The notes beneath the pieces are model-generated. The model saw only the letters and a program-made list of their open reading frames with translations. It did not search any database and was not told the origin of the DNA. This document shows, in pieces, positions 1-64,000 of a stretch of DNA of 64,000 nucleotides (within the stretch, counting starts at the first letter, position 1; every line of letters begins with the position of its first letter). Source of the stretch: Haloplanus sp. CK5-1 (GTDB lineage Archaea > Halobacteriota > Halobacteria > Halobacteriales > Haloferacaceae). The stretch is taken from positions 620,001-684,000 of the forward strand of contig NZ_CP147505.1 of assembly GCF_037201915.1 (NCBI RefSeq), in the 5' to 3' direction. The translations under genes were made by a program, and so were the position numbers.

Positions 1-1
1 C

Positions 2-577
2 GACGGTCTGGGCAACGCCTACCGCGTGTTCGACGACCTGCCCGTCCACGCCGCGAACGAGGTCGATCCGGTCACCGGGGAGAGTGTCGCCGACACGATC
101 CGCCGGAAGTACGACTACCTCGACCGGGTGCGCGTCCACGACCACGTCCCGACCGAGCCCTTCCGCGTCTGCGGGCTCGACGTGCGCTTCGTCCCGGTCG
201 ATCACCCACCGCTCCTGTGTTACGGCGTCGTGATCGAGGATCCCGAGACGGGTGCGAGGTGTTCGCTCACGGGCGACACCAGTTACGCCGTTCCCGACGC
301 GTCGCGGGCGGCGCTGTCCGACGCCGACCTCCTGCTGGCCGACGCCATCGTTCCTGCGTCGTCCTGCGAGCACCACCCGCTCGGCGGGAGCCACCACGAC
401 GCCGACGGCGTCCCCCGCACCTTCGGGTCGAAACACATGACCCGCGAGGGGGCACTCGACCTGGCGGCGGACCTCGACGCCGGCCGGACGCGGCTGGTCC
501 ACCTCGCGCACTTCTACCCCGCCGACGAGGCGTTCGACGACCCGCTGGCGGTCGACGGCGAGCAGTACGAACTTTAA
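2..577 (+). CDS. MBL-fold metallohydrolase, C-terminal part (partial)
   Basis: The reading frame is open from the left edge, so the N-terminus lies outside the window. About 191 residues are visible. The metal-binding TGDT motif (metallo-beta-lactamase motif 4), a KHMT motif and a late LVHLAHFYP segment carrying the last histidine fit the C-terminal half of an RNase Z-like or related beta-lactamase-fold hydrolase. The HxHxDH motif that would settle the subfamily is not in view. The substrate is unknown. The small gene at 600 follows after 22 bases on the same strand. Confidence 0.75.
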   Translation, partial: DGLGNAYRVFDDLPVHAANEVDPVTGESVADTIRRKYDYLDRVRVHDHVPTEPFRVCGLDVRFVPVDHPPLLCYGVVIEDPETGARCSLTGDTSYAVPDASRAALSDADLLLADAIVPASSCEHHPLGGSHHDADGVPRTFGSKHMTREGALDLAADLDAGRTRLVHLAHFYPADEAFDDPLAVDGEQYEL

Positions 578-599
578 GCCTCGCTGCCCACCCGCCCGT

Positions 600-776
600 A
601 TGACGCACGTCTCCGCGCTCGGCCGCGGCGCGGCGAGCGGTTTCGCCGGCATTCTCGTCTGGGCCGCCGTCTCCTTGCTCTTCCTCGGCGTCCCGGACCC
701 CCGTCGCGCCGCGGTCGCCGGCCTCGCCGTGGCCGTCGCCGTGGCCGTCGCGACCGAACTCGCCAGCCTCAGGTGA
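600..776 (+). CDS. Small two-helix membrane protein
   Basis: This 58-residue frame starts with ATG just after the hydrolase gene. It is strongly hydrophobic, with one likely transmembrane segment near residues 12-31 and a second near 37-53 separated by a short DPRR turn. I do not recognise a family. Its 3' end overlaps the last eight bases of the convergent DUF5787 gene. Codon composition matches the chromosome, so a real small membrane protein is plausible, but there is no functional clue beyond topology. Confidence 0.5.
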   Translation: MTHVSALGRGAASGFAGILVWAAVSLLFLGVPDPRRAAVAGLAVAVAVAVATELASLR

Positions 777-1749
777 ACCGGTCCAGCCCGGCCTGTCGGC
801 GCGCCACGCCCGCCGGGTCCGCCACCCACGGCGTCCGCGCGTCCCGCAGTCCCTCGGGGTCCACCGTCGGCGCGCCGCCGGGTTCGTAGGCCGGACAGTC
901 CTCGCTGCAGTCGCTCGCCGGGTCGACGGTTCGGTCGAAGGTAGTGCAGTAGGGTCGGCCGTCGTCGGTCGGCCGCATCGACGCACACGCCGGGTAGTCG
1001 TCTGCGCTGGGCCGCCACCCCTTGCCGTAGGCGCGTTCGGCGATCGCGCGCCGTTTTCGCGCCTTCGCCTCGGGGGACGCGAAGGCGACGTCCGTCCGGA
1101 GGGGTCGCTCGTCGACGCGTTCGACGCCCGTCCCACCGGGATCGATCGGCGTCGGGTCGCGGACGACCGTCAGTCGGCGATCCGTGGATCGATCTTCTCC
1201 CGCCACGAACCGCCAGACCCCCACGTGGTCGGGGATGCGGTTCAGGTGTGCGCCGGTGACGTAGCTCTCCGTCGCGAGGATCACGGCGTCGAAGAGGCCG
1301 AGCGACACGTCGCGGCGCAACTGCCGCTGGAGGTCACCCGGCCGCCCGAGATCGGGTTTGTTCTCGATGCCGATCAGACGGTCGAACCAGTCGGGATACC
1401 GGGTCGTCGCGCGGACGTGACGGCGACTCCCGCGGCGTTCCGCCTCGAAGAAGCCGACGTCGACGGCGCGGTCGGTGACCCGCCGGGCGACGGCGGGCGG
1501 GAAGTCGAGGGCGTCGACGGGATCGACCGCACGGCCGGGTCCCACGTCGCCCTCGACGGCACGGGGTGGGATGGTCTCGCTCGTGATCGCCGCCCGGCGG
1601 TCGAACTCGTCGCCGGGGACCACCCCGCAGACGTCGACGACGCGCGATCCGGGGTCGGCGACCGAAGCGCCGAGTTGCCGACCCAGTACCCAGTCGCGAC
1701 TGCGTTCGAGGTGAGAACACAGCGCCAGTTCGAACGCGTACTCCGACAC
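769..1749 (-). CDS. DUF5787 family protein, possible PD-(D/E)xK nuclease fold with Cys cluster
   Basis: A 326-residue protein that I recognise as the haloarchaeal DUF5787 family. It begins MSEYAFELALCSHLE and is full length. The central block RLIGIENKPDLG, followed by QLRRDVSLGLFDAVILAT, has the look of the ExK core of PD-(D/E)xK nucleases: an acidic residue, ExK on a strand, then a helix and a hydrophobic strand. Near the C-terminus, cysteines at about residues 254, 267, 280 and 284 could bind a metal or Fe-S cluster. That architecture recalls Cas4/AddB-like nucleases, which is my inference. It may be co-transcribed with the small protein at 1753-2025. Confidence 0.75.
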   Translation of the reverse strand: MSEYAFELALCSHLERSRDWVLGRQLGASVADPGSRVVDVCGVVPGDEFDRRAAITSETIPPRAVEGDVGPGRAVDPVDALDFPPAVARRVTDRAVDVGFFEAERRGSRRHVRATTRYPDWFDRLIGIENKPDLGRPGDLQRQLRRDVSLGLFDAVILATESYVTGAHLNRIPDHVGVWRFVAGEDRSTDRRLTVVRDPTPIDPGGTGVERVDERPLRTDVAFASPEAKARKRRAIAERAYGKGWRPSADDYPACASMRPTDDGRPYCTTFDRTVDPASDCSEDCPAYEPGGAPTVDPEGLRDARTPWVADPAGVARRQAGLDRFT

Positions 1750-1752
1750 CGC

Positions 1753-2025
1753 TCAGTCGTCGACGACGACTTCCACCGGTTCGTCGTCGTCGACCGTCTC
1801 GATGCCGCCGTCGTCGCCCTCCTGCCAGAGCAGGACACCCGCCACGAGGACGACGATCCAGGACCGCCAGTTCGCCAGGTTCAGCGTGTAGCCGATGCCG
1901 AAGGGCTTCTCGACGACCATCCCCTCGCCGGGCTTCCAGTGGGCGGAGAGCAGTCGTCCGAGGCTCGGCCGTTCGAAGTTGTACGGGATTCCGAGGATCG
2001 ATCCGGACTGCGGTTTGTCGGCCAT
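1753..2025 (-). CDS. DUF5808-like small protein with one membrane segment
   Basis: A 90-residue protein beginning MADKPQSGSILGIPYNFERP. The GIPYNFERPS motif and the FGIGYTLNLAN segment match a small haloarchaeal family that I associate with DUF5808. A single hydrophobic helix lies near residues 54-68 and the tail is very acidic. The stop is three bases from the start of the DUF5787 gene, so the two probably form one transcription unit. The role is unknown. Confidence 0.65.
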   Translation of the reverse strand: MADKPQSGSILGIPYNFERPSLGRLLSAHWKPGEGMVVEKPFGIGYTLNLANWRSWIVVLVAGVLLWQEGDDGGIETVDDDEPVEVVVDD

Positions 2026-2183
2026 GCTGACACCGTACGGTTTCGTTGGATAAATCGTTTCGGCTCACGGCGGCGCGTCCACCGCCGAACCGTTACACGA
2101 CCGATCCCCCGTATCGTTCATTATCTACCGTTCTGGACGCTCTGCCGCCAGTATTATCCCTCTCGGTGACGTAGGTGTCGATA

Positions 2184-2495
2184 ATGTCTTCCCCTCCCGT
2201 TCCGTCGCAGTCGGCCGGCAACGACGCACCCGACGGCCGCAAGTCGACGCTGTTCTGTCCGGACTGTGGCCACGCCAGTCCCGCCGACGGGGACTGGGAC
2301 GTTCGAACCGTAGCCAGCCGCCGACGGCTTCGCTGTCCCGAGTGTCGGTGTGTGATCGACCGCCGCGACGCGGGGCGCGTTCCGGCACGCGCCCGTCCCT
2401 TCGGCGCACCCGCCCGGTGGTGTGCCGACGCCTGGTCGCGGTGTCTGTCCGCGTGGTCGACGCTCGTCGTCGGCCGTCGGTCGGCCGACTGCTGA
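2184..2495 (+). CDS. Zinc-ribbon protein
   Basis: About 103 residues from the ATG at 2184; an in-frame GTG lies nine bases upstream. Two CxxC pairs (FCPDCGH near residue 26 and RCPECRC near 51) separated by about 24 residues form a classic zinc ribbon, with a GDW motif between them that is common in small haloarchaeal zinc-finger proteins. The C-terminal third is Arg/Ala/Trp-rich with two more cysteines and looks disordered. Possible nucleic-acid or protein binding; no specific function can be assigned. Confidence 0.65.
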   Translation: MSSPPVPSQSAGNDAPDGRKSTLFCPDCGHASPADGDWDVRTVASRRRLRCPECRCVIDRRDAGRVPARARPFGAPARWCADAWSRCLSAWSTLVVGRRSADC

Positions 2496-2499
2496 CGGT

Positions 2500-4095
2500 T
2501 TACTGGTACCGGCCCCGACCCTCTATCTCTCTGAGTCGGGACAGGACGGCGTCGTCACCGGCGTCGGCGTAGCCGGCCTCGAATGCCGACAGCACCGTGC
2601 CTGGGTCGTCGGCGGTGCCACGGACGCTCCCACCGAAGACGTGACAGTCCATCGCGTGGTCCTCGACGTGCCCGCTGTGGTAGCCGAGGCCGAAGTCGAT
2701 GAGGAACAGGCGGTCCGTTCCGATCCGGACGTTCCGGACCGTCGGGTCGCCGTGGACGACGCCCGCGCGGTGGAGCGTCGCGAGGTGGTCGCCGACGGCC
2801 CGTGCGTGGGCGGGTGAGAGGTCGGCCGCGAGGTCGCGGTCGCCGACCCGGGAGAGCGTGAGCGTCGCGTCGGCCACGTCGACGTCGTAGACGACGGGCG
2901 TCGGCACCCCGTGGCGGCGCGCTTCGCTCGTGAGGCGGGCCTCGGCGACCGTCCGCTCGCGACGCAGTCTCGCGTCGAGGTCGGGGTGGCGGTACGCCTT
3001 CGGCAGGCGTCGCTTGACGACGCGGTCGTCCGCGACGGTGACGACCGCCTCCGCCCCCTGTCGTTCGGCGGTGTCGACGGCCCCCACCGAGACCGACTCC
3101 TCGGCGTGCCACGTCACGGGCACCTCGTCGGGCCGGTAGTTCGGGTCGATCGCCGACTCGTCGATTCCGATCGTCTCGCCCGCGGCCAACATCTTCCCGC
3201 CGAGAACCGCGATCATCCCCGCGTTGTCCCGCAGGTAGCGTGGGTCGGGCGCGTAGAACTCGGCCCCGCGTTCCTCGCACATCGCCGCCAGCATCCCACG
3301 CAAGCGCTCGTTCTGACCGACGCCCCCGCCGAGGACGAGTTCGTCCGCACCGGTCAGCGACAGCGCCCGCTCCGAGACTTCGGTAAGCATCGCGAAGGTC
3401 GTCTCCTGTAACGAGAAGCAGACGTCCTCGACGGGCGTGCCGTCGTCGTAGGCGCCCTTGGCGGCGCTCATCAGGCCCGAAAAGGAGAAGTCCATCCCCT
3501 TGACCACGTAGGGGAGGTCGACGTACTCGCCCCCCTTCGCGGCCTCCTCCACCTTGGGGCCACCGGGGTGGGACCAGCCGACGTGCCGGGTGAACTTGTC
3601 GATGGCGTTGCCGACGCCGGTGTCCATCGTCTCGCCCAAGACGCGGTACCGGCCGCCGTGGTAACCGAGCAAGTGGGCGTTGGCGCCGCTGGCGTTCAGA
3701 CACACCGGCGCGTCGAAGCCGGAGCCGTGGCGACCGATCTCCAGGTGGGCGAGCATGTGGTTGACGCCGACGAGTGGTACGTCGAGCGTCCCCGCGAGGG
3801 CACGGGCGGCGGTGCCGACGGTCCGCAGGCAGGGCCCCAGTCCCGGTCCTCGCGAGAAGGCGACGGCGTCGATCGGTCCCTCGGCGCCATCGAGGACCGT
3901 CTCGATCACCGCTGGAATCGCCTCGCTCATGTGTTCGGCCGCCTCGCGCGGGTGGAGGCCGCCGCTGTCGGGCTGGTAGGCGTCCGTCTCGACGGTCGGC
4001 GCGGCGGCGTCGGAGAAGTCGTCGGGGTCGAACTCGAAGACCGCGGCGCTTGCCGCCCACGCCGTGCCTTCGATGCCGATGATTCGGGTCGTCAT
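2500..4095 (-). CDS. kae1-bud32: Bifunctional tRNA threonylcarbamoyladenosine synthase Kae1 / kinase Bud32
   Basis: A 531-residue fusion. Residues 1-330 are the Kae1/TsaD ATPase, with the metal-binding NHMLAH motif at about His113 and His117, the GGGVGQNERL loop and the LRDNAGM segment. Residues 345-531 are the small kinase Bud32, with a VVKRRLPK lysine, catalytic HGDPTVRN and IDFGLG. Together with Pcc1 and Cgi121 homologues these make the KEOPS complex, which transfers threonylcarbamoyl to A37 of ANN-decoding tRNAs. The gene lies downstream of rps24e in the usual archaeal information-processing neighbourhood. Length and motifs are normal for the fused form. Confidence 0.97.
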   Translation of the reverse strand: MTTRIIGIEGTAWAASAAVFEFDPDDFSDAAAPTVETDAYQPDSGGLHPREAAEHMSEAIPAVIETVLDGAEGPIDAVAFSRGPGLGPCLRTVGTAARALAGTLDVPLVGVNHMLAHLEIGRHGSGFDAPVCLNASGANAHLLGYHGGRYRVLGETMDTGVGNAIDKFTRHVGWSHPGGPKVEEAAKGGEYVDLPYVVKGMDFSFSGLMSAAKGAYDDGTPVEDVCFSLQETTFAMLTEVSERALSLTGADELVLGGGVGQNERLRGMLAAMCEERGAEFYAPDPRYLRDNAGMIAVLGGKMLAAGETIGIDESAIDPNYRPDEVPVTWHAEESVSVGAVDTAERQGAEAVVTVADDRVVKRRLPKAYRHPDLDARLRRERTVAEARLTSEARRHGVPTPVVYDVDVADATLTLSRVGDRDLAADLSPAHARAVGDHLATLHRAGVVHGDPTVRNVRIGTDRLFLIDFGLGYHSGHVEDHAMDCHVFGGSVRGTADDPGTVLSAFEAGYADAGDDAVLSRLREIEGRGRYQ

Positions 4096-4171
4096 CGCAC
4101 CCGTGTCGGTCGGCCCGCGGGCCGATCACACGCGGCCGTGCGATCGATCCGCGGGACGACGATAGCCACGC

Positions 4172-4498
4172 TCAGGCCTCTTCGGGGTCGGCGTCCTCCG
4201 CGTCGGCGTCCTCGCCGTCCGCGGTGATCTTGTTCCGCTCCAGCATGTGATCCTGTTCGACGTCGCGGGCGTGGTCCGGACTCTCGTACACCTTGGCGTA
4301 GCCGATGGTCTTGCGCATCCCGAACTTCGTGTCGAGTTCGTGGACGACGACTTCGGCGGAGTCCTTGTTCAGTTTGGCCGCGAGACTGTCACGAACCGAG
4401 AGACGGGACGGGGTCGCCTCGTCGTGTGTGGTCTGGAACCGAACGTCCGTTCGGTGCAACATGGGGTTGTCGTCTTCCTCGATGATATTGATTTCCAT
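4172..4498 (-). CDS. rps24e: 30S ribosomal protein S24e
   Basis: A 108-residue protein starting MEINIIEEDDNPMLHRTDV, with the S24e signature near VVHELDTKFGMRKTIGYAKVY. The C-terminal 20 residues are an acidic Asp/Glu/Ala tail, longer than in non-halophiles. It is a small-subunit structural protein. S27ae, which often follows S24e in archaea, is not in the 76-base gap before kae1-bud32. Confidence 0.96.
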   Translation of the reverse strand: MEINIIEEDDNPMLHRTDVRFQTTHDEATPSRLSVRDSLAAKLNKDSAEVVVHELDTKFGMRKTIGYAKVYESPDHARDVEQDHMLERNKITADGEDADAEDADPEEA

Positions 4499-4562
4499 CG
4501 TTCAGTTACGTGTACGTGGTCCCGAACCGGACAAAAGGATTACGAAGCGGGCGGCGGCCCCG

Positions 4563-5084
4563 CTACAACAGGGCTAGCGCGGCGTCGGTGTCGCCGGTCA
4601 TGCGGTCGAGGAGGTCCCGCGCCGTCGCTCGCGTCGACTCGGTGACGGGGACGAGCACCATCCCCTCCCCCGGTTGACCGTAGACGACCGACCCGCCGAG
4701 CGGCGTCGCGACGATGGCCGGGAGCGTCGCCAGATCCTCCTCACCGTCGACGCCGACGACCGTCGGATCGTCGGCGGCGAGCGCGGTCACGAGGGCGTCG
4801 AGCAAGTCACGGGAGAGGGTTCCCGGCGGGTTGTCGACCTCGATTCCCGGCTCGGGCAGACCCTCGGCGACCGCCTCGTCGACCCGTGCGCGCTCGGTGC
4901 GGCCGTCGATCACCGCCACGTCGGGGTGGCGACCGACCCGGATCAGGTGGTAGGTGACCACGTCGCCGACGGCGACGAGGGGGGAGCCGGCCTCGTCGTC
5001 GGCGAGGAGGTCCTCGGGGTCGGTGAAGACGCGACCCAGCGGCTCCTTGAACGCTCCCCGGAGGTCGTCGGGGAGTTCGAGCAC
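4563..5084 (-). CDS. GTP-dependent dephospho-CoA kinase (DUF359 family)
   Basis: A GTG at 5084, two bases after the spt4 stop, gives a 173-residue protein, the normal length for the archaeal DUF359 family now known as GTP-dependent dephospho-CoA kinase. Supporting segments are LELPDDLRGAFKEPLGRV at the N-terminus, VGDVVTYHLI, VIDGRTER and NPPGTLS, then VVGVDGEEDLATLPAI and a GSVVYGQPGEGMV block. It completes archaeal CoA synthesis by phosphorylating dephospho-CoA. A longer in-frame extension to 5255 overlaps spt4 and reads as unnatural sequence, so I reject it. Confidence 0.92.
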   Translation of the reverse strand: MLELPDDLRGAFKEPLGRVFTDPEDLLADDEAGSPLVAVGDVVTYHLIRVGRHPDVAVIDGRTERARVDEAVAEGLPEPGIEVDNPPGTLSRDLLDALVTALAADDPTVVGVDGEEDLATLPAIVATPLGGSVVYGQPGEGMVLVPVTESTRATARDLLDRMTGDTDAALALL

Positions 5085-5086
5085 GG

Positions 5087-5284
5087 TCAGCGGACCTTCA
5101 GCGCGTAGCCGCCGGATTCGGAGACGTTCATCTCCTCGGCGACCGCCGAGCGGTCGGGGTGGGTGACGATGACGTAGCCCGCCCAGTCCTCCGTGAGACT
5201 CGACGACCCGCAACTCGCACAGGTCTGTTTGTCGGGTTCGTTGATGTAGTGGCACTCACGGCAGGCGAGGCGGTCCTCGGCCAT
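5087..5284 (-). CDS. spt4: Transcription elongation factor Spt4 (RNA polymerase subunit E'')
   Basis: A 65-residue zinc protein with Cys8, Cys11, Cys22 and Cys25 forming the zinc site, followed by SSLTEDWAGYVIV and an HPDRSAVAEEM segment typical of archaeal Spt4. It pairs with Spt5 to keep RNA polymerase processive. It overlaps the rpo7 stop by one base, so the two are translationally linked. Confidence 0.95.
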   Translation of the reverse strand: MAEDRLACRECHYINEPDKQTCASCGSSSLTEDWAGYVIVTHPDRSAVAEEMNVSESGGYALKVR

Positions 5285-5856
5285 CAGTTACCCTCCATCT
5301 CCGCCTCGCGCTCCTGTCGCTCCTCTTCGAGCCAGCCGTGCTTGCCCAGTCCCGGCTGTTTCGCCGTCAGACCGATCTTGCTGTCCCGAGGGTTGCGCTC
5401 GTCGACGCTCTTGGTGACGATTCGCACCCGGACCTCGTCGCCGACGCCGAGGGTTCGGTTGGTCTCCGTCGACGCGAGCTGCTGGTTCTCGCCGTCGTAG
5501 GCGAGGTATTCGTCGGAGATCTGGGAGACGTGGAGCAGCCCGTCGACGGGACCGATCCCGACGAACGCGCCGAACTCCACGACTTCGACGACCGTGCCGT
5601 CGACGACCTCCTGCATCTGTGGATCGAAGGTGATGGCGTCGAACTCGGCCTCGTAGTAGACGCCGGGTCGGTTGGGGAGGACCGCGCCGTCACCGATGTC
5701 GTGGACGTTGACGACGCTCACGACGCTCCCCACCTCCTCGTCCATCCGTCCTTCGAGCTTGTCCTGGAGCAGGCGCTTCACCCGCTCGGGCGTCACGTCG
5801 GCCAGGTGCCGCGGGGGCACCTCGACCGTGTCCTTGAGTCGTACCCGTTTGTACAT
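5284..5856 (-). CDS. rpo7: DNA-directed RNA polymerase subunit Rpo7 (E')
   Basis: A 190-residue protein beginning MYKRVRLKDTVEVPPRHL. The N-terminal half is the Rpo7/RPB7 tip domain. Residues 80-165 form an S1 RNA-binding domain (GTVVEVVEFGAFVGIGPVDGLLHVSQI). With Rpo4 it makes the polymerase stalk. It lies between the PIN gene and spt4 in the standard archaeal order eIF2-gamma, PIN, rpo7, spt4, CoA kinase. Confidence 0.96.
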   Translation of the reverse strand: MYKRVRLKDTVEVPPRHLADVTPERVKRLLQDKLEGRMDEEVGSVVSVVNVHDIGDGAVLPNRPGVYYEAEFDAITFDPQMQEVVDGTVVEVVEFGAFVGIGPVDGLLHVSQISDEYLAYDGENQQLASTETNRTLGVGDEVRVRIVTKSVDERNPRDSKIGLTAKQPGLGKHGWLEEERQEREAEMEGN

Positions 5857-5857
5857 G

Positions 5858-6223
5858 CTAAGGTTGTGTTATGGTCAGTTTGTTCCGACCCCTTAAACCG
5901 ATTACCCGAACGTCACGTCCGAGCACGCGGTCCTTGAGGGGGCCGTCGTTCGTCACGACGTAGTCGCAGTCGCCACGGTCGGCGAGTTCGACGAGGGCGT
6001 CGTCTGCGTACGATGCGTCGGTCTCCACCACGCGGCACCGCTCGGCCAGGTCCCGTCCCACGCTGGCGGCGGTTGCCTCCTCGCCCGCACCCGTCGCGAG
6101 CGAGTCGAGTTCCTCGATCACCGTCGCTGGCGTGACGAACGCGACCGACTCGAGGAGCCGATCGAGTTCGTCGAACACGCGGACGTCACATTCGACGGGC
6201 ATCATGAGCGCGCTGGTGTCCAT
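5858..6223 (-). CDS. PIN-domain protein of the eIF2-gamma/rpo7 cluster
   Basis: A 121-residue PIN domain. The ATG at 6223 places the first catalytic Asp at MDTSALM. Further acidic residues are in TPATVIEELDSL, ASYADDALVEL and VVTNDGPLKDRV, so the four-acid nuclease site looks intact. Members of this family between eIF2-gamma and rpo7 resemble Fcf1/UPF0129-type RNA-processing nucleases; RNA cleavage is inferred. A longer start at 6274 would overlap the eIF2-gamma gene by 34 bases and is less likely. Confidence 0.85.
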   Translation of the reverse strand: MDTSALMMPVECDVRVFDELDRLLESVAFVTPATVIEELDSLATGAGEEATAASVGRDLAERCRVVETDASYADDALVELADRGDCDYVVTNDGPLKDRVLGRDVRVIGLRGRNKLTITQP

Positions 6224-6240
6224 TGCGACGGGGTGGCGAG

Positions 6241-7473
6241 TCACTTGAGGGTGCCGATCCCGATGAGTCGCCACCGCGCACCGACACGGCGGTTGATGGC
6301 GATCTGTGCCCCCGCCTCCGCACAGACGGGGCGTTTCAGCGACACCTCACACTCGCCGGATCGGGCGCTCGTCACCGCGCCCACAGTCGTCGCGGTGCCG
6401 ACGGTGAGCATCAGCGGTTCGCCCGTGGATATCTCCTCGATCTCCTCGCTCTCCTCGCCGACGACCCGATCGAGCAGATCGACGTCCATCTCGAAGGCCT
6501 CGTGGGTCGGAGGAAGCGTCCCCGGTTCGCCGGCGACCTGGCCCGCGAGCGCGTCGCCTTTCGTGAGCGCCGGATCGAGACCGGTGCCGACGCCGAGCAG
6601 TCCGCCGGGGCGGGCCACGTCGACCGACTGGTTGCCGGCCTGGAGCGACCGCACCTCGGTCGTGATCGGTCGCCACTCGCTCTGTCCCCCTTCCTCGACC
6701 TCGCGACCCGGCCGGAGCTCGATCTCCGTGCCGACCTCGAGCGTCCCGTCGACCAGGCTGCCACCGACGACACCGCCCTGGAGGTCCCCCCAGGTCGTCC
6801 CCGGCCGGTTGATGTCGAAACTCCGGGCGGCGAACATCCGCGCGGCCTCCTCGGGATCGCGCTCCGGCGTGGGGATCTCCTCCTCGATGGCGCCGATGAG
6901 GAGGTCCATGTTCACCTCCTGTTGGGCGCTGATCGGGACGATGGGGGCGTCCTCGGCGACGGTCCCTTCGACGAACGCCTCGATCTCCTCGCGGTTCCGG
7001 ACCGCACCCTCGCGGTCGACGAGGTCGATCTTGTTCTGGGCGATGACGATGTTGTCGATGCCGATGATGTCGAGTGCCATCAGGTGTTCCTCGGTCTGGG
7101 CCTGTGGCACCGGATCGGTCGCGCTCACGACCAGGACGGCCCCGTCCATGAGCGACGCACCGGAGAGCATGGTCGCCATCAGCGTCTCGTGACCGGGCGC
7201 GTCGACGAAAGAGACCGTCCGCAACGGTTCGCTCTCCGAGCCGTCCGCACAGGTCTCCTCGACCGTGAACCGGTCGGGGGCGTCGAGGCCGGGGCACGTT
7301 CGGAACGTCGCGTCCGCGTAGCCAAGGCGGATCGAGATGCCGCGTTTCATCTCCTCGGAGTGCTGGTCGGTCCACGACCCGCTGAGGGCCTGGACCAACG
7401 TCGTCTTGCCGTGATCGACGTGGCCGACGAGGCCGATGTTCACCTCCGGTTGCTGGTGTGTTTCCGTCGCCAT
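6241..7473 (-). CDS. eif2g: Translation initiation factor aIF2 subunit gamma
   Basis: A 410-residue GTPase with G1 GHVDHGKTT (about residues 16-24), G3 [11 protein letters not shown]4 NKIDLV and G5 SAQQ, followed by two beta-barrel domains. It forms the core of the heterotrimer that carries initiator Met-tRNA to the ribosome. The zinc-knuckle region between G1 and G3 has only two cysteines, so the knuckle is degenerate here. It is the first gene of the minus-strand information-processing operon. Confidence 0.97.
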
Positions 7474-7509
7474 TGAGAGTAATCTTGGAGGAATTTCGCT
7501 CCCTGCGGG

Positions 7510-7518
7510 TGATAAACT
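7510..7518 (-). promoter_or_regulatory. Probable TATA box for the eif2g operon
   Basis: On the minus strand the sequence reads AGTTTATCA, about 37 bases upstream of the eif2g ATG at 7473. Position and composition fit an archaeal box A with a short leader. No clear BRE could be confirmed by eye. Confidence 0.4.
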
Positions 7519-7654
7519 TGCTGTTTGCCGACGCGGGTTCGCCGTCCGTCACGGTCGCCGACTCGTGTGGTCGGGGGACCGCGTCCGATCGGCCTCGAAT
7601 CCGGCCTCACGGCCGGACCGACGGCTCTTTGCTCCGACCGATCCATGGCCCGGT

Positions 7655-8290
7655 GTGCTCCGCTACGTCACCACGAACGCGGGCAAGGTTCGCGAAGCCC
7701 GTGAGTACCTCGACGACGGCTCGGTCGCCCAACTCGACTTCGACTACGCCGAGATCCAAGCACCGACGCTGGACCCCATCGCCGCCCACGGGGCTCGCGA
7801 GGCGTACCGGCACGCCGACGAACCGGTCCTCGTCGACGACGCGGGCCTGTTCGTCGACGACCTCGACGGCTTCCCCGGTCCCTACTCCTCCTACGTCGAG
7901 GAGACGCTCGGGATCGAGCGGGTCGGCGAGTTGGCCCGCGACGCCGGCGGCGGCGACGATGCCCCGGCCCGCGCCGCCTTCCGGTGTGTGCTCGCCTACT
8001 GCGACGGCGACCCCTTCGACACCAGCCCCGATCCGGTCGACCGCGGGGACCGCGCCGCCGCGGCCGCGGCGGACGACGGAGGCGACGCCGACGACCTCCC
8101 CGTCAAACTCTTCGAGGGTGTCGTCCGCGGACGGATCGTCGACCCCCGCGGCGACGGCGGCTTCGGCTACGATCCGATCTTCGAACACGACGGGACGACG
8201 CTCGCGGAGATGAGCGCCGCCGAGAAGAACGCCATCTCGCACCGCGGGCGGGCGCTCGCGAAGTTCGCCGAGTGGTACGCGACGCGGTAG
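7655..8290 (+). CDS. Non-canonical purine NTP pyrophosphatase (RdgB/HAM1 family)
   Basis: A GTG at 7655 gives VLRYVTTNAGKVREAREYL, the standard start of the HAM1/ITPA family, where TTNAGK is the nucleotide-binding loop. VLVDDAGLFVDDLDGFPGPYSSYVE and DGGFGYDPIF are the other family signatures, followed by MSAAEKNAISHRGRAL. The 211-residue enzyme hydrolyses ITP, XTP and dITP. An insertion of Ala/Asp-rich residues around positions 131-145 (GDRAAAAAADDGGDADD) lengthens one loop. Confidence 0.93.
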   Translation: MLRYVTTNAGKVREAREYLDDGSVAQLDFDYAEIQAPTLDPIAAHGAREAYRHADEPVLVDDAGLFVDDLDGFPGPYSSYVEETLGIERVGELARDAGGGDDAPARAAFRCVLAYCDGDPFDTSPDPVDRGDRAAAAAADDGGDADDLPVKLFEGVVRGRIVDPRGDGGFGYDPIFEHDGTTLAEMSAAEKNAISHRGRALAKFAEWYATR

Positions 8291-8764
8291 TCACGCCCGC
8301 GGATCGCGGTCCGGCCCCGGATACTCGCCGCTCACCACCTCCCGATAGAGGCTCTCGGCGTCGAACAGCGTCGCGAACGCGCGGGGATGACGCACGCTCG
8401 TCTCCACGCGCTTCCGGATGTTCGCCCCGGCCGACGCCGACAGCAGGAACTCGTCGAGCGTCAGGAGGTGCATCGCGCCGCCGCGATAGGCGGCGGCGAG
8501 CGCTGGCCGATCCTCCGCCGGGTGGTCGACGAGGGTGCACGCCTCCTCGACGCGCGCCCGCCAGTCCCGTGCTAGGTCGTCGTCCCCGAGTTCCCGGATC
8601 ACCGCCGCCGCCTCGTCGAGGAGGTGGTCGCTGGCGACGAGCGTCACCCACGAGTGTTCGCGGACGTGATCGAGCGCCGCGCGGGCGTCGCCGCCGACGA
8701 GCAGATCCACCGCGAGCACGTCCGCGTCGGCGACGACCCGCGCGGGTGAGGGGTCACTCCCCAT
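8291..8764 (-). CDS. PIN-like domain protein of haloarchaea
   Basis: A 157-residue protein. The start VVADADVLAVDLLVGGDARAAL, the central LLDEAAAVIREL and the late MHLLTLDEFL place acidic residues in the order seen in PIN nucleases. The family resembles the haloarchaeal DUF7384 group, though I am unsure of the number. The stop abuts the stop of the ITPase gene, so the two genes converge. It overlaps the small gene at 8754-8855 by 11 bases, suggesting a two-gene operon. Confidence 0.6.
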   Translation of the reverse strand: MGSDPSPARVVADADVLAVDLLVGGDARAALDHVREHSWVTLVASDHLLDEAAAVIRELGDDDLARDWRARVEEACTLVDHPAEDRPALAAAYRGGAMHLLTLDEFLLSASAGANIRKRVETSVRHPRAFATLFDAESLYREVVSGEYPGPDRDPRA

Positions 8765-8855
8765 CGCGGTGGCGCGCCAGCGCGTCGGTCACGTCCGTCT
8801 CGGTCCGGTCGTAGCGGTCGGCACGAACGAAGAGGTCGGCCCAAGTCGAGGTCAC
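8754..8855 (-). CDS. Very small conserved-looking protein upstream of the PIN-like gene
   Basis: A GTG at 8855 gives 33 residues beginning MTSTWADLFVRADRYDRTETD and ending ARHRDGE. The composition (Trp, Tyr, Asp/Arg-rich) looks like real protein rather than a shadow. The start chosen here avoids a longer upstream extension of unnatural sequence. It overlaps the start of the PIN-like gene, suggesting translational coupling. It might be a partner or antitoxin-like peptide; that is speculative. Confidence 0.45.
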   Translation of the reverse strand: MTSTWADLFVRADRYDRTETDVTDALARHRDGE

Positions 8856-9017
8856 GGGAGACGCTGGGTCCCCCCCGATAAAGAGGGTTGGCCTCGTCGG
8901 TCCGAGTGTGCCCCGAGAGCGAGCGACGGCGATTCGGCGCGCATCCAACGGGACCGCCGACTCATCGGATCGACGGATACCGGCTCACACACCCCGTCGC
9001 TGCCGAGGTCTTCGTAG

Positions 9018-9026
9018 CAGCATATA
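9018..9026 (+). promoter_or_regulatory. Probable TATA box for comB/PHP operon
   Basis: The motif CATATAGT sits about 45 bases upstream of the GTG at 9071, within an AT-rich patch that contrasts with the GC-rich surroundings. Spacing allows a leader of roughly 20 bases. Confidence 0.4.
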
Positions 9027-9070
9027 GTCCTCTTAGTCACACTCATGTGCGCATCCGCCGTGGCACGTGT

Positions 9071-9811
9071 GTGAGTCTACTCGCAGACGGGACGGCGGAG
9101 TCGCTCCCTATCGACCGCCTGATTCCAGCAAGGGCACAGATTCCCGACGATCCGAACCCGGGTAACTACGTCGTCGTCGACGTGGCGCAGTTCTCGACGA
9201 CGGTCCCCGAACTGTTCGCCAACGGCGCTACGTACGTCCATATCACCGAAACGCGTGGCGACGAACCGGCATTCAAAGCGGACCACCCGCGGGCGAAGAT
9301 CGGCGGTGGCTCCGGTCCGAACTACCGGGGTGAACCGGGCTACGACTTCTTCAATTCGCCGAGTTTCGTCCAAGACGTCGACGTTGCGGGCCGTCCGACG
9401 GCGATGACGTCCACGAACGGCGGCAACGCCGTCACCGATCTTCGGTTGGCTGGGGACGGCGACGTCGAAATCTACGTCGGTGGACTGACCAACGGCGTCG
9501 CGGTGGCCGATCACCTCCGCGAACGGGACGGGGAGACGTACTTCGTCGCCGCCGGGTCCAACGGGAAACCGTCGCCGGAGGACGTCGCCGGCGCGCTGTT
9601 CATCGCGCGACATCTGCTCGACGATCCGCCGACCGACCGCGAACTGGCGGTCTATCACGAGATGGTCGCGTTCTCGAAGGGTCCGAAGTACGAACGGCGG
9701 CCCCGGATCAAGCGCACCGATCTCTACGAGTACGCACTAAACGTCGACAGCCGGGATATCGTGCCGAAACTCGACGGGCAGAAACTGTACGATGTCGCCG
9801 GTGACGCGTGA
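9071..9811 (+). CDS. comB: 2-phosphosulfolactate phosphatase-like protein (ComB family)
   Basis: With the GTG at 9071 the product is 246 residues, the usual ComB length. Family segments are VVVDVAQFSTTVPELFANGA, MTSTNGGNAVTDL (the TNG loop) and VGGLTNGVAVADHL, followed by AGSNGKPSPEDVAGALF. ComB hydrolyses phosphosulfolactate in coenzyme M synthesis. Haloarchaea do not make methane, and no comA, comC or comDE is visible here, so the true substrate is open: sulfolactate formation or another phospho-acid. Its stop overlaps the ATG of the PHP gene, and the pair converges on an ECF-type transporter operon. Confidence 0.85.
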   Translation: MSLLADGTAESLPIDRLIPARAQIPDDPNPGNYVVVDVAQFSTTVPELFANGATYVHITETRGDEPAFKADHPRAKIGGGSGPNYRGEPGYDFFNSPSFVQDVDVAGRPTAMTSTNGGNAVTDLRLAGDGDVEIYVGGLTNGVAVADHLRERDGETYFVAAGSNGKPSPEDVAGALFIARHLLDDPPTDRELAVYHEMVAFSKGPKYERRPRIKRTDLYEYALNVDSRDIVPKLDGQKLYDVAGDA

Positions 9812-10581
9812 TGCGGGCGGACGTCCACACGCATACGACCTTCTCCGACGGGTCCGAGTTGTCGGCGATGATCGGGGCAGCCTCGGACGCCGGCCTCGAC
9901 GCTCTGGGCCTGACCGACCACTGCATCGTGACCGACGACGCGTTCGGTCGCCGGGCACAGTACGACCTCGTCGAGACGTACGAGCGGCGGCGCGAGGTCA
10001 TCGAGGCGACCCGAGAGCGGGTCGACCTGACGCTGTACGACGCCGCGGAGGTGTGTTACGTCGAGAGCGAGACCGACGCGACCGAGGCGTTCCTCGAAAC
10101 CGCCGGCTTCGACTACACCATCGGCAGCGTCCACTTCGCCGACGCGTACGACTACACCAGCGATGTCCCGTACGTCGGCGAGAGCGACGAGTTCCGTCGG
10201 GCCGCGGTCGAACGCTACTACGACGCCGTCGTCGGGCTGGTCGAATCGGAACTGTTCGACGTGCTCGGCCATCTCGACCTGCCCGAACGACTGGAGACGC
10301 TGCGTGGCCACTCACACAGGGAGGACTACGAACGCGTCGCCGCGGCGCTGGCCGACTCGCGGACCGTCCCGGAACTCAACGCCGGGCGGATCAACCGGAC
10401 GCTAGGTCGCCCACATCCCGATCCGTCGATGTTCGACCCGTTCGACGACCGCGGTGTCGGGTTCGTCCTCGGAAGCGACAGCCACCGACCCGACGAACTG
10501 ACCGACCGCGTCCCGGTGCTCCGGGAACTCGTCGCCGAGGCGGATATCGAACCCCTCGGAATCGACGACCTGCTTGGGTAG
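9811..10581 (+). CDS. PHP-domain phosphoesterase (histidinol-phosphatase-like)
   Basis: A 256-residue PHP domain. The metal ligands are visible as DVHTHTTFSDG at the N-terminus, LTDHC near residue 33, IGSVHF near 109, LGHLDLPE near 152 and GSDSHRP near 223. The family includes HisK-type histidinol phosphatases and other phosphoesterases. The ATGA overlap with comB makes a shared pathway likely, and no his gene is nearby, so I would not call it hisK. It may dephosphorylate the substrate or product of the comB partner. Confidence 0.85.
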   Translation: MRADVHTHTTFSDGSELSAMIGAASDAGLDALGLTDHCIVTDDAFGRRAQYDLVETYERRREVIEATRERVDLTLYDAAEVCYVESETDATEAFLETAGFDYTIGSVHFADAYDYTSDVPYVGESDEFRRAAVERYYDAVVGLVESELFDVLGHLDLPERLETLRGHSHREDYERVAAALADSRTVPELNAGRINRTLGRPHPDPSMFDPFDDRGVGFVLGSDSHRPDELTDRVPVLRELVAEADIEPLGIDDLLG

Positions 10582-10621
10582 CGATCGGCGTCCACGTTCC
10601 GAACGGGAACCGCGACGGAAG

Positions 10622-11461
10622 TTACAGAAATACCGCGACGACGACGACGAACAGCAGCGACACCAACATGAACGTCACGTCGCGTGGCTGGATTTCGAGG
10701 TCGCCCAGCCTGAGTTCTCGGCTGGCTTCGTCGCCCAGAGAGTGGGAGAACCCCTTGGTTTCCATCGCCTCGACGGTGACTCTAGAGCGTTTGGCGACGT
10801 TGAACGCCATCGGATAGAAGGCTTTGATCGAGAGCTTCAGCAGATACAGGTAGTATCGCCACCGAAACGGACCGCGGTTCTCGGGAGCCTCGTTTCGGAG
10901 CCGCAACGAGTTGACCAAGTCGTGGTACTCCTCGAGTAGGACCGGCATCATCCGGTAGCCATACGCGATCGCGAAGGTGAACGGCCGAGGAACACCGAGG
11001 CTCAACAGTCCCTTGGCGAGTTTCTTCGGACTCATCGCCGAGAACGCCGCTAGACTCACGACCGAGATGACGGTCAGTTTCATGGTAAACGGGAGGAGTG
11101 CGACGCTGTTGTCGACGACCGCGCCCCGGAGCCCCCCAGTTCCCCCTTGCCACCAGTAGACGACGGAACTGAGGATGACGATGAATCCGATGTTCGAGAG
11201 GCTCCCCCAGATCAGGAGCACGAGGAGGTAGACGCTGGTCTGTGAGAGGTACGCCAGCGTCAGCGACGCAACCAGCATCGCGAACAGCGGTTCGGGTTCG
11301 TAGAAGAACCAAGGGACGATGACGAAGATCGCAGACCAGACGATCACGACACGTGGGTCGAACTTGTTTAGCAACGCCCCCTCGTTGTCGTAGGCCGTCC
11401 GCATGAGGTCGACCTTGATATCGGCGATCGTAATGTTCCGGAGCGCGTCGAGATACCCCAT
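10622..11461 (-). CDS. ECF-type transporter transmembrane component T
   Basis: The ATG at 11461 overlaps the stop of the ATPase gene, giving 279 residues. It has several hydrophobic helices (for example WSAIFVIVPWFFY, VYLLVLLIWGSL and the C-terminal VTFMLVSLLFVVVVAVFL). A cytoplasmic helical region, GYRMMPVLLEEYHDLVNSLRLRNEA, matches the coupling helices of EcfT/CbiQ. It links the S component to the ATPase. It is the last gene of the minus-strand operon S - A - T. Longer upstream starts lie inside the ATPase gene and are rejected. Confidence 0.85.
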   Translation of the reverse strand: MGYLDALRNITIADIKVDLMRTAYDNEGALLNKFDPRVVIVWSAIFVIVPWFFYEPEPLFAMLVASLTLAYLSQTSVYLLVLLIWGSLSNIGFIVILSSVVYWWQGGTGGLRGAVVDNSVALLPFTMKLTVISVVSLAAFSAMSPKKLAKGLLSLGVPRPFTFAIAYGYRMMPVLLEEYHDLVNSLRLRNEAPENRGPFRWRYYLYLLKLSIKAFYPMAFNVAKRSRVTVEAMETKGFSHSLGDEASRELRLGDLEIQPRDVTFMLVSLLFVVVVAVFL

Positions 11462-13170
11462 CACTGGACCTCCCGTCTCGGCAGCCGTTCGAGGTGTTCC
11501 GATGTCGATAGCGAGGGCGGGTCGATCCCGAGCCGTTCGCTGAGTTCGACGACTTGCGGTGGTCGGAGGTGGGCCCGTTCCAGGAGGTCGGGCCGACCGA
11601 ATATCGACTGTGGCGTTTCGTCGGCCAGGATTCCGTCGGGGCCGAGGACGATCACTCGATCCGCCCACTCGGCTACCAGCTTGAGGTCGTGTGTGGCGAC
11701 GACGACCGTCTCCGTGCGGGACTCCGATCGCGAGAGCATCCGTGTCACCTCGCGGCGGCTCTGGAGGTCGAGGCTCCCGGTTGGTTCGTCGAGCAGTACG
11801 ATGGTCGGGTCGGTCGCCAGACCGATCGCCAGCGACGCACGCCGCTGTTGGCCGATACTCAGGAGTCGGCCATCTCGGTCGGCGATGTCTTCGAGGTCGA
11901 GGAATTCGATGACGTCGTCGACCCGCTCGTCGACGTTCGGAGCGTTCCTGTTTTCCAAGTAGTACGCGACGTCGTCCCGGACCGTTTCCTCGACGAACAT
12001 CTCCTCGGGATTCTGGTGGATGTACACCGTCTCCTCGGCCAGTTCCTCGGGGAGCGTGTCGTTCGTATCGTTGCCGAGAACGGTGACAGCTCCCTCGTCC
12101 GGCGATTCGAGGCCGGTAAGCAACCGGAGCAGCGTGGATTTCCCGGCACCGTTGGCTCCGACGAGGGCAACCCTGTTACCGGCGTACAGGTTCAAATCGA
12201 ACCCGTCGAGAACCGTCTTTCGGCCCTCGCGAAGCGTCGGATAGCCGTGGGTCACGTCGCGGACGCTAATAAGGGTCTCAGTGGTGCCGCTACCGTCCAG
12301 CGTTACCGTGTGATCCTTTTCGGGGACGGCCGTCGGAAAGGCATCGGCGGCCTGTTCGACCGTCACCGGATACCGACCGTTCGGCAAGGTTCCGTCCTCC
12401 TCCGACAGTTGCCGGGCGATTTGGGTGACCTGTGGCGGGTGGATGTTCGCGTCGAGCAGTTCCTCGACCCGGTTCAGTCCGATGTCGACCGGGTCGGTCC
12501 ACGCCACGTCGCCGTCGGCGACCATGACAAGTCGGTCACAGTAGTCGGCGATGAACTCCGTGTGGTGTTCGATCACTATCACGCCGACGTCGGTGTTCCG
12601 CTGGATATCGCGAAGCTGTTCGTAGGTTCGTCGGGCGTTGTGAGGATCGAGTTGGGCCGCCGGCTCGTCGACGATGATGATGTTCGGGTCCATCGATAGC
12701 ACGCCAGCGAGGGCGACCAGATGTTGTTGGCCGCCGCTGAGTTCCCAGATGAACCGATCGGCGGCGTCGTCGAGTCCCACCGCTTCGAGTGCATCCATCG
12801 CACGGGTCCGGTAGTCTACCACCCCGTGATTTTTCGGCGCGAACGCCACGTCGTCGCGGACGATCGGCTGGACGAGTTGGTTCTCGAAGTCCTGAAACAC
12901 GTAGCCGACCGTCCGGGAGAGAGCCGAGACGTCGCTCTCGGTCGTGACGGTGTCCCCAACTGTGACCGTCCCCTCGAACGTCCCGTCGAAAAAATGGGGT
13001 ACCAGTCCGTTGAACGCCTTGCACAGCGTCGTTTTGCCGCTCCCGTTGGCACCGATGATCGCGGTGAACTCCTCGGAATCGATCTCGACGTTCGCGTTCC
13101 GTAACACTGGGTCGTCGCTGCCCGGGTACCGGAACGTCAGGTCGTCGACAGTGATTGTCGTTGAAGTCAT
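11461..13170 (-). CDS. ECF-type transporter ATPase with two fused ABC domains
   Basis: A 569-residue tandem ATPase. Domain 1 has Walker A GANGSGKTT, Q-loop QDFENQLVQP, signature WELSGGQQ and Walker B IIIVDEP. Domain 2 (about residues 300-540) has GANGAGKST, HQNPEEMFVE, LLSIGQQRR and TIVLLDEP. Both sites therefore look active. In many ECF systems the two ATPases are separate genes (EcfA1/EcfA2); here they are one chain. It powers vitamin or metal uptake with the T protein and a substrate-binding S protein. The stop-start overlap with the T gene supports co-translation. Confidence 0.93.
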   Translation of the reverse strand: MTSTTITVDDLTFRYPGSDDPVLRNANVEIDSEEFTAIIGANGSGKTTLCKAFNGLVPHFFDGTFEGTVTVGDTVTTESDVSALSRTVGYVFQDFENQLVQPIVRDDVAFAPKNHGVVDYRTRAMDALEAVGLDDAADRFIWELSGGQQHLVALAGVLSMDPNIIIVDEPAAQLDPHNARRTYEQLRDIQRNTDVGVIVIEHHTEFIADYCDRLVMVADGDVAWTDPVDIGLNRVEELLDANIHPPQVTQIARQLSEEDGTLPNGRYPVTVEQAADAFPTAVPEKDHTVTLDGSGTTETLISVRDVTHGYPTLREGRKTVLDGFDLNLYAGNRVALVGANGAGKSTLLRLLTGLESPDEGAVTVLGNDTNDTLPEELAEETVYIHQNPEEMFVEETVRDDVAYYLENRNAPNVDERVDDVIEFLDLEDIADRDGRLLSIGQQRRASLAIGLATDPTIVLLDEPTGSLDLQSRREVTRMLSRSESRTETVVVATHDLKLVAEWADRVIVLGPDGILADETPQSIFGRPDLLERAHLRPPQVVELSERLGIDPPSLSTSEHLERLPRREVQ

Positions 13171-13198
13171 TGAACTTCAAAAAAGTGAAACGGAGTGA

Positions 13199-14053
13199 TT
13201 ACGCGGTGTCCTGCTGGCGGTAGTACACCACGCCGTAGGCGACGATTGCGGCGGCGACGATCGGCACTGCGAAGAACACCTGCCCGTACGATTCGACGAA
13301 CTGCGGTTCGAAGACGAGGAACGCCCCACTGGTCTCGCTGAAGGCCTCGAAGACGAACGCGATGGGAGTCAGGACGACCCATGCGAGAAGCCCCTTGTAC
13401 GTATCACGGTTGATCCGCTTGCCGCTCGGGTGACCGTCGACCGGTTCCATCCCGAGCAGCGGTTCGATCTTCCCGCGCATCCGCGGATAGAAGTACATCA
13501 TCGGAAGCGCGCCGAAGATGATCCCCGCGATGATGACCTGTGTGGTTGCACCCGCGATTTCGACGGCCCAGATCGTCTCCGGGAGCCACTCGATAGCCTC
13601 CAGTGACTCGACCCCGACGTAGAACTTCCCGACGTCGATGAACTGCGCCGCGAGTTCCTCCAGTCCCTTGGCGACCACCGCAAGCACCGCGAGCCACGTC
13701 ACGTCCTCCGGGTCGGAGATCATCGTCGTCGCGATGTACAGCGAAACCGTGATCATGAGGAGGCTCTCGACGGCCCCGAACGCACTGAAATCGCCGATCA
13801 GGATCTCACCGAAGACGATACCACCGACCGGGACGGCCAGACAGGCCCAGAAGGATCGGAAGAGGAAGACGAGCGTGTACGAAATGAAGAGGAACGGCCC
13901 GAGTTCGAGTTCCAACCCGCCGAGCGAGAACGACGGGAGCAGTTCCGCGAACATCATCTGCAACCCGTGGAGGGACATGACGAGTATGAACACCATCATA
14001 TCCTGGTTATCGAAACTGAACAACCCCTCCTCCTGTTGGTTTAGTATCGACAT
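13199..14053 (-). CDS. Multi-spanning membrane protein, probable substrate-binding S component
   Basis: A 284-residue protein with about seven hydrophobic segments, first in the operon upstream of the ECF ATPase and T genes. Its position makes it the likely S component. It is larger than the usual 170-220 residues, with an extra C-terminal pair of helices (WVVLTPIAFVFEAF and VFFAVPIVAAAIVAYG). No biotin, thiamine, riboflavin or cobalt S-protein signature could be recognised, so the substrate is unknown. Convergence with comB/PHP raises the possibility of a phospho- or sulfo-compound or a vitamin precursor. Confidence 0.65.
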   Translation of the reverse strand: MSILNQQEEGLFSFDNQDMMVFILVMSLHGLQMMFAELLPSFSLGGLELELGPFLFISYTLVFLFRSFWACLAVPVGGIVFGEILIGDFSAFGAVESLLMITVSLYIATTMISDPEDVTWLAVLAVVAKGLEELAAQFIDVGKFYVGVESLEAIEWLPETIWAVEIAGATTQVIIAGIIFGALPMMYFYPRMRGKIEPLLGMEPVDGHPSGKRINRDTYKGLLAWVVLTPIAFVFEAFSETSGAFLVFEPQFVESYGQVFFAVPIVAAAIVAYGVVYYRQQDTA

Positions 14054-14711
14054 CCGAATACTGCTGGTCGGCAGTGTTCAAATACTGTTTATAATTTTGA
14101 TATTTCCCGGTATGCTCCGATACTGCTCTCTCAATACCATCTAGAACAACCTCCGTAAACAGTATATCCGCTGTCTCTCGGTCGCTCCGACATCGCTCTC
14201 CGAATCAGTGTCTATCCGATTTACGAGAGATACGACGGTTCCCGTTGGTTTTCGAACGATCCAGACCGCGTCGAGCCTCCGACCGCGGTAACGGGGAGAC
14301 ATCCCCACGCAGTCCGGTGGACACACGGGCCTCTCGGTACAATCGTTCTTCGTCGACGTGTCGGCGACCTCACCGATGTCTGACGTATATTTAAGTTGGG
14401 GGGACGGCAATCGTCCGACCGGGCGCGCACACCGGCTTCAGTTCCCATCCTCCCCACCCGCGCGCCCGGCACACCCCACTGGCACCTCGGTGCTCGGTGC
14501 CGTTCCCCCACGGCACCGTCTTCGACGACGCCGTCCCGGAGGTCACTCCACGCTCCCGGGCCCGGGCACCGAGTTCGGGGTGGCGATTCGAACCTCTCCC
14601 GTTTTCATTCGCCGTTCGGTCCTGTCACGGGACTGACTGGTAGCTGGCGACGCGACGAGGCCGGCCACACCGGAGAAGGTGGCTTCCTCTTCCGCCCCGA
14701 AGCCAACTCGA
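14054..14711 (+). other. Intergenic stretch without a convincing gene
   Basis: About 660 bases between the ECF operon and the ACR3 remnant. The left end holds the ECF promoter. A second AT-rich motif, TATATTTAAG, lies near 14385-14395 on the plus strand and could drive a transcript, followed by a GC-rich segment with short repeats (GGTGCTCGGTGCCG) that could fold. Reading frames here have Arg/Pro/Ser-rich shadow composition. I see no tRNA, RNase P or SRP RNA signature. Confidence 0.4.
14088..14098 (-). promoter_or_regulatory. Probable TATA box for the ECF operon
   Basis: On the minus strand the patch reads AAATTATAAA, about 35-40 bases upstream of the S-component start. This allows a short leader. 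The AT-rich patch is striking in this GC-rich genome. Confidence 0.5.
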
Positions 14712-15345
14712 ATGGAGGCCAAGCACCGGTTACGGCGACACCAAGTCGCCCTGTACGCCGTCGCTCTGATCCGTCCGGCGTCGGCCTCGACCGCCGAACG
14801 GGTCGTCGACCCCGTGTTGGCGACGCTCCTCACGTCACCTTCCTCGACGTCCCCTTCGTCCGGTTTCGCCGCGCGTTCACCGACGGGCGGTTCGTGGCCG
14901 CGGCACTCGGGACGAACTTCCTCGTCGTTCCCGTCGTCGCTTGGACGCTCACGCGGGCGCTCTCACCCGATCCGGTCGTGGTCGCCGGTGCGTTGCTCGT
15001 TCTCCTGACGCCGTGTATCGGCTACGTGATCACCTTCACGCATCTCGCGGGCGGCGACGCCGAACGACTCACGGCGACGACGCCGGCCCTGATGCTCGCG
15101 CAACTCCTCGCGTTGCCCGCGTACCTGTGGCTCTTCGTCGGCCCCGCCGTCGCGGCCGTCGTCGACGCCGGGCCGTTCGTCGAGACGTTCCTGACGCTCG
15201 TCGCCCTCCCGCTGACGCTCGCGCTCCCACCAGGGTACGAACTCGTTCCCATCGTCGTCACCCAGACGCTCGTCGAACTGGTCGGCATGGTCGTACTCAC
15301 GACCGCCGTCCCGACGTGGCTCCCTCCGGCCGTCCGCGCGTTCAT
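14712..15345 (+). pseudogene. ACR3-family arsenite exporter remnant with frameshift and internal deletion
   Basis: From the ATG at 14712 the frame reads MEAKHRLRRHQVALYAVALI...VVDPVLATLL. One lost base near 14830 then moves it to another frame continuing VTFLDVPFVRFRRAF and LLTPCIGYVITFTHLAGGDAE, which is strongly ACR3-like. After VETFLTLVALPL the sequence jumps straight to ALPPGYELVPIVVTQTLVELVGMVV, so roughly 100 residues, several membrane helices, are missing. The part after helix 1 is also short. No proper stop follows. ACR3 normally exports arsenite; this copy cannot. No ars genes are nearby. Confidence 0.75.
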
Positions 15346-15695
15346 CCGGAGTGGTGCGGGGCGGCTGACCTCCTACTCCGACGAGTCGGTCGACGCTCAC
15401 TTCGTGGTGCGGCCGCCACCCCGCCGCGTCGGGGCGTCGTCCGGACCGTTTTTAGTCCTCGGATTCCTACACCGAGGGGAATGGACGGTGAAGTCGCTCG
15501 GTCGCCCGAATCAATCTACCCCGACGAGTCGAACCTCCTCGCACTCCGACCGAGGTTCGATCGGAACTGGCTCGACTCGCCGTCCGGGGACACCGCGGTG
15601 TCCCACGATTCGGGGACTCACCGCACCGACTACCTCTCGAAACGCCCCGTACTCGGGACAGGCTTACACCTGCACGCTCGGAATTCGACCTTGCC
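15346..15695 (+). other. Leader region of the HalX regulator gene
   Basis: It holds the fading tail of the ACR3 remnant and a T-rich patch, GTTTTTAG, near 15450 that may be a promoter. An open frame of 72 codons from the ATG at 15481 to 15699 overlaps the regulator's ATG. Its sequence (MDGEVARSPESIYPDESNLL and onward) has ordinary composition but no recognisable family, so it may be a small leader ORF or chance. Confidence 0.3.
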
Positions 15696-16274
15696 ATGAC
15701 CGACTCGCCGGACGATCGACCGACGGTCCTCGTCGTCGACGACGAACGCGACCTCACCGATCTGTACGAGGTGTGGCTGTCCGACGACTACCACGTCCGC
15801 ACGGCCTACGGCGGCGAGGAGGCCCTCGCCGCACACGACGACGCGGTCGACGTCGTCCTGCTGGATCGGCGGATGCCCGACCTGTCCGGCGACGAGGTCC
15901 TGGAGCGACTCCGCGACCAGGGGTCCGACTGTCAGGTCGTCATGGTGACGGCAGTCGACCCGGATTTCGACATCCTCGAGATGGGGTTCGACGGTTACGT
16001 CACCAAACCCGTCGACCGTGATCAACTGCAAAGCGTCGTCGAGCGGATGCTCACGCGCCGCGAGTACGACGCGCAACTCCAGTCATACTACCGACTCGTC
16101 GCACAGCGTGCTGCGCTCGTGGCCGAGAAGGACGCCGGCGAACTCGCCTCGAACCCCGAGTTCGCCGATCTGGAGGCCCGGATCGCCGATCTGAAAGCGG
16201 AGACGGACCTCGCCGTGAGCGACTTCGACGAGACGGACTTCGACGCCGCGTTTCGGGATCTGGACGACTCCTGA
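15696..16274 (+). CDS. Response regulator with HalX output domain
   Basis: A 192-residue protein. Residues 8-115 form a receiver: VLVVDDERD acidic pocket, Asp57 in LLDRRMPD, Thr in VMVTAVD and the conserved Lys in VTKPVD. Residues 118-185 form the HalX domain (LTRREYDAQLQSYYRLVAQRAALVAEKDAGEL), a helical domain largely confined to haloarchaea. The receiver is complete, so phosphorylation is likely; the output of HalX is not known. It converges with the truncated KaiC-like gene, ending 25 bases away, and is close to the LOV sensor gene at 16920. Confidence 0.93.
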   Translation: MTDSPDDRPTVLVVDDERDLTDLYEVWLSDDYHVRTAYGGEEALAAHDDAVDVVLLDRRMPDLSGDEVLERLRDQGSDCQVVMVTAVDPDFDILEMGFDGYVTKPVDRDQLQSVVERMLTRREYDAQLQSYYRLVAQRAALVAEKDAGELASNPEFADLEARIADLKAETDLAVSDFDETDFDAAFRDLDDS

Positions 16275-16299
16275 TCGTCACCCCGCGCTCCGTGGCTCG

Positions 16300-16773
16300 C
16301 TACTCTTCGCCCGAGTCGCCCCATCGCTCGACCACCTCCGGCGTTCCGGACAGCACGCCGTGCAACCGCGTCAGCGGATCGACGACCACGCGATCCGGTT
16401 CGACCTCGCGAACCCGCCGACTGATCTCCTCGGTGAGCGGTTCGCGTTCGACCTCGGCGGCCGAGAACACCTCGTACGACTGGTCTTCGGTGAACACCTC
16501 CGCGGTCGGGCGCAGATCTAGAAACGCCATCGACTCGACGTCGAACCCGAGCGACGTGGCGTTCGACTTGAGGTCGTCCAGATCCTCCTCGAGGTTGGTG
16601 AACAGGACCGTCTCGTCCGCGGCTACCCCCGCCTCCAGGAAGTGTAGCGTGAGAATCGTCTTCCCGACGCCGGGCGACCCGTCGACCATGTATCCACGGC
16701 GCTTGAGGAGGCCACCGCCGAGAACCCCGTCCAACCCCTCGATACCGGTCGAGACACGCTCCGGTGACGACAT
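16300..16773 (-). CDS. KaiC/RAD55-type ATPase with large internal deletion
   Basis: A 157-residue protein from the ATG at 16773. Residues 1-135 are the first half of a KaiC domain: STGIEGLDGVLGGGL, Walker A DGSPGVGKTI, the NLEED glutamates and DRVVVDP. The chain then passes directly to LHGVLSGTPEVVERWGDSGEE. That tail matches the very end of the intact two-domain protein at 25316-26782 (LRGILTGTPTWNDDGD). About 310 residues, including all of domain 2, appear to have been deleted in frame. It may still bind ATP but should not form a normal KaiC ring. It is divergent from the LOV sensor gene. Confidence 0.8.
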   Translation of the reverse strand: MSSPERVSTGIEGLDGVLGGGLLKRRGYMVDGSPGVGKTILTLHFLEAGVAADETVLFTNLEEDLDDLKSNATSLGFDVESMAFLDLRPTAEVFTEDQSYEVFSAAEVEREPLTEEISRRVREVEPDRVVVDPLTRLHGVLSGTPEVVERWGDSGEE

Positions 16774-16888
16774 GCCGTCCGTTACTGGTCGTGACGAGTT
16801 ATAACCCGAACCCAACCGCGACGACGAGACGTCGCGTCCGGTGTGGCCGACACGCCACGCCCTCCGATCCATCGACTGCCTCCGGTGT

Positions 16889-16896
16889 TTTATATT
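16889..16896 (+). promoter_or_regulatory. TATA box of the LOV sensor gene
   Basis: TTTATATT lies 24-31 bases upstream of the ATG at 16920. This spacing predicts a leaderless transcript, common in haloarchaea. Confidence 0.55.
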
Positions 16897-16919
16897 CGCC
16901 CGCCCTACACCAACGTGGT

Positions 16920-18755
16920 ATGGAGGATCGGTCCGCCGAGTCGGTCGAGCGGAGTCCGGCCGACGAGCGGATCCTGTTGATCGCTAACCCCGGCCAAGAT
17001 CGGACGCTCCTCCGGGACTGGCTCGACTCGCTGTCCCGGTACCGCGTCGTCGTTCGCGATCCGGGGGGATCCCTTCCCGACCCCGACTCGTACGATCTCT
17101 GTCTCCTCGACGACGCCGCGCTCGCCCGATCCGCCGACGAACTGCTCGGTCACCGGGCCGAATCGGACCCCGTCTTCCTGCCCTGTCTGCTCGTGACGAC
17201 CGCACGCGACGCCGTCGGCGACCACTTCGCCGTCGAGGACGACGACGGCCGGTCGCTCGTCGACGACATCGTTCCGCTCCCGGTCGAGCAGTCGCTCCTC
17301 AGCCGCCGGATAGAGAACCTGTTGCACGCCCGGCGGGCCGCCACTCGCCTCCGGGAGCGAGAACAGCAGTACGAACGACTGGTCAACCTCACTCCCGAGG
17401 CGCTCCTCGTCCTCCGCGATCACGAGATCGTGTACAGCAACGCGGCCGCGGCCGACACCTTCGCCGGCGGCGACGACGCCGATCTGCAGGGGCGCTCCGT
17501 CACGACGCTCGTCCCGGACGACGCGCTCGACCGGTTCACCGAGACGCTGCGCGACATCGACCGCGACGGGCGGGTCGAGGGGTTCCGGAGCGTCCGCATG
17601 CGGACGACGGCCGGCGACCACGTCCGGACGAAGGTGGCCGGGACCCGTGTCGTCTTCGGCGAGGAACCGGCGACGCAGTTGCTCGTCCGCGACGTGACGG
17701 CCGAACACGAGCGCGAACAGCGGTTGTCCCTGTTCGGACGGGCGATCCAGTCGGCGGCCCAGGGCGTCACGATCGCCGACGCACGACGGGAGGACACCCC
17801 GCTCGTCTACGCCAATTCGGCGTTCGAGGAGATCACGGGCTACTCCCAGGCCGAAGCACTGGGACGGAACTGCCGGTTCCTACAGGGGAGTCGAACCGCG
17901 GACGAACCGGTCGCACGGATGCGACGAGCCATCGACACCGGAACCCCGGTCACCGTCGAAGTGCTGAACTACCGGAAGGACGGCACGGCCTTCTGGAACC
18001 AAGTGGACCTCCTGCCGGTCACCGACGACGACGGGACGGTCACGCACTTCCTCGGGTTGCAGCGCGATATCACCCGACGAAAGTCGCGCGAGGAGCGCCT
18101 GCAGGTGCTCGATCGGGTGTTGCGCCACAACCTGCGCAACCGCATGAACGTGATCATCGGACACGCCGAACGACTCCAGTCCGACGACGATCCGGCCGTC
18201 GTCGAGACGGCGGAAACGATCGAACGCGCGGGACAAAGTCTCCTCTCGATCAGCGAGCAGATCACCGAGTTCGAGGGGCTCATCAGTCGGTCGGACCAGG
18301 GACCCACGGTGTACGATCTGGCGAGTGCCCTCGAACGGGTCGTCGCCGGCGTCCGGGCGGAGCACCCGGCGGCCACGGTCCGCCTCGACAGCCCGGAGTC
18401 GGCGACTATCCGGGGGAGTCGACTCCTCCCGGCGGCACTCGAGGAAGTCCTCGAACTCGCGGTCAGGCCCGGCCCGGCCGACGCCGACGTCGAACTCGTC
18501 GTTCGGGTCGGGGGCGACCGAGTGTGTCTCGACCTGATCGACCACGGACGGACCATCCCCGAGAGCGACTTCGAGGTGATCGCCAGGGAATCGGAGTCGT
18601 CGACCGAACATCCCGACGGACTAGAATTCTGGCTGGTTCGGTGGGCGGTCCTCAACTCGAACGGCGATATGGACGCCGATCCGGTGGACGACCGCCGGTT
18701 CAGCATCCGTCTCCCGCGTGGGGGCGACGAGACGGACCGCGCGACGGAGAGGTAG
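16920..18755 (+). CDS. LOV-domain sensor histidine kinase with degenerate ATPase domain
   Basis: A 611-residue protein. Residues 15-135 form a degenerate receiver (RILLIANPGQDRTLLRDWL, DLCLLDD) lacking the acidic pair and lysine of true receivers. Residues 140-270 are a PAS domain. Residues 270-390 are a LOV domain with the full GRNCRFLQG motif (Cys318), NYRKDG, FWN and the flavin-sensing Gln in LGLQRDIT. The H-box is RVLRHNLRN (His403). The ATPase part lacks the usual N-box Asn residues, reads LIDHGRTIP where DNGPGIP is expected, and has GLEFWLV for GLGLWLV. It should sense blue light, but self-phosphorylation is doubtful. Confidence 0.88.
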   Translation: MEDRSAESVERSPADERILLIANPGQDRTLLRDWLDSLSRYRVVVRDPGGSLPDPDSYDLCLLDDAALARSADELLGHRAESDPVFLPCLLVTTARDAVGDHFAVEDDDGRSLVDDIVPLPVEQSLLSRRIENLLHARRAATRLREREQQYERLVNLTPEALLVLRDHEIVYSNAAAADTFAGGDDADLQGRSVTTLVPDDALDRFTETLRDIDRDGRVEGFRSVRMRTTAGDHVRTKVAGTRVVFGEEPATQLLVRDVTAEHEREQRLSLFGRAIQSAAQGVTIADARREDTPLVYANSAFEEITGYSQAEALGRNCRFLQGSRTADEPVARMRRAIDTGTPVTVEVLNYRKDGTAFWNQVDLLPVTDDDGTVTHFLGLQRDITRRKSREERLQVLDRVLRHNLRNRMNVIIGHAERLQSDDDPAVVETAETIERAGQSLLSISEQITEFEGLISRSDQGPTVYDLASALERVVAGVRAEHPAATVRLDSPESATIRGSRLLPAALEEVLELAVRPGPADADVELVVRVGGDRVCLDLIDHGRTIPESDFEVIARESESSTEHPDGLEFWLVRWAVLNSNGDMDADPVDDRRFSIRLPRGGDETDRATER

Positions 18756-18919
18756 CGCTCCCGACTGCGCCGAGGTCTGCGCTCGTCCCGAACCGGTTCG
18801 CTCGCCACGGGACGACCACACGGAGGCTGTCTCTACGCGGCAATCCAAGCCCGCTACGGCGAGGGATCACCCTCCGACCGGACGGCTGGACGCCGGACCT
18901 AAGATAATTAGTACTGTGG

Positions 18920-19441
18920 GTGAACAGTCTCGTATCGATTATGTACTCCTACGTCCGACGACGGACCTACCACCTCCTGACGCCCGAAGAGGGTGGGAAA
19001 TTCGGGTACTACGTCGACGCAGCCATCATCGCTCTCATCTGTCTGAACGTCGTTATGGTCGTCCTCGAGACGGTCGACGGCCTCAGGGCGAGTTACGGGG
19101 AGTTGTTCTACTGGTTCGAGACTCTCTCCGTCGCCATTTTCACCGCCGAGTATCTGGGACGCCTCTGGACGAGCGTCGAAGACGGTGCCGGGCCAGCAGT
19201 CGGTCGATTACGGTTCGCGACCAAGCCGATGCTACTCGTCGATCTCGTGGCTATCGCACCGTTCTACATGAAAAAGCAAGGGGTACTTACGAGAAGGAGC
19301 CACGGAGAGCGGGTGGATCTTGAGTTCTGCCAAGACCCAGTCCCACTGGGACTGTCCGAACTGCTCCCACACCGCCACGAAGGCCGTCAAACACTAGTAC
19401 AGAATCGCCAGCAGTATTACAGCGATTATTTTCAGCAGTAA
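18920..19441 (+). pseudogene. Voltage-gated ion channel, truncated after the voltage-sensor region
   Basis: The frame starts with GTG, and an in-frame ATG lies seven codons later. MYSYVRRRTYHLLTPEEGG leads into helices DAAIIALICLNVVMVVLETVDGL, ETLSVAIFTAEYLGRLWTS and MLLVDLVAIAPFYM, matching S1-S3 of haloarchaeal Kv-like channels. After FYMKKQG (about residue 118) the sequence becomes unrelated: the S4 arginine helix and the selectivity-filter pore are missing. The break near 19275 precedes non-chromosomal-looking sequence. A product without a pore cannot conduct ions. Confidence 0.75.
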
Positions 19442-19766
19442 CGCGAGCCATCGCGGAGTTCGTGCTTTGCGTTACAGTGATCGTCCATACATCCATCCGA
19501 AGACCACTTCGGAGCGTCGGGTCACGAGCAGATACCTACCCCCCGGATGCGGGCGGTATCCAGCGGGCCGGTCGGGTTCATAAACCGGCCTCCAAACTAG
19601 AACCGCTGTACGGCGAGGTGGCAGATGTAACAGTAACCGGACAACTATACGAATCGCAAGACGGCGTTGGGATACCCGTGTAGTAGAAGGGCGCGTTCTT
19701 GAGCGGTGTTTGTTTCTCCAATAAGAACGCCGTGAAATGAAGAGACAAGCCGTGTAACTCCACTAA
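19442..19766 (+). other. Junk-like stretch between truncated channel and tRNA-Thr
   Basis: About 325 bases of mixed composition, AT-richer than the core. A 73-codon plus-strand frame (19462-19683) and a minus-strand frame that runs through the tRNA both look spurious. Just left of it, near 19300-19390, plus-strand codons read SHWDCPNCSHTATKAVKH and a stop, possibly the end of a zinc-ribbon gene fragment that I could not identify. Confidence 0.3.
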
Positions 19767-19837
19767 GCCTAGGCCGGAATTTGAATCCGGGGTCTCGTCC
19801 TTACCAAGGACGCGCTTTACCGCTAAGCTACCCAGGC
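19767..19837 (-). tRNA. tRNA-Thr (GGT anticodon)
   Basis: Minus-strand cloverleaf of 71 bases: acceptor GCCTGGG/CCTAGGC (one G-U pair), D stem GCTT/AAGC, anticodon stem CGTCC/GGACG with loop TTGGTAA (anticodon GGT), T stem CCGGA/TCCGG with loop TTCAAAT. CCA is not encoded. It is the left border of the island: its 5' 31 bases plus two upstream bases recur exactly at 31306-31338. Its upstream promoter region therefore belongs to the island. Confidence 0.95.
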
Positions 19838-19839
19838 AC
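19807..19839. repeat. Left 33-bp att-like repeat (within tRNA-Thr)
   Basis: It starts AGGACGCGCTTTACCGCTAA on the plus strand and ends at CCCAGGCAC. It is identical to 31306-31338 and covers the tRNA from the anticodon stem to its 5' end plus two bases. Confidence 0.85.
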
Positions 19840-20007
19840 TCAGGGTGCGTACACCCCGATTTCTCGCCTTCTGCACCCGATTCTATTACACAGTCGTATA
19901 AGAATGTGATGAAAGCCACCGGGCGTGCCGTGCCGTGCCAAAGCAACGACCGGAAACCTTCCGAAGCTCCCACCCTCAATGAGGCTACCCTTTCGTTCAG
20001 TCGTTCG

Positions 20008-20518
20008 TCAAGCGGTTTCAGGCGCAACGAACGCGGTTAGCAACCAGAAAGTGAATCGACTTCGCCACCTCGTTTGTTTTCCTCGATCCCGACCGCAGTA
20101 TCCTCTACAGGGGGTGTGCGACACCGCATACTCTTCCTCAATTTCTGGGACATCCGAGACAGCGTAGCACTGGATCGGTTTTTCTTGCTTCGTCGTGACG
20201 GGGAAGTCGTAGTTATCAGCCTGGTATTTGAAGTCCTTCCCCTCGGACAGACGCTCCTCGACGAACTCTTCGTGGTCGTCTAACCGTTTCTTGAAAGTCT
20301 CACGCGAGTATTCTGGAACGTCGTCGGCTCGTCGCTTGAACAACCGTACGAACTCCTCGTCCAGTTCATAGCCGACGGAATTTCGCCCCGCGACCATCGC
20401 GGCGAACGAAGGCGTCCCTGTTCCCAAGAACGGGTCAAGCACGGTATCCCCGTAGACAGAACACATGTTGATGAGTCGATACGGAATCTCGAATGGGTAC
20501 GCCCCGGCCCGCTCTCTT
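20008..20518 (-). pseudogene. C-terminal fragment of a DNA methyltransferase
   Basis: The minus-strand frame reads AGAYPFEIPYRLINM, then SVYGDTVLDPFLGTGT and AGRNSVGYELDEEFVRLFKRRA. These are the C-terminal target and SAM motifs of N6-adenine/N4-cytosine methyltransferases of the beta class. The N-terminal catalytic DPPY region is absent; upstream codons turn into unnatural Pro/Ser/Arg-rich sequence, so the frame is broken near 20518. The C-terminus also degrades after EEEYAVSHTP. It probably derives from a restriction-modification system on the mobile element. Confidence 0.65.
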
Positions 20519-20519
20519 A

Positions 20520-20763
20520 AATATGATCTCGCGGACGACGAGTTCGCTTCTCCTGCACTCGAACACATCAACGTTCTCAGCCTTGCCAAGGAAATGGCTA
20601 ATCTTGGACCAATTAAACCCGGAGCAGGCGGCGGCTTCGAGTACAGATCGAAGTCAGACCAATCCACTGAGTATTACGAACAGGTATTCCGCCGATTCGA
20701 CGATCTCATCGAAGCCAAACCAGGTGAGATAGTTTCCATCGATTCCCTCACTGACTCTGTTCC
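20520..20763 (+). other. Unidentified coding fragment
   Basis: On the plus strand the codons read KYDLADDEFASPALEHINV and then LAKEMANLGPIKPG and YYEQVFRRFDDLIEAKPGE. This has the composition of a genuine protein and is not a shadow of the methyltransferase remnant. I cannot identify the family. It is joined in frame to a histidine-kinase tail, presumably by rearrangement. It could be the edge of a restriction enzyme gene next to the methyltransferase. Confidence 0.35.
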
Positions 20764-20975
20764 ATCTCACGGTAACGGACCAAGCATTCCTGAAGACGAA
20801 CAGGCTGCGGTGTTTGCTCCAAGGCATTCATCCGATCCTGATGGAACTGGGTTTGGGTTGACTATCGTTCAGCGCCTCGCTGAAGCACATGGATGGGACG
20901 TCACGCTGACTGACAGCGAGTCCGGTGGTGCACGATTCGAGTTTACTGGCGTCGAAATCCGCGATGAATACACGC
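20764..20975 (+). pseudogene. Histidine kinase C-terminal ATPase fragment
   Basis: NGPSIPEDEQAAVFAPRHS, SDPDGTGFGLTIVQRLAEAHGW and ESGGARFEFTGVE are the G1 box, G2 box and final strand of a haloarchaeal HATPase domain. There is no histidine box or N-box upstream. The fragment ends just before MITE copy A. It is a leftover of a larger kinase gene. Confidence 0.65.
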
Positions 20976-21002
20976 CATCTGCTGCATCAACGGAGCGGAA
21001 CT

Positions 21003-21091
21003 ACTATAGTAGCCTTTGTAAGTCATCACACACCTGATCGCATGACTGCGTTCGATCAGGTGTGCGGACAGTTACAAACGCTACTATAGCA
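21003..21091. mobile_element. Palindromic MITE, copy A
   Basis: An 89-base element with outer inverted repeats (CTATAGTAGC near 21004 and its complement near 21081, extended by TTTGTAA/TTACAAA with one mismatch). An inner perfect repeat CACACCTGATCG/CGATCAGGTGTG could extrude as a hairpin. It is 88/89 identical to copy B at 24984-25072, in the same orientation. It encodes no protein, so a transposase acting in trans is presumed. Confidence 0.75.
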
Positions 21092-21129
21092 GCGCTCAAG
21101 TGTTGTGACCACACAGCGAGCAATTACTG

Positions 21130-21260
21130 GTAGTAAGAGCGTGTCATAGAAAAATTCGCACGCATTGCCTATCCAACTCTTGTCAAGACTCGCGTGCAAG
21201 AAGCGCGTATTCGGCAACGGAAGTATCCCTATTTACTTAAGTTATCGGTTCAAGAAAATC
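21130..21260. other. Possible IS-end remnant
   Basis: The sequence GAGCGTGTCATAGAA near 21138 resembles the terminal repeat of the complete IS at 27967-29035 (GAGGGTGTCATAGAAC). It is followed by AT-rich sequence without an ORF. It may be a solo end of a related element. The similarity is short, so this is tentative. Confidence 0.25.
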
Positions 21261-21276
21261 GATTTGGGGGCAAGCT

Positions 21277-24200
21277 GTGACCACAACGGACGATAGAATA
21301 CACGTTCTTCATGTCGATGATGACCCGGCGTTCGATAGCATGGCCGCTGAGTTTCCGAGCCATAGCGACGACCGAATCACCGTTCGTACCGCAACCACTC
21401 CCAACGAGGGACTAGCGCGTTTAAGCAATCACGACATTGACTGTATCGTCTCCGAATACGACACACCTGGCTGCGATGGGCTTAGCTTTCTTGAGACTGT
21501 CCGCGAGGAGTATCCCGGCCTACCGTTTATTTTCTACACCAACGAGGACTTTGAGACGGTCGTATCCGAGGCAATGTCGACGGGTAGTACTGATTACGTC
21601 CCGAAAGGTAGTTCGACCGAACATTTCGCATTTCTCGCACAGCGAATCATCGCTGCAACCGAACAGCAACGAGCAAGCGAGTCCGAACGCATTGCTGCCC
21701 TCATCAGAGATATTCAGTCTGATCTCGTCCGGGCCCGGACACGTGAGGAATTCGAGACTAGCGTCTGTGAGCGGCTCGTCGACGCTGACCCCTACACATT
21801 TGCCTGGATTGGTAGCCTCGATGCTGACACTGCCCATGTGAGTACCAGAGCGTCGGCTGGACAGGAAGCGGGCTATCTTGATACGACTGAGATGACTGTC
21901 GATGACAGTGCAACTGGGCAGGGACCAACGGGGCAGGCTATTAAAACTCGCTCAACGCAGGTGGTTCAAGATATTTCGGCGGATTCAACCTACGACCCGT
22001 GGCGCGAGGCGGCGCTCGAACGGAGCTATCAATCGAGTGCTGCGATCCCGATCGAGTACGACGAAACCCTCTATGGCGTGTTGAACGTTTACGCTGCCCA
22101 TCCAAAAGCGTTCGATGGTGACGAACAGTCGTTACTCGAAGATCTCAGCGAGACCATCGCGCATGCGTACTACCGCATTCAGATCCGAGACCAGTATGAT
22201 TCTCAGTATCGGGAGTTGTTCGAGGACGCACCGGTAATGATGGCCTTCACGCGCGAGGCGAATGGCGAACCGATTATCGAGGACTGTAATTCGCTGTTTG
22301 CCGACAAACTGGGCTACTCACGAGAGGAGCTTCAGGAACAACCACTTGCAAACGTATACACCGAAACGTCTGCCGAGCGACTGTTAAATAAAGGCGGGTA
22401 TCAGCGATCTCTCGAAGGCGAGTTCACACCTCAAGAGCGCGAGTTTGTCACAGCCGACGATGAGCGATTAGTCACACTCCTCCAGGCGACGCCACGCCGG
22501 AATGAAGAGGGCGACATTATCGGGACTCACACACTGTACGTCGACATTACCGATCGCAAGCGCGCCCAGTCGGTGCTTGAACGGGCGGAAGCGATGGACG
22601 CATCGATGGACGGGATTTCGATCCTCAACGAAAACAACGAATTGATCTATTTAAATCAGGCCCACGCGGACATCTACGGATACGATGATCCCGAAGCACT
22701 GGTCGGGAACACATGGAAAATATTTTACGAGGACAATGAGGTTGAGCGGCTCGAGAGCGAGGTCCTCAGAGCCCTCGAAGATCGGGGAAAATGGCGTGGC
22801 GAAGCCACGGGAAGACGAAAGAATGGTGAAACCTTCCACCAGGACCTATCGCTGACTGAGACTGACAACGGTGGTCTCATCTGTGTCGTTCGTGACACCA
22901 CCGAGCGCAAAGAGCGAGAAGAGGAAATTAAGCACCTCAAGGAACGGCTCGAACTTGCAATCGAGGGCGCTGAACTGGGCATCTGGGACTGGGATCTGAC
23001 CACCGACGAGGTGGAGTTCAACGAGCAATGGGCGCAGATGCTTGGCTACTCGCTCGATGAGATCGAGCCACACCTCGACGCCTGGGAGAAACGCGTCCAT
23101 CCCGACGATGTTGACGATGTCGAGGCGGCCCTCGATGCACACATCGCAGGTGAGACCCACTACTACGACACCGAACACCGAATGCGGACCGCCGACGGCG
23201 ACTGGAAGTGGATTCGCGATGTCGGTAAGATTGTCGAACGGGATGCAGACGGCAACCCCGTTCGTGCTGTGGGGATTCACATCGATATCGACGAACGGAA
23301 ACAACGCGAGCAGGAACTCCAACAGTTCCGGAAAGCCGTCGAACAAACCGCTCACGTGGTGTATATTACTGATACTGACGGGACTATCGAGTACGTCAAT
23401 CCGGCATTCGAGGAGATCACTGGGTTCAGCGAATCCGAAGCCGTGGGCCAAGATCCGAGTATCCTCAAGTCGGGTGAATACGACGAGGAGTATTACGAAG
23501 ACCTCTGGGAGACGATCCTCTCAGGCGAGCAATGGGCCGACGAAATGCTTGAAGAAAGAGCCGACGGCGAAGAAATCATTTTCAATCAGACGATCTCACC
23601 GATCACCGACGAAGACGGACAACCACAGAAGTTCGTCGCTGTCAGCCAAGACACCACTCAGCAAAAGGAATACGAGCGAAAACTTGAAGAGCAAAGGGAT
23701 AATCTCGAAGTGCTCAATCAGGTCGTACGTCACGATATTCGCAACGATATGGCTGTCGTTAGTGGTCGAGCGGACCTGCTCGAAGAACACGTCGAAGAGG
23801 CTGGAAAAAAGCATTTAGAGTCGATCCAGGACTCGGCCGAAAGCGCAACCGGGTTGACAAAGACGGCTCGTGATCTCTCCGAGGTCATGCTAAGTACTGA
23901 AGAAGACGTAGAACCTGTCAGGCTGGATCAGTGTCTCAACTCAGTGATTGAGAACGTCCGTGAGAAGTTTGATACGGCCGTGATTACTATCGAGGATCAG
24001 ATTTCGGGAACCCAAGTTCGGGGAAACGAGTTGCTTGAAGCGGTGTTTCGGAACCTCATTCACAACGCGGTGGTCCACAACGACAAGCAGAAACCCGAGG
24101 TGCGGATTTCGACGAGGATTGATGAAGGGACTACCACTGTCAGGGTCGCAGACAACGGTCCCGGTATTCCCGATACTCAAAAGGAGACGATCTTTGGGAA

Positions 24201-24363
24201 GGGGGAAAAAGGCCTTGACAGCCCGGGAACCGGGCTCGGGCTCTATCTGGTCGAGACGCTCGTCGAGCAGTACGGTGGCGATGTATGGGTCGAAGATAAC
24301 GATCCAGAAGGGAGCGTGTTCTTCGTTGAACTTCCACTCACAGAGGCGGCAGCCACGGAGTGA
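21277..24363 (+). CDS. Large multi-PAS sensor histidine kinase with receiver-like N-terminus
   Basis: A 1028-residue protein with a GTG start and a G-rich stretch just upstream. Residues 8-125 form a receiver-like domain (VLHVDDDP) with Glu60 where the phospho-accepting Asp is expected (IVSEYDTPG). Residues 145-305 form a GAF domain. Four PAS/PAC units follow at about 310-430, 440-560, 570-685 and 690-805. The H-box is VVRHDIRNDM (His819). The ATPase domain is complete: N-box NLIHNAVVHN, VADNGPGIP and GTGLGLYLV. No transmembrane helix is present, so it is cytoplasmic. The gene is AT-richer than the core and bracketed by two MITEs, suggesting recent transfer. Confidence 0.92.
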   Translation: MTTTDDRIHVLHVDDDPAFDSMAAEFPSHSDDRITVRTATTPNEGLARLSNHDIDCIVSEYDTPGCDGLSFLETVREEYPGLPFIFYTNEDFETVVSEAMSTGSTDYVPKGSSTEHFAFLAQRIIAATEQQRASESERIAALIRDIQSDLVRARTREEFETSVCERLVDADPYTFAWIGSLDADTAHVSTRASAGQEAGYLDTTEMTVDDSATGQGPTGQAIKTRSTQVVQDISADSTYDPWREAALERSYQSSAAIPIEYDETLYGVLNVYAAHPKAFDGDEQSLLEDLSETIAHAYYRIQIRDQYDSQYRELFEDAPVMMAFTREANGEPIIEDCNSLFADKLGYSREELQEQPLANVYTETSAERLLNKGGYQRSLEGEFTPQEREFVTADDERLVTLLQATPRRNEEGDIIGTHTLYVDITDRKRAQSVLERAEAMDASMDGISILNENNELIYLNQAHADIYGYDDPEALVGNTWKIFYEDNEVERLESEVLRALEDRGKWRGEATGRRKNGETFHQDLSLTETDNGGLICVVRDTTERKEREEEIKHLKERLELAIEGAELGIWDWDLTTDEVEFNEQWAQMLGYSLDEIEPHLDAWEKRVHPDDVDDVEAALDAHIAGETHYYDTEHRMRTADGDWKWIRDVGKIVERDADGNPVRAVGIHIDIDERKQREQELQQFRKAVEQTAHVVYITDTDGTIEYVNPAFEEITGFSESEAVGQDPSILKSGEYDEEYYEDLWETILSGEQWADEMLEERADGEEIIFNQTISPITDEDGQPQKFVAVSQDTTQQKEYERKLEEQRDNLEVLNQVVRHDIRNDMAVVSGRADLLEEHVEEAGKKHLESIQDSAESATGLTKTARDLSEVMLSTEEDVEPVRLDQCLNSVIENVREKFDTAVITIEDQISGTQVRGNELLEAVFRNLIHNAVVHNDKQKPEVRISTRIDEGTTTVRVADNGPGIPDTQKETIFGKGEKGLDSPGTGLGLYLVETLVEQYGGDVWVEDNDPEGSVFFVELPLTEAAATE

Positions 24364-24593
24364 CGCCCTTAACAACTCCTGCTGCTGAACTCACCCTCTG
24401 TATCTTGTACTGTCTTCTGTAACTATATCTATCTCAACGTTTTCACTCTTGATTGCACTGCGGTAAATCGGGTGTGAATGTTTCTATGAACCGCTTCGTT
24501 GGATCCTTGGTAGGCGGGACTTCTCAAAAACCGACTAAACGTACCGTGCATATCTCGCCCGCCGCCTCTGAGGAGGCTTGTAACAGTAGTTGT

Positions 24594-24806
24594 GATATGA
24601 TTTCTTTATTCAAAGGTGGACTGTCTTGGGCGGGTGAGGCGAACGTTGGTGGCTGGGATGGGTACTACGCTCAGGTAGCGATCGACGAAGGAGTGAGTAC
24701 TGTGTTGACGATTGACGACGACTTCGAACGGATTGATGCATTCGATACCGACGTCATCCTCTCAGCCGACGAATTTAGCGAGCTGAACAGGTTTCTTGGC
24801 AACTGA
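24594..24806 (+). pseudogene. PIN-domain (VapC-like) C-terminal fragment
   Basis: The codons WDGYYAQVAIDEGVSTVLTI, DDDFERIDAFDTDVILSADEF and ELNRFLGN match the last third of haloarchaeal VapC-type PIN proteins, including the final acidic residues. The N-terminal catalytic Asp and Glu are missing; upstream codons look random. Probably the remnant of a toxin gene. Confidence 0.55.
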
Positions 24807-24983
24807 TTCCAGCCTTCAGTCTGAATAACGAACCCGTATTACAAACTACTGGGACACCTGCAAGAGCGCTGAGAGTGGACTACTAGCAGTTCTCTGGTGT
24901 GGTGACCGCACACCGAGAGAGGGACAACAGTGGAAACGGCGTTCCACATCGAGAACCTACTAGTCGACACGAGTCTGCAAAGC

Positions 24984-25072
24984 ACTATAGTAGCCTTTGT
25001 AAGTCATCACACACCTGATCGCATGACTGCGTTCGATCAGATGTGCGGACAGTTACAAACGCTACTATAGCA
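24984..25072. mobile_element. Palindromic MITE, copy B
   Basis: An 89-base element, identical to copy A except one base (GATCAGATGTG instead of GATCAGGTGTG). It has the same orientation and the same outer and inner inverted repeats. It abuts the Usp-like fragment at 25073. Confidence 0.75.
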
Positions 25073-25240
25073 ACCAGAGCCGATTCTCCGAATCGAACCT
25101 CTCGGTTCTGATCCGTCGTGTGTTGCCCACTCTGTGAGGAACTGCTCGCCTGCCTCGCGGTCTGCAGCGACGTTGAGCACGGTCACCTCGGTTCCGAACC
25201 CCGCTCGGAGCAATTTTGCGATGGGAGTTCTGTTCGACAT
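25073..25240 (-). pseudogene. Usp-like fragment next to MITE B
   Basis: A minus-strand frame begins MSNRTPIAKLLRAGFGTEVT and continues VLNVAADREAGEQFLTEWA, reminiscent of universal-stress-protein domains attached to haloarchaeal transporters. It runs into MITE copy B and ends there. Too short for a confident family call. Confidence 0.3.
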
Positions 25241-25315
25241 CTATGACCGAACTCTCCGGCGGTTACTCTAGATCAAGTGCGAAGACACATATGCTGCCAG
25301 AGTCCCAGTGTATAC

Positions 25316-26782
25316 ATGAGCAAAACGGAGAGTAAGGACCAAGAGCGGGCCGCAACCGGTGTTCCGGGCGTGGACGATATTCTTGACGGCGGCTATCTCC
25401 CCGAATCCGCCACGCTCGTGCGAGGCGAACCCGGCTCTGGCAAGTCGATCTTCTCGTTACACTTTCTCGCTGCTGGTCTGGATACGGACGAGACCGGGCT
25501 GTACATCAACCTTGGCGAACCGGAGGACTACATTCGGGATACTGCCCGGCACTTCGGTTTCGCTATCGATGCCATCGAGTTCCTCAACCTCTCTGCCTCC
25601 GGCGACCAGTTTCAGGGTGAGGAGACGTACACCCTGTTCGAGTCCGGTGAAGTCGAAACGCCTTCGCTCGTCGAGAGCATTCGTGCAGAGGTCAAGGAGA
25701 TCAACCCGGATCGTGTCGTGGTGGATCCAGTCACCGAGTTCCGGTATCTCACCCCCGACGAACACCAGTTCCGATCTCAGATCCTAGGCCTGATCAACTT
25801 TCTCAAAAGCGAGGGCGCGACGGTCCTGCTCACGTCACAAGCTGCCGCATCGATGCCCGACGACGATCTGCAGTTTCTCGTCGATGCCGTCATAAACATG
25901 CAAGCGAAGCCGGATCGGCGAACGATCCACGTCTCGAAGTTCCGTGGCTCCTCTGTCAGATCCGGTCACCACACGCTCCAGATCACCGACGATGGTATGC
26001 GGGTGTGGCCACGACTCGATCCCAACCGCCACGAGCGCGAGCACAAGTCGACCAAACTCTCCTCGGGTGTTCCGGCACTGGACTCACTGTTGTCGGGTGG
26101 CCTCACCACTGGAACGATCACGTTTCTGAGCGGGCCGACAGGGGTCGGCAAGACAAGGACTGGCCTCCAGTTCATGAAAGAGGCCGCAGGCCGAGGCCAG
26201 CGCTCGATCCTGTACAGCTTCGAAGAAGACCACAACACCCTCTTCGAGCGTGCGGAAGCCGTCAACATCCCTGTGACCGAAATGATCGACCGGGGGACGC
26301 TCAACGTAGAGGTGATCGGCCCAGAAGAACTCACCGTCGACGAGTTCACCCACCACATCCGATCGGAAGTCGAAGACAACGACGCCGAGATCGTGATGAT
26401 CGACGGGACCAGCGGGTTCGAGCAGTCGCTCCGCGGCGTCGACGAAGATCCGATGCGGGACCTCGTCAAGATCGGTCGCTATCTCCGCAACATGGGCGTG
26501 ACCGGACTGGTGACGAACGAAGTCCACAATATCACCGGTGAGTTCCGCGCGACCGACCAAGGCATGAGCTACCTTGCTGACAGCATCGTCGTCCTACGCC
26601 ATGTCGAATACAAGGGCTCACTCCGGAAGGTGATCGGCGTCCTCAAGATGCGCACCAGCCAGTACGAAAACCAGCTCCGGGAACTGGAGATCACCGAGCA
26701 CGGCCTGCGAGTCGGGGACTCGCTTCCCGAACTCCGAGGGATTCTCACCGGCACACCGACCTGGAATGACGATGGAGACTGA
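25316..26782 (+). CDS. Two-domain KaiC/RAD55-type ATPase
   Basis: A 488-residue tandem RecA-fold ATPase from the ATG at 25316. Domain 1 (about 10-235) has TGVPGVDDILDGGYL, Walker A GEPGSGKSI, NLGEPED and DRVVVDP. Domain 2 (about 245-470) has GVPALDSLLSGGL, Walker A GPTGVGKTR, SFEED and IVMIDGT. Both nucleotide sites look intact. KaiC is the ATPase/kinase of the cyanobacterial clock; haloarchaeal relatives are signalling ATPases of uncertain role. The gene overlaps the next kinase gene by 17 bases, so ATPase and kinase are probably made together. A shortened paralogue lies at 16300. Confidence 0.92.
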   Translation: MSKTESKDQERAATGVPGVDDILDGGYLPESATLVRGEPGSGKSIFSLHFLAAGLDTDETGLYINLGEPEDYIRDTARHFGFAIDAIEFLNLSASGDQFQGEETYTLFESGEVETPSLVESIRAEVKEINPDRVVVDPVTEFRYLTPDEHQFRSQILGLINFLKSEGATVLLTSQAAASMPDDDLQFLVDAVINMQAKPDRRTIHVSKFRGSSVRSGHHTLQITDDGMRVWPRLDPNRHEREHKSTKLSSGVPALDSLLSGGLTTGTITFLSGPTGVGKTRTGLQFMKEAAGRGQRSILYSFEEDHNTLFERAEAVNIPVTEMIDRGTLNVEVIGPEELTVDEFTHHIRSEVEDNDAEIVMIDGTSGFEQSLRGVDEDPMRDLVKIGRYLRNMGVTGLVTNEVHNITGEFRATDQGMSYLADSIVVLRHVEYKGSLRKVIGVLKMRTSQYENQLRELEITEHGLRVGDSLPELRGILTGTPTWNDDGD

Positions 26783-27917
26783 GTCACCGGCGCTTGGAGC
26801 CGCCGACCGGCTCGGGACAGCGACATCACCCGCGAGAGTTGTGCAGATACTGTCACATGTGGACAACCAACGAGTACTCGTCAACTGGCTCCAGCAACAG
26901 GACCGGTACGAGGTCGTCTCGGACGACGCCGCGGTACTCCCGGAGGCCGACATCGACATCGTCGTTCTCGATGCCCAGTCGCTCCGTGCGTACGATGCCG
27001 AGATCCGAGAGCGGAAGGCAGACGCAGACGCCATACTCCCGGTGCTGCTCGTGGGGTCCGACACCGGCGCTGATACACTTGATAGTCGGGAGCAGACTGA
27101 GACGGAGCCGGCGGTCTCGGAGCTTGTCGATGAAGTTCTGACGACACCGATCGACACCATGGAGTTACGAAATCGACTTGATACGCTCGGGCGCATCAGG
27201 GCCCAGTCGATCGCACTAGAAAGCAAGACTAACCAGCTGCTGTTGTTGAATCGCATCAGTCGGCACGATATCCGCAACGAGATGAACGTCGTCATCGGCT
27301 GGACCGAACAACTCGCAAAACACACTGACGACGCAGGCGATCAGATACGCCAACGAATCCTGGACAGTAGCCAGCACGTCGCTGATCTCACGAAAGCCGT
27401 GCGGGAATTCGTCGACGCACTCCAGACGGCTGATGCCCCGAACCTGGAGGCGGTCGCCCTCGAAGACGCGGTAACCGACGAACTCACGAAACGCCGCGCT
27501 ACGTTCGAGGACGCCGAGTTCGTCGTCGATGGTGACATTCCACGGGTAGACGTCCGCGCAAACGACCTCTTGGCGTCGGTGTTCAGAAACGTCCTGAATA
27601 ATGCCGTCCAGCACAACGACAGCGACACACCACGAGTGGAGATATCCGTCGTAGAGGGCGCCGAAACGGTTGCTATCACGATAGCCGACAACGGCCCGGG
27701 AATTCCACCGGCCCAGCGGGACGCCGTCCTGGGCCGAACCGACCGGGGACTTGATCATCCTGCAGCGGGACTCGGTCTCTACCTCGTCGATGCACTCGTC
27801 ACGCAGTACGGCGGCACACTACAGATCAGCGACGCTGATCTGGGTGGGGCCAGTATCGAGATCGAACTCCGCAAAGAGCAACCGACTGGGATGAATACCG
27901 ATGACAATGACTCCTGA
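26766..27917 (+). CDS. Histidine kinase with N-terminal degenerate receiver domain
   Basis: A 383-residue protein. Residues 20-145 form a receiver-like domain (RVVQILSHVDNQRVLVNWL, IDIVVLDAQSL) lacking the acidic pair and lysine of true receivers; the same domain starts the proteins at 16920 and 27901/29042. There is no PAS domain. The H-box is SRHDIRNEMNVVIGW (about His167). The ATPase domain is complete: N-box FRNVLNNAVQHN, IADNGPGIP and GLGLYLVDAL. It overlaps the KaiC-like gene upstream and the next kinase gene downstream, giving a three-gene operon. An in-frame ATG two codons later is an alternative start. Confidence 0.9.
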   Translation: MTMETESPALGAADRLGTATSPARVVQILSHVDNQRVLVNWLQQQDRYEVVSDDAAVLPEADIDIVVLDAQSLRAYDAEIRERKADADAILPVLLVGSDTGADTLDSREQTETEPAVSELVDEVLTTPIDTMELRNRLDTLGRIRAQSIALESKTNQLLLLNRISRHDIRNEMNVVIGWTEQLAKHTDDAGDQIRQRILDSSQHVADLTKAVREFVDALQTADAPNLEAVALEDAVTDELTKRRATFEDAEFVVDGDIPRVDVRANDLLASVFRNVLNNAVQHNDSDTPRVEISVVEGAETVAITIADNGPGIPPAQRDAVLGRTDRGLDHPAAGLGLYLVDALVTQYGGTLQISDADLGGASIEIELRKEQPTGMNTDDNDS

Positions 27918-27966
27918 AGCGGTGCCCGATTCCCGGAACCGGGTCCTCCCGCTCATTGCGGATTCG
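27901..27966 (+). pseudogene. N-terminal piece of the IS-split LOV kinase gene
   Basis: The first 22 codons (MTMTPEAVPDSRNRVLPLIA and D-S) overlap the previous gene by 17 bases. The frame is cut by the IS at 27967 and resumes with G-N-R-Q-L-L-E-Q-W at 29042. Joining 27966 to 29042 restores a continuous frame, so this was the original start of the kinase now seen at 29042-31165. Confidence 0.8.
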
Positions 27967-29035
27967 GAGGGTGTCATAGAACTCTTCTCACACCGTGATG
28001 ATTGTGCTTCCCGGATTGTCTCCGCGTTCGTAGTTGGTGATTGCGACGACGAGGCGCAGACACAACGCGAGGAACACCTGCGCTCGTGCATGGACGCGGC
28101 CTCGGGCGTGCGTTCGCCCGAGGCCGCAGCCCTTGACTGATTCGTTGGTTCGTTCGACGCCACTCCGGCGGTTGTACGTCTCGTCTAGCGTTGATTGCTT
28201 CAGCTGAACGTCGTTGCTGTGTTTTTCAATGCGGTCTTCTACCCTGTACTCGATATCTTTCGGGTCGTCGGTGTTTCGTGGATTGTACGGAGCGACTGGC
28301 ACGACCCCTGCGGCCAGCAGGTGGTCGTGCCAGTCGAGCGTGTCGTAGGCACTGTCTCCAAGCATCCACATCGGTTTCCCGACGGCGAGCGCGTCACGCG
28401 TGACGCGCATCGCCGTCTCTTCTGGTGCTTGTTTGCTCTCGGTGAACTCGGCTGCAATCGGGATCTTTTGCCCGGTTGAGACGATCGTGCAGCCGTAGCC
28501 GTAGTAGTACTCGTCATCGGTTGGATCATAGCACTTCGATGCGTCTGGATCGGCGGGCATCGCTCTCACGTCGGTTGAATCGATAGAATACGTCAAGTCG
28601 AGCAGGCCCCGCAAGGCGGCCTGCTCGACGAGATGGTCGAAGACCCGGTCAACAACGTGCTCAAGATCAGTGAGGAATCGATCGACCGCGTCTCTCGACG
28701 GCGGTCGATCGAAGCTACAGCTGAGCCAGACAACGGTGTTGTTCAGTTCTCGTGCAACCGGACGGATACCGTAGATGTTCTTGTAATAGCAATGGAGAAA
28801 GCCACGCATCATCTCGGGCGGCTCAAGATCTCGTGTTCGCCCCGTCTCCGCCGGGGCGAACACGTCGAACCCTTCAAGAAACTCGAAGGAGAGGTGCTCG
28901 AACAACGCCAACGTCTCCGTTTCCACGGCATTGAAGAACGATTCTACCGAAGGATCATCTTGCAGGGTCGCTGAACTCATTCCACCTCAGCGTTCACCCT
29001 GCTCTTTGGTATGCGAACTGTTCTATGACACCCTC
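27967..29035 (-). mobile_element. Insertion sequence with 16-bp TIR and 6-bp target duplication
   Basis: The element is 1069 bases. Ends are GAGGGTGTCATAGAAC (27967-27982) and its exact complement GTTCTATGACACCCTC (29020-29035). Flanking GATTCG occurs on both sides (27961-27966 and 29036-29041), a target-site duplication. It carries one DDE transposase gene on the minus strand. Intact ends and duplication indicate a fairly recent insertion. Confidence 0.9.
27988..28980 (-). CDS. DDE transposase (IS4/IS5-type superfamily)
   Basis: A 330-residue transposase. The DDE triad is seen as YSIDSTDVRAM, MLGDSAYDT and RRSGVERTNESVK. PVARELNNTVVWLSCSF at the N-terminus is a family hallmark of haloarchaeal copies. 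The protein appears full length, so the element may be active. The exact IS group could not be decided by eye. Confidence 0.9.
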   Translation of the reverse strand: MSSATLQDDPSVESFFNAVETETLALFEHLSFEFLEGFDVFAPAETGRTRDLEPPEMMRGFLHCYYKNIYGIRPVARELNNTVVWLSCSFDRPPSRDAVDRFLTDLEHVVDRVFDHLVEQAALRGLLDLTYSIDSTDVRAMPADPDASKCYDPTDDEYYYGYGCTIVSTGQKIPIAAEFTESKQAPEETAMRVTRDALAVGKPMWMLGDSAYDTLDWHDHLLAAGVVPVAPYNPRNTDDPKDIEYRVEDRIEKHSNDVQLKQSTLDETYNRRSGVERTNESVKGCGLGRTHARGRVHARAQVFLALCLRLVVAITNYERGDNPGSTIITV

Positions 29036-31165
29036 GATTCGGGCAATCGCCAGTTGCTCGAACAGTGGATCGACGACCACCCCTCCTACGAATCCGTGGA
29101 CGCCTCGGGAGACATCGAGGACGCGGACTTCGATGTCTGTATTATCGACAAAGGGGCGTTCCAGGAGCACCTCGATGCGCTCCGTGCGAAGAAGACTGGG
29201 GCGGCCCCCGTCTTGCTTCCGTATCTCCTGTTGCTCCCGGAGTCCGGGACTGATATCATCGATTCGGACGCCGGTCAGCTTGCCGACAACGTGGTCACGG
29301 AAACGATCGACGAGATCGTCTCGCTGCCGATCCAGCAGGCCGAACTCAACTGGCGACTGGAAGCGTTGCTCCGACTGCGGAGTCAGTCGCTCACCTTGCG
29401 GGAGCGAGAGCGTGAGCTCGAACGCCAGGTCGATCTCTTCGAGAAGGCCCAGGATATTGCGAACGTCGGCGCCTGGGAGTACGACCTGGATGCTGAGGAG
29501 GGGTGGTGGACCGACGAGGCTCGCCGCATCCACGCGCTCCCGGACGACACGCCGCCGTCACCGGAACTGAGCCTCCAACATTTCCACCCCGAGGACCGAT
29601 CGATCATCCAAGAGGCATTCGAGACGGCTGTCGAGGAGGGTGAACCGTACGATTTCGAAGTCCGACTCATCGATGCGGAGGACAACTGGAGATGGGTGCG
29701 AACGAGGGGAGAACCGCAGTACGAAGACGGGGAGATGGTCCGCATTCGGGGGACGATACAGGACATCACCGAGCGCAAGGAACGCGAACTCGACCTCCAG
29801 CGCATCAAGCAAGCGGTCGAATCCGCTGGCCACGCGATTCTTATCACCGACCCCGACGGGAGAATCGAGTACGTCAACTCGGGCTTCGAGGAGATAACCG
29901 GCTTCACCCAGGCAGAGGTCGTCGGTAAGACACCGCACGTGTTGAACTCCGGTGCGATGCCGGAGGGGTATTTCGAGGACTTCTGGGACACCATCCTCTC
30001 TGGGGAGGTGTGGGCAGAGGAAATCGTCAACCGTCGGAAAAACGGGGAGACGTACACGGCGATGCAGACGGTCGCACCCGTCACCGACGGTGACGAGATT
30101 CACGCGTTCGTGGCAGTCCAGGACGATATTACGGAACGCAAAGAGCAGGAGGAGACACTCGAACGGCGGACGCACGCGATCGACGAAGCGCCAGTCGGCA
30201 TCACCATCACCGATCCGGAACGGGAGGACAACCCGATGATCTACGTCAACGATGCGTTCGTGGATATGACGGGCTACCCACGTGAGGAGGGGATCGGGGA
30301 AAACTGTCGATTCCTCCAGGGCGAGAACACCGACCCGGACAAGGTTGCCGAGATTCGGGAGGCGATCGATGCGGAGGAACCGATATCCATCGACCTCAAA
30401 AATTATCGCAAGGACGGAACGGAGTTTTGGAACCACCTCGAAATTGCGCCCGTACGAGATGATGCGGGTGCTGTCGTCAACTACATTGGATTCCAGCAGG
30501 ATGTCACGGAGCGCAAGGAGCGCCAACGACAGTTAGGCGTTCTCGATCGAGTGTTACGCCACAACCTGCGCAACAATATGAACGTGATTCGAGGACGAGC
30601 CGAGACGATCAACGTCGAGACGTCGGGCGAGGTTGCAGCATCCGCAGAGAAGATCGTGGACACGAGCGATCAACTGATCGAACTGGCAGAAAAAGAACGT
30701 CAGATAACGGAACTGCTTCGGGAGGACCCGACACAGAACCAAATCAACGTATGTGATCGTCTCCAGGACGTCGTTTCGAGTGTTGGTTCTGAGTACTCGG
30801 ACGCGACAATTGCCGTTGAATGCCCTGGCGACGTAACTGTTGAGGCGATGCCACAGTTTGGGCAGGCGATCAAAGAACTCGTTACGAACGCGGTCATCCA
30901 CAACGATTCGCCGTCGCCTGAAGTCACTGTTACCGTCACCCAGACTGATGAGACGGTTCGTCTCGCAGTAGCCGACAGTGGGCCACGCATCCCCGAGATG
31001 GAGCGAGACATACTGGTAGATCAAGCGGAACAAACACCGCTGTACCACGGGAGCGGGCTCGGGTTGTGGCTCGTGAAATTACTCACCGCTCGATCGGGCG
31101 GTACCATCACAGTCGAGGAGAATTCGCCAGCCGGCAACATCGTCGGAATAGAACTGTCACGGTGA
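28931..31165 (+). CDS. LOV-domain sensor histidine kinase, split from its start by an IS
   Basis: The frame is open from an ATG inside the IS (28931) through the right IS end; native sequence begins at 29042. Domains after the junction: rest of a degenerate receiver (ending near 29400), PAS 1 (ANVGAWEYDLD), PAS 2 (RIEYVNSGFEEITGFTQ) and a LOV domain with the full GENCRFLQG motif (Cys codon at 30305), NYRKDGTEFWNH and IGFQQDVTERK. The H-box is RVLRHNLRNNMNVIRG. The ATPase N-box is VTNAVIHND, the G1 box deviates (VADSGPRIP) and the G2 box is GSGLGLWLV. It is probably a blue-light kinase. A fusion product starting inside the IS is possible but unproven. Confidence 0.85.
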   Translation: MKNDSTEGSSCRVAELIPPQRSPCSLVCELFYDTLDSGNRQLLEQWIDDHPSYESVDASGDIEDADFDVCIIDKGAFQEHLDALRAKKTGAAPVLLPYLLLLPESGTDIIDSDAGQLADNVVTETIDEIVSLPIQQAELNWRLEALLRLRSQSLTLRERERELERQVDLFEKAQDIANVGAWEYDLDAEEGWWTDEARRIHALPDDTPPSPELSLQHFHPEDRSIIQEAFETAVEEGEPYDFEVRLIDAEDNWRWVRTRGEPQYEDGEMVRIRGTIQDITERKERELDLQRIKQAVESAGHAILITDPDGRIEYVNSGFEEITGFTQAEVVGKTPHVLNSGAMPEGYFEDFWDTILSGEVWAEEIVNRRKNGETYTAMQTVAPVTDGDEIHAFVAVQDDITERKEQEETLERRTHAIDEAPVGITITDPEREDNPMIYVNDAFVDMTGYPREEGIGENCRFLQGENTDPDKVAEIREAIDAEEPISIDLKNYRKDGTEFWNHLEIAPVRDDAGAVVNYIGFQQDVTERKERQRQLGVLDRVLRHNLRNNMNVIRGRAETINVETSGEVAASAEKIVDTSDQLIELAEKERQITELLREDPTQNQINVCDRLQDVVSSVGSEYSDATIAVECPGDVTVEAMPQFGQAIKELVTNAVIHNDSPSPEVTVTVTQTDETVRLAVADSGPRIPEMERDILVDQAEQTPLYHGSGLGLWLVKLLTARSGGTITVEENSPAGNIVGIELSR

Positions 31166-31305
31166 CAGTTCCGCCCGGATTCGGGCAGTATGCCCCGCTG
31201 AAACCCTATTTCCCCGACATAATCTGAGAATACAACCAGTTGACGCTACTCGGGTTATTCCCCCGAACGGGACCCGCGTCGCTAATATCGACGAAGTTCT
31301 CACCG
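31166..31305. other. Right end of the island, non-coding
   Basis: About 140 bases between the LOV kinase stop and the right repeat. A small inverted repeat (GCCCGGATTCGGGC) follows the kinase gene and may aid termination. No gene is visible. Confidence 0.35.
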
Positions 31306-31338
31306 AGGACGCGCTTTACCGCTAAGCTACCCAGGCAC
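31306..31338. repeat. Right 33-bp att-like repeat (5' half of tRNA-Thr)
   Basis: An exact copy of 19807-19839. It stops in the anticodon stem, so it is not a functional tRNA. Similarity to the tRNA continues weakly to the left (CTCACCG against CTTACCA). It marks the right island border. Confidence 0.85.
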
Positions 31339-31378
31339 GCCTACATCGGTTGGCCGGAGTCGTTTTTTGACGTTTCGA

Positions 31379-32032
31379 TTACGGGTCGGCGGCGGGCGAG
31401 GCGGCGTCGTTTCCGGCGAGCGTGAGGATGCGGTCGGCGGTGGTCTCGGTGAGCGACCCGGCCGGCGGCAGGTCGTCATCGCCCTCGCGGGCCAGTCTCG
31501 CCGCGTACGCGAGGAGGTCGTCGCCGGGGTCGACGCCCGCGGCGGTCGTGCCGGCGGCGACGGCGAGGGCCAACACGTCGGCTTCGAGGTTCCGGTCGAT
31601 CGCCGAGCGATCGGCATCGCTCTCCCGACGGAGCGTCTGGTCCCGGCCGAACGACCGCACCACCCCGACGGCGCGTTCGGCCGTTTCCGTCCGTGCGAGG
31701 ATGTAGAACCCGCGGGAGACGAACACGTCGGCGGCGAGGATGGCGAGGTCGGCCCGCTCCGCGGCGTCGTCGCCCTCCCTCCAGGGTTCGTCGTGGGCGA
31801 GTGATCGGGTGAGTCGCAGCCCCTCGTAGATGAGTTGGACGCCGGCACCGCGTCTGGCCACGCTGTCGACGTCGACTGCGACGTCGAACGCGTCGGCGCT
31901 CATCAGTGTGAGCACGCTGGGGGTCATCGAGGCGTCGTCGATCCGGTCCTGAAGCAACTCGCCGAGCCGTTCGGGCTCGATATCGGCGAGCGCGTCACGG
32001 GCAGCACGCCGGGCCCGCACGGCGTTGTCCAT
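31379..32032 (-). CDS. Conserved haloarchaeal protein (DUF7114-like)
   Basis: A 217-residue protein starting MDNAVRARRAARDALADIEP. It is almost all alpha-helical by composition, with segments SMTPSVLTLMSADAF, QLIYEGLRLTRSLAHDEPW and ILAADVFVSRGFYILARTE that recall a degenerate isoprenyl-synthase-like helical fold; the Asp-rich catalytic motifs are not evident. I associate it with DUF7114 but am not certain. It was the original neighbour of the tRNA-Thr 5' end before the island arrived. Confidence 0.6.
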   Translation of the reverse strand: MDNAVRARRAARDALADIEPERLGELLQDRIDDASMTPSVLTLMSADAFDVAVDVDSVARRGAGVQLIYEGLRLTRSLAHDEPWREGDDAAERADLAILAADVFVSRGFYILARTETAERAVGVVRSFGRDQTLRRESDADRSAIDRNLEADVLALAVAAGTTAAGVDPGDDLLAYAARLAREGDDDLPPAGSLTETTADRILTLAGNDAASPAADP

Positions 32033-32091
32033 CGCCAACCGGTAGCGGTGCGAGAGGCAAAGACCTTTGGAAACGGCACCCGGGACGGCGG

Positions 32092-32946
32092 CTACAGGTA
32101 GAGGGACTCGGGCGTCGGCGGCACCGACCGCTTGTGTGCGCTCCGCTCGTACAGGTCGACCACGCGCTCGACCTCGTCGGCGCTCACGTCCAACTGGCGG
32201 ATCGTCGCCGCCCGCGAGAGTGGGCCATCGACGTGGAGCGCGAGGATGGCGTCGAGCGTGTCGTAGTCCAGTCCCATCTCCTCCTCGTCGGTCTGCCCCG
32301 TCCACATCTCCGCCGACGGCGTCTTGGTCACGAGGTCCTCGTCGATGCCGACGTGGGCGGCGAGCTGTCGCACCTGCTGTTTGTAGAGGTTGCCGATCGG
32401 GTGGCAGTCGACGGCTCCATCGCCGTACTTCGTGAAATAGCCCGTGAGCGCCTCGCTCCGGTTGCCCGTCCCGAGGACGACCCGATCCTCGGCGTTGGCG
32501 ACGAAGTAGTTGAGGACGGCCCGGATCCGGACCCGGACGTTGCCCGCGGCGGTCCGGAGCGGATCGGTCTCGATGCGGTCGCTCGTGTCGCCGGGGAACG
32601 CCTCGACGAAGGCGTCGTAGATCGCCCCGATATCGATCACGTCGTACTCGATGCCGAGGTCGCGGGCCACACGTTCGGCGTCGCTCATGTTGTCCGCCGT
32701 GTTCACCTCGCTCGGCATCACGAGGCCGTGGACGCCGTCGGCTCCGAGTGCTTCGACCGCGAGGTGGGCGGTGAGCGTGCTGTCGATGCCACCGGAGAGG
32801 CCGAGGACGGCACCCTCGGCCCCCGCATCGTCGACGATATCCTCGACGAACGCGACGAGGTGGTCGCGAGTCGCCTCCAGTTCCGCCTCCGAGAGACGGA
32901 GGTCGAGCGGGGCCGACTCCTCCAGAACGACGGATTCGTGACTCAT
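32092..32946 (-). CDS. nadE: NAD+ synthetase
   Basis: A 284-residue ammonia-type enzyme. The P-loop is LGLSGGIDST (about residues 48-57). GTGNRSEALTGYFTKYGDGA and GNLYKQQVRQLA bind deamido-NAD and ATP, and KTPSAEMWTGQTDEEEMGL is the family C-terminal motif. It amidates nicotinic acid adenine dinucleotide in the last step of NAD synthesis. No glutaminase domain is present, as expected for archaeal forms. The ATG at 32946 gives the standard start. Confidence 0.96.
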   Translation of the reverse strand: MSHESVVLEESAPLDLRLSEAELEATRDHLVAFVEDIVDDAGAEGAVLGLSGGIDSTLTAHLAVEALGADGVHGLVMPSEVNTADNMSDAERVARDLGIEYDVIDIGAIYDAFVEAFPGDTSDRIETDPLRTAAGNVRVRIRAVLNYFVANAEDRVVLGTGNRSEALTGYFTKYGDGAVDCHPIGNLYKQQVRQLAAHVGIDEDLVTKTPSAEMWTGQTDEEEMGLDYDTLDAILALHVDGPLSRAATIRQLDVSADEVERVVDLYERSAHKRSVPPTPESLYL

Positions 32947-33143
32947 CGGGTGCCTGTACGGATGCCAGTTTGAAATACTCTCCCGTCGGACCGATCGAGT
33001 GAACGAGCGTCGACGGTCGTCGGCGAAAACCGACGAAATGCGGGAGCGATCGTGACCGACGGACGTCCCGAAGCGGACGGCGGACGCGCTCGTTCGACGA
33101 AACGCTACGTTCAAGTGGGGAGCGACAGAAGCGACGTACACGA

Positions 33144-33213
33144 GCGCCGTTGGTCCAGTGGTAGGACAGTGGCTTCCCAAGCCACTAGCCCGGGTTCAAT
33201 TCCCGGACGGCGC
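33144..33213 (+). tRNA. tRNA-Gly (CCC anticodon)
   Basis: A cloverleaf of 70 bases: acceptor GCGCCGT/ACGGCGC, D stem GTCC/GGAC, anticodon stem GTGGC/GCCAC with loop TTCCCAA (anticodon CCC), T stem CCGGG/CCCGG with loop TTCAATT. CCA is not encoded. A TTCAAGTGG promoter-like motif lies about 35 bases upstream. Its last 13 bases recur at the start of every 65-bp unit downstream. Confidence 0.95.
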
Positions 33214-33690
33214 ACTCCTTTCCGTCGTTTGTCGTCCGACGTCCCGTTCGTTTCCCTCACGGGACTCCCGGACGGCGCACTCCTTTCCGTCGTTTGTCGT
33301 CCGACGTCCCGTTCGTTTCCCTCACGGGACTCCCGGACGGCGCACTCCTTTCCGTCGTTTGTCGTCCGACGTCCCGTTCGTTTCCCTCACGGGACTCCCG
33401 GACGGCGCACTCCTTTCCGTCGTTTGTCGTCCGACGTCCCGTTCGTTTCCCTCACGGGACTCCCGGACGGCGCACTCCTTTCCGTCGTTTGTCGTCCGAC
33501 GTCCCGTTCGTTTCCCTCACGGGACTCCCGGACGGCGCACTCCTTTCCGTCGTTTGTCGTCCGACGTCCCGTTCGTTTCCCTCACGGGACTCCCGGACGG
33601 CGCACTCCTTTCCGTCGTTTGTCGTCCGACGTCCCGTTCGTTTCCCTCACGGGACTCCCGGACGGCGCACTCCTTTCCGTCGTTTGTCGT
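33207..33690. repeat. 65-bp tandem array beginning with the tRNA-Gly 3' end
   Basis: Seven full units plus a partial eighth. The acceptor 3' strand ACGGCGC recurs at 33207, 33272, 33337, 33402, 33467, 33532, 33597 and 33662, exactly 65 bases apart, and units look identical. Each unit carries TCCCGGACGGCGCA from the tRNA 3' end, a short inverted repeat CGTCG/CGACG and a 7-bp hairpin GTCCCGT/ACGGGAC with an 11-base loop. There are no unique spacers, so it is not CRISPR. The array ends five bases before the stop codon of the Nmad3 gene. Confidence 0.95.
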
Positions 33691-33694
33691 TCCA

Positions 33695-34402
33695 TCACGG
33701 CTGTTCGTCGTCGACGACGTCCCGAAGTCGAGCGGTCGCGTCGGCGTCGAACCGCAGGACACGACGCCACCACGGTCCCTTCCCCGAATCTTCCGAGAGA
33801 TCGGTCACGAGCGACCCCGCCGTCGCCCCCGACGACGGCGCGCTCAGGGGGACTGCCCGGTCGAGGCGTCGGGACCGCTCGCCGCCGGCCACCAACACCC
33901 TCGCGTCGAACGCCTCGCGTTTGACGTGAGCGTTGCTCGCGAACCGCCCGCGCTCGGCGGCGTCGAGCGACCGGTACGCCTCGCCGGTGATCGCTCGCTC
34001 GACGCGGAACTCCCCGATCAGGTACGCCCCCCACTCCGGCGGGAATTGGGGGTTCTCGGCGGGGTCGCCCCGGAGCGAGAGCGTGGCGTAAAAGAAGAGG
34101 GAGTCGCTGGGGTCGAGCGCCGACAGCGGCCCGGCCTTCACGCCGTGTTCGTCGCCGTAGGTGTAGTCGGTCGACCCGTGGACGCCCGCGAACTCGGGGT
34201 CGAGGTGGACCCGGCGGTCGGCCACCTCGGAGACGTCGACGTCGAGCGGAAAGGAGAGGTCGGCGTACGTCGGCACGGCGTCCGCGGTCGGTTCGCGCTC
34301 GGGGATGGGCACGTACGCGAACCGGCCGTCCGGACGGACCGGCCCGCGAAAGCCCGGGAGAGTGGTGTTCGCTCCGACGTTGATGGCGACGGCTCGGGCC
34401 AC
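33695..34402 (-). CDS. Nmad3-like protein (nucleotide modification associated domain 3)
   Basis: A GTG at 34402 gives 235 residues starting MARAVAINVGANTTLPGFRG, the typical Nmad3 N-terminus. Other conserved segments are GRFAYVPIPE, HLDPEFAGVHGSTDYTYGD and FFYATLSL, followed by GAYLIGEFRVE and FASNAHVKR. The domain was named from comparative genomics for association with modified-base systems; its biochemical role is not established. It ends directly at the tRNA-Gly repeat array and lies five bases downstream of the sugar dehydrogenase gene. Confidence 0.75.
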   Translation of the reverse strand: MARAVAINVGANTTLPGFRGPVRPDGRFAYVPIPEREPTADAVPTYADLSFPLDVDVSEVADRRVHLDPEFAGVHGSTDYTYGDEHGVKAGPLSALDPSDSLFFYATLSLRGDPAENPQFPPEWGAYLIGEFRVERAITGEAYRSLDAAERGRFASNAHVKREAFDARVLVAGGERSRRLDRAVPLSAPSSGATAGSLVTDLSEDSGKGPWWRRVLRFDADATARLRDVVDDEQP

Positions 34403-34406
34403 GTCG

Positions 34407-35546
34407 TCAGGCGGGGACGAACCGGACGACGCGGTCGTCGCCCTCCACCGGCGCACCCCGGCCGTCGCGGTTGCTCGTTACGGCGTGGAGGTGGCCCTCC
34501 GGCCCCGTGAAGACCGTCCGAATCCGGCCGAACTCGCCCTCGAAGCGGCGCTCCTCCTCGAGTACTTCGGGAGCGGCGGCGTCGCCATCCAACCGGACGC
34601 GGTGGAGGTGTTCGGCGGCGAGCGTCCCGAAGAGGAGGTCGCCCCGCCAGGCCTCGATTGGGCCGTCGTACACCGCGGCGCTCGCGGGCGCGATGGTCGG
34701 CGTGTAACTCGCGACCGGATCCGTGAAGCGGTCGTCGTCGCTCGGACCGGTCACCGCGGGCCACCCGTAGTTCTCCCCCGCCCGCAGGACGTTGATCTCG
34801 TCGCCGACCTGCGGGCCGTGTTCCGTGCTGTACAGTTCATCCTCCCGGACGACGAGTCCCTGCGGGTTTCGGTGGCCGTAACTGAACACCGGCGAGTCGA
34901 ACGGGTTGTCCGGGTGGGGGTCGCCGTCGAACGTCACCCGGAGCACCGACCCGGCGAGGACGTCGGGATCCTGACCGTTCGCCTCGACCGCCGCGTCGCC
35001 ACAGGTCACGTAGAGCGCGCCGTCGTGAGCGAGCAGTCGCCCGCCGTCGTGGATCGGTGCGCCGGGGATCCCCGAGAGGATGGGTTCGCCCGCCCAGCCG
35101 TCGTCGAGATCGTGACGCACGAGGCGGTTCGCCGTGTTCCCGTCCCCGTCATCGTAGGTCTGGTGTGTGTACGCGTACGGCTCCTCGGGGTGGAAGGCGA
35201 GCCCGAGCAAGCCGCCCTCGCCGACGTGTTCGACACCCGACACCGCGTCGACGACGGGATCGACAGCCCCACCGTCGAGGCGGACGATCCGTCCCGGTCG
35301 CTCGGTGAGATACAGCGTCCCGTCGCGGTAGGCCGCGCCCCACGGAATCTCCAGTCCAGTGGCGAGCGTCTCGGCGAGAACGTCGCCGTCGGTGGCCGTG
35401 GCGGCGGCTTCGCCCGTCCCGTCGTCGCCGTCGGTCGACGATACGGCGGTCGGGTCGTCGGACGTGCCCCACCCGTCCGGCGGCCGACCGGCACACCCCC
35501 CGACCGCCGCCGCGCCGATGGTCGCCAGATAGCGTCGTCGATCCAT
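34407..35546 (-). CDS. PQQ-dependent sugar dehydrogenase-like lipoprotein
   Basis: A 379-residue beta-propeller. The N-terminus MDRRRYLATIGAAAVGGCAG has a twin-arginine-like region and a lipobox (Cys18), so it is probably exported and lipid-anchored. The propeller (about 55-379) shows the GDH-B/Hhip signatures GGLLGLAFHPE, GDAAVEANGQDPDVLAGSVL, YGHRNPQGL, ELYSTEHGPQVGDEIN and NYGWPAVTG. It is a predicted quinoprotein aldose dehydrogenase; substrate and whether PQQ is available are unknown. Confidence 0.85.
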   Translation of the reverse strand: MDRRRYLATIGAAAVGGCAGRPPDGWGTSDDPTAVSSTDGDDGTGEAAATATDGDVLAETLATGLEIPWGAAYRDGTLYLTERPGRIVRLDGGAVDPVVDAVSGVEHVGEGGLLGLAFHPEEPYAYTHQTYDDGDGNTANRLVRHDLDDGWAGEPILSGIPGAPIHDGGRLLAHDGALYVTCGDAAVEANGQDPDVLAGSVLRVTFDGDPHPDNPFDSPVFSYGHRNPQGLVVREDELYSTEHGPQVGDEINVLRAGENYGWPAVTGPSDDDRFTDPVASYTPTIAPASAAVYDGPIEAWRGDLLFGTLAAEHLHRVRLDGDAAAPEVLEEERRFEGEFGRIRTVFTGPEGHLHAVTSNRDGRGAPVEGDDRVVRFVPA

Positions 35547-35582
35547 ACGCGACCGACGGCCCCGAGCGTGAAAAGCGGCCGG

Positions 35583-36488
35583 CTAGTTCGGGTTCGGGGG
35601 CGTCCGATCCCGCTGGAACTCGTCGAAGACGTCGAGGTTGTCGGGGAGGTCGTACTCGATGCGGCGGTCCTCCCGGCGGTTCTCCCCGCCGGCGTCGAGG
35701 GGGTCGGCGACCTCTTCCCACCCCGGCTTGACGCGGACGCTCTTCGCCGGCATCCCGACGGCGACGTGGTGAGCGGGCACGTCGCCCTGCACTACCGCCC
35801 GCGCGCCGACGACGGTGTTCTCGCCGACCTTCGACCCCGCGCTCACCATCGCGTCGTACGTGACACGGGCGTCGTCCTCGATCACCGTGTGGTAGTTCCG
35901 CACCTCGGTCTGATCGACGACGTCGTGGTCGTGGCTGTAGACGTGGACGCCGTCGGAGATGGAGACGCGGTCCCCGACGGTGAGTCGCCCGCGGTCGTCG
36001 AGGTGGACGTCGTCGTGGACGACGACGTTGTCGCCGACGGAGATGTTGTGGCCGTACGTGAACGAGATTCCCTTGAAGAAGCGACAGCCCTCGCCACACT
36101 CCTCGAAGAGGTGGTTCGCGAGCATCCGCCGGAACTGGAGCGCGAACTCGACGTTGTCGGCCATTGGCGTGGCGTCGAACTGCCGCCACAGCCACTGGAG
36201 GTACTTCGACTCCTGGAACAGGTCTTCGTCTTTCTCGGCGTAGTACTCGCTCTCCAGCGTGGCGTTACAGGGGTCGTACCCCTGGAGCCGGACCCGTTCG
36301 GCGGGCGACACCGACTCGCCGTCCTCCCACCGCTCGTACGCCTCGCGGTCCCCGAACAGGTCGACCAACACGTCCTGTACGACCCGGCACGTGTCTTCCT
36401 CGGAGGAGAGTCGCTCGTCGACGTAGTCGATGAACTCCCCGACGCCTGCGGTGGCCTCGGCGGGGAGCGAGACGTGTCGCTTCGTCAT
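35583..36488 (-). CDS. Left-handed beta-helix acyltransferase
   Basis: About 301 residues from the ATG at 36488. Residues 1-140 are helical (RHVSLPAEATAGVGEFIDYV and beyond) and include GCRFFKGISFTYGHN. Residues 150-255 contain hexapeptide repeats (VGDNVVVHDDVHL, GDRVSISDGVHVYSHDHDV, SKVGENTVVGARAVV, HHVAVGMPAKSV) of the maltose/galactoside O-acetyltransferase type with the His-Asp-His segment at the active site. The acceptor is unknown. A second ATG at 36506 would add six residues. Confidence 0.85.
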   Translation of the reverse strand: MTKRHVSLPAEATAGVGEFIDYVDERLSSEEDTCRVVQDVLVDLFGDREAYERWEDGESVSPAERVRLQGYDPCNATLESEYYAEKDEDLFQESKYLQWLWRQFDATPMADNVEFALQFRRMLANHLFEECGEGCRFFKGISFTYGHNISVGDNVVVHDDVHLDDRGRLTVGDRVSISDGVHVYSHDHDVVDQTEVRNYHTVIEDDARVTYDAMVSAGSKVGENTVVGARAVVQGDVPAHHVAVGMPAKSVRVKPGWEEVADPLDAGGENRREDRRIEYDLPDNLDVFDEFQRDRTPPNPN

Positions 36489-36580
36489 TTCACCCGTCGT
36501 AAGCAACGGGTGTTCAAAGGGGTTCGGGTGTGCGCGTCGCGCGCGAGGACGACTGGCATCCCGTCCACGGGCGGGCCGAG

Positions 36581-37780
36581 TCAGGCGAGCCGGTACAGCG
36601 ACGGACCGGCGGTGACGAACACCCGCTCGTCGACGAGCGCCAGACCGCCGGGTCCGTGGTCGACGCCGTGGGTCCAGAGCACGTCCCCCGTCTCGGTGTC
36701 GTACGCACGGACCACGCCGCCTCCATCCCCTCGCCGCTCGCCGGCGACGACGAGCGTGTCGCCGCCGACGACCGGCCCGAAGGCACCGAACTCGACCGCG
36801 TCGCCCCAGCGGGTCTCGCCCGTCGAGAGGTCGAGGGCGACCACGTGTCCCGAGCCGTCGCCGTGGTCCACCGTCACGTACCCGCGGTCGCCGACGACGG
36901 CGGGCGTGGAGACGTCGGCACCGAGGTCACGAGGATCCCACAGGCGGTCGCCCGTGTCGGCGTCGAGGGCGACGACCGCCCCACCGTCCTCCGCGTAGCT
37001 CCCGATCACGAGTCGGCCGTCGGCGACCGCCGGCCGGTGCGGGAAGCCGTCGACCGGCCCGGCGCTCCAGACCCGCTCCGGTCCGGGCTCGAGACGGCGG
37101 TCGAGTCCCCGACGCCCCGAGTAGGCGACCGTCCCCGCGAGCGGCGCGTCCGCGGCGTACAGCCGTCCCTCCGCGAGGGTGGGCAACGAGCCGTCGACGT
37201 CCCAGTCTCGTCCGGCCCTGTCGACGGCCTGGAGCGTCCCGTTCGCGACGCCGACGTACACTTCGCTCGCACCGACGACGATGGCCGTCGGGTCGCTCCC
37301 GCCGCCCTCGACGCCCAGTGGGACGCGGGAGCGTTCGCGCAGGCCGTCGGCACCGTGGTCGACGACCGCCGGCTCCGGGGCCGGTCGAACCGTGTGGAGG
37401 CGACCGTCCGGGCCGAACCCGGCGAGGGCGGCCGGACCGACGGGGACGGACCCCTCGCTGCCGGTGCGAGGGTACGCCGCGGCCCCCGTCCCGGAGACGA
37501 CGACGTGGTCGGGCCCGACGACCGGGTCGAGGCGTGGCCGTCGTCCCGGATCCAGGACGGACGCGATTTCGTTTGCAGTCGGCGGCCGGCGCGGCGGCGA
37601 TGCGTTCGGGTTGTGGGCGGTGCCCTCGGGGTCGTACCGGCGGAGCGGCCACGTCCCCGACTCCGGGGTCCACGACTCGAAGGTGGCGCTCGCTGCGCCG
37701 CGGTGCAGGCGGTAGGTGCCGTACGTGCCGGCAGCGGCGGCGATTCCACCGAGGAGATGACGGCGCGTGATGGAGGGCAT
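36581..37780 (-). CDS. Tat-exported PQQ-like beta-propeller repeat protein
   Basis: A 399-residue protein from the ATG at 37780. MPSITRRHLLGGIAAAAGT is a twin-arginine signal. The body is built of outer-membrane-BamB/PQQ-type blades: ALDADTGDRLWDPRDLG, ALDLSTGETRWGDAV and AYDTETGDVLWTHGVDHG are successive repeats, with GPVVGGDTLVVAGE and STPAVVGDRGYV between them. No catalytic residue is evident, so a scaffold or binding role on the cell surface is as likely as a dehydrogenase. It lies next to another PQQ-type protein and an acyltransferase on the same strand. Confidence 0.8.
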   Translation of the reverse strand: MPSITRRHLLGGIAAAAGTYGTYRLHRGAASATFESWTPESGTWPLRRYDPEGTAHNPNASPPRRPPTANEIASVLDPGRRPRLDPVVGPDHVVVSGTGAAAYPRTGSEGSVPVGPAALAGFGPDGRLHTVRPAPEPAVVDHGADGLRERSRVPLGVEGGGSDPTAIVVGASEVYVGVANGTLQAVDRAGRDWDVDGSLPTLAEGRLYAADAPLAGTVAYSGRRGLDRRLEPGPERVWSAGPVDGFPHRPAVADGRLVIGSYAEDGGAVVALDADTGDRLWDPRDLGADVSTPAVVGDRGYVTVDHGDGSGHVVALDLSTGETRWGDAVEFGAFGPVVGGDTLVVAGERRGDGGGVVRAYDTETGDVLWTHGVDHGPGGLALVDERVFVTAGPSLYRLA

Positions 37781-37849
37781 CGGTCGATCGTCTCCGCCCA
37801 CGATCAAAAGCGGCGGTGGTTTCGAGGGGCCCGACCGGGAGTCGACGAC

Positions 37850-39388
37850 CTACGCCAGGAAGACGTGTCGCGGCCGGTCGGCGAGCACGTCACGCCCCCA
37901 CGAGACGGTGTCGGCGAACTCGTCGGAGCGGAAAAAGCCCATGGCGTCCTCCTGGGAGCGCCACTGGCTGGCGATGAACATGTCGTTCTCGTCCTCGACG
38001 TTGATCATCAGGTCCGTCTCGCCGTGACCCTCCATGTCCGCGAGCAGTCCACCGACCGTCTCGAACTTCTCGACGAAGTCCTCCTGGTGGTCGGGCTTGA
38101 CCGTGTAGAACATCCCCATCGTCCCGAAGCCGGACTCCTCGCCGGCCCTGTTGACGATGTCCGGGAGTTCCGAGAGGAAGCCCGCGGCGGTGTCCGCCGC
38201 GCTCGCGGTGTCCCAGATGCTCACGACCGCCCGCCGGTCCCGGTCGAGGGCGTCGTACACTGCGGTCTTGACGTGCGTGTCGTAGTGGTCGAAGTTCGAT
38301 CGGAGACCGTCGACCTCCTCGAACAACCCGTCGGCGTCGGCCTCGGAGTAGAGCACCGTCGCGTACACGTCCTCGCCGTGGGGCTTGCCGGCGTAGATGT
38401 CTAGGTCTTCGAGTTCGCCGCGGATGTCGTCCTCCTCGTCCCCGCCATCGTCGCCGTGAGTGTGGTCGCCGCCGTGGTGACCGCCATCGTCGCCGTGAGC
38501 GTGGTCGCCGCCGTGGTGACCGCCATCGTCGCCGTGAGCGTGGTCGCCGCCGTGGTGGCTACCACTCTCGCCGTGGGCGTGGCCGTGACCGTCGTCGTCG
38601 GCCGCCTCGGCCGGGACCGTCTCGCCCGCAAGGAACGCGGGCAGGTCCTCGGGCGGGAACCGGCGGCCCACGTAGAAGGGGCCGAACTCGCTGTAGCGGG
38701 CGCTGGCCTCGTCGTAGCGCATCTCGTAGACGATATCTTTCAGGTCGGTCGGGTCGTCGGCGAAGAGGGTGACGCCCCACTCCCAGTCGTCGAGGCCGAC
38801 CGAGGAGGCGACGATCTGTTTCACCCGACCGCCGAACTCGCGGCCGTGTTCGCCGTGTTCCTCCATCATCTCTCGGCGGCGCTCGAAGGGCAGGTCGTAC
38901 CAGTTGTCCTGTTCGCCCCGTTTGCGACTCATCGGGTAGAAACTCGCGTACGTGTCCGACGGCACGTCGGGTTCGAGTTTCCCCTCGATGTACCGCCGCA
39001 GCCCCGTGTCGACTTCCTCCTCGTCGTCGGCGAAGTAGGCGTCGGAGACGTAGCCGCTCACCTCGGTGACGGAGACGTAGGAGGTGGACTGCTCGGTGAA
39101 CGCACCGAGCGCCGTGCGGTCGAACCGGCGTTCGGCCGTCGAGAGGGCGTCGAGCGTCGGCCGCAGGTGGACGATCATCAGGTCGGCCTTGTGGCCGAGG
39201 GTCGAGAACACGGCCGAGGCGCCGTCGTCGGCGTCGGCGACCGCCTCGTGGCGCTCGAAGTAGTCGATACCCTCCTCGATCGCTGCGTCCCGCTCCCGTT
39301 CGGGGGCGTCGCGCCACGACGCCCAGTCGATCCGACGGAAGTCGTGCAGTACGTACCAGCCTTCGTCCGTCTGGGGTGGCTCGCGCAT
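37850..39388 (-). CDS. pitA: PitA-type fusion: chlorite-dismutase-like domain plus ABM domain
   Basis: A 512-residue fusion. Residues 1-255 are a chlorite dismutase/HemQ-like heme domain (WYVLHDFRRIDW, STLGHKADLMIVHLRP, YPMSRKRGEQDNWYDLP and the helix EHGEHGREFGGRVKQIVASSVGLDDWEWG, whose histidines could bind heme). Residues 270-325 are a His/Asp/Gly-rich linker with three near-identical 13-residue repeats. Residues 335-512 contain two antibiotic-monooxygenase-type ferredoxin folds. Haloarchaeal PitA has this layout. A heme-handling role such as coproheme decarboxylation is possible; the linker should bind metal. Confidence 0.9.
   Translation of the reverse strand: MREPPQTDEGWYVLHDFRRIDWASWRDAPERERDAAIEEGIDYFERHEAVADADDGASAVFSTLGHKADLMIVHLRPTLDALSTAERRFDRTALGAFTEQSTSYVSVTEVSGYVSDAYFADDEEEVDTGLRRYIEGKLEPDVPSDTYASFYPMSRKRGEQDNWYDLPFERRREMMEEHGEHGREFGGRVKQIVASSVGLDDWEWGVTLFADDPTDLKDIVYEMRYDEASARYSEFGPFYVGRRFPPEDLPAFLAGETVPAEAADDDGHGHAHGESGSHHGGDHAHGDDGGHHGGDHAHGDDGGHHGGDHTHGDDGGDEEDDIRGELEDLDIYAGKPHGEDVYATVLYSEADADGLFEEVDGLRSNFDHYDTHVKTAVYDALDRDRRAVVSIWDTASAADTAAGFLSELPDIVNRAGEESGFGTMGMFYTVKPDHQEDFVEKFETVGGLLADMEGHGETDLMINVEDENDMFIASQWRSQEDAMGFFRSDEFADTVSWGRDVLADRPRHVFLA
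38446..38570. repeat. 39-bp coding repeats in the PitA linker
   Basis: Three in-frame units encode H-H-G-G-D-H-A/T-H-G-D-D-G-G on the minus strand. They form the His-rich linker and are nearly identical at the DNA level, so copy number could vary by slippage. Confidence 0.8.
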
Positions 39389-39463
39389 GGTCGTCGATTA
39401 GGGCCGGTGCGGTATGGGAGTTGCGTGTCTTCCCGCGCCGTGGGGCGCGGCGGTATCGACCGA

Positions 39464-40966
39464 TCAGTCGTCGCTCGGTGTCCCCACCTCGTCGCGGTCC
39501 TCGACGCGGAGGCCGCTCGCCCCAGTCGCGTCCTCGAACTCCTGTTTGACCGTCTCCGGCGGTTCACCCGTCGCCAGACTCGCGACGACGATGGCGATGC
39601 TGGCGAAGACGAATCCGGGGATGAGTTCGTAGACGACGCCGATGTCGAAGAACAGCCAGGCGGCGACGGTCACCATCCCGACGATCATCCCGGCGTACGC
39701 ACCCCACTTGTTGAGGCGTTTCCAGTACAGCGCCGCGATGAGCAGCGGGCCGAAAGACGCCCCGATCCCGGCCCAGCCCCCGAGGATCACGGTAAACACC
39801 ACGCCCGAGGGTTGGGCCAGCGCGATCGCGCCGACGACGATGACCGCCATGACGGCGCGGGACACCCAGAGTGTCTTCCGGTCGCTTGCGTCCGGGTCGA
39901 CGAACCGCTTGTAGAGGTTGTAGGAGACGGCGTTGGTCGCGACGAGGAACTTCGAGTCGCTCGTCGACATCATGCCGGCGATGGCGCCGGCCATGAGGAT
40001 GCCGACCAGCCACCCCGGGAGCAGTTCCTGGGCGAGTAGCGGCATCACCTGATCCGTGTTCTCGATGGCGCCGACGTACGCCCCGGCCGCCCAGCCGAGG
40101 AAGATGGCACCGTAGGTCGCGAAGATGACCCACACCATCCCGATGAGCGACGCCCGCCGGAGGTTCCGGTGGTCGTCGATACTCATGTAGCGGACCGTGA
40201 TGTGGGGCTGGCCCGGGTAACCAAAGCCGATGCCGAGCGTCCCCGCGAGGAAGCCGACCAGCGCCATGAATCCGGTGCTGCCGCCGAACACGCCGGGGGC
40301 CGCGCCCGACACTCCCTGCAGTTCGGTCAGGCCGCCGGCGACGCTCCCGACGCCCAAGAAGCCGATCACGGGCAGGAGAACGACCGCGACGACCATCACG
40401 ACCCCCTGCAGGACGTCGGTGTACGAGACGGCGATGAACCCACCGACGAGCGTGTAGACCAACACGAGTGCGCCGCCGATGAGGACGCCGGTGAAGAAGT
40501 CGTAGCCGAAGACGGCGTTCAGTATCTTCCCCGATCCGATGAACTCGCCGGACGTCGAGATGGTGTAGAACAGCACCAGCGACACCGAGCCGACGAGTTT
40601 GATGACGCCGTAGTCGTCACGGACGCGCTCTTCGAGGAAGTCAAGGACCGTCATGCTCCCGAGGAGGCCGCTGTAGCGGCGCATTCGCTTGCTCAGGAAG
40701 AACCAGTTGAACGCCGTCCCGCAGATGACACCGATCCCGATCCAGACCGCGGAGAACCCCATCGCGTAGGCCGTCGCCGGCAGGCCGACGAGCAACCAGA
40801 TGCTCATGTCGGAGGCTTGGGCGCTCAGGCCGACGACCCAGTCTTTCATCCCGCGACCGCCGAGCGCGAAGTCCTCGAACGTCTTGGTGGCGACGTAGCC
40901 GAAGATTCCGATACCGAACACGACGACGAGATACAGCGCGAACGTGACCGTCGAGGCGGCGACCAT
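39464..40966 (-). CDS. Sodium/solute symporter (SSS family, PutP-like)
   Basis: A 500-residue protein with about 13 membrane helices. Family motifs are FEDFALGGRGMKDWVVGLSAQASDMSIW near the N-terminus, GTLGIGFGYPGQPHITVRYM in the middle and AGAIAGMMSTSDSKFLVATNAV, whose Ser/Thr pair forms the Na2 site. The pattern is closest to proline permease PutP, so uptake of proline or a related osmolyte is likely. The start overlaps the stop of a small accessory gene. Confidence 0.9.
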   Translation of the reverse strand: MVAASTVTFALYLVVVFGIGIFGYVATKTFEDFALGGRGMKDWVVGLSAQASDMSIWLLVGLPATAYAMGFSAVWIGIGVICGTAFNWFFLSKRMRRYSGLLGSMTVLDFLEERVRDDYGVIKLVGSVSLVLFYTISTSGEFIGSGKILNAVFGYDFFTGVLIGGALVLVYTLVGGFIAVSYTDVLQGVVMVVAVVLLPVIGFLGVGSVAGGLTELQGVSGAAPGVFGGSTGFMALVGFLAGTLGIGFGYPGQPHITVRYMSIDDHRNLRRASLIGMVWVIFATYGAIFLGWAAGAYVGAIENTDQVMPLLAQELLPGWLVGILMAGAIAGMMSTSDSKFLVATNAVSYNLYKRFVDPDASDRKTLWVSRAVMAVIVVGAIALAQPSGVVFTVILGGWAGIGASFGPLLIAALYWKRLNKWGAYAGMIVGMVTVAAWLFFDIGVVYELIPGFVFASIAIVVASLATGEPPETVKQEFEDATGASGLRVEDRDEVGTPSDD

Positions 40967-41127
40967 CAGCGGTCACCTCCCGTCGACGAGCGCTCGGAGT
41001 CGTCCGCACGTTCCTCTCCCCGTTCGTCCGCTTCTTTCCCCCATCGGACGTAGTAGCCGACGGTGACGAGCAACATCGCGATCGGTGGCCCCCACAACAC
41101 GACCTGTTCGATTTCCGAGAGTGCCAT
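40966..41127 (-). CDS. Symporter small accessory protein
   Basis: A 53-residue protein, MALSEIEQVVLWGPPIAMLL followed by VTVGYYVRWGKEADERGEE and an acidic tail. It has one membrane helix with the charged tail probably cytoplasmic. It overlaps the symporter ATG by one base and is the first gene of the unit, a common arrangement for SSS transporters. Confidence 0.75.
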   Translation of the reverse strand: MALSEIEQVVLWGPPIAMLLVTVGYYVRWGKEADERGEERADDSERSSTGGDR

Positions 41128-41150
41128 ACGTGGGGTTGTTTCACATGGTC

Positions 41151-41160
41151 AGTTATATTT
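41151..41160 (-). promoter_or_regulatory. TATA box of the symporter operon
   Basis: On the minus strand AAATATAACT lies 24-33 bases upstream of the ATG at 41127, predicting a leaderless transcript. Confidence 0.55.
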
Positions 41161-41209
41161 TGGCCCCGCACGCGGCGTCGTGTTCAGATAAGGGAGCTGC
41201 TGGTGAAGA

Positions 41210-41379
41210 CACCTCGAAAGCCCCTTTCAGTCCCGCTCGCATCGGCTGGCCAACCGGCTGACACAGGGCGGGACTGAAAGGGGCGCTTCGCTGGAGGAAG
41301 GCGGGCGAGGCAAGCACGCGACCGTCGGGAGCGCGCGCAGCGAGCCCCCCGACTCCAGCGAAGCGGGGCTTTCGAGGTG
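41210..41379. repeat. Three-way-junction inverted-repeat element
   Basis: Three perfect nested stems: outer CACCTCGAAAGCCCC (41210-41224) with its complement at 41365-41379; inner CCCCTTTCAGTCCCGC (41221-41236) with 41268-41283; and CGCTTCGCTGGAG (41284-41296) with 41353-41365. Together they fold as a closed three-way junction of 170 bases. No ORF is credible in it. It could be a structured RNA, a MITE-like repeat or a cruciform-forming element. Confidence 0.8.
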
Positions 41380-41481
41380 GTTCCAAGTCCGATCTACCGC
41401 ATACGGCTCTACCGGTACTCCTCCGAGGCGTGTGGGCTACGACTAGTTTTTTCGCCTGGAGACCAACAATCTCGCACACCG

Positions 41482-42399
41482 ATGACGACGTACCCAGACT
41501 ACTTCGCGACCCACGAACACACCGAGGGCTACTTCGACGTCGACGACTACGAACTGTACTACCGGAAGTTCGGCGACGGCGACGACGTTCTCGTGGGCGT
41601 CCACGGCGGCCCCGGCATGCCCCACGACTACCTCGCTCCCCTCGTCCGACACGCCGGCGACGACCTGACCGTCTACCTCTACGACCAGTTCGGGGTCGGC
41701 CGGTCCGACACGCCCGCACCCGGCGACTTCGACCGCTACACGGTCGAACACTACCGCGACGAACTCGACGCGGTCCGTCGGGCGATCGACCCCGACGGCT
41801 CGTTCGCCGTCTACGGCCAGTCGTGGGGGGGAATGCTCGCTCAGGAGTACGCCCTCGAGTACGGCGACACCCTCGACGCCCTGATCCTCGCGAACACCCT
41901 GGCCGACACCCGGACCGCCTACGAGTCGATGCGAGGCGTCCTCGACGAACTCCCGGAGGCCGACCGGGACACCATCGAGGACTGCGAGCGCAGACGGGCG
42001 TACGACGCCCCGGAGTACGAGGCCGCCCTCAACGGTGCCTACCGCGAGCACGTCTGCCGGACCGAGGAGTACCCCGCTCCGGTCCAGTCGACGTTCGAAC
42101 GGATCAGCCTCGACGTGTACGGTCTCATGTGGGGCCCCAACGAGTACGTCCTCCTCGACACGGCCCGCCTCCGAAACTGGGACGTCCGTGACCGACTGAG
42201 CGAGGTCGGGACGTCGACGCTCGTCCTCTCGGGCGAACACGACGAGATCGACCCCTCGATCGCCCGCGACATCGCTGACCGCCTCCCCGACGCCGAACTC
42301 CACGTCTTCGAGGGGGGGAGCCACATGCCCTTCTGGGAGACCCCCGACGCCCACTACGACGTCGTCGAGTCGTTCCTCGCGGACGCGCTGGAGCGATAA
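41482..42399 (+). CDS. Proline iminopeptidase-type alpha/beta hydrolase
   Basis: A 305-residue protein from the ATG at 41482. HGGPGMPHDYL is the oxyanion loop, YDQFGVGRSD the family motif and YGQSWGGMLAQEYAL the nucleophile elbow (Ser within GQSWGG). The Asp and His are in SGEHDEIDP and GGSHMPFWE. This is the S33 family layout of tricorn-interacting factor F1/proline iminopeptidase. It removes N-terminal residues from short peptides; exact specificity is unknown. Confidence 0.9.
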   Translation: MTTYPDYFATHEHTEGYFDVDDYELYYRKFGDGDDVLVGVHGGPGMPHDYLAPLVRHAGDDLTVYLYDQFGVGRSDTPAPGDFDRYTVEHYRDELDAVRRAIDPDGSFAVYGQSWGGMLAQEYALEYGDTLDALILANTLADTRTAYESMRGVLDELPEADRDTIEDCERRRAYDAPEYEAALNGAYREHVCRTEEYPAPVQSTFERISLDVYGLMWGPNEYVLLDTARLRNWDVRDRLSEVGTSTLVLSGEHDEIDPSIARDIADRLPDAELHVFEGGSHMPFWETPDAHYDVVESFLADALER

Positions 42400-42430
42400 G
42401 ACCGACGCCGTCGGCTCCCGGCGGATCGGC

Positions 42431-44224
42431 TCACGACAGCAACTGCGGTCCGAAGATCATCAGGAGCAGCGACGCGAGCATCGTCAGGCCGATGCCCGTG
42501 GTGATCGTCCGAACCAGTCGCTCGCCGTCGCCGACCGGGAGCCGCGACACCACCGCCTCGGCACACATCCGGAGGATACGCCCCCCGTCGAGCGGGTAGC
42601 CTGGGATGCAGTTGAACAGGCCGAGTTGGAGGTTCACCCACGCGGCCCAGAAGAGGACGTTCGCGAGGATGAACACGCCATCACCGAGGGGAGCGAGCGT
42701 CCCTTCGACGACGTAGAACTCCGTCACCGACGGGGTGAAGCCGGGGAAGTTCGGGATGCCGAGCACCAGCGAGGCCAGCGGCAACACGAGCGCGACGTAG
42801 ACGAGGGTGAACGGCGAGTCCGTCAGCCCGGACAGCGGCGAGGCGGCGTCCCCCCCGCCAGACCCGCCGAGCAGTTCGAGGTAAGTGCCGGCCGGGTACT
42901 CCCGGATGCCGAAGTCGGTGACGAGGAGGCCGCTCGTCCCGGGGAAGATGTCGACGCCGAGGAAACCGTTGCCGTCCCGCGGGTTCTCGCCGAGGACCAC
43001 GTCGTACGTCTCCGACTCGCCGTCGACGTGGGCGTCGACCTCGACCCGGTCACCCGGGCCGTAGTCGTCCAAGACTCGGGACAGGTCGGCCGAGGAGGTG
43101 ACCCGCTGGCCGCCGATACCGGTGACTATCAGGCTCCCGTTCGTCGGCGCGCTGGCGTTGGCCAGCGGCCCGCCGTCGGCGACGCGCGTGACGTACGCCC
43201 CGACGGGGACGACCCGGTCGCCCTCGCTCGTCTCGATCCGCGCGAACGTGCGGTTCGCGGTCGCGTCCCGGAACTCGCCGCGGGTGTTCACGGCAGTCCC
43301 GTTGACCGCGGTGACGCGGATCGGGTCGTCGCCGCCCTCGACCGAGAGGTTCGCGGGGTTGCCGCCGACGCTCCCGACGACCGCCAGCGACCGCTCGACC
43401 CGAACCGTCCGCTCGCCGTCGACCTCGACCTCGACGGTCCGATCCTCGGCCGCGAGCAAGGCGTCGTCGAGGTCACGCTCCGTCCGCACCTCCGTTCCGG
43501 CGACGGCCGTGATGCGGTCGCCGTGTTCGATCCCCGCCGTCGACGCGGGTGACCCTTCGTAGGCTCCGTCGACGGCGACGCCGGGCGCGACGCCGATGGC
43601 GCCGACCACGGGCCCGAAGAGGAGGGCAAAGGCCACGGCCGTCAGGACGAAGTTGTTGGTGACGCCGGCCGCGAACATCCGGGTTCGCGCGCCGCGGTTG
43701 GCCTCTCTCTGGCTCTCCTCGTCGGGTTCGACGAACGCCCCCAGCGGGACGAACGCCAGGAGGACGACACCCATGGACTCGATGTCGATGTCCTCGACCC
43801 GGCAGAGCAGGCCGTGGCCCCCCTCGTGGACCACCAGCCCGATCAGGAGGCCGAAGACGATCTCCGGCGCGACGGCGAGTGGGAGGAAGTCGTTGACGCC
43901 GGGGACGACCAGGAAGTTCTGGGGTTGGTTGACGGCCGAGGGCGACGGCGGGTTCCGGAGGATCGCCAGCGCCTGAACCAACAGGAGGACGAACATGCCG
44001 GCCATGATGACCAGGGCGACGCCGACGCCGATGTTGCTGTACGCCCGCCAGAACCGTTTCGGCTCCGCGAGGCGGGTGAGCAGCGCCCGCCCGCGCCGGG
44101 TGTGGATCGTCGCTATCGGCCCCTGAAGGCGCACGGCGTCCGGGAGGTAGCCGCGGATCTGGAGCGCCTTCGCGACGAGGGAGTAGACGAGAACGCCGAC
44201 GAGGACCCACAGCAGCGTGTTCAT
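42431..44224 (-). CDS. Site-2 protease family membrane zinc protease with two PDZ-like domains
   Basis: About 597 residues from the ATG at 44224. Membrane helices at the N-terminus precede the zinc motif HEGGHGLLCRVEDIDIESMG (residues about 130-150). The second metal motif is GYPLDGGRILRM near residue 560. Two PDZ-like segments lie between (DGAYEGSPASTAGIEHGDRI and VTSSADLSRVLDDYGPGDRV). Family members cut transmembrane regulators inside the membrane. The target is unknown; no anti-sigma-like gene is adjacent. Start chosen to avoid an unnatural 21-residue extension. Confidence 0.9.
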   Translation of the reverse strand: MNTLLWVLVGVLVYSLVAKALQIRGYLPDAVRLQGPIATIHTRRGRALLTRLAEPKRFWRAYSNIGVGVALVIMAGMFVLLLVQALAILRNPPSPSAVNQPQNFLVVPGVNDFLPLAVAPEIVFGLLIGLVVHEGGHGLLCRVEDIDIESMGVVLLAFVPLGAFVEPDEESQREANRGARTRMFAAGVTNNFVLTAVAFALLFGPVVGAIGVAPGVAVDGAYEGSPASTAGIEHGDRITAVAGTEVRTERDLDDALLAAEDRTVEVEVDGERTVRVERSLAVVGSVGGNPANLSVEGGDDPIRVTAVNGTAVNTRGEFRDATANRTFARIETSEGDRVVPVGAYVTRVADGGPLANASAPTNGSLIVTGIGGQRVTSSADLSRVLDDYGPGDRVEVDAHVDGESETYDVVLGENPRDGNGFLGVDIFPGTSGLLVTDFGIREYPAGTYLELLGGSGGGDAASPLSGLTDSPFTLVYVALVLPLASLVLGIPNFPGFTPSVTEFYVVEGTLAPLGDGVFILANVLFWAAWVNLQLGLFNCIPGYPLDGGRILRMCAEAVVSRLPVGDGERLVRTITTGIGLTMLASLLLMIFGPQLLS

Positions 44225-44367
44225 CGACGCGAAGGAAGGTCGCGACGGCAAAAGGCGTTCGGATACGCCACGTTCGACACCCCACACGGCCCCGCCACCT
44301 CACCCCTTCCCGTCCCACCTCCGGCCCGACCCGGTCGGCTTTTTCGGCTGGGGACCGACCCGCACAC

Positions 44368-44793
44368 ATGACCCGCTTCGACGCCGCCGACGCCACCGAT
44401 CGCCGGCAGCTGTTCGCCGAGGCCGTGATCGCCCACCGGACCCGCGCCAGCCCGTTTCTCACGATCGAGGTCGACGCCGCCGACGCGCCGGGCGTGGCCG
44501 ACGACGGTGAGGACGACGACGAGACACCGCCGCAGGTCCCGTGGATCCAGTTCGCCGACCAGACGTTCAACCTCGACTGCACGGACGCCGAACTCGACCG
44601 CCTCAAGGGTGTCCTCTCGGAGTTCCCCGAGTGTCGCATCGACCGGATCGAGCGCCCCGAGGAGGCCGAGGGCGCGAACGTTCGGATCACCGCCCGCTCC
44701 GACCCCAACCGTCTCGGACAGTTCGCCGACCGTGCCCTCCAGGCCACCTACGACCTCGACGACGACTACCGCGCCTGGGTAGCAGGGGTGTAA
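44368..44793 (+). CDS. Conserved haloarchaeal protein of unknown function
   Basis: A 141-residue soluble acidic protein, MTRFDAADATDRRQLFAEAV with later VPWIQFADQTFNLDCTDAEL and CRIDRIERPEEAEGANVRI. It looks like a single alpha/beta domain. The Asp/Glu-rich insertion at residues 40-52 is probably a halophilic loop. It lies upstream of mutS on the same strand with 55 bases between, but no link to mismatch repair is known to me. Confidence 0.65.
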   Translation: MTRFDAADATDRRQLFAEAVIAHRTRASPFLTIEVDAADAPGVADDGEDDDETPPQVPWIQFADQTFNLDCTDAELDRLKGVLSEFPECRIDRIERPEEAEGANVRITARSDPNRLGQFADRALQATYDLDDDYRAWVAGV

Positions 44794-44848
44794 GGTCGGG
44801 CGTCACCGACCCTGACGGTTTTTATCCCTCGACCGCCGGACTGGGGGT

Positions 44849-47548
44849 ATGGACGCGGACGCGGACGCCGATACCGACGTGGACGCCGACGCGGGGACGG
44901 TCGCCGACGCCGTGACCGGCCCCCCGGACGGGATGGTCGACGTCCGCGAGGAACTGACGCCGATGCTGAGTCAGTACTTCGAGCTCTGTACGGCCTACGA
45001 GGACGCCCTCCTCCTGTTCCAGAACGGCGACTTCTACCAGACGTACTGCGAGGCCGCAGAGGAGACCGCGCGGGTGTGCGAACTCACGCTCACGCGCCGC
45101 GAGGACAGCACCGGCACCTACCCGATGGCCGGCATCCCGGTCGACGACGCCGCCGCCTACGTCGACCGCCTCCTCGACGCCGGCTACCGGGTCGCCGTCG
45201 CCGAACAGGTCGAACGCCCGGAGGACTCGTCGGGGCTGGTCAACCGGGCGGTCACACAGGTCGTGACCCCGGGGACGGTCGTCGACGACGAACTCCTCGG
45301 CACGGGGACGACCAACTACGTCGCCGCCGTGACTCGCGAGGGGTCGACCCGCGCCGTCGCCGCCGTCGACGTCTCGACCGGCGACTGTCTGGTGACGAGC
45401 GTCGAGACGGACGCGGCGCTGTGCGACGAACTCGACCGTCTCGATCCCGAGGAACTGCTCGTCGGCCCGGACGCCACTGTCGACGGCGAGGCGTTGTCGG
45501 CCGACCCGATGGTGACCGACCACGAGGCCGCCCGGATGGACACCGAGGCGGCCTCCGAACGGGTCGGCGCCTACGTCTCCGCGCCCGAGGCGGTCGTCGA
45601 GTCGGCGGCGGAACTGCGGGCCTGTGGGGTCGTCCTCGCGTACGCAGAGTGGAGTCAGGGCGACGGCGGCCCGCTCTCCCACGTCACCCGGATCGGCCGG
45701 TACGACCCGCGGGACGCCCTCGGCCTCGACGCGACGGCGGTTCGGAGCCTCGAACTGTTCGAGAACCGGGGGACGGGCGCGAGCGAGACGCTGTTCGGCG
45801 TCCTCGACGACGCCGCCTGCGCGCTGGGCCGGCGGGAACTCGACGCGTGGCTCCGGCGGCCGCTCGTCGACCGCGACCGGATCGAGGCGCGACTCGACGC
45901 CGTCGACGCCCTCGTCGCCGCGCCGCTTCCCCGCGAGACGATCCGCGAGGCGCTCCGCGAGGTGTACGACCTCGAACGCCTGGCTGGGCGCGTCTCGCGG
46001 GGGCGCGCCGACGCCCGCGACCTGCGATCGCTGGCGGCGACGCTCGATGCGATCCCCGACATCCCCGCGGCACTCGACGAGGTCGACGCCGAGGCGACGC
46101 GCCTGCGTGACCTCCGCGATCGGATCGACCCGCTCGACTCGGTTCGGGACCTGATCGACCGGGCGATCCACCCCGACCCGCCGGTCGAAGTGACCGAGGG
46201 GGGCGTGATCCGCGAGGGGTTCGACGCCGAACTCGACGACCTGCGGGCGACCGAGCGCGAGGGTCGGGAGTGGGTCGCCGACCTCGAAGCCCGGGAACGG
46301 GAACGGACGGGAATCGACTCGCTGTCGGTCGGGCACAACCAGGTCCACGGCTACTACATCGAGGTGACCGATCCCAACCTCGACCGGGTGCCCGACGACT
46401 ACACCCGGCGCCAGACGCTGAAGAACGCCGAGCGGTACTACACGCCGGAACTGAAGCGCCACGAGGACGAGATTCTGGGGGCGGCCGAGCGAGCCGACAC
46501 CCTGGAGTACGAGCGCTTTTGCGAGGTGCGCGACGCCGTCGCCGAGGAGACGGACCGCCTGCAGGCACTGGCCGACGCCCTCGCGGAACTCGACGGCCTA
46601 GCGACGCTGGCGACGGTCGCGGTCGACCGCGACTACGTCCGGCCGACGTTCCACGACGGCGGGGTCGAAATCGAGGCCGGCCGCCACCCGGTCGTCGAAG
46701 CGACCCAGGAGCGGTTCGTCCCGAACGACGCCGACCTCCCGCCGGGGAGCGTCTCGCTCGTCACCGGCCCGAACATGAGCGGGAAGTCGACGTACATGCG
46801 CCAGGTGGCCCTGCTCGTCGTGCTGGCACAGATGGGGAGTTACGTGCCGGCGGACGCCGCCCGGCTGCCCGTCGTCGACCGCGTGTTCACCCGCATCGGC
46901 GCGAGCGACGACATCGCGGGCGGCCAGTCGACGTTCATGCGCGAGATGACGGAACTCACGGCCATCCTCCACGAGGCGACGGCCGACTCGCTGATCCTCC
47001 TCGACGAGGTCGGTCGGGGCACCAGCACCGCCGACGGCCGCGCCATCGCCCGCGCGACCGCCGAGTTCGTCCACGACGAGATCGGTGCGACGACGCTCTT
47101 TGCCACTCACTACCACGATCTGACCGGACTCGCCGCGGAGCGCGAGCGCGTCCGGAACCTGCACTTCGCGGCCGACCGCGACGACGGCGGCGTCACCTTC
47201 CTCCACCGGGTCGACGAGGGCCCCGCCTCCTCGTCGTACGGCGTCGAGGTGGCGCGGATGGCGGGCGTCCCCGACCCCGTCGTCGAGCGGTCGCGGGCGC
47301 TCGTCGACGCCACCGACGCCGACGCCACCACACCGGACCGTGACCCGGCGACGAACGGCGACGCCGACGGGACGGGGGTGACACTCGACGGGGCGGAACG
47401 GACCGCGACGAACGGTGCCACCGACCGCTCCCCGGACGCCGACCCGGCCGTCGCCGACGCCCTCCGCGAGACCGACCTCGCGACGACGACGCCGATCGAG
47501 GCGTTGAACCTGCTCGCCGAGCTAAAAGACCGGATCGAGGAGTCATGA
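44849..47548 (+). CDS. mutS: DNA mismatch repair protein MutS
   Basis: An 899-residue protein. After an Asp/Ala-rich leader the mismatch-binding domain begins at LTPMLSQYFELCTAY. The usual Phe-x-Glu mismatch wedge reads FYQ here (NGDFYQTYCEAAEE). The clamp and lever domains follow. The ABC ATPase has Walker A GPNMSGKST (about residue 640), the signature GGQSTFMREMTEL, Walker B LILLDEVGRGTST and the late HYHDL. The C-terminus after about 815 is a low-complexity Asp/Thr/Ala stretch before a final conserved helix. Its stop overlaps the mutL ATG. Confidence 0.95.
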   Translation: MDADADADTDVDADAGTVADAVTGPPDGMVDVREELTPMLSQYFELCTAYEDALLLFQNGDFYQTYCEAAEETARVCELTLTRREDSTGTYPMAGIPVDDAAAYVDRLLDAGYRVAVAEQVERPEDSSGLVNRAVTQVVTPGTVVDDELLGTGTTNYVAAVTREGSTRAVAAVDVSTGDCLVTSVETDAALCDELDRLDPEELLVGPDATVDGEALSADPMVTDHEAARMDTEAASERVGAYVSAPEAVVESAAELRACGVVLAYAEWSQGDGGPLSHVTRIGRYDPRDALGLDATAVRSLELFENRGTGASETLFGVLDDAACALGRRELDAWLRRPLVDRDRIEARLDAVDALVAAPLPRETIREALREVYDLERLAGRVSRGRADARDLRSLAATLDAIPDIPAALDEVDAEATRLRDLRDRIDPLDSVRDLIDRAIHPDPPVEVTEGGVIREGFDAELDDLRATEREGREWVADLEARERERTGIDSLSVGHNQVHGYYIEVTDPNLDRVPDDYTRRQTLKNAERYYTPELKRHEDEILGAAERADTLEYERFCEVRDAVAEETDRLQALADALAELDGLATLATVAVDRDYVRPTFHDGGVEIEAGRHPVVEATQERFVPNDADLPPGSVSLVTGPNMSGKSTYMRQVALLVVLAQMGSYVPADAARLPVVDRVFTRIGASDDIAGGQSTFMREMTELTAILHEATADSLILLDEVGRGTSTADGRAIARATAEFVHDEIGATTLFATHYHDLTGLAAERERVRNLHFAADRDDGGVTFLHRVDEGPASSSYGVEVARMAGVPDPVVERSRALVDATDADATTPDRDPATNGDADGTGVTLDGAERTATNGATDRSPDADPAVADALRETDLATTTPIEALNLLAELKDRIEES

Positions 47549-49197
47549 AACGCTTGGACCGGGAGACGGTCGACCGCATCGCGGCCGGCGAGGTGGTGAC
47601 CCGACCGGCGCGGGTCGTCGTCGAACTCGTCGAGAACGCCCTCGACGCCGGTGCCGACCGGATCGAGGTCGAGGTGTGGGGCGACGGCACCGAACGGCTC
47701 CGCGTCGCCGACGACGGCCGGGGGATGGGTACCGACGAAGCGGTACTGGCGGTCGAGCGCCACACGACGAGCAAGCTTCCGGACGGCGACCTGGAATCGG
47801 TCGAGACCCTCGGGTTCCGCGGGGAGGCACTCGCCAGCGTCGCGGACGTGGCACGACTCACGCTGTCGACCAACGACGGCGGCCCCCGCGGGACGCGCGT
47901 CCGAGTCGATGGCTGCGGCGTGACCGTCGATTCCGTCGGGCGTGGCCGGGGGACGACCGTCGAGGTCCGGGACCTGTTCCACAATCGCCCGGCCCGGGCG
48001 GAGTCACTGGCCGCGCCGTCGACGGAGTTCGAGCGCATCAGCGACCGGGTCGCCACGTACGCGCTCTGTCGCCCGTCGACCGCGTTCACCCTCGACCACG
48101 ACGACCGGCGGGTGTTCGCGACGCCCGGCTCCGGCGCGTTCACGGACGCCGCGCTGTCGGTCTACGGTCGGGAGGTCGCCCGCGAGAGCACGACACTCGA
48201 CACCGCGACGACGGTCCCGGTCGGCGACCGCGAGACCGACGTCGCCCTCCGTGGCCTGCTCGCGTACCCTTCGGTCACGCGGGCGACGGCCGACCACGTC
48301 CGCGTCGCGGTCAACGGCCGGCCGGTTTCGCTCCCCCCGATCTGGCGGGCGGTCGAACGCGGCTACGGATCGCTCCTCCCGGGTGACCGCCACCCGGTCA
48401 CGGCCCTGTCCGTTTCGCTCCCGCCCCGCGCCGTCGACCCGAACGTCCACCCGACCAAAGAGACCGTCGCGCTCCGCTCGACGGACGACCTGACCGACGC
48501 CGTCGAGGCGGCCGTCGAGGACGCCCTCTCGACGGCCGACCTCCGGCGATCGGCGGAGGTGGCGATGGACCTCGATTCGGCGCTCGACCCCGTCGACGCC
48601 GACGCCGGCGAGTCGGCGCTCGCGGACGCCGAGTACCTCGGCCGGTTCGATGGCCTCTACCTGCTCTGTGACGCCGGCGACGACCTGCTGGTGGTCGACC
48701 AACACGCCGCCCACGAGCGGATCAACTACGAGCGACTGCGGGCCGCGGTCGAGGAGGAGGGCGTGCCGTCGGCGACGCTCGACCCGCCGGCGACGCTGTC
48801 GCTGTCGCCCGCCGACGTCGCGGCCGTCGAGAGCCACGCCGCGGACCTCTCGCGGTTGGGATTCGACTGCGAACCCTTCGGCGGTGGCACCGTCCGTGTC
48901 CGGGCCGTTCCCGCACCCCTCGGCCGGGTCGCCGAACCCGAGGCGCTCCGGGAGACGCTCGCCGCCCTCCGCGACGGCGACGACGCCGGCCGGCGGGACG
49001 TCCTCCTCGCGGATCTGGCCTGTCACCCGTCGCTGAAGGCGGGCGACGCCCTCGACGACGACGAGGCCGCGGCGCTGGTCGACCGCCTCGGCGCGTGCGA
49101 ACACCCCTTCGCCTGTCCGCACGGCCGGCCGACGGTCCTCGCCATCGACGAGGCCCACCTCGCGGGTGGGTTCGACCGCCACCCCCGTCGGGGCTGA
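47545..49197 (+). CDS. mutL: DNA mismatch repair protein MutL
   Basis: A 550-residue GHKL ATPase. N-terminal motifs: RIAAGEVVTRPARVVVELVE, NALDAGADRIEV, DDGRGMG and TLGFRGEALASVAD. The C-terminal dimerisation domain keeps the endonuclease motif DQHAAHERINYE (from about residue 384) and a late FACPHGRPTV. It is therefore a predicted nicking MutL, as expected where no MutH is used. The ATGA overlap with mutS indicates an operon. Confidence 0.95.
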   Translation: MKRLDRETVDRIAAGEVVTRPARVVVELVENALDAGADRIEVEVWGDGTERLRVADDGRGMGTDEAVLAVERHTTSKLPDGDLESVETLGFRGEALASVADVARLTLSTNDGGPRGTRVRVDGCGVTVDSVGRGRGTTVEVRDLFHNRPARAESLAAPSTEFERISDRVATYALCRPSTAFTLDHDDRRVFATPGSGAFTDAALSVYGREVARESTTLDTATTVPVGDRETDVALRGLLAYPSVTRATADHVRVAVNGRPVSLPPIWRAVERGYGSLLPGDRHPVTALSVSLPPRAVDPNVHPTKETVALRSTDDLTDAVEAAVEDALSTADLRRSAEVAMDLDSALDPVDADAGESALADAEYLGRFDGLYLLCDAGDDLLVVDQHAAHERINYERLRAAVEEEGVPSATLDPPATLSLSPADVAAVESHAADLSRLGFDCEPFGGGTVRVRAVPAPLGRVAEPEALRETLAALRDGDDAGRRDVLLADLACHPSLKAGDALDDDEAAALVDRLGACEHPFACPHGRPTVLAIDEAHLAGGFDRHPRRG

Positions 49198-49428
49198 CTA
49201 CCAGTCCTTGCAGTCGGCACAGACGAACGACCCGTCGTCTCGCCACCGCCGGGTGACGGTGTCGCCACAGCCGGCACAGGGGGCGCCTGCGCCCGACCAG
49301 CGCATGGTCGGGGCGCTCGCTTCCACGGGTTCCACGGGTTCCGCGGGCTCCGCGGCCTCCATTTCGGCCTCGGCCCCGCCGTTCTCGGTCACGAACTCGT
49401 CGAGCGATCTCTCGGTCACGCCCGACAC
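49198..49428 (-). CDS. Small zinc-finger protein (DUF7573-like)
   Basis: A GTG at 49428 gives 76 residues: TERSLDEFVTENGG, then a Glu/Pro/Ala-rich linker with an EPVEP repeat, then PTMRWSGAGAPCAGCGDTVT and FVCADCKDW. The two CxxC pairs make a zinc ribbon. An N-terminal RSLDEF motif plus a C-terminal ribbon is common in haloarchaeal small proteins; I associate it with DUF7573. It converges with mutL. Confidence 0.65.
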   Translation of the reverse strand: MSGVTERSLDEFVTENGGAEAEMEAAEPAEPVEPVEASAPTMRWSGAGAPCAGCGDTVTRRWRDDGSFVCADCKDW

Positions 49429-49497
49429 CACGGCGACGATCACGTTATCGGTGTCGGTGAGCGGAACGGCCAAGTGAGCGCCGCGCTTTCCATCTCC

Positions 49498-49707
49498 ATG
49501 GCTACGGTCACGCAACTCGTCGCCGAACTGCTCCGGAGCGTCGTCGACCTCGTCGTCATCTTCGCGACCGAGGTGGCGCCACAGGACCCGATCGGTCTCT
49601 TGGTCTTTCTGGCCGGAGCGGTCCTGACGACGGTCGCCGCCGGGTTCCTCGGCCTACTGGCCGTCGGTGCGTTGCTCGACGCCCTCCGCGACGCCGTCGC
49701 CGGCTAG
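49498..49707 (+). CDS. Small two-helix membrane protein
   Basis: A 69-residue protein starting MATVTQLVAELLRSVVDLVV, with a hydrophobic first helix and a second, LLVFLAGAVLTTVAAGFLGLLA. A longer in-frame GTG start lies 24 bases upstream. No family recognised. It converges with the oxidoreductase gene with a four-base overlap. Confidence 0.55.
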   Translation: MATVTQLVAELLRSVVDLVVIFATEVAPQDPIGLLVFLAGAVLTTVAAGFLGLLAVGALLDALRDAVAG

Positions 49708-50687
49708 CGGTCGGTCGCGCGAGCGTGGGCCGTCGCCGCGAGGTCGATCGCCTCGTCGAGGTCCGGTCCGAGCGGTGATCCGACGACGACGCTGTCGGCG
49801 TGGTCCAGCACCGCCGCCAGTCGGTCGGCCACGGTGTCGACCGTTCCGGCGATACAGAACGCGTCGATCATCGCGGGCGTCACGAGGTCGAACGCCGTCT
49901 CGAAGTCGCCAGTGCCGATGGCGTCACCGATCTCCGCGGCGCGGTCGGCGTCGAGGTCGTGGCGCGCGAGGACCGGCGGGGCCGCGCCGGCGGCGATAAA
50001 CGCGACCGGCGGACGGGCGACGTCGCGGGCGACCTCGGCGTCGGCGGCGACGCTGACGCTCGCGTACGCCGCGAGGTCGAACGCGCCGAGGCCGTCGAGA
50101 CGGTCGGTCAGGCCGTCCTCGACCTGTTCGCGCGCCCACCGCAGGTCCGCGGGGTGCGAGCCGTTGAACAGGAGGCCGTCCGCGTGTTTGGCGGCCATCT
50201 TGCACATGTGTGGCCCCTCGCCGCCGACGTACGTCGGGATCGGCCCCGGCACGTCGAAGTTGAGGCCGGCGTCCGTGGCCTCGAAGGTGCCGTCGTGGGT
50301 GACGCGCTCGCCGTCCCAGAGCTTCTGGGCCACCTTGAACGCCTCCAGCACGGACCGGAGCCCCCGGTCGTCGGCCAGCCCGAGGTTCCCCAGGGTCGAG
50401 GGGTCCCCGGGACCGATCCCGAAGACAGCCCGCCCGTCGCTCGCCTCGGCGACCGTCGCCACCTCGCCAGCGAGCGTCACCGGGTGTCGTTCGAGGGGGT
50501 TGACGACGCCCGGGCCGAGGCGGACTTCGTCGGTCGCGGCCGCGAGCCGCGACAGGGCGGCGAAGGGCGAGCGGTTGTTGTAGTGACTGGAGACGAAGAG
50601 GGTGTCGTAGCCGGCGGCCTCCGCGGTCGTGCCGAGGTCGACCACCCGATCGATCGGGTGCTCGGGCGTGAGTTCGATCCCGAACAT
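49704..50687 (-). CDS. F420-dependent LLM-class oxidoreductase
   Basis: A 327-residue TIM-barrel luciferase-like enzyme. MFGIELTPEHPIDRVVDLG, YDTLFVSSHYNNRSPFAALS, LGPGVVNPLERHPVTLAGEVAT and FGIGPGDPSTLGNLGL are typical of the F420-dependent branch in haloarchaea, with TYVGGEGPHMCKMAAKHADG later. It probably transfers hydride with F420; the substrate is unknown. The F420 biosynthesis gene cofE lies 1.2 kb away. Confidence 0.85.
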   Translation of the reverse strand: MFGIELTPEHPIDRVVDLGTTAEAAGYDTLFVSSHYNNRSPFAALSRLAAATDEVRLGPGVVNPLERHPVTLAGEVATVAEASDGRAVFGIGPGDPSTLGNLGLADDRGLRSVLEAFKVAQKLWDGERVTHDGTFEATDAGLNFDVPGPIPTYVGGEGPHMCKMAAKHADGLLFNGSHPADLRWAREQVEDGLTDRLDGLGAFDLAAYASVSVAADAEVARDVARPPVAFIAAGAAPPVLARHDLDADRAAEIGDAIGTGDFETAFDLVTPAMIDAFCIAGTVDTVADRLAAVLDHADSVVVGSPLGPDLDEAIDLAATAHARATDR

Positions 50688-50848
50688 CAGCGGTCACACC
50701 CCGGGTGGTGGTTGGCCGGCGGACACAGAGCGGTCGTCGTGAGCGAGCGCGTCGAGTTCATCCGTCCGTCGGTTGGTGTCGACGCGGAAAAACAGTTCGT
50801 CGGTGGCGGTCCCTGCCGCCGTCGGTGTCGCGGGCGTGTCGGGACCGC

Positions 50849-51841
50849 TCAGTCGTGGCCGTCGACCGGCACCGGTTCGTACGGCTCCTCGAGGTACGCC
50901 TGGTCGCTCTCCGAGAGCTCTATCTCCAGGGCCTCGACCGCGTCCTCGAGGTGCTCGACGCTCGTCGTGCCAACGATGGGGGCGTCCACCGTCTCCTGGT
51001 GGAGGAGCCACGAGAGCGCGATCTGTGCCATCGTGACACCCTTCTCCTCGGCGAGTTCGGCGACGCGGTCGTTGATCTCGTCGCCGTTGCCGGCGTAGTA
51101 GTTGGCGACTCGGTCGGACATGCGGTCGTGGTCGTCCATGAACTCCCCGCGGGTCGTGTCGAGGAACTCCTCGTGGGGACGGGTGAGGAAGCCACGCGCG
51201 AGCGGCGACCACGGGAGCGTGCCGATCCCCTCGCGCTCACAGAGTGGGATCATCTCTCGTTCCTCCTCGCGGTAGACGAGGTTGTGGTGGTTCTGCATGG
51301 TGACGAACCGATCGAGACCCAGGCGGTCGCTGGTGTGGAGTGCGTCGGCGAACCGGTGGGCCCACATCGACGACGCGCCGAGGTGGCGGACCTGCCCGCG
51401 CCGCACCGCGTCGTCGAGGGCGCGCAACGTCCCCTCGATCGGCGTGTCGTAGTCCCAGCGGTGGATCTGATAGAGGTCGATCGTGTCCATTCCCAGCCGG
51501 TCGAGGCTGTTTTGCAGTTCCTGCTCGATGGCCTTCCGCGACAGTCCCCGGGCGTTGGGATTGTCCTCGTCCATCGGATTGTACACCTTGGTCGCGACGA
51601 CCGGCCAGTCGCGGTCGTAGTCGGCGAGGACGTTCCCGAGGATGCGTTCGGACTCTCCCTTCGAGTACATGTTGGCGGTGTCGAAGAAGTTGATCCCCAG
51701 ATCGATCGCTCGCTCGATGATCGGGCGGCTCTCCGCCTCGTCGAGCACCCAGTCGCGCCAGTCGCTCGACCCGAAGCTCATACACCCTAGACAGATGCGA
51801 CTCACTTTCGTCCCCGTGTCGCCGAGAGTGGTGTACTCCAT
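50849..51841 (-). CDS. Aldo/keto reductase
   Basis: A 330-residue (beta/alpha)8 reductase from the ATG at 51841. MEYTTLGDTGTKVSRICLGC is the family N-terminus. The catalytic Asp and Tyr are in FFDTANMYSKGESE, the Lys in VATKVYNPM and the His in LYQIHRWDY. GTTSVEHLEDAVEA binds NADP. It is closest to the 1-deoxyxylulose/YajO-like or Kv-beta-like group. A longer frame to 52063 overlaps cofE's neighbourhood and looks unnatural. Confidence 0.9.
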   Translation of the reverse strand: MEYTTLGDTGTKVSRICLGCMSFGSSDWRDWVLDEAESRPIIERAIDLGINFFDTANMYSKGESERILGNVLADYDRDWPVVATKVYNPMDEDNPNARGLSRKAIEQELQNSLDRLGMDTIDLYQIHRWDYDTPIEGTLRALDDAVRRGQVRHLGASSMWAHRFADALHTSDRLGLDRFVTMQNHHNLVYREEEREMIPLCEREGIGTLPWSPLARGFLTRPHEEFLDTTRGEFMDDHDRMSDRVANYYAGNGDEINDRVAELAEEKGVTMAQIALSWLLHQETVDAPIVGTTSVEHLEDAVEALEIELSESDQAYLEEPYEPVPVDGHD

Positions 51842-51881
51842 GCGGATCCGCAGGCGGGGCGACGACAAAAAGATTGGTCGG

Positions 51882-52640
51882 TCAGTCCGCGTCGTACGAC
51901 CACTCGTGCAGGGCCTGCCGGACGAAATCGCCCTCCACGTCCCGGAAGAGGGCGTCGCTGTCGCCGTGATCGCCGAAGTCGAACCCGCGGACGACGACGA
52001 CGGGCGTCCCGCCCGCGCCCTCGCCGGCGACGAGGTTGGCGGCGGCCGCGAGTTCGTCGACAACCGCCTGCACCGTCACGCCGAGTTCGCGCCCCTCCCG
52101 GTCGCGCTCCCCGCGCCAGTCGCGGGCGGCCGGCAGCCCCGCCCACCCGATGGCGACGCCGCGTTGCCCGTGGCGGAACGGCCGCCCGCAGGTGTCCGTG
52201 ACGATCACGCGGTCGGCGGTGAGGCCGGATTCGATCCGCGCGGCGCTCTCGCCCGGTCGCTCGGGCAGGAGCAACAGATCGCCGTCCGGGACGTTCGAAC
52301 GGTCGATACCAGAGTTGACCGTAACGTGTCCGAACTGCGTCTCCGTCAGGAGGAAGGGGGCGTCCATCAGGAGGTCGGTGCTCTCGTCGAGGACCGCCTG
52401 CGCGAAGCGGGGGTCCTTCTCGTCGCCGGTGGCGCGTTCCAGTCGGGCGGCGACGTCGCGGGCGCGTGGGCCCGGATCGAACGACGACAGGTCCGCGACC
52501 CGGCCCTCGGCCTTCGAGACGACGGTGCTCGCGACACAGACCACGTCGTCGGGCCGGAGGTCGACCCGCTCCTCGACGAGCGCCGCCAGCGAGTCGCCCC
52601 GGCGCACCTCCGGGATGCCGGGGACGGCGAAGACGTTCAT
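51882..52640 (-). CDS. cofE: Coenzyme F420-0:L-glutamate ligase
   Basis: A 252-residue protein, VFAVPGIPEVRRGDSLAALV, then VCVASTVVSKAEGRV, NSGIDRSNVPDGDLLLLPE and VIVTDTCGRPFRHGQRGVAIG. These are hallmark CofE segments. It adds glutamates to F420-0 using GTP. It lies 40 bases upstream of the aldo/keto reductase start, so the two may be co-transcribed, and near an F420-type oxidoreductase. Confidence 0.95.
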   Translation of the reverse strand: MNVFAVPGIPEVRRGDSLAALVEERVDLRPDDVVCVASTVVSKAEGRVADLSSFDPGPRARDVAARLERATGDEKDPRFAQAVLDESTDLLMDAPFLLTETQFGHVTVNSGIDRSNVPDGDLLLLPERPGESAARIESGLTADRVIVTDTCGRPFRHGQRGVAIGWAGLPAARDWRGERDREGRELGVTVQAVVDELAAAANLVAGEGAGGTPVVVVRGFDFGDHGDSDALFRDVEGDFVRQALHEWSYDAD

Positions 52641-52696
52641 ACCCTCCCTGCGGAGCGGGCGAATAAAAGACTCGCGTCACCGGGTCGTGGGCGACG

Positions 52697-53206
52697 CTAC
52701 CGGCCGCCGATCCGGTGGCGTGTCACGTCGATGTCGCCGTCCCGCACCGTCGCCGTCAGCATCGTCGTCTCGGTCGCTGGTGCGGCCCCCGTCGCCGACC
52801 CGGGGTTCAACAGTCGCACGCCGTCGTGGACCTCGTCGGTGTACTCGTGGGTGTGGCCCGCGACGCCGACGGCGGTGTCTGTGTCGCCGGCGTGTTCCCG
52901 CACCGCGGCGATCACGCGGTCCTCGTAGCCAATCCGGTCGCCCGTGCCGTGGGTGACGACGAACTCGACGCCGCCCAGTTCGACGGTCGCCACGGCCGGC
53001 AGGTCGACCCCCGCGACGTCGACGTTTCCCCGGACGCCGGTGAAGGCCCCGTCCGCGAGCGAGCGGACCTCGTCGACGACCGCCGGCGTCTCGAAGTCGC
53101 CGGTGTGGATCGTGTGATCGGCCGCTTCGACCCGTTCGCGAACCCAATCCGGGATCCCGGTCGATCGATCCGGAATGTGCGTATCGCCGATGATCGCCAC
53201 GTCCAT
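52697..53206 (-). CDS. Calcineurin-like phosphoesterase (YfcE/MJ0936 family)
   Basis: A 169-residue metallophosphoesterase. Metal motifs: IGDTHIPDRS, HTGDFETP, GVRGNVD (the GN[H/D] motif with Asp), VTHGTGD and AGHTHEY. NPGSATGA near the end is the family C-terminal loop. Likely a small phosphodiesterase. Substrate unknown. The ATG at 53206 follows the family alignment. Confidence 0.9.
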   Translation of the reverse strand: MDVAIIGDTHIPDRSTGIPDWVRERVEAADHTIHTGDFETPAVVDEVRSLADGAFTGVRGNVDVAGVDLPAVATVELGGVEFVVTHGTGDRIGYEDRVIAAVREHAGDTDTAVGVAGHTHEYTDEVHDGVRLLNPGSATGAAPATETTMLTATVRDGDIDVTRHRIGGR

Positions 53207-53287
53207 ACACTCCCGTTTGCAGGGAGGCGTCAAATCGTTGTCCCACCGGAGCGCAAGCGTCGTGTCGGTGGCGGCCGAAGCGCTCCC

Positions 53288-54481
53288 GTGACCCGCGTCG
53301 TCACCTGCTTCCTCCGACACAGAGTGGCCGTCCTGCTCCGTCGCCGCGGCGGGGCCGGCCGGTGGGACGCCGTTGCGACCCGGATCGACTCGGACACGAC
53401 CCCCGAGGTCGCCGCCCGCCGCACCGTCCGCGAGGCCACCGGTCGGACGGACGCGACACTCGTCCGCGCCGGCGACCCCCTGACCGTCGGTGACCGGACC
53501 GTCTACCCCTTCGGTGTCGCCGTCGACTCGCGGTCGGTCGTGGCCGACGGGGAGGTCACCCACGAGTGGGTGTCTCCCCCCGAGATCCGGGCGCGAGCGA
53601 CCGTGCCGGGGTTGTGGGACGCCTACACTGCCGTCGCACCCACCGTCGAGACGGTCGCCGAGGACACCACTCACGGCTCCGCGTGGCTCTCCGTCCGCGC
53701 ACTCGAAGTCCTGAGGGACCGCGCGGCCGTCGCCGAGGACTACGCGTCGGTCGCGGCCGTCGCCGAGGACCTCCGGACCGCCCGGCCGAGTATGGCCGCC
53801 GTCGTGGCCCGGATCGACCGGGTGATGGCCGCGGCCGAGCGGTCACCCAACGCGGTCCGTGAGCGGGCCGACACGGTCGCGAGGGAGGCCCTCGACGCCG
53901 GCGAGTCGGCGGCCACGAACGCGGCCGGCCGGTGTGGCGACGCGGTCGTCACGCTCTCGCGGTCGGGCACCGTCCGGACGGCCCTCGAACTGGCGCGACC
54001 GGCGGTCCTGATCGGCGAGTCCCGACCCGGCGGGGAGGGCGTCGACGTGGCCGTCGAACTGGCCGACGCCGGCCTCGACGTGACGCTGACGACGGACACA
54101 GCGCTCCCGGTGGAACTCGCCGAGCGCGAGGTCGACGCCGCCCTCGTCGGTGCGGACGCGGTGCTCGCGGACGGCAGCGTCGTCAACAAGGTCGGCACCC
54201 GTGGACTGGCGCTCGCGGCGGCCCGCGAGGGTGTCCCGCTGTGGGTCGTCGCCGACACCGCCAAGATCCGGCCGGACGAGCGCGCCCACACCGAGACGGC
54301 CGATCCGACCGACGTCTACGACGGCGACGCGCCGGTGACCGTCGCGACGTCCGTCTTCGACCGGACGCCAGCCGACCTCGTGGCCGGTGTCGTCACCGAA
54401 CGCGGCGTCCTCGACGGCGACGACGTCCGATCGGTGGCCGCGGACCACCGCGAGAACGCGGCGTGGGTGGAACACGAATAA
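53288..54481 (+). CDS. Nudix-like domain fused to eIF2B/ribose-1,5-bisphosphate isomerase-like domain
   Basis: A GTG at 53288 gives 397 residues. Residues 1-120 have a Nudix fold (VTCFLRHRVAVLLRRRGGAG, VAARRTVREATGR), but the Nudix box is degenerate: RT replaces RE and EA replaces EE. Residues 140-397 match the eIF2B-alpha/R15P isomerase family (NAVRERADTVAREALDAGES, TLSRSGTVRTALELA, ALVGADAVLADGSVVNKVGT, PLWVVADTAKI). R15P isomerase acts in archaeal AMP salvage; this copy may instead be regulatory. Confidence 0.85.
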   Translation: MTRVVTCFLRHRVAVLLRRRGGAGRWDAVATRIDSDTTPEVAARRTVREATGRTDATLVRAGDPLTVGDRTVYPFGVAVDSRSVVADGEVTHEWVSPPEIRARATVPGLWDAYTAVAPTVETVAEDTTHGSAWLSVRALEVLRDRAAVAEDYASVAAVAEDLRTARPSMAAVVARIDRVMAAAERSPNAVRERADTVAREALDAGESAATNAAGRCGDAVVTLSRSGTVRTALELARPAVLIGESRPGGEGVDVAVELADAGLDVTLTTDTALPVELAEREVDAALVGADAVLADGSVVNKVGTRGLALAAAREGVPLWVVADTAKIRPDERAHTETADPTDVYDGDAPVTVATSVFDRTPADLVAGVVTERGVLDGDDVRSVAADHRENAAWVEHE

Positions 54482-54544
54482 CGGAGGGACCGAACCCGGG
54501 GGCGACACGACGAGCGACTTTTACCGCCGGACGCAGTACGACGG

Positions 54545-54610
54545 CCCGGTGGCGATGATGACGGTTACCCCCACTCAGCCCCGTGTGATGAATCACTCAC
54601 ACTGAGCCAC
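54545..54610 (+). ncRNA. Candidate C/D box guide sRNA
   Basis: In the gap before the dehydrogenase gene the plus strand has ATGATGA (box C, 54555-54561), then GTGATGA (box C', 54585-54591) and CTGA (box D, 54602-54605). A weak box D' (CTCA) lies near 54574. GGC at 54551-54553 and GCC at 54606-54608 can form a short terminal stem. A TATA-like ACTTTTA at 54518-54524 is about 25 bases upstream. Size and layout fit archaeal 2'-O-methylation guides. The target is not identified. Confidence 0.5.
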
Positions 54611-54657
54611 CACCGTTCGAAGACAGGCTTTTGCCGACGGATTCGGTACGCGACCGC

Positions 54658-55599
54658 ATGCCCACGCTCGATGTTTCGACGCTCGGCGTCCACGAGTCGG
54701 TCGGTACAGTGTTTCCGCCCGCGGTGTTTCGCGACGCCCTCGACGACGCCGGGCCCTCGGTTCGGATCGTCGGCACGGCCGACGACCTCTCGGCGTGTGA
54801 CGCCCTCGTCACCTTCACCTACGAGGACCGGTTTCTCGACGCCGACCTCTCGTGGATCCACTCGATCCAGGCCGGCGTGGATCGCTTCCCGTTCGACGCT
54901 CTCGAGGAGCGGGGGGTGACGCTCACCAACAGCACCGGTATCCACGGCGACGTCGTCGGCGAGACGGCGGTCGGGTGCATGCTCGCCTTTGCCCGCCGAC
55001 TGCACGTCCACCGGTCGAACCAGGAGCGCGGCGAGTGGCAACAGCCCGCGTGGGACGACGCCTTCCCGTTGCGCCGGGCGTCGGCATGCGTCGTCGGCCT
55101 GGGGACGCTCGGCCGCGGCATCGCGACCCGGGCGTCGGCGCTCGGAATGGACGTCACCGGCGTCAAGCGGACGCCGATCCCGGTCGACGGTGTCGACCGC
55201 GTCGTCCCGCCCGAACGACTCCACGACGCCGTCGCCGACGCCCGCTTCGTCGCCGTCGCCGTCCCGTTGAACGACGACACCGAAGGGCTGATCGCCGACG
55301 CGGAACTGGCGGCCATGCGCGACGACGCCTACCTCGTCAACGTCGCGCGCGGCCCCGTCGTCGACCAGGACGCCCTCGTCGACGCCCTGGAGGACGACGC
55401 CATCGCGGGCGCGGCACTGGACGTGTTCGAGACCGAACCCCTCCCCGACGACTCCCCGCTCTGGGACCGGGAGGACGTGATCGTCACGCCCCACGCCGCC
55501 GGCTTCACCGACGAGTACTACGAGCGCGTGGCGACCATCGTCCGGGAGAACCTGCGGCGGTTCGCGGCCGGGGAGTCGGCGACGAACCGGGTGGTGTAG
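54658..55599 (+). CDS. D-isomer-specific 2-hydroxyacid dehydrogenase
   Basis: A 313-residue enzyme. The NAD motif is GLGTLGRGIATRASALGMDV (about residues 145-165). Catalytic Arg, Glu and His are in NVARGPVVDQDALVDAL, DVFETEPLPDDSPLW and VTPHAAGFT. The N-terminal substrate domain starts at MPTLDVSTLGVHES. Substrate unclear; similar to glyoxylate/phosphoglycerate-type reductases of haloarchaea. Confidence 0.9.
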   Translation: MPTLDVSTLGVHESVGTVFPPAVFRDALDDAGPSVRIVGTADDLSACDALVTFTYEDRFLDADLSWIHSIQAGVDRFPFDALEERGVTLTNSTGIHGDVVGETAVGCMLAFARRLHVHRSNQERGEWQQPAWDDAFPLRRASACVVGLGTLGRGIATRASALGMDVTGVKRTPIPVDGVDRVVPPERLHDAVADARFVAVAVPLNDDTEGLIADAELAAMRDDAYLVNVARGPVVDQDALVDALEDDAIAGAALDVFETEPLPDDSPLWDREDVIVTPHAAGFTDEYYERVATIVRENLRRFAAGESATNRVV

Positions 55600-55605
55600 G
55601 GGCGA

Positions 55606-56220
55606 CTACAGGAACTTCAGCAGGTCGTCGCGCTTCCGGTCGTGGAAGTGAGTCTCCAGCGCGTCGGTCAGCGCGTCGATGTCGCCGCGTTTCGCGCTGA
55701 TGGGCGCGATCGTCTCCTGCCACTGTTGCCACGGCGGAAACAGTCCCAACCGGTCACAGAGGTCGTCAAGTCGCTCGTCCCGGTCGTCGACCTTGTCCAT
55801 CTTGTTGACGGCGACGACGGTCGGCACCTCGACGTCCTGCAGGAAGTGGAACAGTTCCACGTCGTGGGGAACCTCGCCCTCGCCGCTGTGGCGGTCGATG
55901 ATGTCGATCACGCTCTTGCCGTCGACGACGAGGACGCCCGCGAGGATGTCGTCGGCGTTGGCCTCGACGTAGCGCACCACGTCGGTCTTGATCTGCTCGC
56001 GTTGCTCCTCCGGGACGCCGGACATGAACCCGAAGCCGGGGAGGTCGGTGAACATGAAACTCTCGGGGGCCCAGTCGAAGTGGTTGGGCTGGCGGGTGAC
56101 GCCGGGTTTGCGCCCCGTCGACACCTGGTGGCCGGTCAACTCCCGCATCAGCGTCGACTTGCCGACGTTCGACCGGCCGACGAGGACGACCTCGTCGCGG
56201 TCCGGGCGGTCCTCGAACAT
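55606..56220 (-). CDS. engB: EngB-type GTP-binding protein
   Basis: A 204-residue TrmE-Era-EngA-EngB GTPase: G1 GRSNVGKST (about 13-21), G2 TRQP, G3 DLPGFGF, G4 NKMDKVDD and G5 ISAKRGD. Bacterial EngB assists large-subunit assembly; the archaeal role is presumed similar. The stop lies just after the dehydrogenase gene on the opposite strand. Confidence 0.93.
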
Positions 56221-56363
56221 ACGCCACCTTCGGGGCTGTGACGGTTAAACTCGGCGCGTTCGGCCCGGGACGGGTGACGTATATACCCGGCCCATCGACC
56301 CCGACCCTGAGACGGCCGACCTTTCGGCCGAGTCGCAGGGGTTAGAAACCCCAGACCGACGCC
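56221..56363. other. Gap with hairpin, between engB and an MFS gene
   Basis: The sequence contains GTATATAC near 56280, possibly a TATA box for engB on the minus strand, and CGGCCGACC...TCGGCCG followed by GGGGTTAGAAACCCC, two hairpins that could end the MFS transcript. No ORF. Confidence 0.35.
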
Positions 56364-57536
56364 TCAGACGTCGACGCCGAGCGTCCGGGTGCCGGCGACG
56401 AGGACGACGAGGGCGGCGAGCAGTCCGGCGACGAGGCCGTAGGCTGCGAGCCAGCCGACGCGTCCGGCGAGCGTCCCGGTCACGACGCTCCCGAGCGAAC
56501 TGACGAGCAGGACGGCCGTCCGGACGAGGCCAAAGCCCGTGCCGCGTTCGTCGGCCTCGAGGTGGTCCATGAACCGCGAGTTGAGAACGCCCGGCCAGGA
56601 GATGCCGACCCCCACGAGAACGGCGCCGACCCCGACCGTGAGAACCCCGTCGCCGCCGAAGAGGAAGGTGAGGTAGCCGACGGCGCCCGCGAGCAGCGAC
56701 ACGACGAGCGCCGGGTCGCGACCGGTCGCGTCCGACACCCACCCGAGCGCCGGTGCGACGCCGAGCGTGAGCGCGAAGATGGCCCCGAAGACGAGGCTGG
56801 CTCGACCGGTCGAGAGGCCGACGAACTCGACGAGGAAGGTCGGAAAGAAGGAGGCGAAGGACTGCCAGGTGAAGAAGGCGACCATGGCGAGGAGAGTGGT
56901 GAAGGCGACGGCCGGGCGGCGGAGCATGGCGAACAACTGCCCGAGGCCGATCACCCCCGTCGCGTCGGCGTCGGGGGACGGCGACGACCGCGGCACCCGC
57001 CACGCGAAGGCCACGAGGACGACGGGTGCGATGGCGGCGGGGACGAGCAGCCCCGCCCGCCAGCCGAGGCGGGTCGCGACGGCGGTGCTCGCGACGGGGG
57101 CGAGCAATCCGGCCGCCGACGCACCCACCTCGTGGACGCCGAGCGCGCGGCCGGTGTTCTCGAACCGGCGGGTGAGGAGGGATGTGCCAGCGGTGAAGTA
57201 CAGCCCGGCGGACGCCCCCAGCGTGACGGCCGCGAGCGCGAAGCCGCCGATGCCGGGAGAGACCGCGAGGCCGACGCTCGTGACCGCGATGCTCCCCATC
57301 GCGAACAGGATCACCCGGCGGCTCCCGTAGCGATCGGTGACGATCCCGCCGGGAAACTGGAAGAGTGCGTAGGCCGCCCACATGCCCGTGAGCGCCAGTC
57401 CGACCGTTCCCGTCGAGACGCCGAGGGCCGCGATCACGTCGGGGACGAGCGGACTCGGCGCGAGTCGGGCGACCATCGTGACGAAGAAGGCGGCGGTCGT
57501 CGCGCCGAGGAGGTCCCAGCCACCGGAGGTAGCCAT
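56364..57536 (-). CDS. MFS transporter
   Basis: A 390-residue, 12-helix protein. The loop 2-3 motif is GGIVTDRYGSRRV. The N-terminal half is FVTMVARLAPSPLVPDVIAA with VSTGTVGLALTGMWAAYALF, and the C-terminal half has WVSDATGRDPALV. It resembles a nitrate/drug type MFS. Substrate not deducible. It lies next to a second MFS gene on the same strand, 57 bases apart. Confidence 0.85.
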   Translation of the reverse strand: MATSGGWDLLGATTAAFFVTMVARLAPSPLVPDVIAALGVSTGTVGLALTGMWAAYALFQFPGGIVTDRYGSRRVILFAMGSIAVTSVGLAVSPGIGGFALAAVTLGASAGLYFTAGTSLLTRRFENTGRALGVHEVGASAAGLLAPVASTAVATRLGWRAGLLVPAAIAPVVLVAFAWRVPRSSPSPDADATGVIGLGQLFAMLRRPAVAFTTLLAMVAFFTWQSFASFFPTFLVEFVGLSTGRASLVFGAIFALTLGVAPALGWVSDATGRDPALVVSLLAGAVGYLTFLFGGDGVLTVGVGAVLVGVGISWPGVLNSRFMDHLEADERGTGFGLVRTAVLLVSSLGSVVTGTLAGRVGWLAAYGLVAGLLAALVVLVAGTRTLGVDV

Positions 57537-57593
57537 CGGTCTCGACGTCTCTCCACACCCCTTTCGGTGTTGCGCTCGCCCGTCGCGGGCCGG

Positions 57594-58874
57594 TCAGTCC
57601 GTGCCGTCCGCGGCCCACCAGTACCACGTCGACCCGGCGAGGGCGACGAGCCCCATCGCCGCGGCGACGGCGAAGGCCGCCCGGTAGCCAAGGGCGGTGT
57701 ACACCCGAGCGCCGTCGACGACCTCGCCCGTCCAGAAGGCGTCGAGGAGCCACCCCATCACCACCGGGAGGGCGGCGACGCCGGCGAATCCGAGGCTGTT
57801 GACCGCGCCAGTCGCCGACCCGCTGGCCGCGGCGGGGTGGCGCTCCTTGACCAGCGTGAAGGTGATGAAGCCGGCCCCACCGACGAACGTCACGGCGAAC
57901 AGGAGAGCCCCCACGAGGAGGAGGGGTGGGCGGCCGACGACGGCGACGAAGCCGTAGCCGGCGGCGAAACAGACGCTTGCGGCCGCGACGATGGGCGCGC
58001 GGACGCCGAGTCGGTCCGAGAGGCGTCCCATCGCCGGCGGGCCGAAGAGAAAGCCGAGGTTGCCGACGAGGACGTACGTCGACGCCCGGCGGACCGTGAT
58101 CCCGTACCGGTCGACGAGGAAGGGGACGCCCCAGATGCCGAGGACGGTGAACGTCGTGCCGACGAAGGCGAGGAAGACGACGCCGAGCACCCACGTCGTG
58201 GGGTCGCCGAGCACCAGTCGGGCGTTCGTCGCTGCCGCCCGGAACGACGTCTCCGACGGCGGGTCGACGCCCTCGATGGCGGGGAGACCGGCGTCTCCGG
58301 GTGTGTCGCGGACGCCGACGTAGATACCCAGACCGGCGAGGAGCCCGACGACACCGACGGCACCGAGTGTCGCCCGCCAGCCGAGTTCGGCGACGGCCAC
58401 CGCGAGCGGCGTTGTGGCGAGGATGCCGCCGATGCCCGGCATCGCCGACGTGATGCCGGTCATCGTCGCGAACTCGTCGGCCCGGTACCAGTTCGCGCAG
58501 TACCGGAGCGCGGAGATGTAGATGACGCTCCCGCCGAGGCCGATCGTCGCGCGCGCGAGGAAGGCGACGAGGTAGCCGTCGCTGGCGGCGAAGCCGAGGA
58601 CGCCGACGCCCATGAGTAGGGTCCCCGCAGTGGCGATGCGGCGCGTGCCGAGGCGGTCGGCGAGCACTCCCGCGGGCACCTGCAACAGCGCGTAGATGTA
58701 GAACAGCGAGGAGTGGAGGACGCCGAGTTCGGTCCCCGTAGTGTCGAAGGCGCGCATCAGTTCGTCCGCGATGACCGACGTCGACACCCGGTGGAAGCTG
58801 AAGACGACGAAACTCGCCGCGAGGACGGCCCACCCGATCCAGCGTCGCCGCCGCGGATCCGTCCACACGTCCAT
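57594..58874 (-). CDS. MFS transporter
   Basis: A 426-residue, 12-helix protein from the ATG at 58874. Signature loop GVLADRLGTRRIATAG, then GLGGSVIYISALRYCANWY, typical of the glycerol-phosphate/hexuronate-like MFS group, and GRLSDRLGVRAP in the second half. It is not closely similar to its neighbour, so not a recent duplicate. Substrate unknown. An N-terminal extension to 59549 is a shadow of the divergent gene. Confidence 0.85.
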   Translation of the reverse strand: MDVWTDPRRRRWIGWAVLAASFVVFSFHRVSTSVIADELMRAFDTTGTELGVLHSSLFYIYALLQVPAGVLADRLGTRRIATAGTLLMGVGVLGFAASDGYLVAFLARATIGLGGSVIYISALRYCANWYRADEFATMTGITSAMPGIGGILATTPLAVAVAELGWRATLGAVGVVGLLAGLGIYVGVRDTPGDAGLPAIEGVDPPSETSFRAAATNARLVLGDPTTWVLGVVFLAFVGTTFTVLGIWGVPFLVDRYGITVRRASTYVLVGNLGFLFGPPAMGRLSDRLGVRAPIVAAASVCFAAGYGFVAVVGRPPLLLVGALLFAVTFVGGAGFITFTLVKERHPAAASGSATGAVNSLGFAGVAALPVVMGWLLDAFWTGEVVDGARVYTALGYRAAFAVAAAMGLVALAGSTWYWWAADGTD

Positions 58875-58971
58875 CGTTCGTCCGGCCACCTTTCCGCGAG
58901 CGTGGCAATAAGCCACCGATCCGGTCGCGTCCGGCAGGGGACTTTTGGTGTCTGGGCGCGGGTGTTGGGGT

Positions 58972-60180
58972 ATGGATCCCGGGGACGTCGCGTACGAGCC
59001 AGTCAGCGTGAAAGCCGTCCTCGCGGAGATGAAAGACACGGCGGAACTCCTCATCGACCTGTCGTACTCCGCGGTGCTCCACGGGAGCGACGAGGTGGCC
59101 GCGGAAGTGCTGGAACTCGAAGAGCGGATGGACGTATTACAGATGCAGGCGCGGATGAGCCTCCTGATGGCTGCCCGGAGCCCCGAGGACGCCGAAGCGC
59201 TCGCGCCCGTCCTCGGCGTCGTCGGGGCCGCCGAGAAGATCAGCGACGCCGCGGGCGACATCGCCAAGGTCGTCCTGGAGGACATCGGCGTCCCCGAGGC
59301 GATGCGGACGGCCATCCCGGAGGCCGTCGAGACGGTCGTCCGGGGTACGGTCGCCGCGGACTCCGAGTTCGCCGACCGGACGCTCGGCGGGCTGAATCTG
59401 GAGACGGAGACGGGCGTCCGGGTGATCGCGATCCGGCGGGCGGGCGAGTGGATCGTCAACCCCGACCGGGAGACGACACTCGACGTCGACGACGTGGTCC
59501 TCCTCCGCGGGACCGAGGCGGCGCTGGAGTCGGCGTACGGCACCGTCACCGGCGACGCCTACGACCCGCCGGAACCGGTCGACTCGACCATCGACGACCT
59601 GGACCGGGCGGTCGACTCCATCGTGTTGATGAAGAACATGAGCGAACTCGCGGTGGATCTGGCCTACGGCTCCGTCCTCTTCGACAGCGAGGGGGTCGCC
59701 GCCGAGGTGGTGGAACTCGAAGCCGAGGTGGACGCGCTGAAATCGAGGTTCGAGGCGTGGGTGTTGCGCGCCGCCGGGCGGGTCGAGGACCCCATCTCGC
59801 TCCGGGGGTTGGTTCACCTCGCGAGCGCGACGGAGGTGATCAGCGACGCCGCCCTGGAGATCAGCGAGGGCGTTCTCAGGGGGTTGGACACCCACCCGGT
59901 CGTCGCCGCCGCAGTCGAGGAGTCCGACGAGGTGATCGTCCGCGTCGCCGTCGGCGAGGGGGCGCGGCTCGCGGACGCCTCGCTGGGCGAACTCGAGGTG
60001 AAGACGGCGACGGGGATGCGCGTCATCGCGGTGCGGCGTGGCGACGGCGACTGGGCCATCTCTCCCGGGCCGGAGACGGCCGTCCACGCCGGCGACGTCC
60101 TCATCGCGAAGGGGACCCGCGCCGGGGCGTCGCGGCTCTCGGAGTTGGCGGGCGACGACGACCCTACAGACGGCGGGTGA
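58972..60180 (+). CDS. Duplicated PhoU-like/TrkA-C protein
   Basis: A 402-residue soluble protein made of two similar halves. Each half has a PhoU-like helical part (VKAVLAEMKDTAELLIDLSY and VDSIVLMKNMSELAVDLAYG) followed by a TrkA_C/RCK_C part (LETETGVRVIAIRRAGEWIV with DDVVLLRGTEAAL, and VKTATGMRVIAVRRGDGDW with GDVLIAKGT). TrkA_C domains bind regulatory nucleotides such as c-di-AMP in some potassium systems. No channel pore is encoded here, so it probably regulates a transporter elsewhere. Confidence 0.85.
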   Translation: MDPGDVAYEPVSVKAVLAEMKDTAELLIDLSYSAVLHGSDEVAAEVLELEERMDVLQMQARMSLLMAARSPEDAEALAPVLGVVGAAEKISDAAGDIAKVVLEDIGVPEAMRTAIPEAVETVVRGTVAADSEFADRTLGGLNLETETGVRVIAIRRAGEWIVNPDRETTLDVDDVVLLRGTEAALESAYGTVTGDAYDPPEPVDSTIDDLDRAVDSIVLMKNMSELAVDLAYGSVLFDSEGVAAEVVELEAEVDALKSRFEAWVLRAAGRVEDPISLRGLVHLASATEVISDAALEISEGVLRGLDTHPVVAAAVEESDEVIVRVAVGEGARLADASLGELEVKTATGMRVIAVRRGDGDWAISPGPETAVHAGDVLIAKGTRAGASRLSELAGDDDPTDGG

Positions 60181-60454
60181 GGCGGTAGGCCGTCGCGACC
60201 GTCAGTGCCGCCGTCACGAGCAACGCCGTCGCCGACGCGAGGACGACCCCGAGAATCAGGAACCAACCCTCGGGGCCGACCACGGGGTAGGACTGCGTAC
60301 CGGCGGCGGGCCCGGCCAGTTCGAAGACGCGGACGAGGTAGCCGAGGACGGCCAGCGTGACGCCGACGACGCCGCCGACGGCGGCGTTTCGCCGAACCCG
60401 CAGTGCGTCGAGCAGTCCAGCCGACGGCGGGCGCTCCGGTGGGTCGTCGCTCAC
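60164..60454 (-). CDS. Small haloarchaeal membrane protein (DUF7536-like)
   Basis: A GTG at 60454 gives 96 residues. After MSDDPPERPPSAGLLDAL come helices NAAVGGVVGVTLAVLGYLV and WFLILGVVLASATALLVTA, ending YRLTRRL. Two or three membrane segments. It overlaps the convergent PhoU-like gene by 17 bases. Function unknown; I associate it loosely with DUF7536. Confidence 0.65.
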   Translation of the reverse strand: MSDDPPERPPSAGLLDALRVRRNAAVGGVVGVTLAVLGYLVRVFELAGPAAGTQSYPVVGPEGWFLILGVVLASATALLVTAALTVATAYRLTRRL

Positions 60455-60565
60455 GGGGGGAGGCTGGGGCCCCACGGTCAAATCCCCATCGTTGTTCCGG
60501 TCGGGAAGCCGGGCGACTCGACCGCGACCGAACCGCTCAAAGGGGCCGAGTTCGTGTGTCGGACA

Positions 60566-61522
60566 ATGACTTCGGTGGGCAGCGCGGACGCCTCGCCCGG
60601 GACGGTCGACACCGGCCGTCTCGACGCCGGCGAGACGCGTGACGGCAGTACGTTCGGACTCCCGGTGGCCGTCGTCGAGGGGGCACGTGACGGGAAGACC
60701 CTCTACATCCAGGCCGCCAGCGACGGCGACGAGCTCAACGGCGTCGGAGTGGTGCAACGCGTCGTTCCGCGACTCGACCCCGACGAACTCGCCGGGACCG
60801 TGGTCTTGGTCGGTATCGTCAACTACCACGCGTTCCAGGTGGCCGAACACCGCAACCCTATCGACGACACGAAGATGAACCGGGCGTACCCCGGCGACGA
60901 GAACGGCACGTCGAGCGAGCGCATCGCCGCCGCCACCTACGACGTCGCGCGGGACGCCGACCTCGTCCTCGACCTCCACCAGGGGTCGACCAGCCGCATG
61001 ATCGACGAGGTCCGGGTGCGGTGTGGCCGCCGCCACCGTCTCCACTCCGAGTGTCTCGACCTCGCGAAGACGTTCGGCTGTGGCTACGTCCTCGACCAGA
61101 AGGGGCCGGACGGCCAACTCGCCCGGGTCGCCCCCTCCGACGGCACGCCGGCGATCGACCCCGAACTCGGCGGGGCCGTCGGCTGGAACGAGGGAAGTAT
61201 CGCCACGGGCGTCGAGGGCGTGTTCAACGTCCTCCGGGGGTACGGCTTCCTCGACGGCGACGGGGCGGTCGAACCCCAGACACGGGCGAAGGCGTTCGAC
61301 CAGTACGGCTCGCCGGTCGGTGGCCTCGTCCGCTACGAACACGACCTCGGCGACCGGGTCAGCGCCGACGAGACGCTGTTCGAGGTGACCGACCCCTTCG
61401 GGGAGTTGAAGGCTCGGATCACCGCCGACAACGACGGCATCTTCTGGCGGAGTCGTCGCCTCCCGCAGGTCGCCACCGGCGAGTACGTCTGCTCGGTCGG
61501 CAAGAACGTCGACAGCTACTAG
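60566..61522 (+). CDS. Succinylglutamate desuccinylase/aspartoacylase family protein
   Basis: A 318-residue M14-type zinc hydrolase. AASDGDELNGVG replaces the usual G-x-HGDE motif: the His ligand position is Ser (A-S-D-G-D-E), while Glu is kept. The later DLVLDLHQGS supplies the second His, and VGIVNYHAFQVAEHRNPIDD with KMNRAYPGDENG is typical. GSIATGVEGV and a C-terminal beta domain follow. It removes acyl groups from amino acids in relatives. The Ser-for-His change may alter activity. Confidence 0.8.
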   Translation: MTSVGSADASPGTVDTGRLDAGETRDGSTFGLPVAVVEGARDGKTLYIQAASDGDELNGVGVVQRVVPRLDPDELAGTVVLVGIVNYHAFQVAEHRNPIDDTKMNRAYPGDENGTSSERIAAATYDVARDADLVLDLHQGSTSRMIDEVRVRCGRRHRLHSECLDLAKTFGCGYVLDQKGPDGQLARVAPSDGTPAIDPELGGAVGWNEGSIATGVEGVFNVLRGYGFLDGDGAVEPQTRAKAFDQYGSPVGGLVRYEHDLGDRVSADETLFEVTDPFGELKARITADNDGIFWRSRRLPQVATGEYVCSVGKNVDSY

Positions 61523-61523
61523 G

Positions 61524-62594
61524 ATGGCGACCGATCTCGTCTGCCCGCGCTGTGATCGGACCTACGCCGACCGCTGGCGCTGTTCCTGTGGATCGCCCCT
61601 CGAGTTCGCGTCGGTGCCCCGACCGGAGGGATCCGCGCCCCCGTTCGACGACTTCGATAGCCGGCGTGGGCTGTGGGCGTTCGACGACTTCCTCCCCGTC
61701 CCGTCACGCGTCACTCTCGGCGAGGGGTTCACCCCGCTCGTCGACGCGCCGGCGTGGGAGGCGACGTTCAAACTGGAGTACGTCTCCCCGACCGGGAGCT
61801 TCAAGGATCGCGGCGCGGCGACGGTCGTCTCCCGGGCGGTCGAACTGGGCGTCGACCGCGTGATCGAGGACTCCTCGGGCAACGCCGGCGCGGCGGTCGC
61901 CGCCTACGCAGCCCGCGCGGGCCTCGACGCCGACATCTACGTCCCGGCGTCGGTCACACCGGCCAAGCGCCGGGCCGTCGAGGCTGTCGGCGCGACGGCC
62001 GTCACCGTCGACGGCGACCGCGAGGCGGTCTCGGCGGCGTGTCGGCGGGCGGTCGAGGCCGGCGAGGGCTGGTACGCCAGCCACGCCTGGAACCCCGCCT
62101 TCTTCGCCGGCACCGAAACCTTCGGCCTCGAACTCGCCGCGCAACGCGACTGGGCCGTCCCCGACGCGGTGGTGGTCCCGCTGGGGCACGGCACGCTCCT
62201 GTTGGGCGCGTACCGCGGATTCCGCGCCCTCGTCGACGCGGGGTGGACGGAGCGGATGCCCCGACTGCTCGCCGTGCAGGCGGCGGGGTACGCCCCGGTC
62301 GCGGCCGACCGTGGCGGCGGTGTCGATGGGAGGAACGACCTCGCGGACGGGATCCGGATCCGGGATCCGGTGCGGCGGAGCGCCATCGAGACGGCGCTCG
62401 ACGCGACCGACGGCGACGCGATAGCGGTTCCGGCCGAGGCCGTCGAACGGGCGGTGGCCGACCTCGGTCGCGGCGGATTGCGGGTCGAACCCACGGCCGC
62501 CGCCGCCCCCGCGGGGCTCCGCGCCTACCGTGAGCGGGGGGTCGTCGACGACGACGCGGACGTCGTCGTCCCCCTCACCGGGCGGGCGAAGTGA
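61524..62594 (+). CDS. Threonine synthase-like PLP enzyme
   Basis: A 356-residue protein one base after the previous stop. It starts with a zinc-ribbon (LVCPRCDRTYADRWRCSCGS). The PLP lysine is in PTGSFKDRGAA (about residue 96), and the phosphate/cofactor loop is SSGNAGAAVAAYAA. VPLGHGTLLLG replaces the usual GxGG motif. It is shorter than classic ThrC, so it may be a threonine synthase paralogue acting on another O-phospho amino acid. Confidence 0.82.
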   Translation: MATDLVCPRCDRTYADRWRCSCGSPLEFASVPRPEGSAPPFDDFDSRRGLWAFDDFLPVPSRVTLGEGFTPLVDAPAWEATFKLEYVSPTGSFKDRGAATVVSRAVELGVDRVIEDSSGNAGAAVAAYAARAGLDADIYVPASVTPAKRRAVEAVGATAVTVDGDREAVSAACRRAVEAGEGWYASHAWNPAFFAGTETFGLELAAQRDWAVPDAVVVPLGHGTLLLGAYRGFRALVDAGWTERMPRLLAVQAAGYAPVAADRGGGVDGRNDLADGIRIRDPVRRSAIETALDATDGDAIAVPAEAVERAVADLGRGGLRVEPTAAAAPAGLRAYRERGVVDDDADVVVPLTGRAK

Positions 62595-62596
62595 GG

Positions 62597-62791
62597 TTAT
62601 CGGACCCCGTCGAGGGCGACGAACGCGTCGCGGTGGGCGGTGATCCACGCGCCGGTCCGACGGTCGGCCGAACGGTCCGAAGGGTAGATCGTACACCGTT
62701 CGTCGTCGATGACGTGGTCCAGCCTGAACGTCGGCCACCGATCGAGGGCGGGACTGTCGGGCGTCACGTCGGGGTCGTCGGTCGAACTCAC
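62597..62791 (-). CDS. Small haloarchaeal protein (DUF7511-like)
   Basis: A GTG at 62791 gives 64 residues ending TFRLDHVIDDERCTIYPSDR, then GAWITAHRDAFVALDGVR. The CTIYP and WITA motifs are a family mark that I associate with DUF7511. No function known. Confidence 0.6.
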   Translation of the reverse strand: MSSTDDPDVTPDSPALDRWPTFRLDHVIDDERCTIYPSDRSADRRTGAWITAHRDAFVALDGVR

Positions 62792-62909
62792 GGCTCGATC
62801 CCCCGGTGGCGTGCGAGGCGGGTGAGCATCGTCCACACGGAGCAGCCGACCCCACTTCGATATGTGCTTCTTACCGCCGGTCAACGGGTCGTTGAACGGC
62901 TCGTCGGGG

Positions 62910-63998
62910 TCACCGCTCGGGGTAGGTCGGCGTGTCGAAGCCTCCCCGGATCAGGGGCTTCGCAACGTGGCGACGGGCACACGGCGGCACCTCGTACCAG
63001 CCCGGGTCGAGGCGTCGGTCGAGTTCGCGCTCGACCCGACCGGGAGCGGTCGTCCCGCAGTCCCGACAGCGGTAGCCCTGGTCGCGGCCGGCGCTCTCCA
63101 TCGACCGCCCACAGTCCGGACAGGTCGGCACGGCGGATTCGGTCGTCACGGGGTCCCGGAGCGCGAACTTCTCGAGTTTGAGCGTTCCCTGGCCTACTTC
63201 GCCACACACGGTTACCCGATCCCCGGGGCGGAGGGAACGCACTCGGTCGCGGAAGCGCTTGGTGGGTTCGAACGCCACGCAGGGGAGGTGGTCGTCGCCG
63301 TCCCGGACGGTCGTGTGGACGTGGCCGCCCGCCCGCGTCTCCGGGGCGTCGTCGACGACGGCGTCGATCCGGTAGGCTCGTCCGTCCCGGACCGTCTCGA
63401 CCGTCCCCGACTGGAGGTGGGCGTCCGTCCCCTGATTGGTGCGGAAGGTCGCCGACCGATCGACGGGTTCGCTCCCGATAGCCCGCGCCACCTCCCGGAC
63501 CGTCTCGGGGTCGTCACCGCGGATACCGTAGAGGATTGGCCCCGGTGCCGAGGGGACACAGACGAGTTCGTCCTCGGCACGGTCGACGGTGTCCCACGCG
63601 TCGGGGTAGGCCGCCTCGGCCGCCGCGAAAACGCTCTCGCGGTCGACCTCGCGGGGGGTGCCACACCGCTCCAGTTCCCGGTACGCGACGTGTTCGTACG
63701 TCCAGTCGTCGAAGGCGCGGCCGGCACCGACCGCCGCGAGCGCGCCGATCCGCCCCCGGCCGCCGTCCCAACCGCGGTGCCGGTAGCCCAGGCGGTCGGC
63801 GAGGCCGAGCGCCTCGTCACGGTCGACTCGCTCGTGAACCGCCCGGCGGGCGAGTGCCGCGACCGGATCGGCGACGGTCCCCGTCGACGCGTCCGCGACG
63901 ACGACGCCCGGACTCGTCTTCGGGTCCTCGACCGCCGCCAGCGACTCGACTGCGTCGACCGCGAGGTCGAACGCGCGGTCGGGGTCGAGGTCGGTTTC
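62910..63998 (-). CDS. tiaS: tRNA(Ile2) 2-agmatinylcytidine synthetase TiaS (partial, 5' end beyond window)
   Basis: The minus-strand frame runs unbroken from the right edge. Visible features: ALGLADRLGYRHRGWDGGRG and FDDWTYEHVAYRELER in the catalytic part, VPSAPGPILYGIRGDDPETV, then an OB-fold segment (RAYRIDAVVDDAPETRAGG) and a C-terminal zinc ribbon (TCPDCGRSMES, YRCRDCG). TiaS attaches agmatine to C34 of tRNA-Ile(CAT) using ATP so that it reads AUA. The first residues lie outside the window. Confidence 0.93.
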   Translation of the reverse strand, partial: ETDLDPDRAFDLAVDAVESLAAVEDPKTSPGVVVADASTGTVADPVAALARRAVHERVDRDEALGLADRLGYRHRGWDGGRGRIGALAAVGAGRAFDDWTYEHVAYRELERCGTPREVDRESVFAAAEAAYPDAWDTVDRAEDELVCVPSAPGPILYGIRGDDPETVREVARAIGSEPVDRSATFRTNQGTDAHLQSGTVETVRDGRAYRIDAVVDDAPETRAGGHVHTTVRDGDDHLPCVAFEPTKRFRDRVRSLRPGDRVTVCGEVGQGTLKLEKFALRDPVTTESAVPTCPDCGRSMESAGRDQGYRCRDCGTTAPGRVERELDRRLDPGWYEVPPCARRHVAKPLIRGGFDTPTYPER

Positions 63999-64000
63999 GA

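Follow-up and report, generated by a model that had tools for sequence, protein, structure and literature searches.

The window analysed here, 64,000 nucleotides of Haloplanus sp. CK5-1, contains a gene for a KaiC-like ATPase followed by genes for two kinases, K1 and K2, that begin with the same degenerate receiver domain. The question raised by this locus is whether the ATPase and the kinases form a functional module and what the receiver-like domain contributes to it. The locus is a member of a widespread module made up of a two-domain KaiC-type ATPase and a degenerate-receiver output enzyme, and its features are collected in Table 1.

Table 1. Position, strand and basis of the features assigned in the window
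Feature	Position	Strand	Basis or content
REC-HalX response regulator adjoining second locus	15696..16274	+	Pfam Response_reg 3.1e-21, HalX 9.7e-19
KaiC stump	16300..16773	-	Pfam KaiC positions 1-131 of 231, one domain
Second-locus sensor	16920..18755	+	pseudo-receiver, PAS, LOV, weak HisKA, degraded HATPase
Two-domain KaiC-like ATPase, 488 aa	25316..26782	+	Walker motifs in both domains
K1 kinase, 383 aa	26766..27917	+	pseudo-receiver, then directly HisKA and HATPase
K1 pseudo-receiver domain, approximate limits	26823..27230	+	A3 profile, predicted receiver fold
K2 5′ piece, 22 codons	27901..27966	+	sequence, joined-flank reading
Target repeat GATTCG, 6 bp, left copy	27961..27966		
Insertion sequence, 1069 bp	27967..29035	-	16-bp perfect inverted ends
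DDE transposase of insertion sequence	27988..28980	-	Pfam DDE_Tnp_1 2e-25
Target repeat GATTCG, 6 bp, right copy	29036..29041		
K2 remainder	29042..31165	+	pseudo-receiver minus first strand, three PAS stretches, kinase domains

Operon at 25 kb

The KaiC and K1 genes overlap by 17 bp (25316-26782 and 26766-27917), as the earlier note had it. The ATPase matched Pfam KaiC in two stretches (4.1e-76), and its residues 8-482 could be aligned with solved KaiC (E 2.2e-60); it is a member of the KaiC family PF06745, with tandem ATPase domains and Walker motifs. In K1, no PAS or other sensor domain was found in the 383 residues, and the kinase domains matched Pfam HATPase at 6.7e-19 and HisKA at 0.0008. 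The phosphoacceptor H167 and the N, G1 and G2 boxes, which are invariant in 19/19 aligned minimal kinases (those in which the receiver alone precedes the kinase part), identify K1 as a histidine kinase. A single unbroken helix, residues 131-183, is predicted in the K1 model to run from the last helix of the receiver into the dimerisation helix of the kinase. Linkers were 39, 46 or 53 residues long in 14 of 17 minimal kinases and 38, 43 or 57 in the other three, an eighteenth case (L068, distance 4) having been dropped as a spurious motif match; because the sequences are related, the apparent heptad spacing is only suggestive.

A 17-bp overlap had also been described between K1 and K2. The K2 ATG at 27901 does overlap K1 by 17 bp, but K2 is not intact, and the insertion sequence had been overlooked: it lies inside the K2 pseudo-receiver, the frame exits the kinase after codon 22, and rejoining the flanks without the insertion gives an uninterrupted reading frame. 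The genome contains 25 full-length copies of this insertion sequence at 100% (rounded) identity, the copy at 27967-29035 included, and the best NCBIfam models for its transposase were IS1182 and IS5, both under their cut-offs. The LOV motif NCRFLQ, with its cysteine, is present in the last of the three PAS stretches of K2, and the K2 remainder matched the NCBIfam YtvA-family blue-light model at 1.6e-68 and 230.9 bits, under the cut-off of 250. Since K2 is broken by the insertion, the intact part of the operon in this strain is KaiC and the sensor-less K1.

Second locus at 16 kb

At the second locus, a minus-strand KaiC-like gene stands divergent from a LOV sensor with the shared domain, as described before, but the ATPase is a stump, its start set by a codon-usage script. 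The HATPase of the sensor scored 24.0 bits against a Pfam cut-off of 26.4, its HisKA was also under the cut-off, and the motif NCRFLQ was found here too. The idea that this locus is a second copy of the 25-kb operon that has eroded was rejected: in the pseudo-receiver tree its domain is placed with those of L064, L181, L071 and L067 rather than with K1 and K2, as a separate, decayed lineage. The two pairings in the window are thus independent in lineage, but one is decayed and the other includes a disrupted LOV kinase.

Pseudo-receiver domain

The N-terminal domain is common to K1, K2 and the second-locus sensor, the K2 and sensor copies being 33% and 30% identical to that of K1, and both its profile and its predicted fold are those of a receiver; as had been described, it lacks the acidic pair and lysine. 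None of the three window domains matched the Pfam receiver PF00072 at E up to 10. The best profile match was PleD (E 2.5e-13; top-scoring stretch 154-281, its second receiver). A receiver fold was predicted (model pLDDT 82.9), and with this model receivers led the structural matches, the best being the first receiver of PleD at Z 14.8, with the second receiver at Z 14.3. A KaiB-like identity of the SasA type was rejected on account of the receiver profile and the predicted receiver fold.

In the homologues, the lysine of active receivers was found in 0/44 and the adjacent acidic pair after beta-1 in at most 2/43; the combination of acidic pair, Asp and Lys that defines an active receiver is therefore absent. 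The beta-3 aspartate, the phosphoacceptor, is kept in 32/44, so a phosphorylated function may persist. Position 26 was Asn or Asp in 109/110 KaiC-linked versus 7/14 unlinked sequences, counting rows with a letter there, a contrast spotted after the fact among related sequences, with unlinked L248 resembling an ordinary receiver. The decayed K1 of L062 was excluded from the A3 alignment, as was L078, a near-duplicate.

Two side observations concern the searches. Among structural matches other than plain receivers, arginine decarboxylases stood at ranks 30, 35 and 45 of the search that gave PleD at Z 14.8, and Rheb at rank 34 of another. Among viral contigs, 17 pattern matches contained no relative.

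KaiC type

Clock-type KaiC has phosphorylatable Ser431 and Thr432 and a long C-terminal tail for KaiA. For comparison, 74 related proteins (gene calls of 440-540 residues) were numbered via alignment to solved KaiC. By this alignment, the positions of S431 and T426 appear as Ser and Thr in 74/74 proteins, while Tyr occupies the Thr432 position in the window KaiC and in 62/74, so that the phosphorylatable Ser431 and Thr432 pair is missing there. Walker lysines were present in all sequences of the set with a letter at the position, and the CII glutamates in 72/74 and 74/74. The tail after TGTPT was at most 22 residues in 72/74, short of the long tail of clock KaiC, and the window protein scored 200.2 bits with the clock-type model TIGR02655 against a curated cut-off of 546.25. 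KaiB gave no match in the Haloplanus genome itself and passed the Pfam cut-off in 0/40 genomes, with weak matches in two.

Genomic pairing

The neighbour-enrichment test proposed in the earlier note lends strong support to a functional module over a chance neighbourhood. In 40 genomes, a KaiC match lay within 2 kb of 38/49 pseudo-receiver matches, the three window domains and two weak matches (E 0.004 and 0.005) included, versus 0/140 listed control kinases, the lists behind this count giving the best 150 matches each. A pseudo-receiver lay within 1 kb of 32/34 apparent two-domain KaiC genes (two Pfam matches separated by no more than 70 bp) versus 2/82 single KaiC matches; the exception in G036 is one broken KaiC domain in two pieces, and 32/33 is an equally fair count. 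When one locus per genus was taken from 36 genera, in genomes outside the first 40 and chosen among the best 150 matches, the neighbouring KaiC was full in 34, partial in one and missing in one. In the opposite direction, all 13 named loci found with a KaiC query had a pseudo-receiver gene adjoining or one small gene further.

Of the 43 clusters, 40 regions were fetched (G037:C124 and two weak matches were left out); five of these had no KaiC match, and two more had weak, decayed ones (L069, L087). KaiC in these regions was counted from open frames, as the gene calls lack the KaiC of L079 and the receiver genes of L063 and L080. L249 is a two-domain KaiC standing without a pseudo-receiver, and no fusion of KaiC and receiver was seen among the frames scanned. 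Codirectional pairs had KaiC first in 70/70, counted over sets that overlap (L111 is L161, L120 is L166 and L254 is L163), and 14/34 of the KaiC-to-receiver gaps in the genus set were overlaps. The KaiC distance matrix correlated with that of the receiver (r 0.751 over 72 pairs), a value reached in 0/2000 permutations; the genomes are kin to one another, and none of the tests given here is adjusted for kinship.

The pairing recurs in haloarchaea and is rare in cyanobacteria and gammaproteobacteria, the domain occurring in 7/369 and 13/292 genomes of two bacterial genome sets. Of 27 bacterial rows, 23 were fetched, three were loci already seen (with KaiC) and one was left (G688:C38); KaiC adjoined the domain in 16/23 and was absent in 7/23. 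The output carried by the pseudo-receiver is a kinase in cyanobacteria and a GGDEF-EAL protein in gammaproteobacteria, which makes the receiver the constant part.

Light sensing

The coupling of the ATPase to light sensing suggested in the earlier note is weakly supported. With NCRFL as the sole search pattern, a LOV motif was present in 26/83 pseudo-receiver proteins (19/42 and 7/41) versus 1/32 other kinases of the same regions (0/26 and 1/6). LOV is thus enriched, yet optional: a minority of the proteins carry it, the smallest partners are sensor-less and one relative of K2 has serine at the expected LOV-cysteine position. A light module was accordingly discarded as the defining feature.

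Proposed mechanism and its alternatives

We consider it rather probable that the pseudo-receiver is a KaiC-coupling adaptor, through which the state of KaiC would be passed along the continuous helix to the output enzyme, as a KaiB-free analogue of SasA and CikA. KaiC would form a hexameric ring with a changing ATP or phosphorylation state, and the pseudo-receiver would contact this ring; such docking would fit a constant domain with variable outputs. The contact would alter the receiver dimer, and the continuous helix would then switch the kinase or, in gammaproteobacteria, the GGDEF-EAL protein. In haloarchaea, phosphate would be passed on to response regulators, some of which may be the REC-HalX proteins encoded beside the module, and PAS or LOV between receiver and kinase could act as a second input in some members. 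More tentatively, the domain may be an exchangeable, cross-domain, KaiB-free joint for reading KaiC, fitted to kinases in haloarchaea and cyanobacteria and to c-di-GMP enzymes in gammaproteobacteria, and may supply the missing output of an archaeal KaiC timer.

Information could also flow the other way, with the PAS/LOV kinases acting on KaiC as a CikA-like input arm and the receiver as their delivery contact. PAS domains in many partners and a LOV frequency above that of other kinases of the same regions (26/83) would suit this arrangement, which is nevertheless unlikely: sensor domains are lacking in K1 and the other minimal partners, so that KaiC alone would be left to sense, and the gammaproteobacterial GGDEF-EAL partners are output enzymes.

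A shared neighbourhood can also amount to co-regulation without contact, and the pseudo-receiver might act within its kinase as a brake or as a ligand sensor (compare ShkA and CikA), with KaiC merely in the same regulon. Solo members do persist without a neighbouring KaiC, and kinase-inhibiting or ligand-binding pseudo-receivers are known, as described in the accessible part of a 2025 review (PMC12632262). We judge this quite improbable, as a kinase brake would not be expected to be so closely paired with a single KaiC type across archaea and two bacterial phyla, nor to be found on GGDEF-EAL proteins instead of kinases. That the neighbourhood reflects common descent and the spread of a plasmid-borne cassette, with no functional tie, is very improbable; several modules lie on haloarchaeal plasmids, but the pairing is kept in codirectional and divergent layouts, at low identity and across phyla, and was found at none of the listed control kinases.

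Coupling of KaiC to its output enzyme by the pseudo-receiver, if true, would assign a function to an archaeal pseudo-receiver; the 2025 review, in its accessible part, states that its authors were unaware of a published functional investigation of any of these (PMC12632262). The module provides a concrete candidate, together with a contact domain, that is testable in Haloferax volcanii, for which cir mutants exist.

Comparison with known systems

The second receiver of PleD is an inactive adaptor, and we know of no KaiC partner of PleD. In SasA, the KaiB-like domain is N-terminal. Archaeal KaiC relatives were reportedly proposed by Makarova, Galperin and Koonin in 2017 to be linked to many signalling domains, and the pairing of KaiC with the pseudo-receiver falls within their general idea of a signalling hub. 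KaiC as an archaeal signalling hub is thus already published; no description of a KaiC-linked pseudo-receiver adaptor was found in the literature searched, beyond whose reach Makarova et al. 2017 lay.

As far as the accessible text of the source goes, SasA is a KaiC-dependent output kinase of the cyanobacterial clock that contacts KaiC via a separate KaiB-like domain (PMC5520375). That domain has a thioredoxin fold, whereas a receiver fold is predicted for the window domain, which sets it apart from the SasA type. The pseudo-receivers of CikA and KaiA are described in the 2025 review as acting on the KaiABC clock with no phosphotransfer, that of CikA by binding KaiB (PMC12632262); unlike these, the window domain is N-terminal on a kinase, and KaiB was over the cut-off in none of the 40 genomes. 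KaiA3 of Synechocystis likewise partners KaiC and has a receiver-like domain at its N-terminus, and its C-terminus is KaiA-like and not a kinase (PMC11372060). Bat, a light- and redox-related regulator with an N-terminal divergent haloarchaeal receiver, is likened here by its description in the available text (PMC5847659).

Within haloarchaea, a Haloferax larsenii plasmid carries KaiC and, after it, two genes, each with a match to the pseudo-receiver profile. In H. volcanii, the accessible part of the report names cirC (52.7 kDa) as the sole cir gene whose Walker A and B structure is double, places it next to a sensor named fixL, and describes each cir knockout examined, that of cirC included, as losing the light/dark rhythmic expression of the other cir genes (Maniscalco et al. 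2014, PMC3941300). By this reported adjacency and double Walker structure, the H. volcanii cirC/fixL pair resembles the module described here.

Organization of the operon and its insertion sequence

The genes for the two-domain KaiC-like ATPase and the two kinases downstream of it, K1 and K2, overlap by 17 bp at both junctions (KaiC/K1 and K1/K2), as determined from the reading frames and the sequence. Behind codon 22, the K2 reading frame is broken by an inserted element. When the flanks of this element are joined, the N-terminus of K2 is uninterrupted, and the remainder of K2 contains PAS domains and a LOV motif (reading frames, Pfam). Because the genome contains 25 full-length copies of the element, including this one, at 100% (rounded) identity, the insertion into K2 is probably a recent event. 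The 25 copies have the appearance of a recent, probably active burst. In another genome of the genus (fetched region L062, 8468-9244), the K1 relative seems decayed beyond its receiver domain.

Features of the KaiC-kinase operon
Feature	Position	Basis	Ends, target repeat and coding content
Two-domain KaiC-like ATPase	25316-26782	Reading frames, Pfam, sequence	
K1, small histidine kinase	26766-27917	Reading frames, Pfam, sequence	
K2, second kinase	27901 (start)	Reading frames, Pfam, sequence	
Insertion sequence	27967-29035		16-bp perfect inverted ends; 6-bp target repeat GATTCG; minus-strand DDE transposase

Identity of the N-terminal domain

The N-terminal domains of K1, K2 and the sensor at 16.9 kb can be aligned with one another, and none of the three is matched by a Pfam receiver model. 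Comparison of A3, a profile of the domain (44 homologues), with solved structures returned receivers, with PleD at the top (E 2.5e-13). Receivers also head both lists of structural matches to the predicted domain (mean pLDDT 82.9, pTM 0.78), the best being PleD (Z 14.8, rmsd 2.4 over 128 residues). Of the 44 homologues, none has Lys at the position of the receiver lysine, 43 retain the next proline and 32 the beta-3 aspartate; the acidic pair (two adjacent residues after the first strand) is found in at most 2 of 43. The domain is a pseudo-receiver.

Pairing with KaiC in haloarchaea

A search of 40 related genomes with A1, another profile of the domain, gave 49 matches in 27 genomes. Among the Pfam KaiC matches listed, KaiC lies within 2 kb of 38/49 pseudo-receivers, versus 0/140 of the listed histidine kinases away from the domain (Fisher p 2.6e-30, kinship ignored). 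Conversely, the domain lies within 1 kb of 32 of the 34 apparent two-domain KaiC genes and 2 of the 82 single matches, again among the matches listed. The two exceptions are a broken single domain (genome G036) and a genuine two-domain gene (L249). No receiver domain is present within the 14.5 kb fetched around the L249 gene, which adjoins a membrane gene resembling, by eye, type IV pilus assembly proteins. Of 40 fetched regions, 33 have a strong KaiC match, two (L069, L087) a weak, decayed one, and five none.

Across the class, the domain was detected in 207/292 genomes and 59/77 genera (E up to 1e-5). From the best 150 matches, one locus per genus was taken for 36 genera, using genomes outside the first 40; full KaiC is present within 1 kb in 34 of these loci, partial in one and missing in one. 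In a scan of named genomes with KaiC protein, the domain adjoins KaiC or is one small gene away at all 13 loci, some of which are on the same contigs as loci of the genus set. In each of 70 codirectional pairs, drawn from sets that share some loci, the KaiC gene precedes the receiver gene; of the 34 such pairs from the 36 genera, 14 overlap. KaiC and receiver distances are correlated (r 0.751, 72 pairs; 0/2000 permutations as high), including inside one genus (r 0.882, 15 pairs).

Pfam matches show three genes clustered at 16 kb: the stump of a KaiC gene, covering 131/231 profile positions; a pseudo-receiver/LOV sensor whose HATPase match is below threshold; and a REC-HalX regulator. The pseudo-receiver of this locus falls in one clade with those of L064, L181, L071 and L067; KaiC is absent from the fetched regions L181 and L071. 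The solo receiver kinases of L087, L091 and L092 have flanking genes matching in length and order those of L085, L088, L089, L096 and L097, where a divergent KaiC is present, and their genomes (G006, G001 and G009) contain other KaiC-receiver pairs. We group these three loci as losses of KaiC.

The LOV motif occurs in 26/83 receiver proteins longer than 300 residues (19/42 and 7/41) and in 1/32 other kinases of the same regions (p 0.001, kinship ignored), so LOV is enriched in receiver proteins yet optional; a second control gave 1/28. In the K2 relative of Halorussus pelagicus, the LOV Cys is replaced by Ser.

Partners outside haloarchaea

The domain is rare in gammaproteobacteria (7/369 genomes) and cyanobacteria (13/292 genomes; E up to 1e-10 for both), and a two-domain KaiC adjoins it at 16 of 23 fetched bacterial loci. 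The KaiC-linked domain of gammaproteobacteria is fused to GGDEF-EAL, as confirmed with Pfam at five loci (L121, L122, L123, L226, L228) and recognized by motif at three more; at five of the eight, a small degenerate receiver gene lies between the KaiC and GGDEF-EAL genes. Such an intervening gene was seen in L121, L122, L123, L226 and L227, similar genes stand beside the cyanobacterial modules L118, L234 and L238-L241, and L069 contains a resembling 72-aa piece. In cyanobacteria, kinases are the fusion partners, and five of these are nearly as small as K1 (376-415 aa).

KaiC relatives were found in 264 plasmid records from many groups (E up to 1e-30). In the three alphaproteobacterial records examined (L257, L258, L259), KaiC overlaps downstream kinases, one of HWE type, that have a different N-terminal degenerate receiver; A3 detected no domain in the N-termini of these kinases, and a profile of their degenerate receiver matched A3 with E 5.2e-5 and a probability of 67%. 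Judged from the kinase, GGDEF-EAL and alphaproteobacterial kinase partners, a degenerate receiver is the constant element beside this KaiC and the output varies. On several haloarchaeal plasmids (H1, H5, H6, H10, H17, H20), such KaiC relatives are annotated 'gvpD' or 'gas vesicle protein GvpD', probably a misnomer.

Conserved residues and proposed working

In KaiC, the Walker lysines are kept in 72/72 and 74/74 sequences with a letter there and the CII (second ATPase domain) glutamates in 72/74 and 74/74. Relative to clock KaiC, Ser/Thr occupies the S431 and T426 positions in 74/74, the T432 position is Tyr in 62/74, and the long C-terminal tail is missing from 72/74. The first glutamate of the pair in CI, the first ATPase domain, is Gly in the KaiC of the window and in 21/74. 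KaiB exceeded the cut-off in 0/40 genomes, with weak matches in two.

Among 19 minimal kinases, the kinase boxes show no variation. The model of K1 (mean pLDDT 79.9, pTM 0.62) has a single helix (131-183) that links the last helix of the receiver to the dimerization helix containing His167. PleD and DgcR, which are among the best structural matches and have output domains behind the same helix, are known to signal through it. K1-type kinases lack any other sensor, so the simplest interpretation is that they take the state of KaiC as their input. Asn or Asp stands at receiver position 26, where the first helix begins, in 109/110 KaiC-linked and 7/14 unlinked domains, a post hoc lead, from sequence comparison, to a candidate KaiC contact. 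The KaiB-binding surface of the CikA pseudo-receiver takes in its first helix (PMC12632262). A REC-HalX gene is found next to the second locus of the window, and the same holds for seven other loci; the products of these genes are possible phosphate acceptors. Another KaiC/HalX neighborhood was seen in at least six genomes (G008, G012, G013, G015, G019, G020), where a HalX-domain gene is located 0.5-1.0 kb away from a KaiC-like gene that has one Pfam match.

Comparison with known systems

KaiC relatives were reportedly proposed as archaeal signaling hubs in a 2017 paper. In Haloferax volcanii, two-domain cirC is reported to adjoin a sensor named fixL, and cir knockouts, cirC included, lost light/dark rhythmic expression (2014; PMC3941300). 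In the literature searched, no description was found of the common pseudo-receiver as a KaiC-linked part, its exchangeable outputs or its spread.

Follow-up and report, generated by a model that had tools for sequence, protein, structure and literature searches.

What is the perfect tandem array that follows the tRNA-Gly(CCC) gene of Haloplanus sp. CK5-1, and how did it come to stand there? Within the window, i.e. the whole stretch of 64,000 nucleotides analysed here, which runs from base 620001 to base 684000 of the contig, the tRNA gene lies on the forward strand at 33144-33214 (or 33215) according to ARAGORN and Rfam, and the 14 bases at its end (33201-33214) are at the same time the beginning of the first repeat unit. 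TRF describes 33201-33690 on the same strand as a tandem array of 7.5 copies with a period of 65 bp, 100% matches and no indels, and self-comparison at a shift of 65 bases gave 0 mismatches over 490 bases. This confirms the first-pass annotation, which had described identical units at exact 65-bp spacing, built on the 3′ end of tRNA-Gly(CCC) and containing a 7-bp hairpin GTCCCGT/ACGGGAC; 14 terminal tRNA bases open each unit, and the hairpin is present. With one mismatch allowed, chance would give 0.7 copies of CCCGGACGGCGCA in the window; there are 8, every one of them inside the array. The genome search located the array sequence at a single locus in the single-contig 3.24-Mb genome, which excludes a common unrelated satellite spread genome-wide. 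The last, partial unit (33656-33690, from sequence and TRF) stops within an antisense arm, and the array ends, as had been noted, beside the stop codon (33695-33697) of the minus-strand Nmad3 gene (33695-34456), a neighbour outside the element that was recognised as an open reading frame with a profile match to PF18754 (E = 1.7e-46). All three forward frames of the 65-bp unit are stop-free; the product would be Arg-rich, unlike the acidic proteins of halophiles, and therefore we rejected a protein-coding unit and take the stop-free frames as chance. Elsewhere in the window, a 39-bp tandem repeat (38442-38582) inside the minus-strand open reading frame 37850-39388 encodes a His/Asp/Gly-rich stretch, and a DDE transposase gene (PF01609; 27988-28980, minus strand) adjoins a gene for a PAS/histidine kinase.

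The array is composed of what we call echo elements, which sit directly behind a tRNA gene and have the order A (tRNA 3′ end), x (spacer), A′ (antisense of the same tRNA), L (loop module) and again A. All parts of unit 1 lie on the forward strand. Sequence and layout place spacer x, the trailer adjoining the tRNA end, at 33215-33229. The antisense arm A′ at 33230-33238, assigned from the fold, covariation and comparison with other tRNA ends, pairs with the tRNA-end copy that follows (33269-33277). The inner hairpin (33241-33265), supported by the fold and by compensatory changes, consists of GTCCCGT (33241-33247) and ACGGGAC (33259-33265), and the first echo at 33266-33279, recognised by its sequence matches as a copy of the tRNA-Gly 3′ end, opens unit 2. 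The 65-bp unit folds as one hairpin with two stacked helices (-25 kcal/mol, z = -3.1), in which the trailer segment GTCGTCCG, antisense to the next tRNA-end copy, adds an outer helix of 8-9 bp beyond the 7 bp of GTCCCGT/ACGGGAC; this antisense segment had been overlooked in the first-pass annotation. The hairpin is not followed by a run of T, which speaks against the terminator array that had been suggested for this locus.

Echoes are found behind many other tRNA genes. The window genome has 44 tRNA genes, all of whose loci were retrieved; 43 could be tested for an echo, for which we required a 14-nt match, with no more than 2 mismatches, to the gene's own 3′ end in the 300 bp that follow it. 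An own-end echo was present downstream of 17 of the 43 genes and upstream of none (0/43), and a control with swapped tails from other tRNAs gave 0.9% echoes. In a sample across the order, 13 of 39 tRNA genes were followed by an echo, compared with 0 of 31 elsewhere in the phylum. Other tRNAs followed by elements of this layout include Ala(GGC), Ala(CGC), Gly(TCC) and Arg(TCT). Arrays are likewise not restricted to the Gly locus: in the window genome, the intron-bearing elongator tRNA-Met (C1:3218600-3220800) is followed by a perfect 123-bp array with seven echoes, and tRNA-Glu(CTC) (C1:2431313-2432587) by two echoes at 92-bp spacing in perfect units. Perfect or near-perfect arrays were found in other genomes at Arg(TCT) (75 bp) and at the tRNA-Lys of Halorientalis regularis (108 bp); Halorientalis sp. 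LUM.68 has a tRNA-Lys echo array of 107 bp. The 20-base core of B1, the commonest loop module, was searched for in about 85,000 species, where it occurred 75 times, nearly always in haloarchaea, and in 66 of the 75 cases no more than 520 bp behind a tRNA; the remaining nine were mostly at contig edges or at tRNAs overlooked by the finder. In 51 B1 core loci that were measured closely, 80% continue into the end of their own tRNA with 0-1 mismatch. With its own echo downstream, its antisense arm and its hairpin, the window array is a member of these haloarchaeal tRNA-end echo elements. The family, which accompanies roughly one in three haloarchaeal tRNA genes, is apparently undescribed, as no published account was found in a partial literature search that mostly did not include subscription papers.

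Two types of element can be distinguished. In type A, the kind found in the window array, an echo of 13-14 nt goes together with an A′ complementary to the T-stem/acceptor strand. The type B echo typically measures 22 nt, reaching from GGTTC to the discriminator (exactly so in 50/114), and here A′ is complementary to the T-loop and T-stem. The antisense arm tracks the identity of the host tRNA. In type A it is GCCGTCCG at Gly, TGGACTCGCCG at Ala and CGGGCGCGATG or CGGGCAC at Arg, and compensatory changes were found at 9 of 15 pairs (23 cells), while controls with slid partners gave 0-5; the type A acceptor antisense is known from a small number of tRNA species (Gly, Ala, Arg), and several elements do not reach significance individually. 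In type B, the antisense base at the two variable T-loop sites forms a Watson-Crick pair with the tRNA in 75/79 and 78/79 cases, even where the tRNA has a rare variant, and T-stem pairing with the own tRNA amounts to 3.56 of 5 pairs versus 3.07 for shuffled tRNAs (0/5000). An extension of the type B antisense over the acceptor stem was rejected because 80 of 1000 shuffles were equally good; only the T-loop/T-stem part holds. The inner stem can be exchanged as well, as in a type A member from another family of the order (genome G054), where it reads TTCTCGT/ACGAGAA. The L module, on the other hand, recurs at various tRNAs and in genera far apart, always in one orientation: where loci had been selected without use of the L-module motif GACCGTGG, this motif was found 20 times in sense and 0 times in antisense, and a second set, partly chosen by the motif, likewise contained no inverted L modules. 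Thus, the L modules have a fixed polarity and are shared among tRNAs and genera, while the arms match the host tRNA.

Paired arms that covary in this way might be expected of a functional RNA. In such a case, cleavage of putative transcribed units at every copy of the tRNA end could yield small RNAs of unit length, or the hairpin could steer 3′ processing of the tRNA. The good fold of the unit (z = -3.1), the strong arm covariation in both types, the strict orientation of the L module and the small RNA annotated at the similarly organised tyrV locus of E. coli are in favour of this explanation. However, helices that are kept for RNA folding should tolerate G-U pairs and not A-C mismatches, and we counted 47 GT versus 63 AC in type B and 5 GT versus 11 AC in type A. 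Since A-C is at least as frequent as G-T, the pairing of the arms looks as if it were maintained on DNA and not by RNA folding. Related species, moreover, differ in the presence of the element at one tRNA, and about 60% of the tRNA genes in the window genome have none. A function as RNA is therefore unlikely in our view, though it is the alternative that we take most seriously.

The wobble counts give no support for selection at the RNA level, including selection on the decoy for tRNA 3′ processing considered in the first-pass annotation, and look compatible with maintenance at the DNA level, e.g. by template switching, which was reported to create and maintain hairpins (PMC8794818) and to homogenise the arms of inverted repeats (PMC8604942). 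Free template switching, however, should invert the loop as well. Inverted L modules are absent, so that loop inversion by this route was rejected, and the strict orientation of L counts against template switching in its free form.

A different origin was suggested by the first-pass annotation, namely that the units are serial integration scars at the tRNA. On this reading, mobile elements that target tRNAs would have integrated and been lost repeatedly, leaving att copies behind. The 3′ ends of tRNAs are common integrase targets, and the type B echo starts at the T-loop, a usual crossover region. Echo elements indeed share with the att duplications of integrative elements a direct repeat of the tRNA 3′ end; they differ in that no element lies between the repeats, in the internal antisense arm, in the short conserved spacer and in that no mobile carrier was found. 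The spacers are made of conserved modules with antisense arms, and the B1 core stays near its own tRNA (66/75 within 520 bp) and never lies at the distance expected of a mobile element. The element was not found in plasmid and phage collections, nor the B1 core in viral contigs; two viral matches to a looser pattern both lacked the element layout, and a viral origin was rejected. A mobile element carrying the 65-bp unit as attP, for which a search had been suggested, was not found in the plasmid, phage and viral collections. We consider integration scars very unlikely. Echo elements also resemble hairpin repeats of the REP/MITE type in being short, hairpin-forming and dispersed, with shared modules, but they are bound to tRNA 3′ ends and their arms follow the host tRNA. 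Mobilisation by a REP/RAYT system was rejected for the window genome, as the Y1 transposase (PF01797) is absent from it; the same holds for genomes G010 (79% complete) and G011. The regular spacing of the window array is reminiscent of CRISPR arrays and casposon target sites, and casposons also use tRNA 3′ ends. A CRISPR array was rejected because the whole unit is identical and variable spacers are absent.

The history of the array can be approached by comparison of the same locus between species. In 12 congeneric genomes, tRNA-Gly(CCC) is followed by no type A unit, by one or two diverged ones, or by the window array; a longer type B element is present or absent and sometimes precedes the type A units. 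At Ala(CGC), the window genome has type A and G010 type B. Hence, echo elements at one and the same tRNA vary between species. In most congeneric genomes, about 1.2 kb of sequence, membrane-protein-like in several of them, lies between tRNA-Gly(CCC) and Nmad3; this sequence is missing in the window genome (where 33691-33694 takes its place), in G009 and in G010. The perfect identity of the 7.5 copies points to recent growth or homogenisation. Both large arrays, Gly and Met, stop within the antisense arm, which hints at the hairpin as breakpoint.

We propose that the array arose when a single tRNA-end echo element of a haloarchaea-wide family was recently amplified in tandem, a reading to which we assign a probability of roughly 60%. 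The element would have arrived behind the tRNA by a DNA-level event that duplicated the tRNA 3′ end. Its arms might then stay matched because, at replication, either arm serves as template when the other is synthesised or repaired, by hairpin-directed template switching. The direct repeats A...A would permit expansion or deletion of units by slippage or unequal recombination while leaving the tRNA intact, and at tRNA-Gly(CCC) such events between tRNA-end copies could have produced the 7.5 copies of 65 bp. None of these steps would require a benefit to the cell. The amplification step of the replication-slippage array considered in the first-pass annotation is thus supported by the perfect units and by the direct repeats flanking the element; the event itself is unobserved, and no insertion, expansion or deletion was seen in a comparison with one genome per species and within-genus flanks too diverged for a clean empty site. 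Slippage without any special element is another matter. A plain minisatellite, arising from a chance duplication of tRNA end and trailer with subsequent expansion, would agree with the perfect units of the window; other species (species being compared here, not strains) have none, one or two diverged units. The unit is known as a diverged single copy from relatives and from a second family of the order, and behind other tRNAs its arms match the host, which makes this explanation highly improbable. There is only a slight chance that the array is an assembly artefact, a collapsed or inflated repeat, as the perfect identity and a genome judged from its assembly alone might suggest, given that the genome is a single contig and that comparable arrays occur at other tRNAs and in other assemblies.

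To our knowledge, repeats built on a tRNA 3′ end were known from one locus, tyrT of E. coli. The 178-bp repeats of E. coli tyrT/tyrV (rtT RNA, RF00391, gene rttR) are the closest known system: like the window array, they follow a tRNA gene immediately, as tandem units that each contain a copy of the tRNA 3′ end (the last 19 nt in E. coli), and at tyrV of K-12 (NC_000913, 1285900-1287600) each unit also has an antisense, GGGGAAGGAT, of the tRNA-Tyr 3′ end. The hairpin of rtT has reportedly been proposed to steer tRNA 3′ processing. In E. coli the unit overlaps an annotated protein gene, tpr, and the echo was found only at tyrTV among five tRNA loci checked, in comparison to about a third of the tRNA genes in haloarchaea. 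The model RF00391 gave four matches at the E. coli locus, which served as control, but none in haloarchaea, with a cut-off of E = 5 for the window stretch and of E = 1 for four further array loci. The haloarchaeal arrays are therefore of the same kind as rtT in layout and not members of the rtT family. More tentatively, and with odds that we put somewhat below even, we speculate that haloarchaea harbour a class-wide set of tRNA-bound DNA hairpin elements which spread between tRNA genes, with arms rewritten to each new host tRNA by DNA-level templating and the tRNA left intact, and that the tyrT repeats of E. coli are their bacterial counterpart.

For the annotation of genomes, echo elements are a caution against labelling tRNA-end repeats as attachment sites. 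They also provide many natural replicates for the question of whether templating at the DNA level can give rise to covarying hairpins in the absence of selection on RNA, a question that matters for the use of covariation as evidence for functional RNA. For the haloarchaea themselves, a layout of tRNA-end repeats is common at their tRNA genes, the arms matching whichever tRNA stands next to them, and the echo loci are fast-changing, possibly copy-variable sites beside essential genes.
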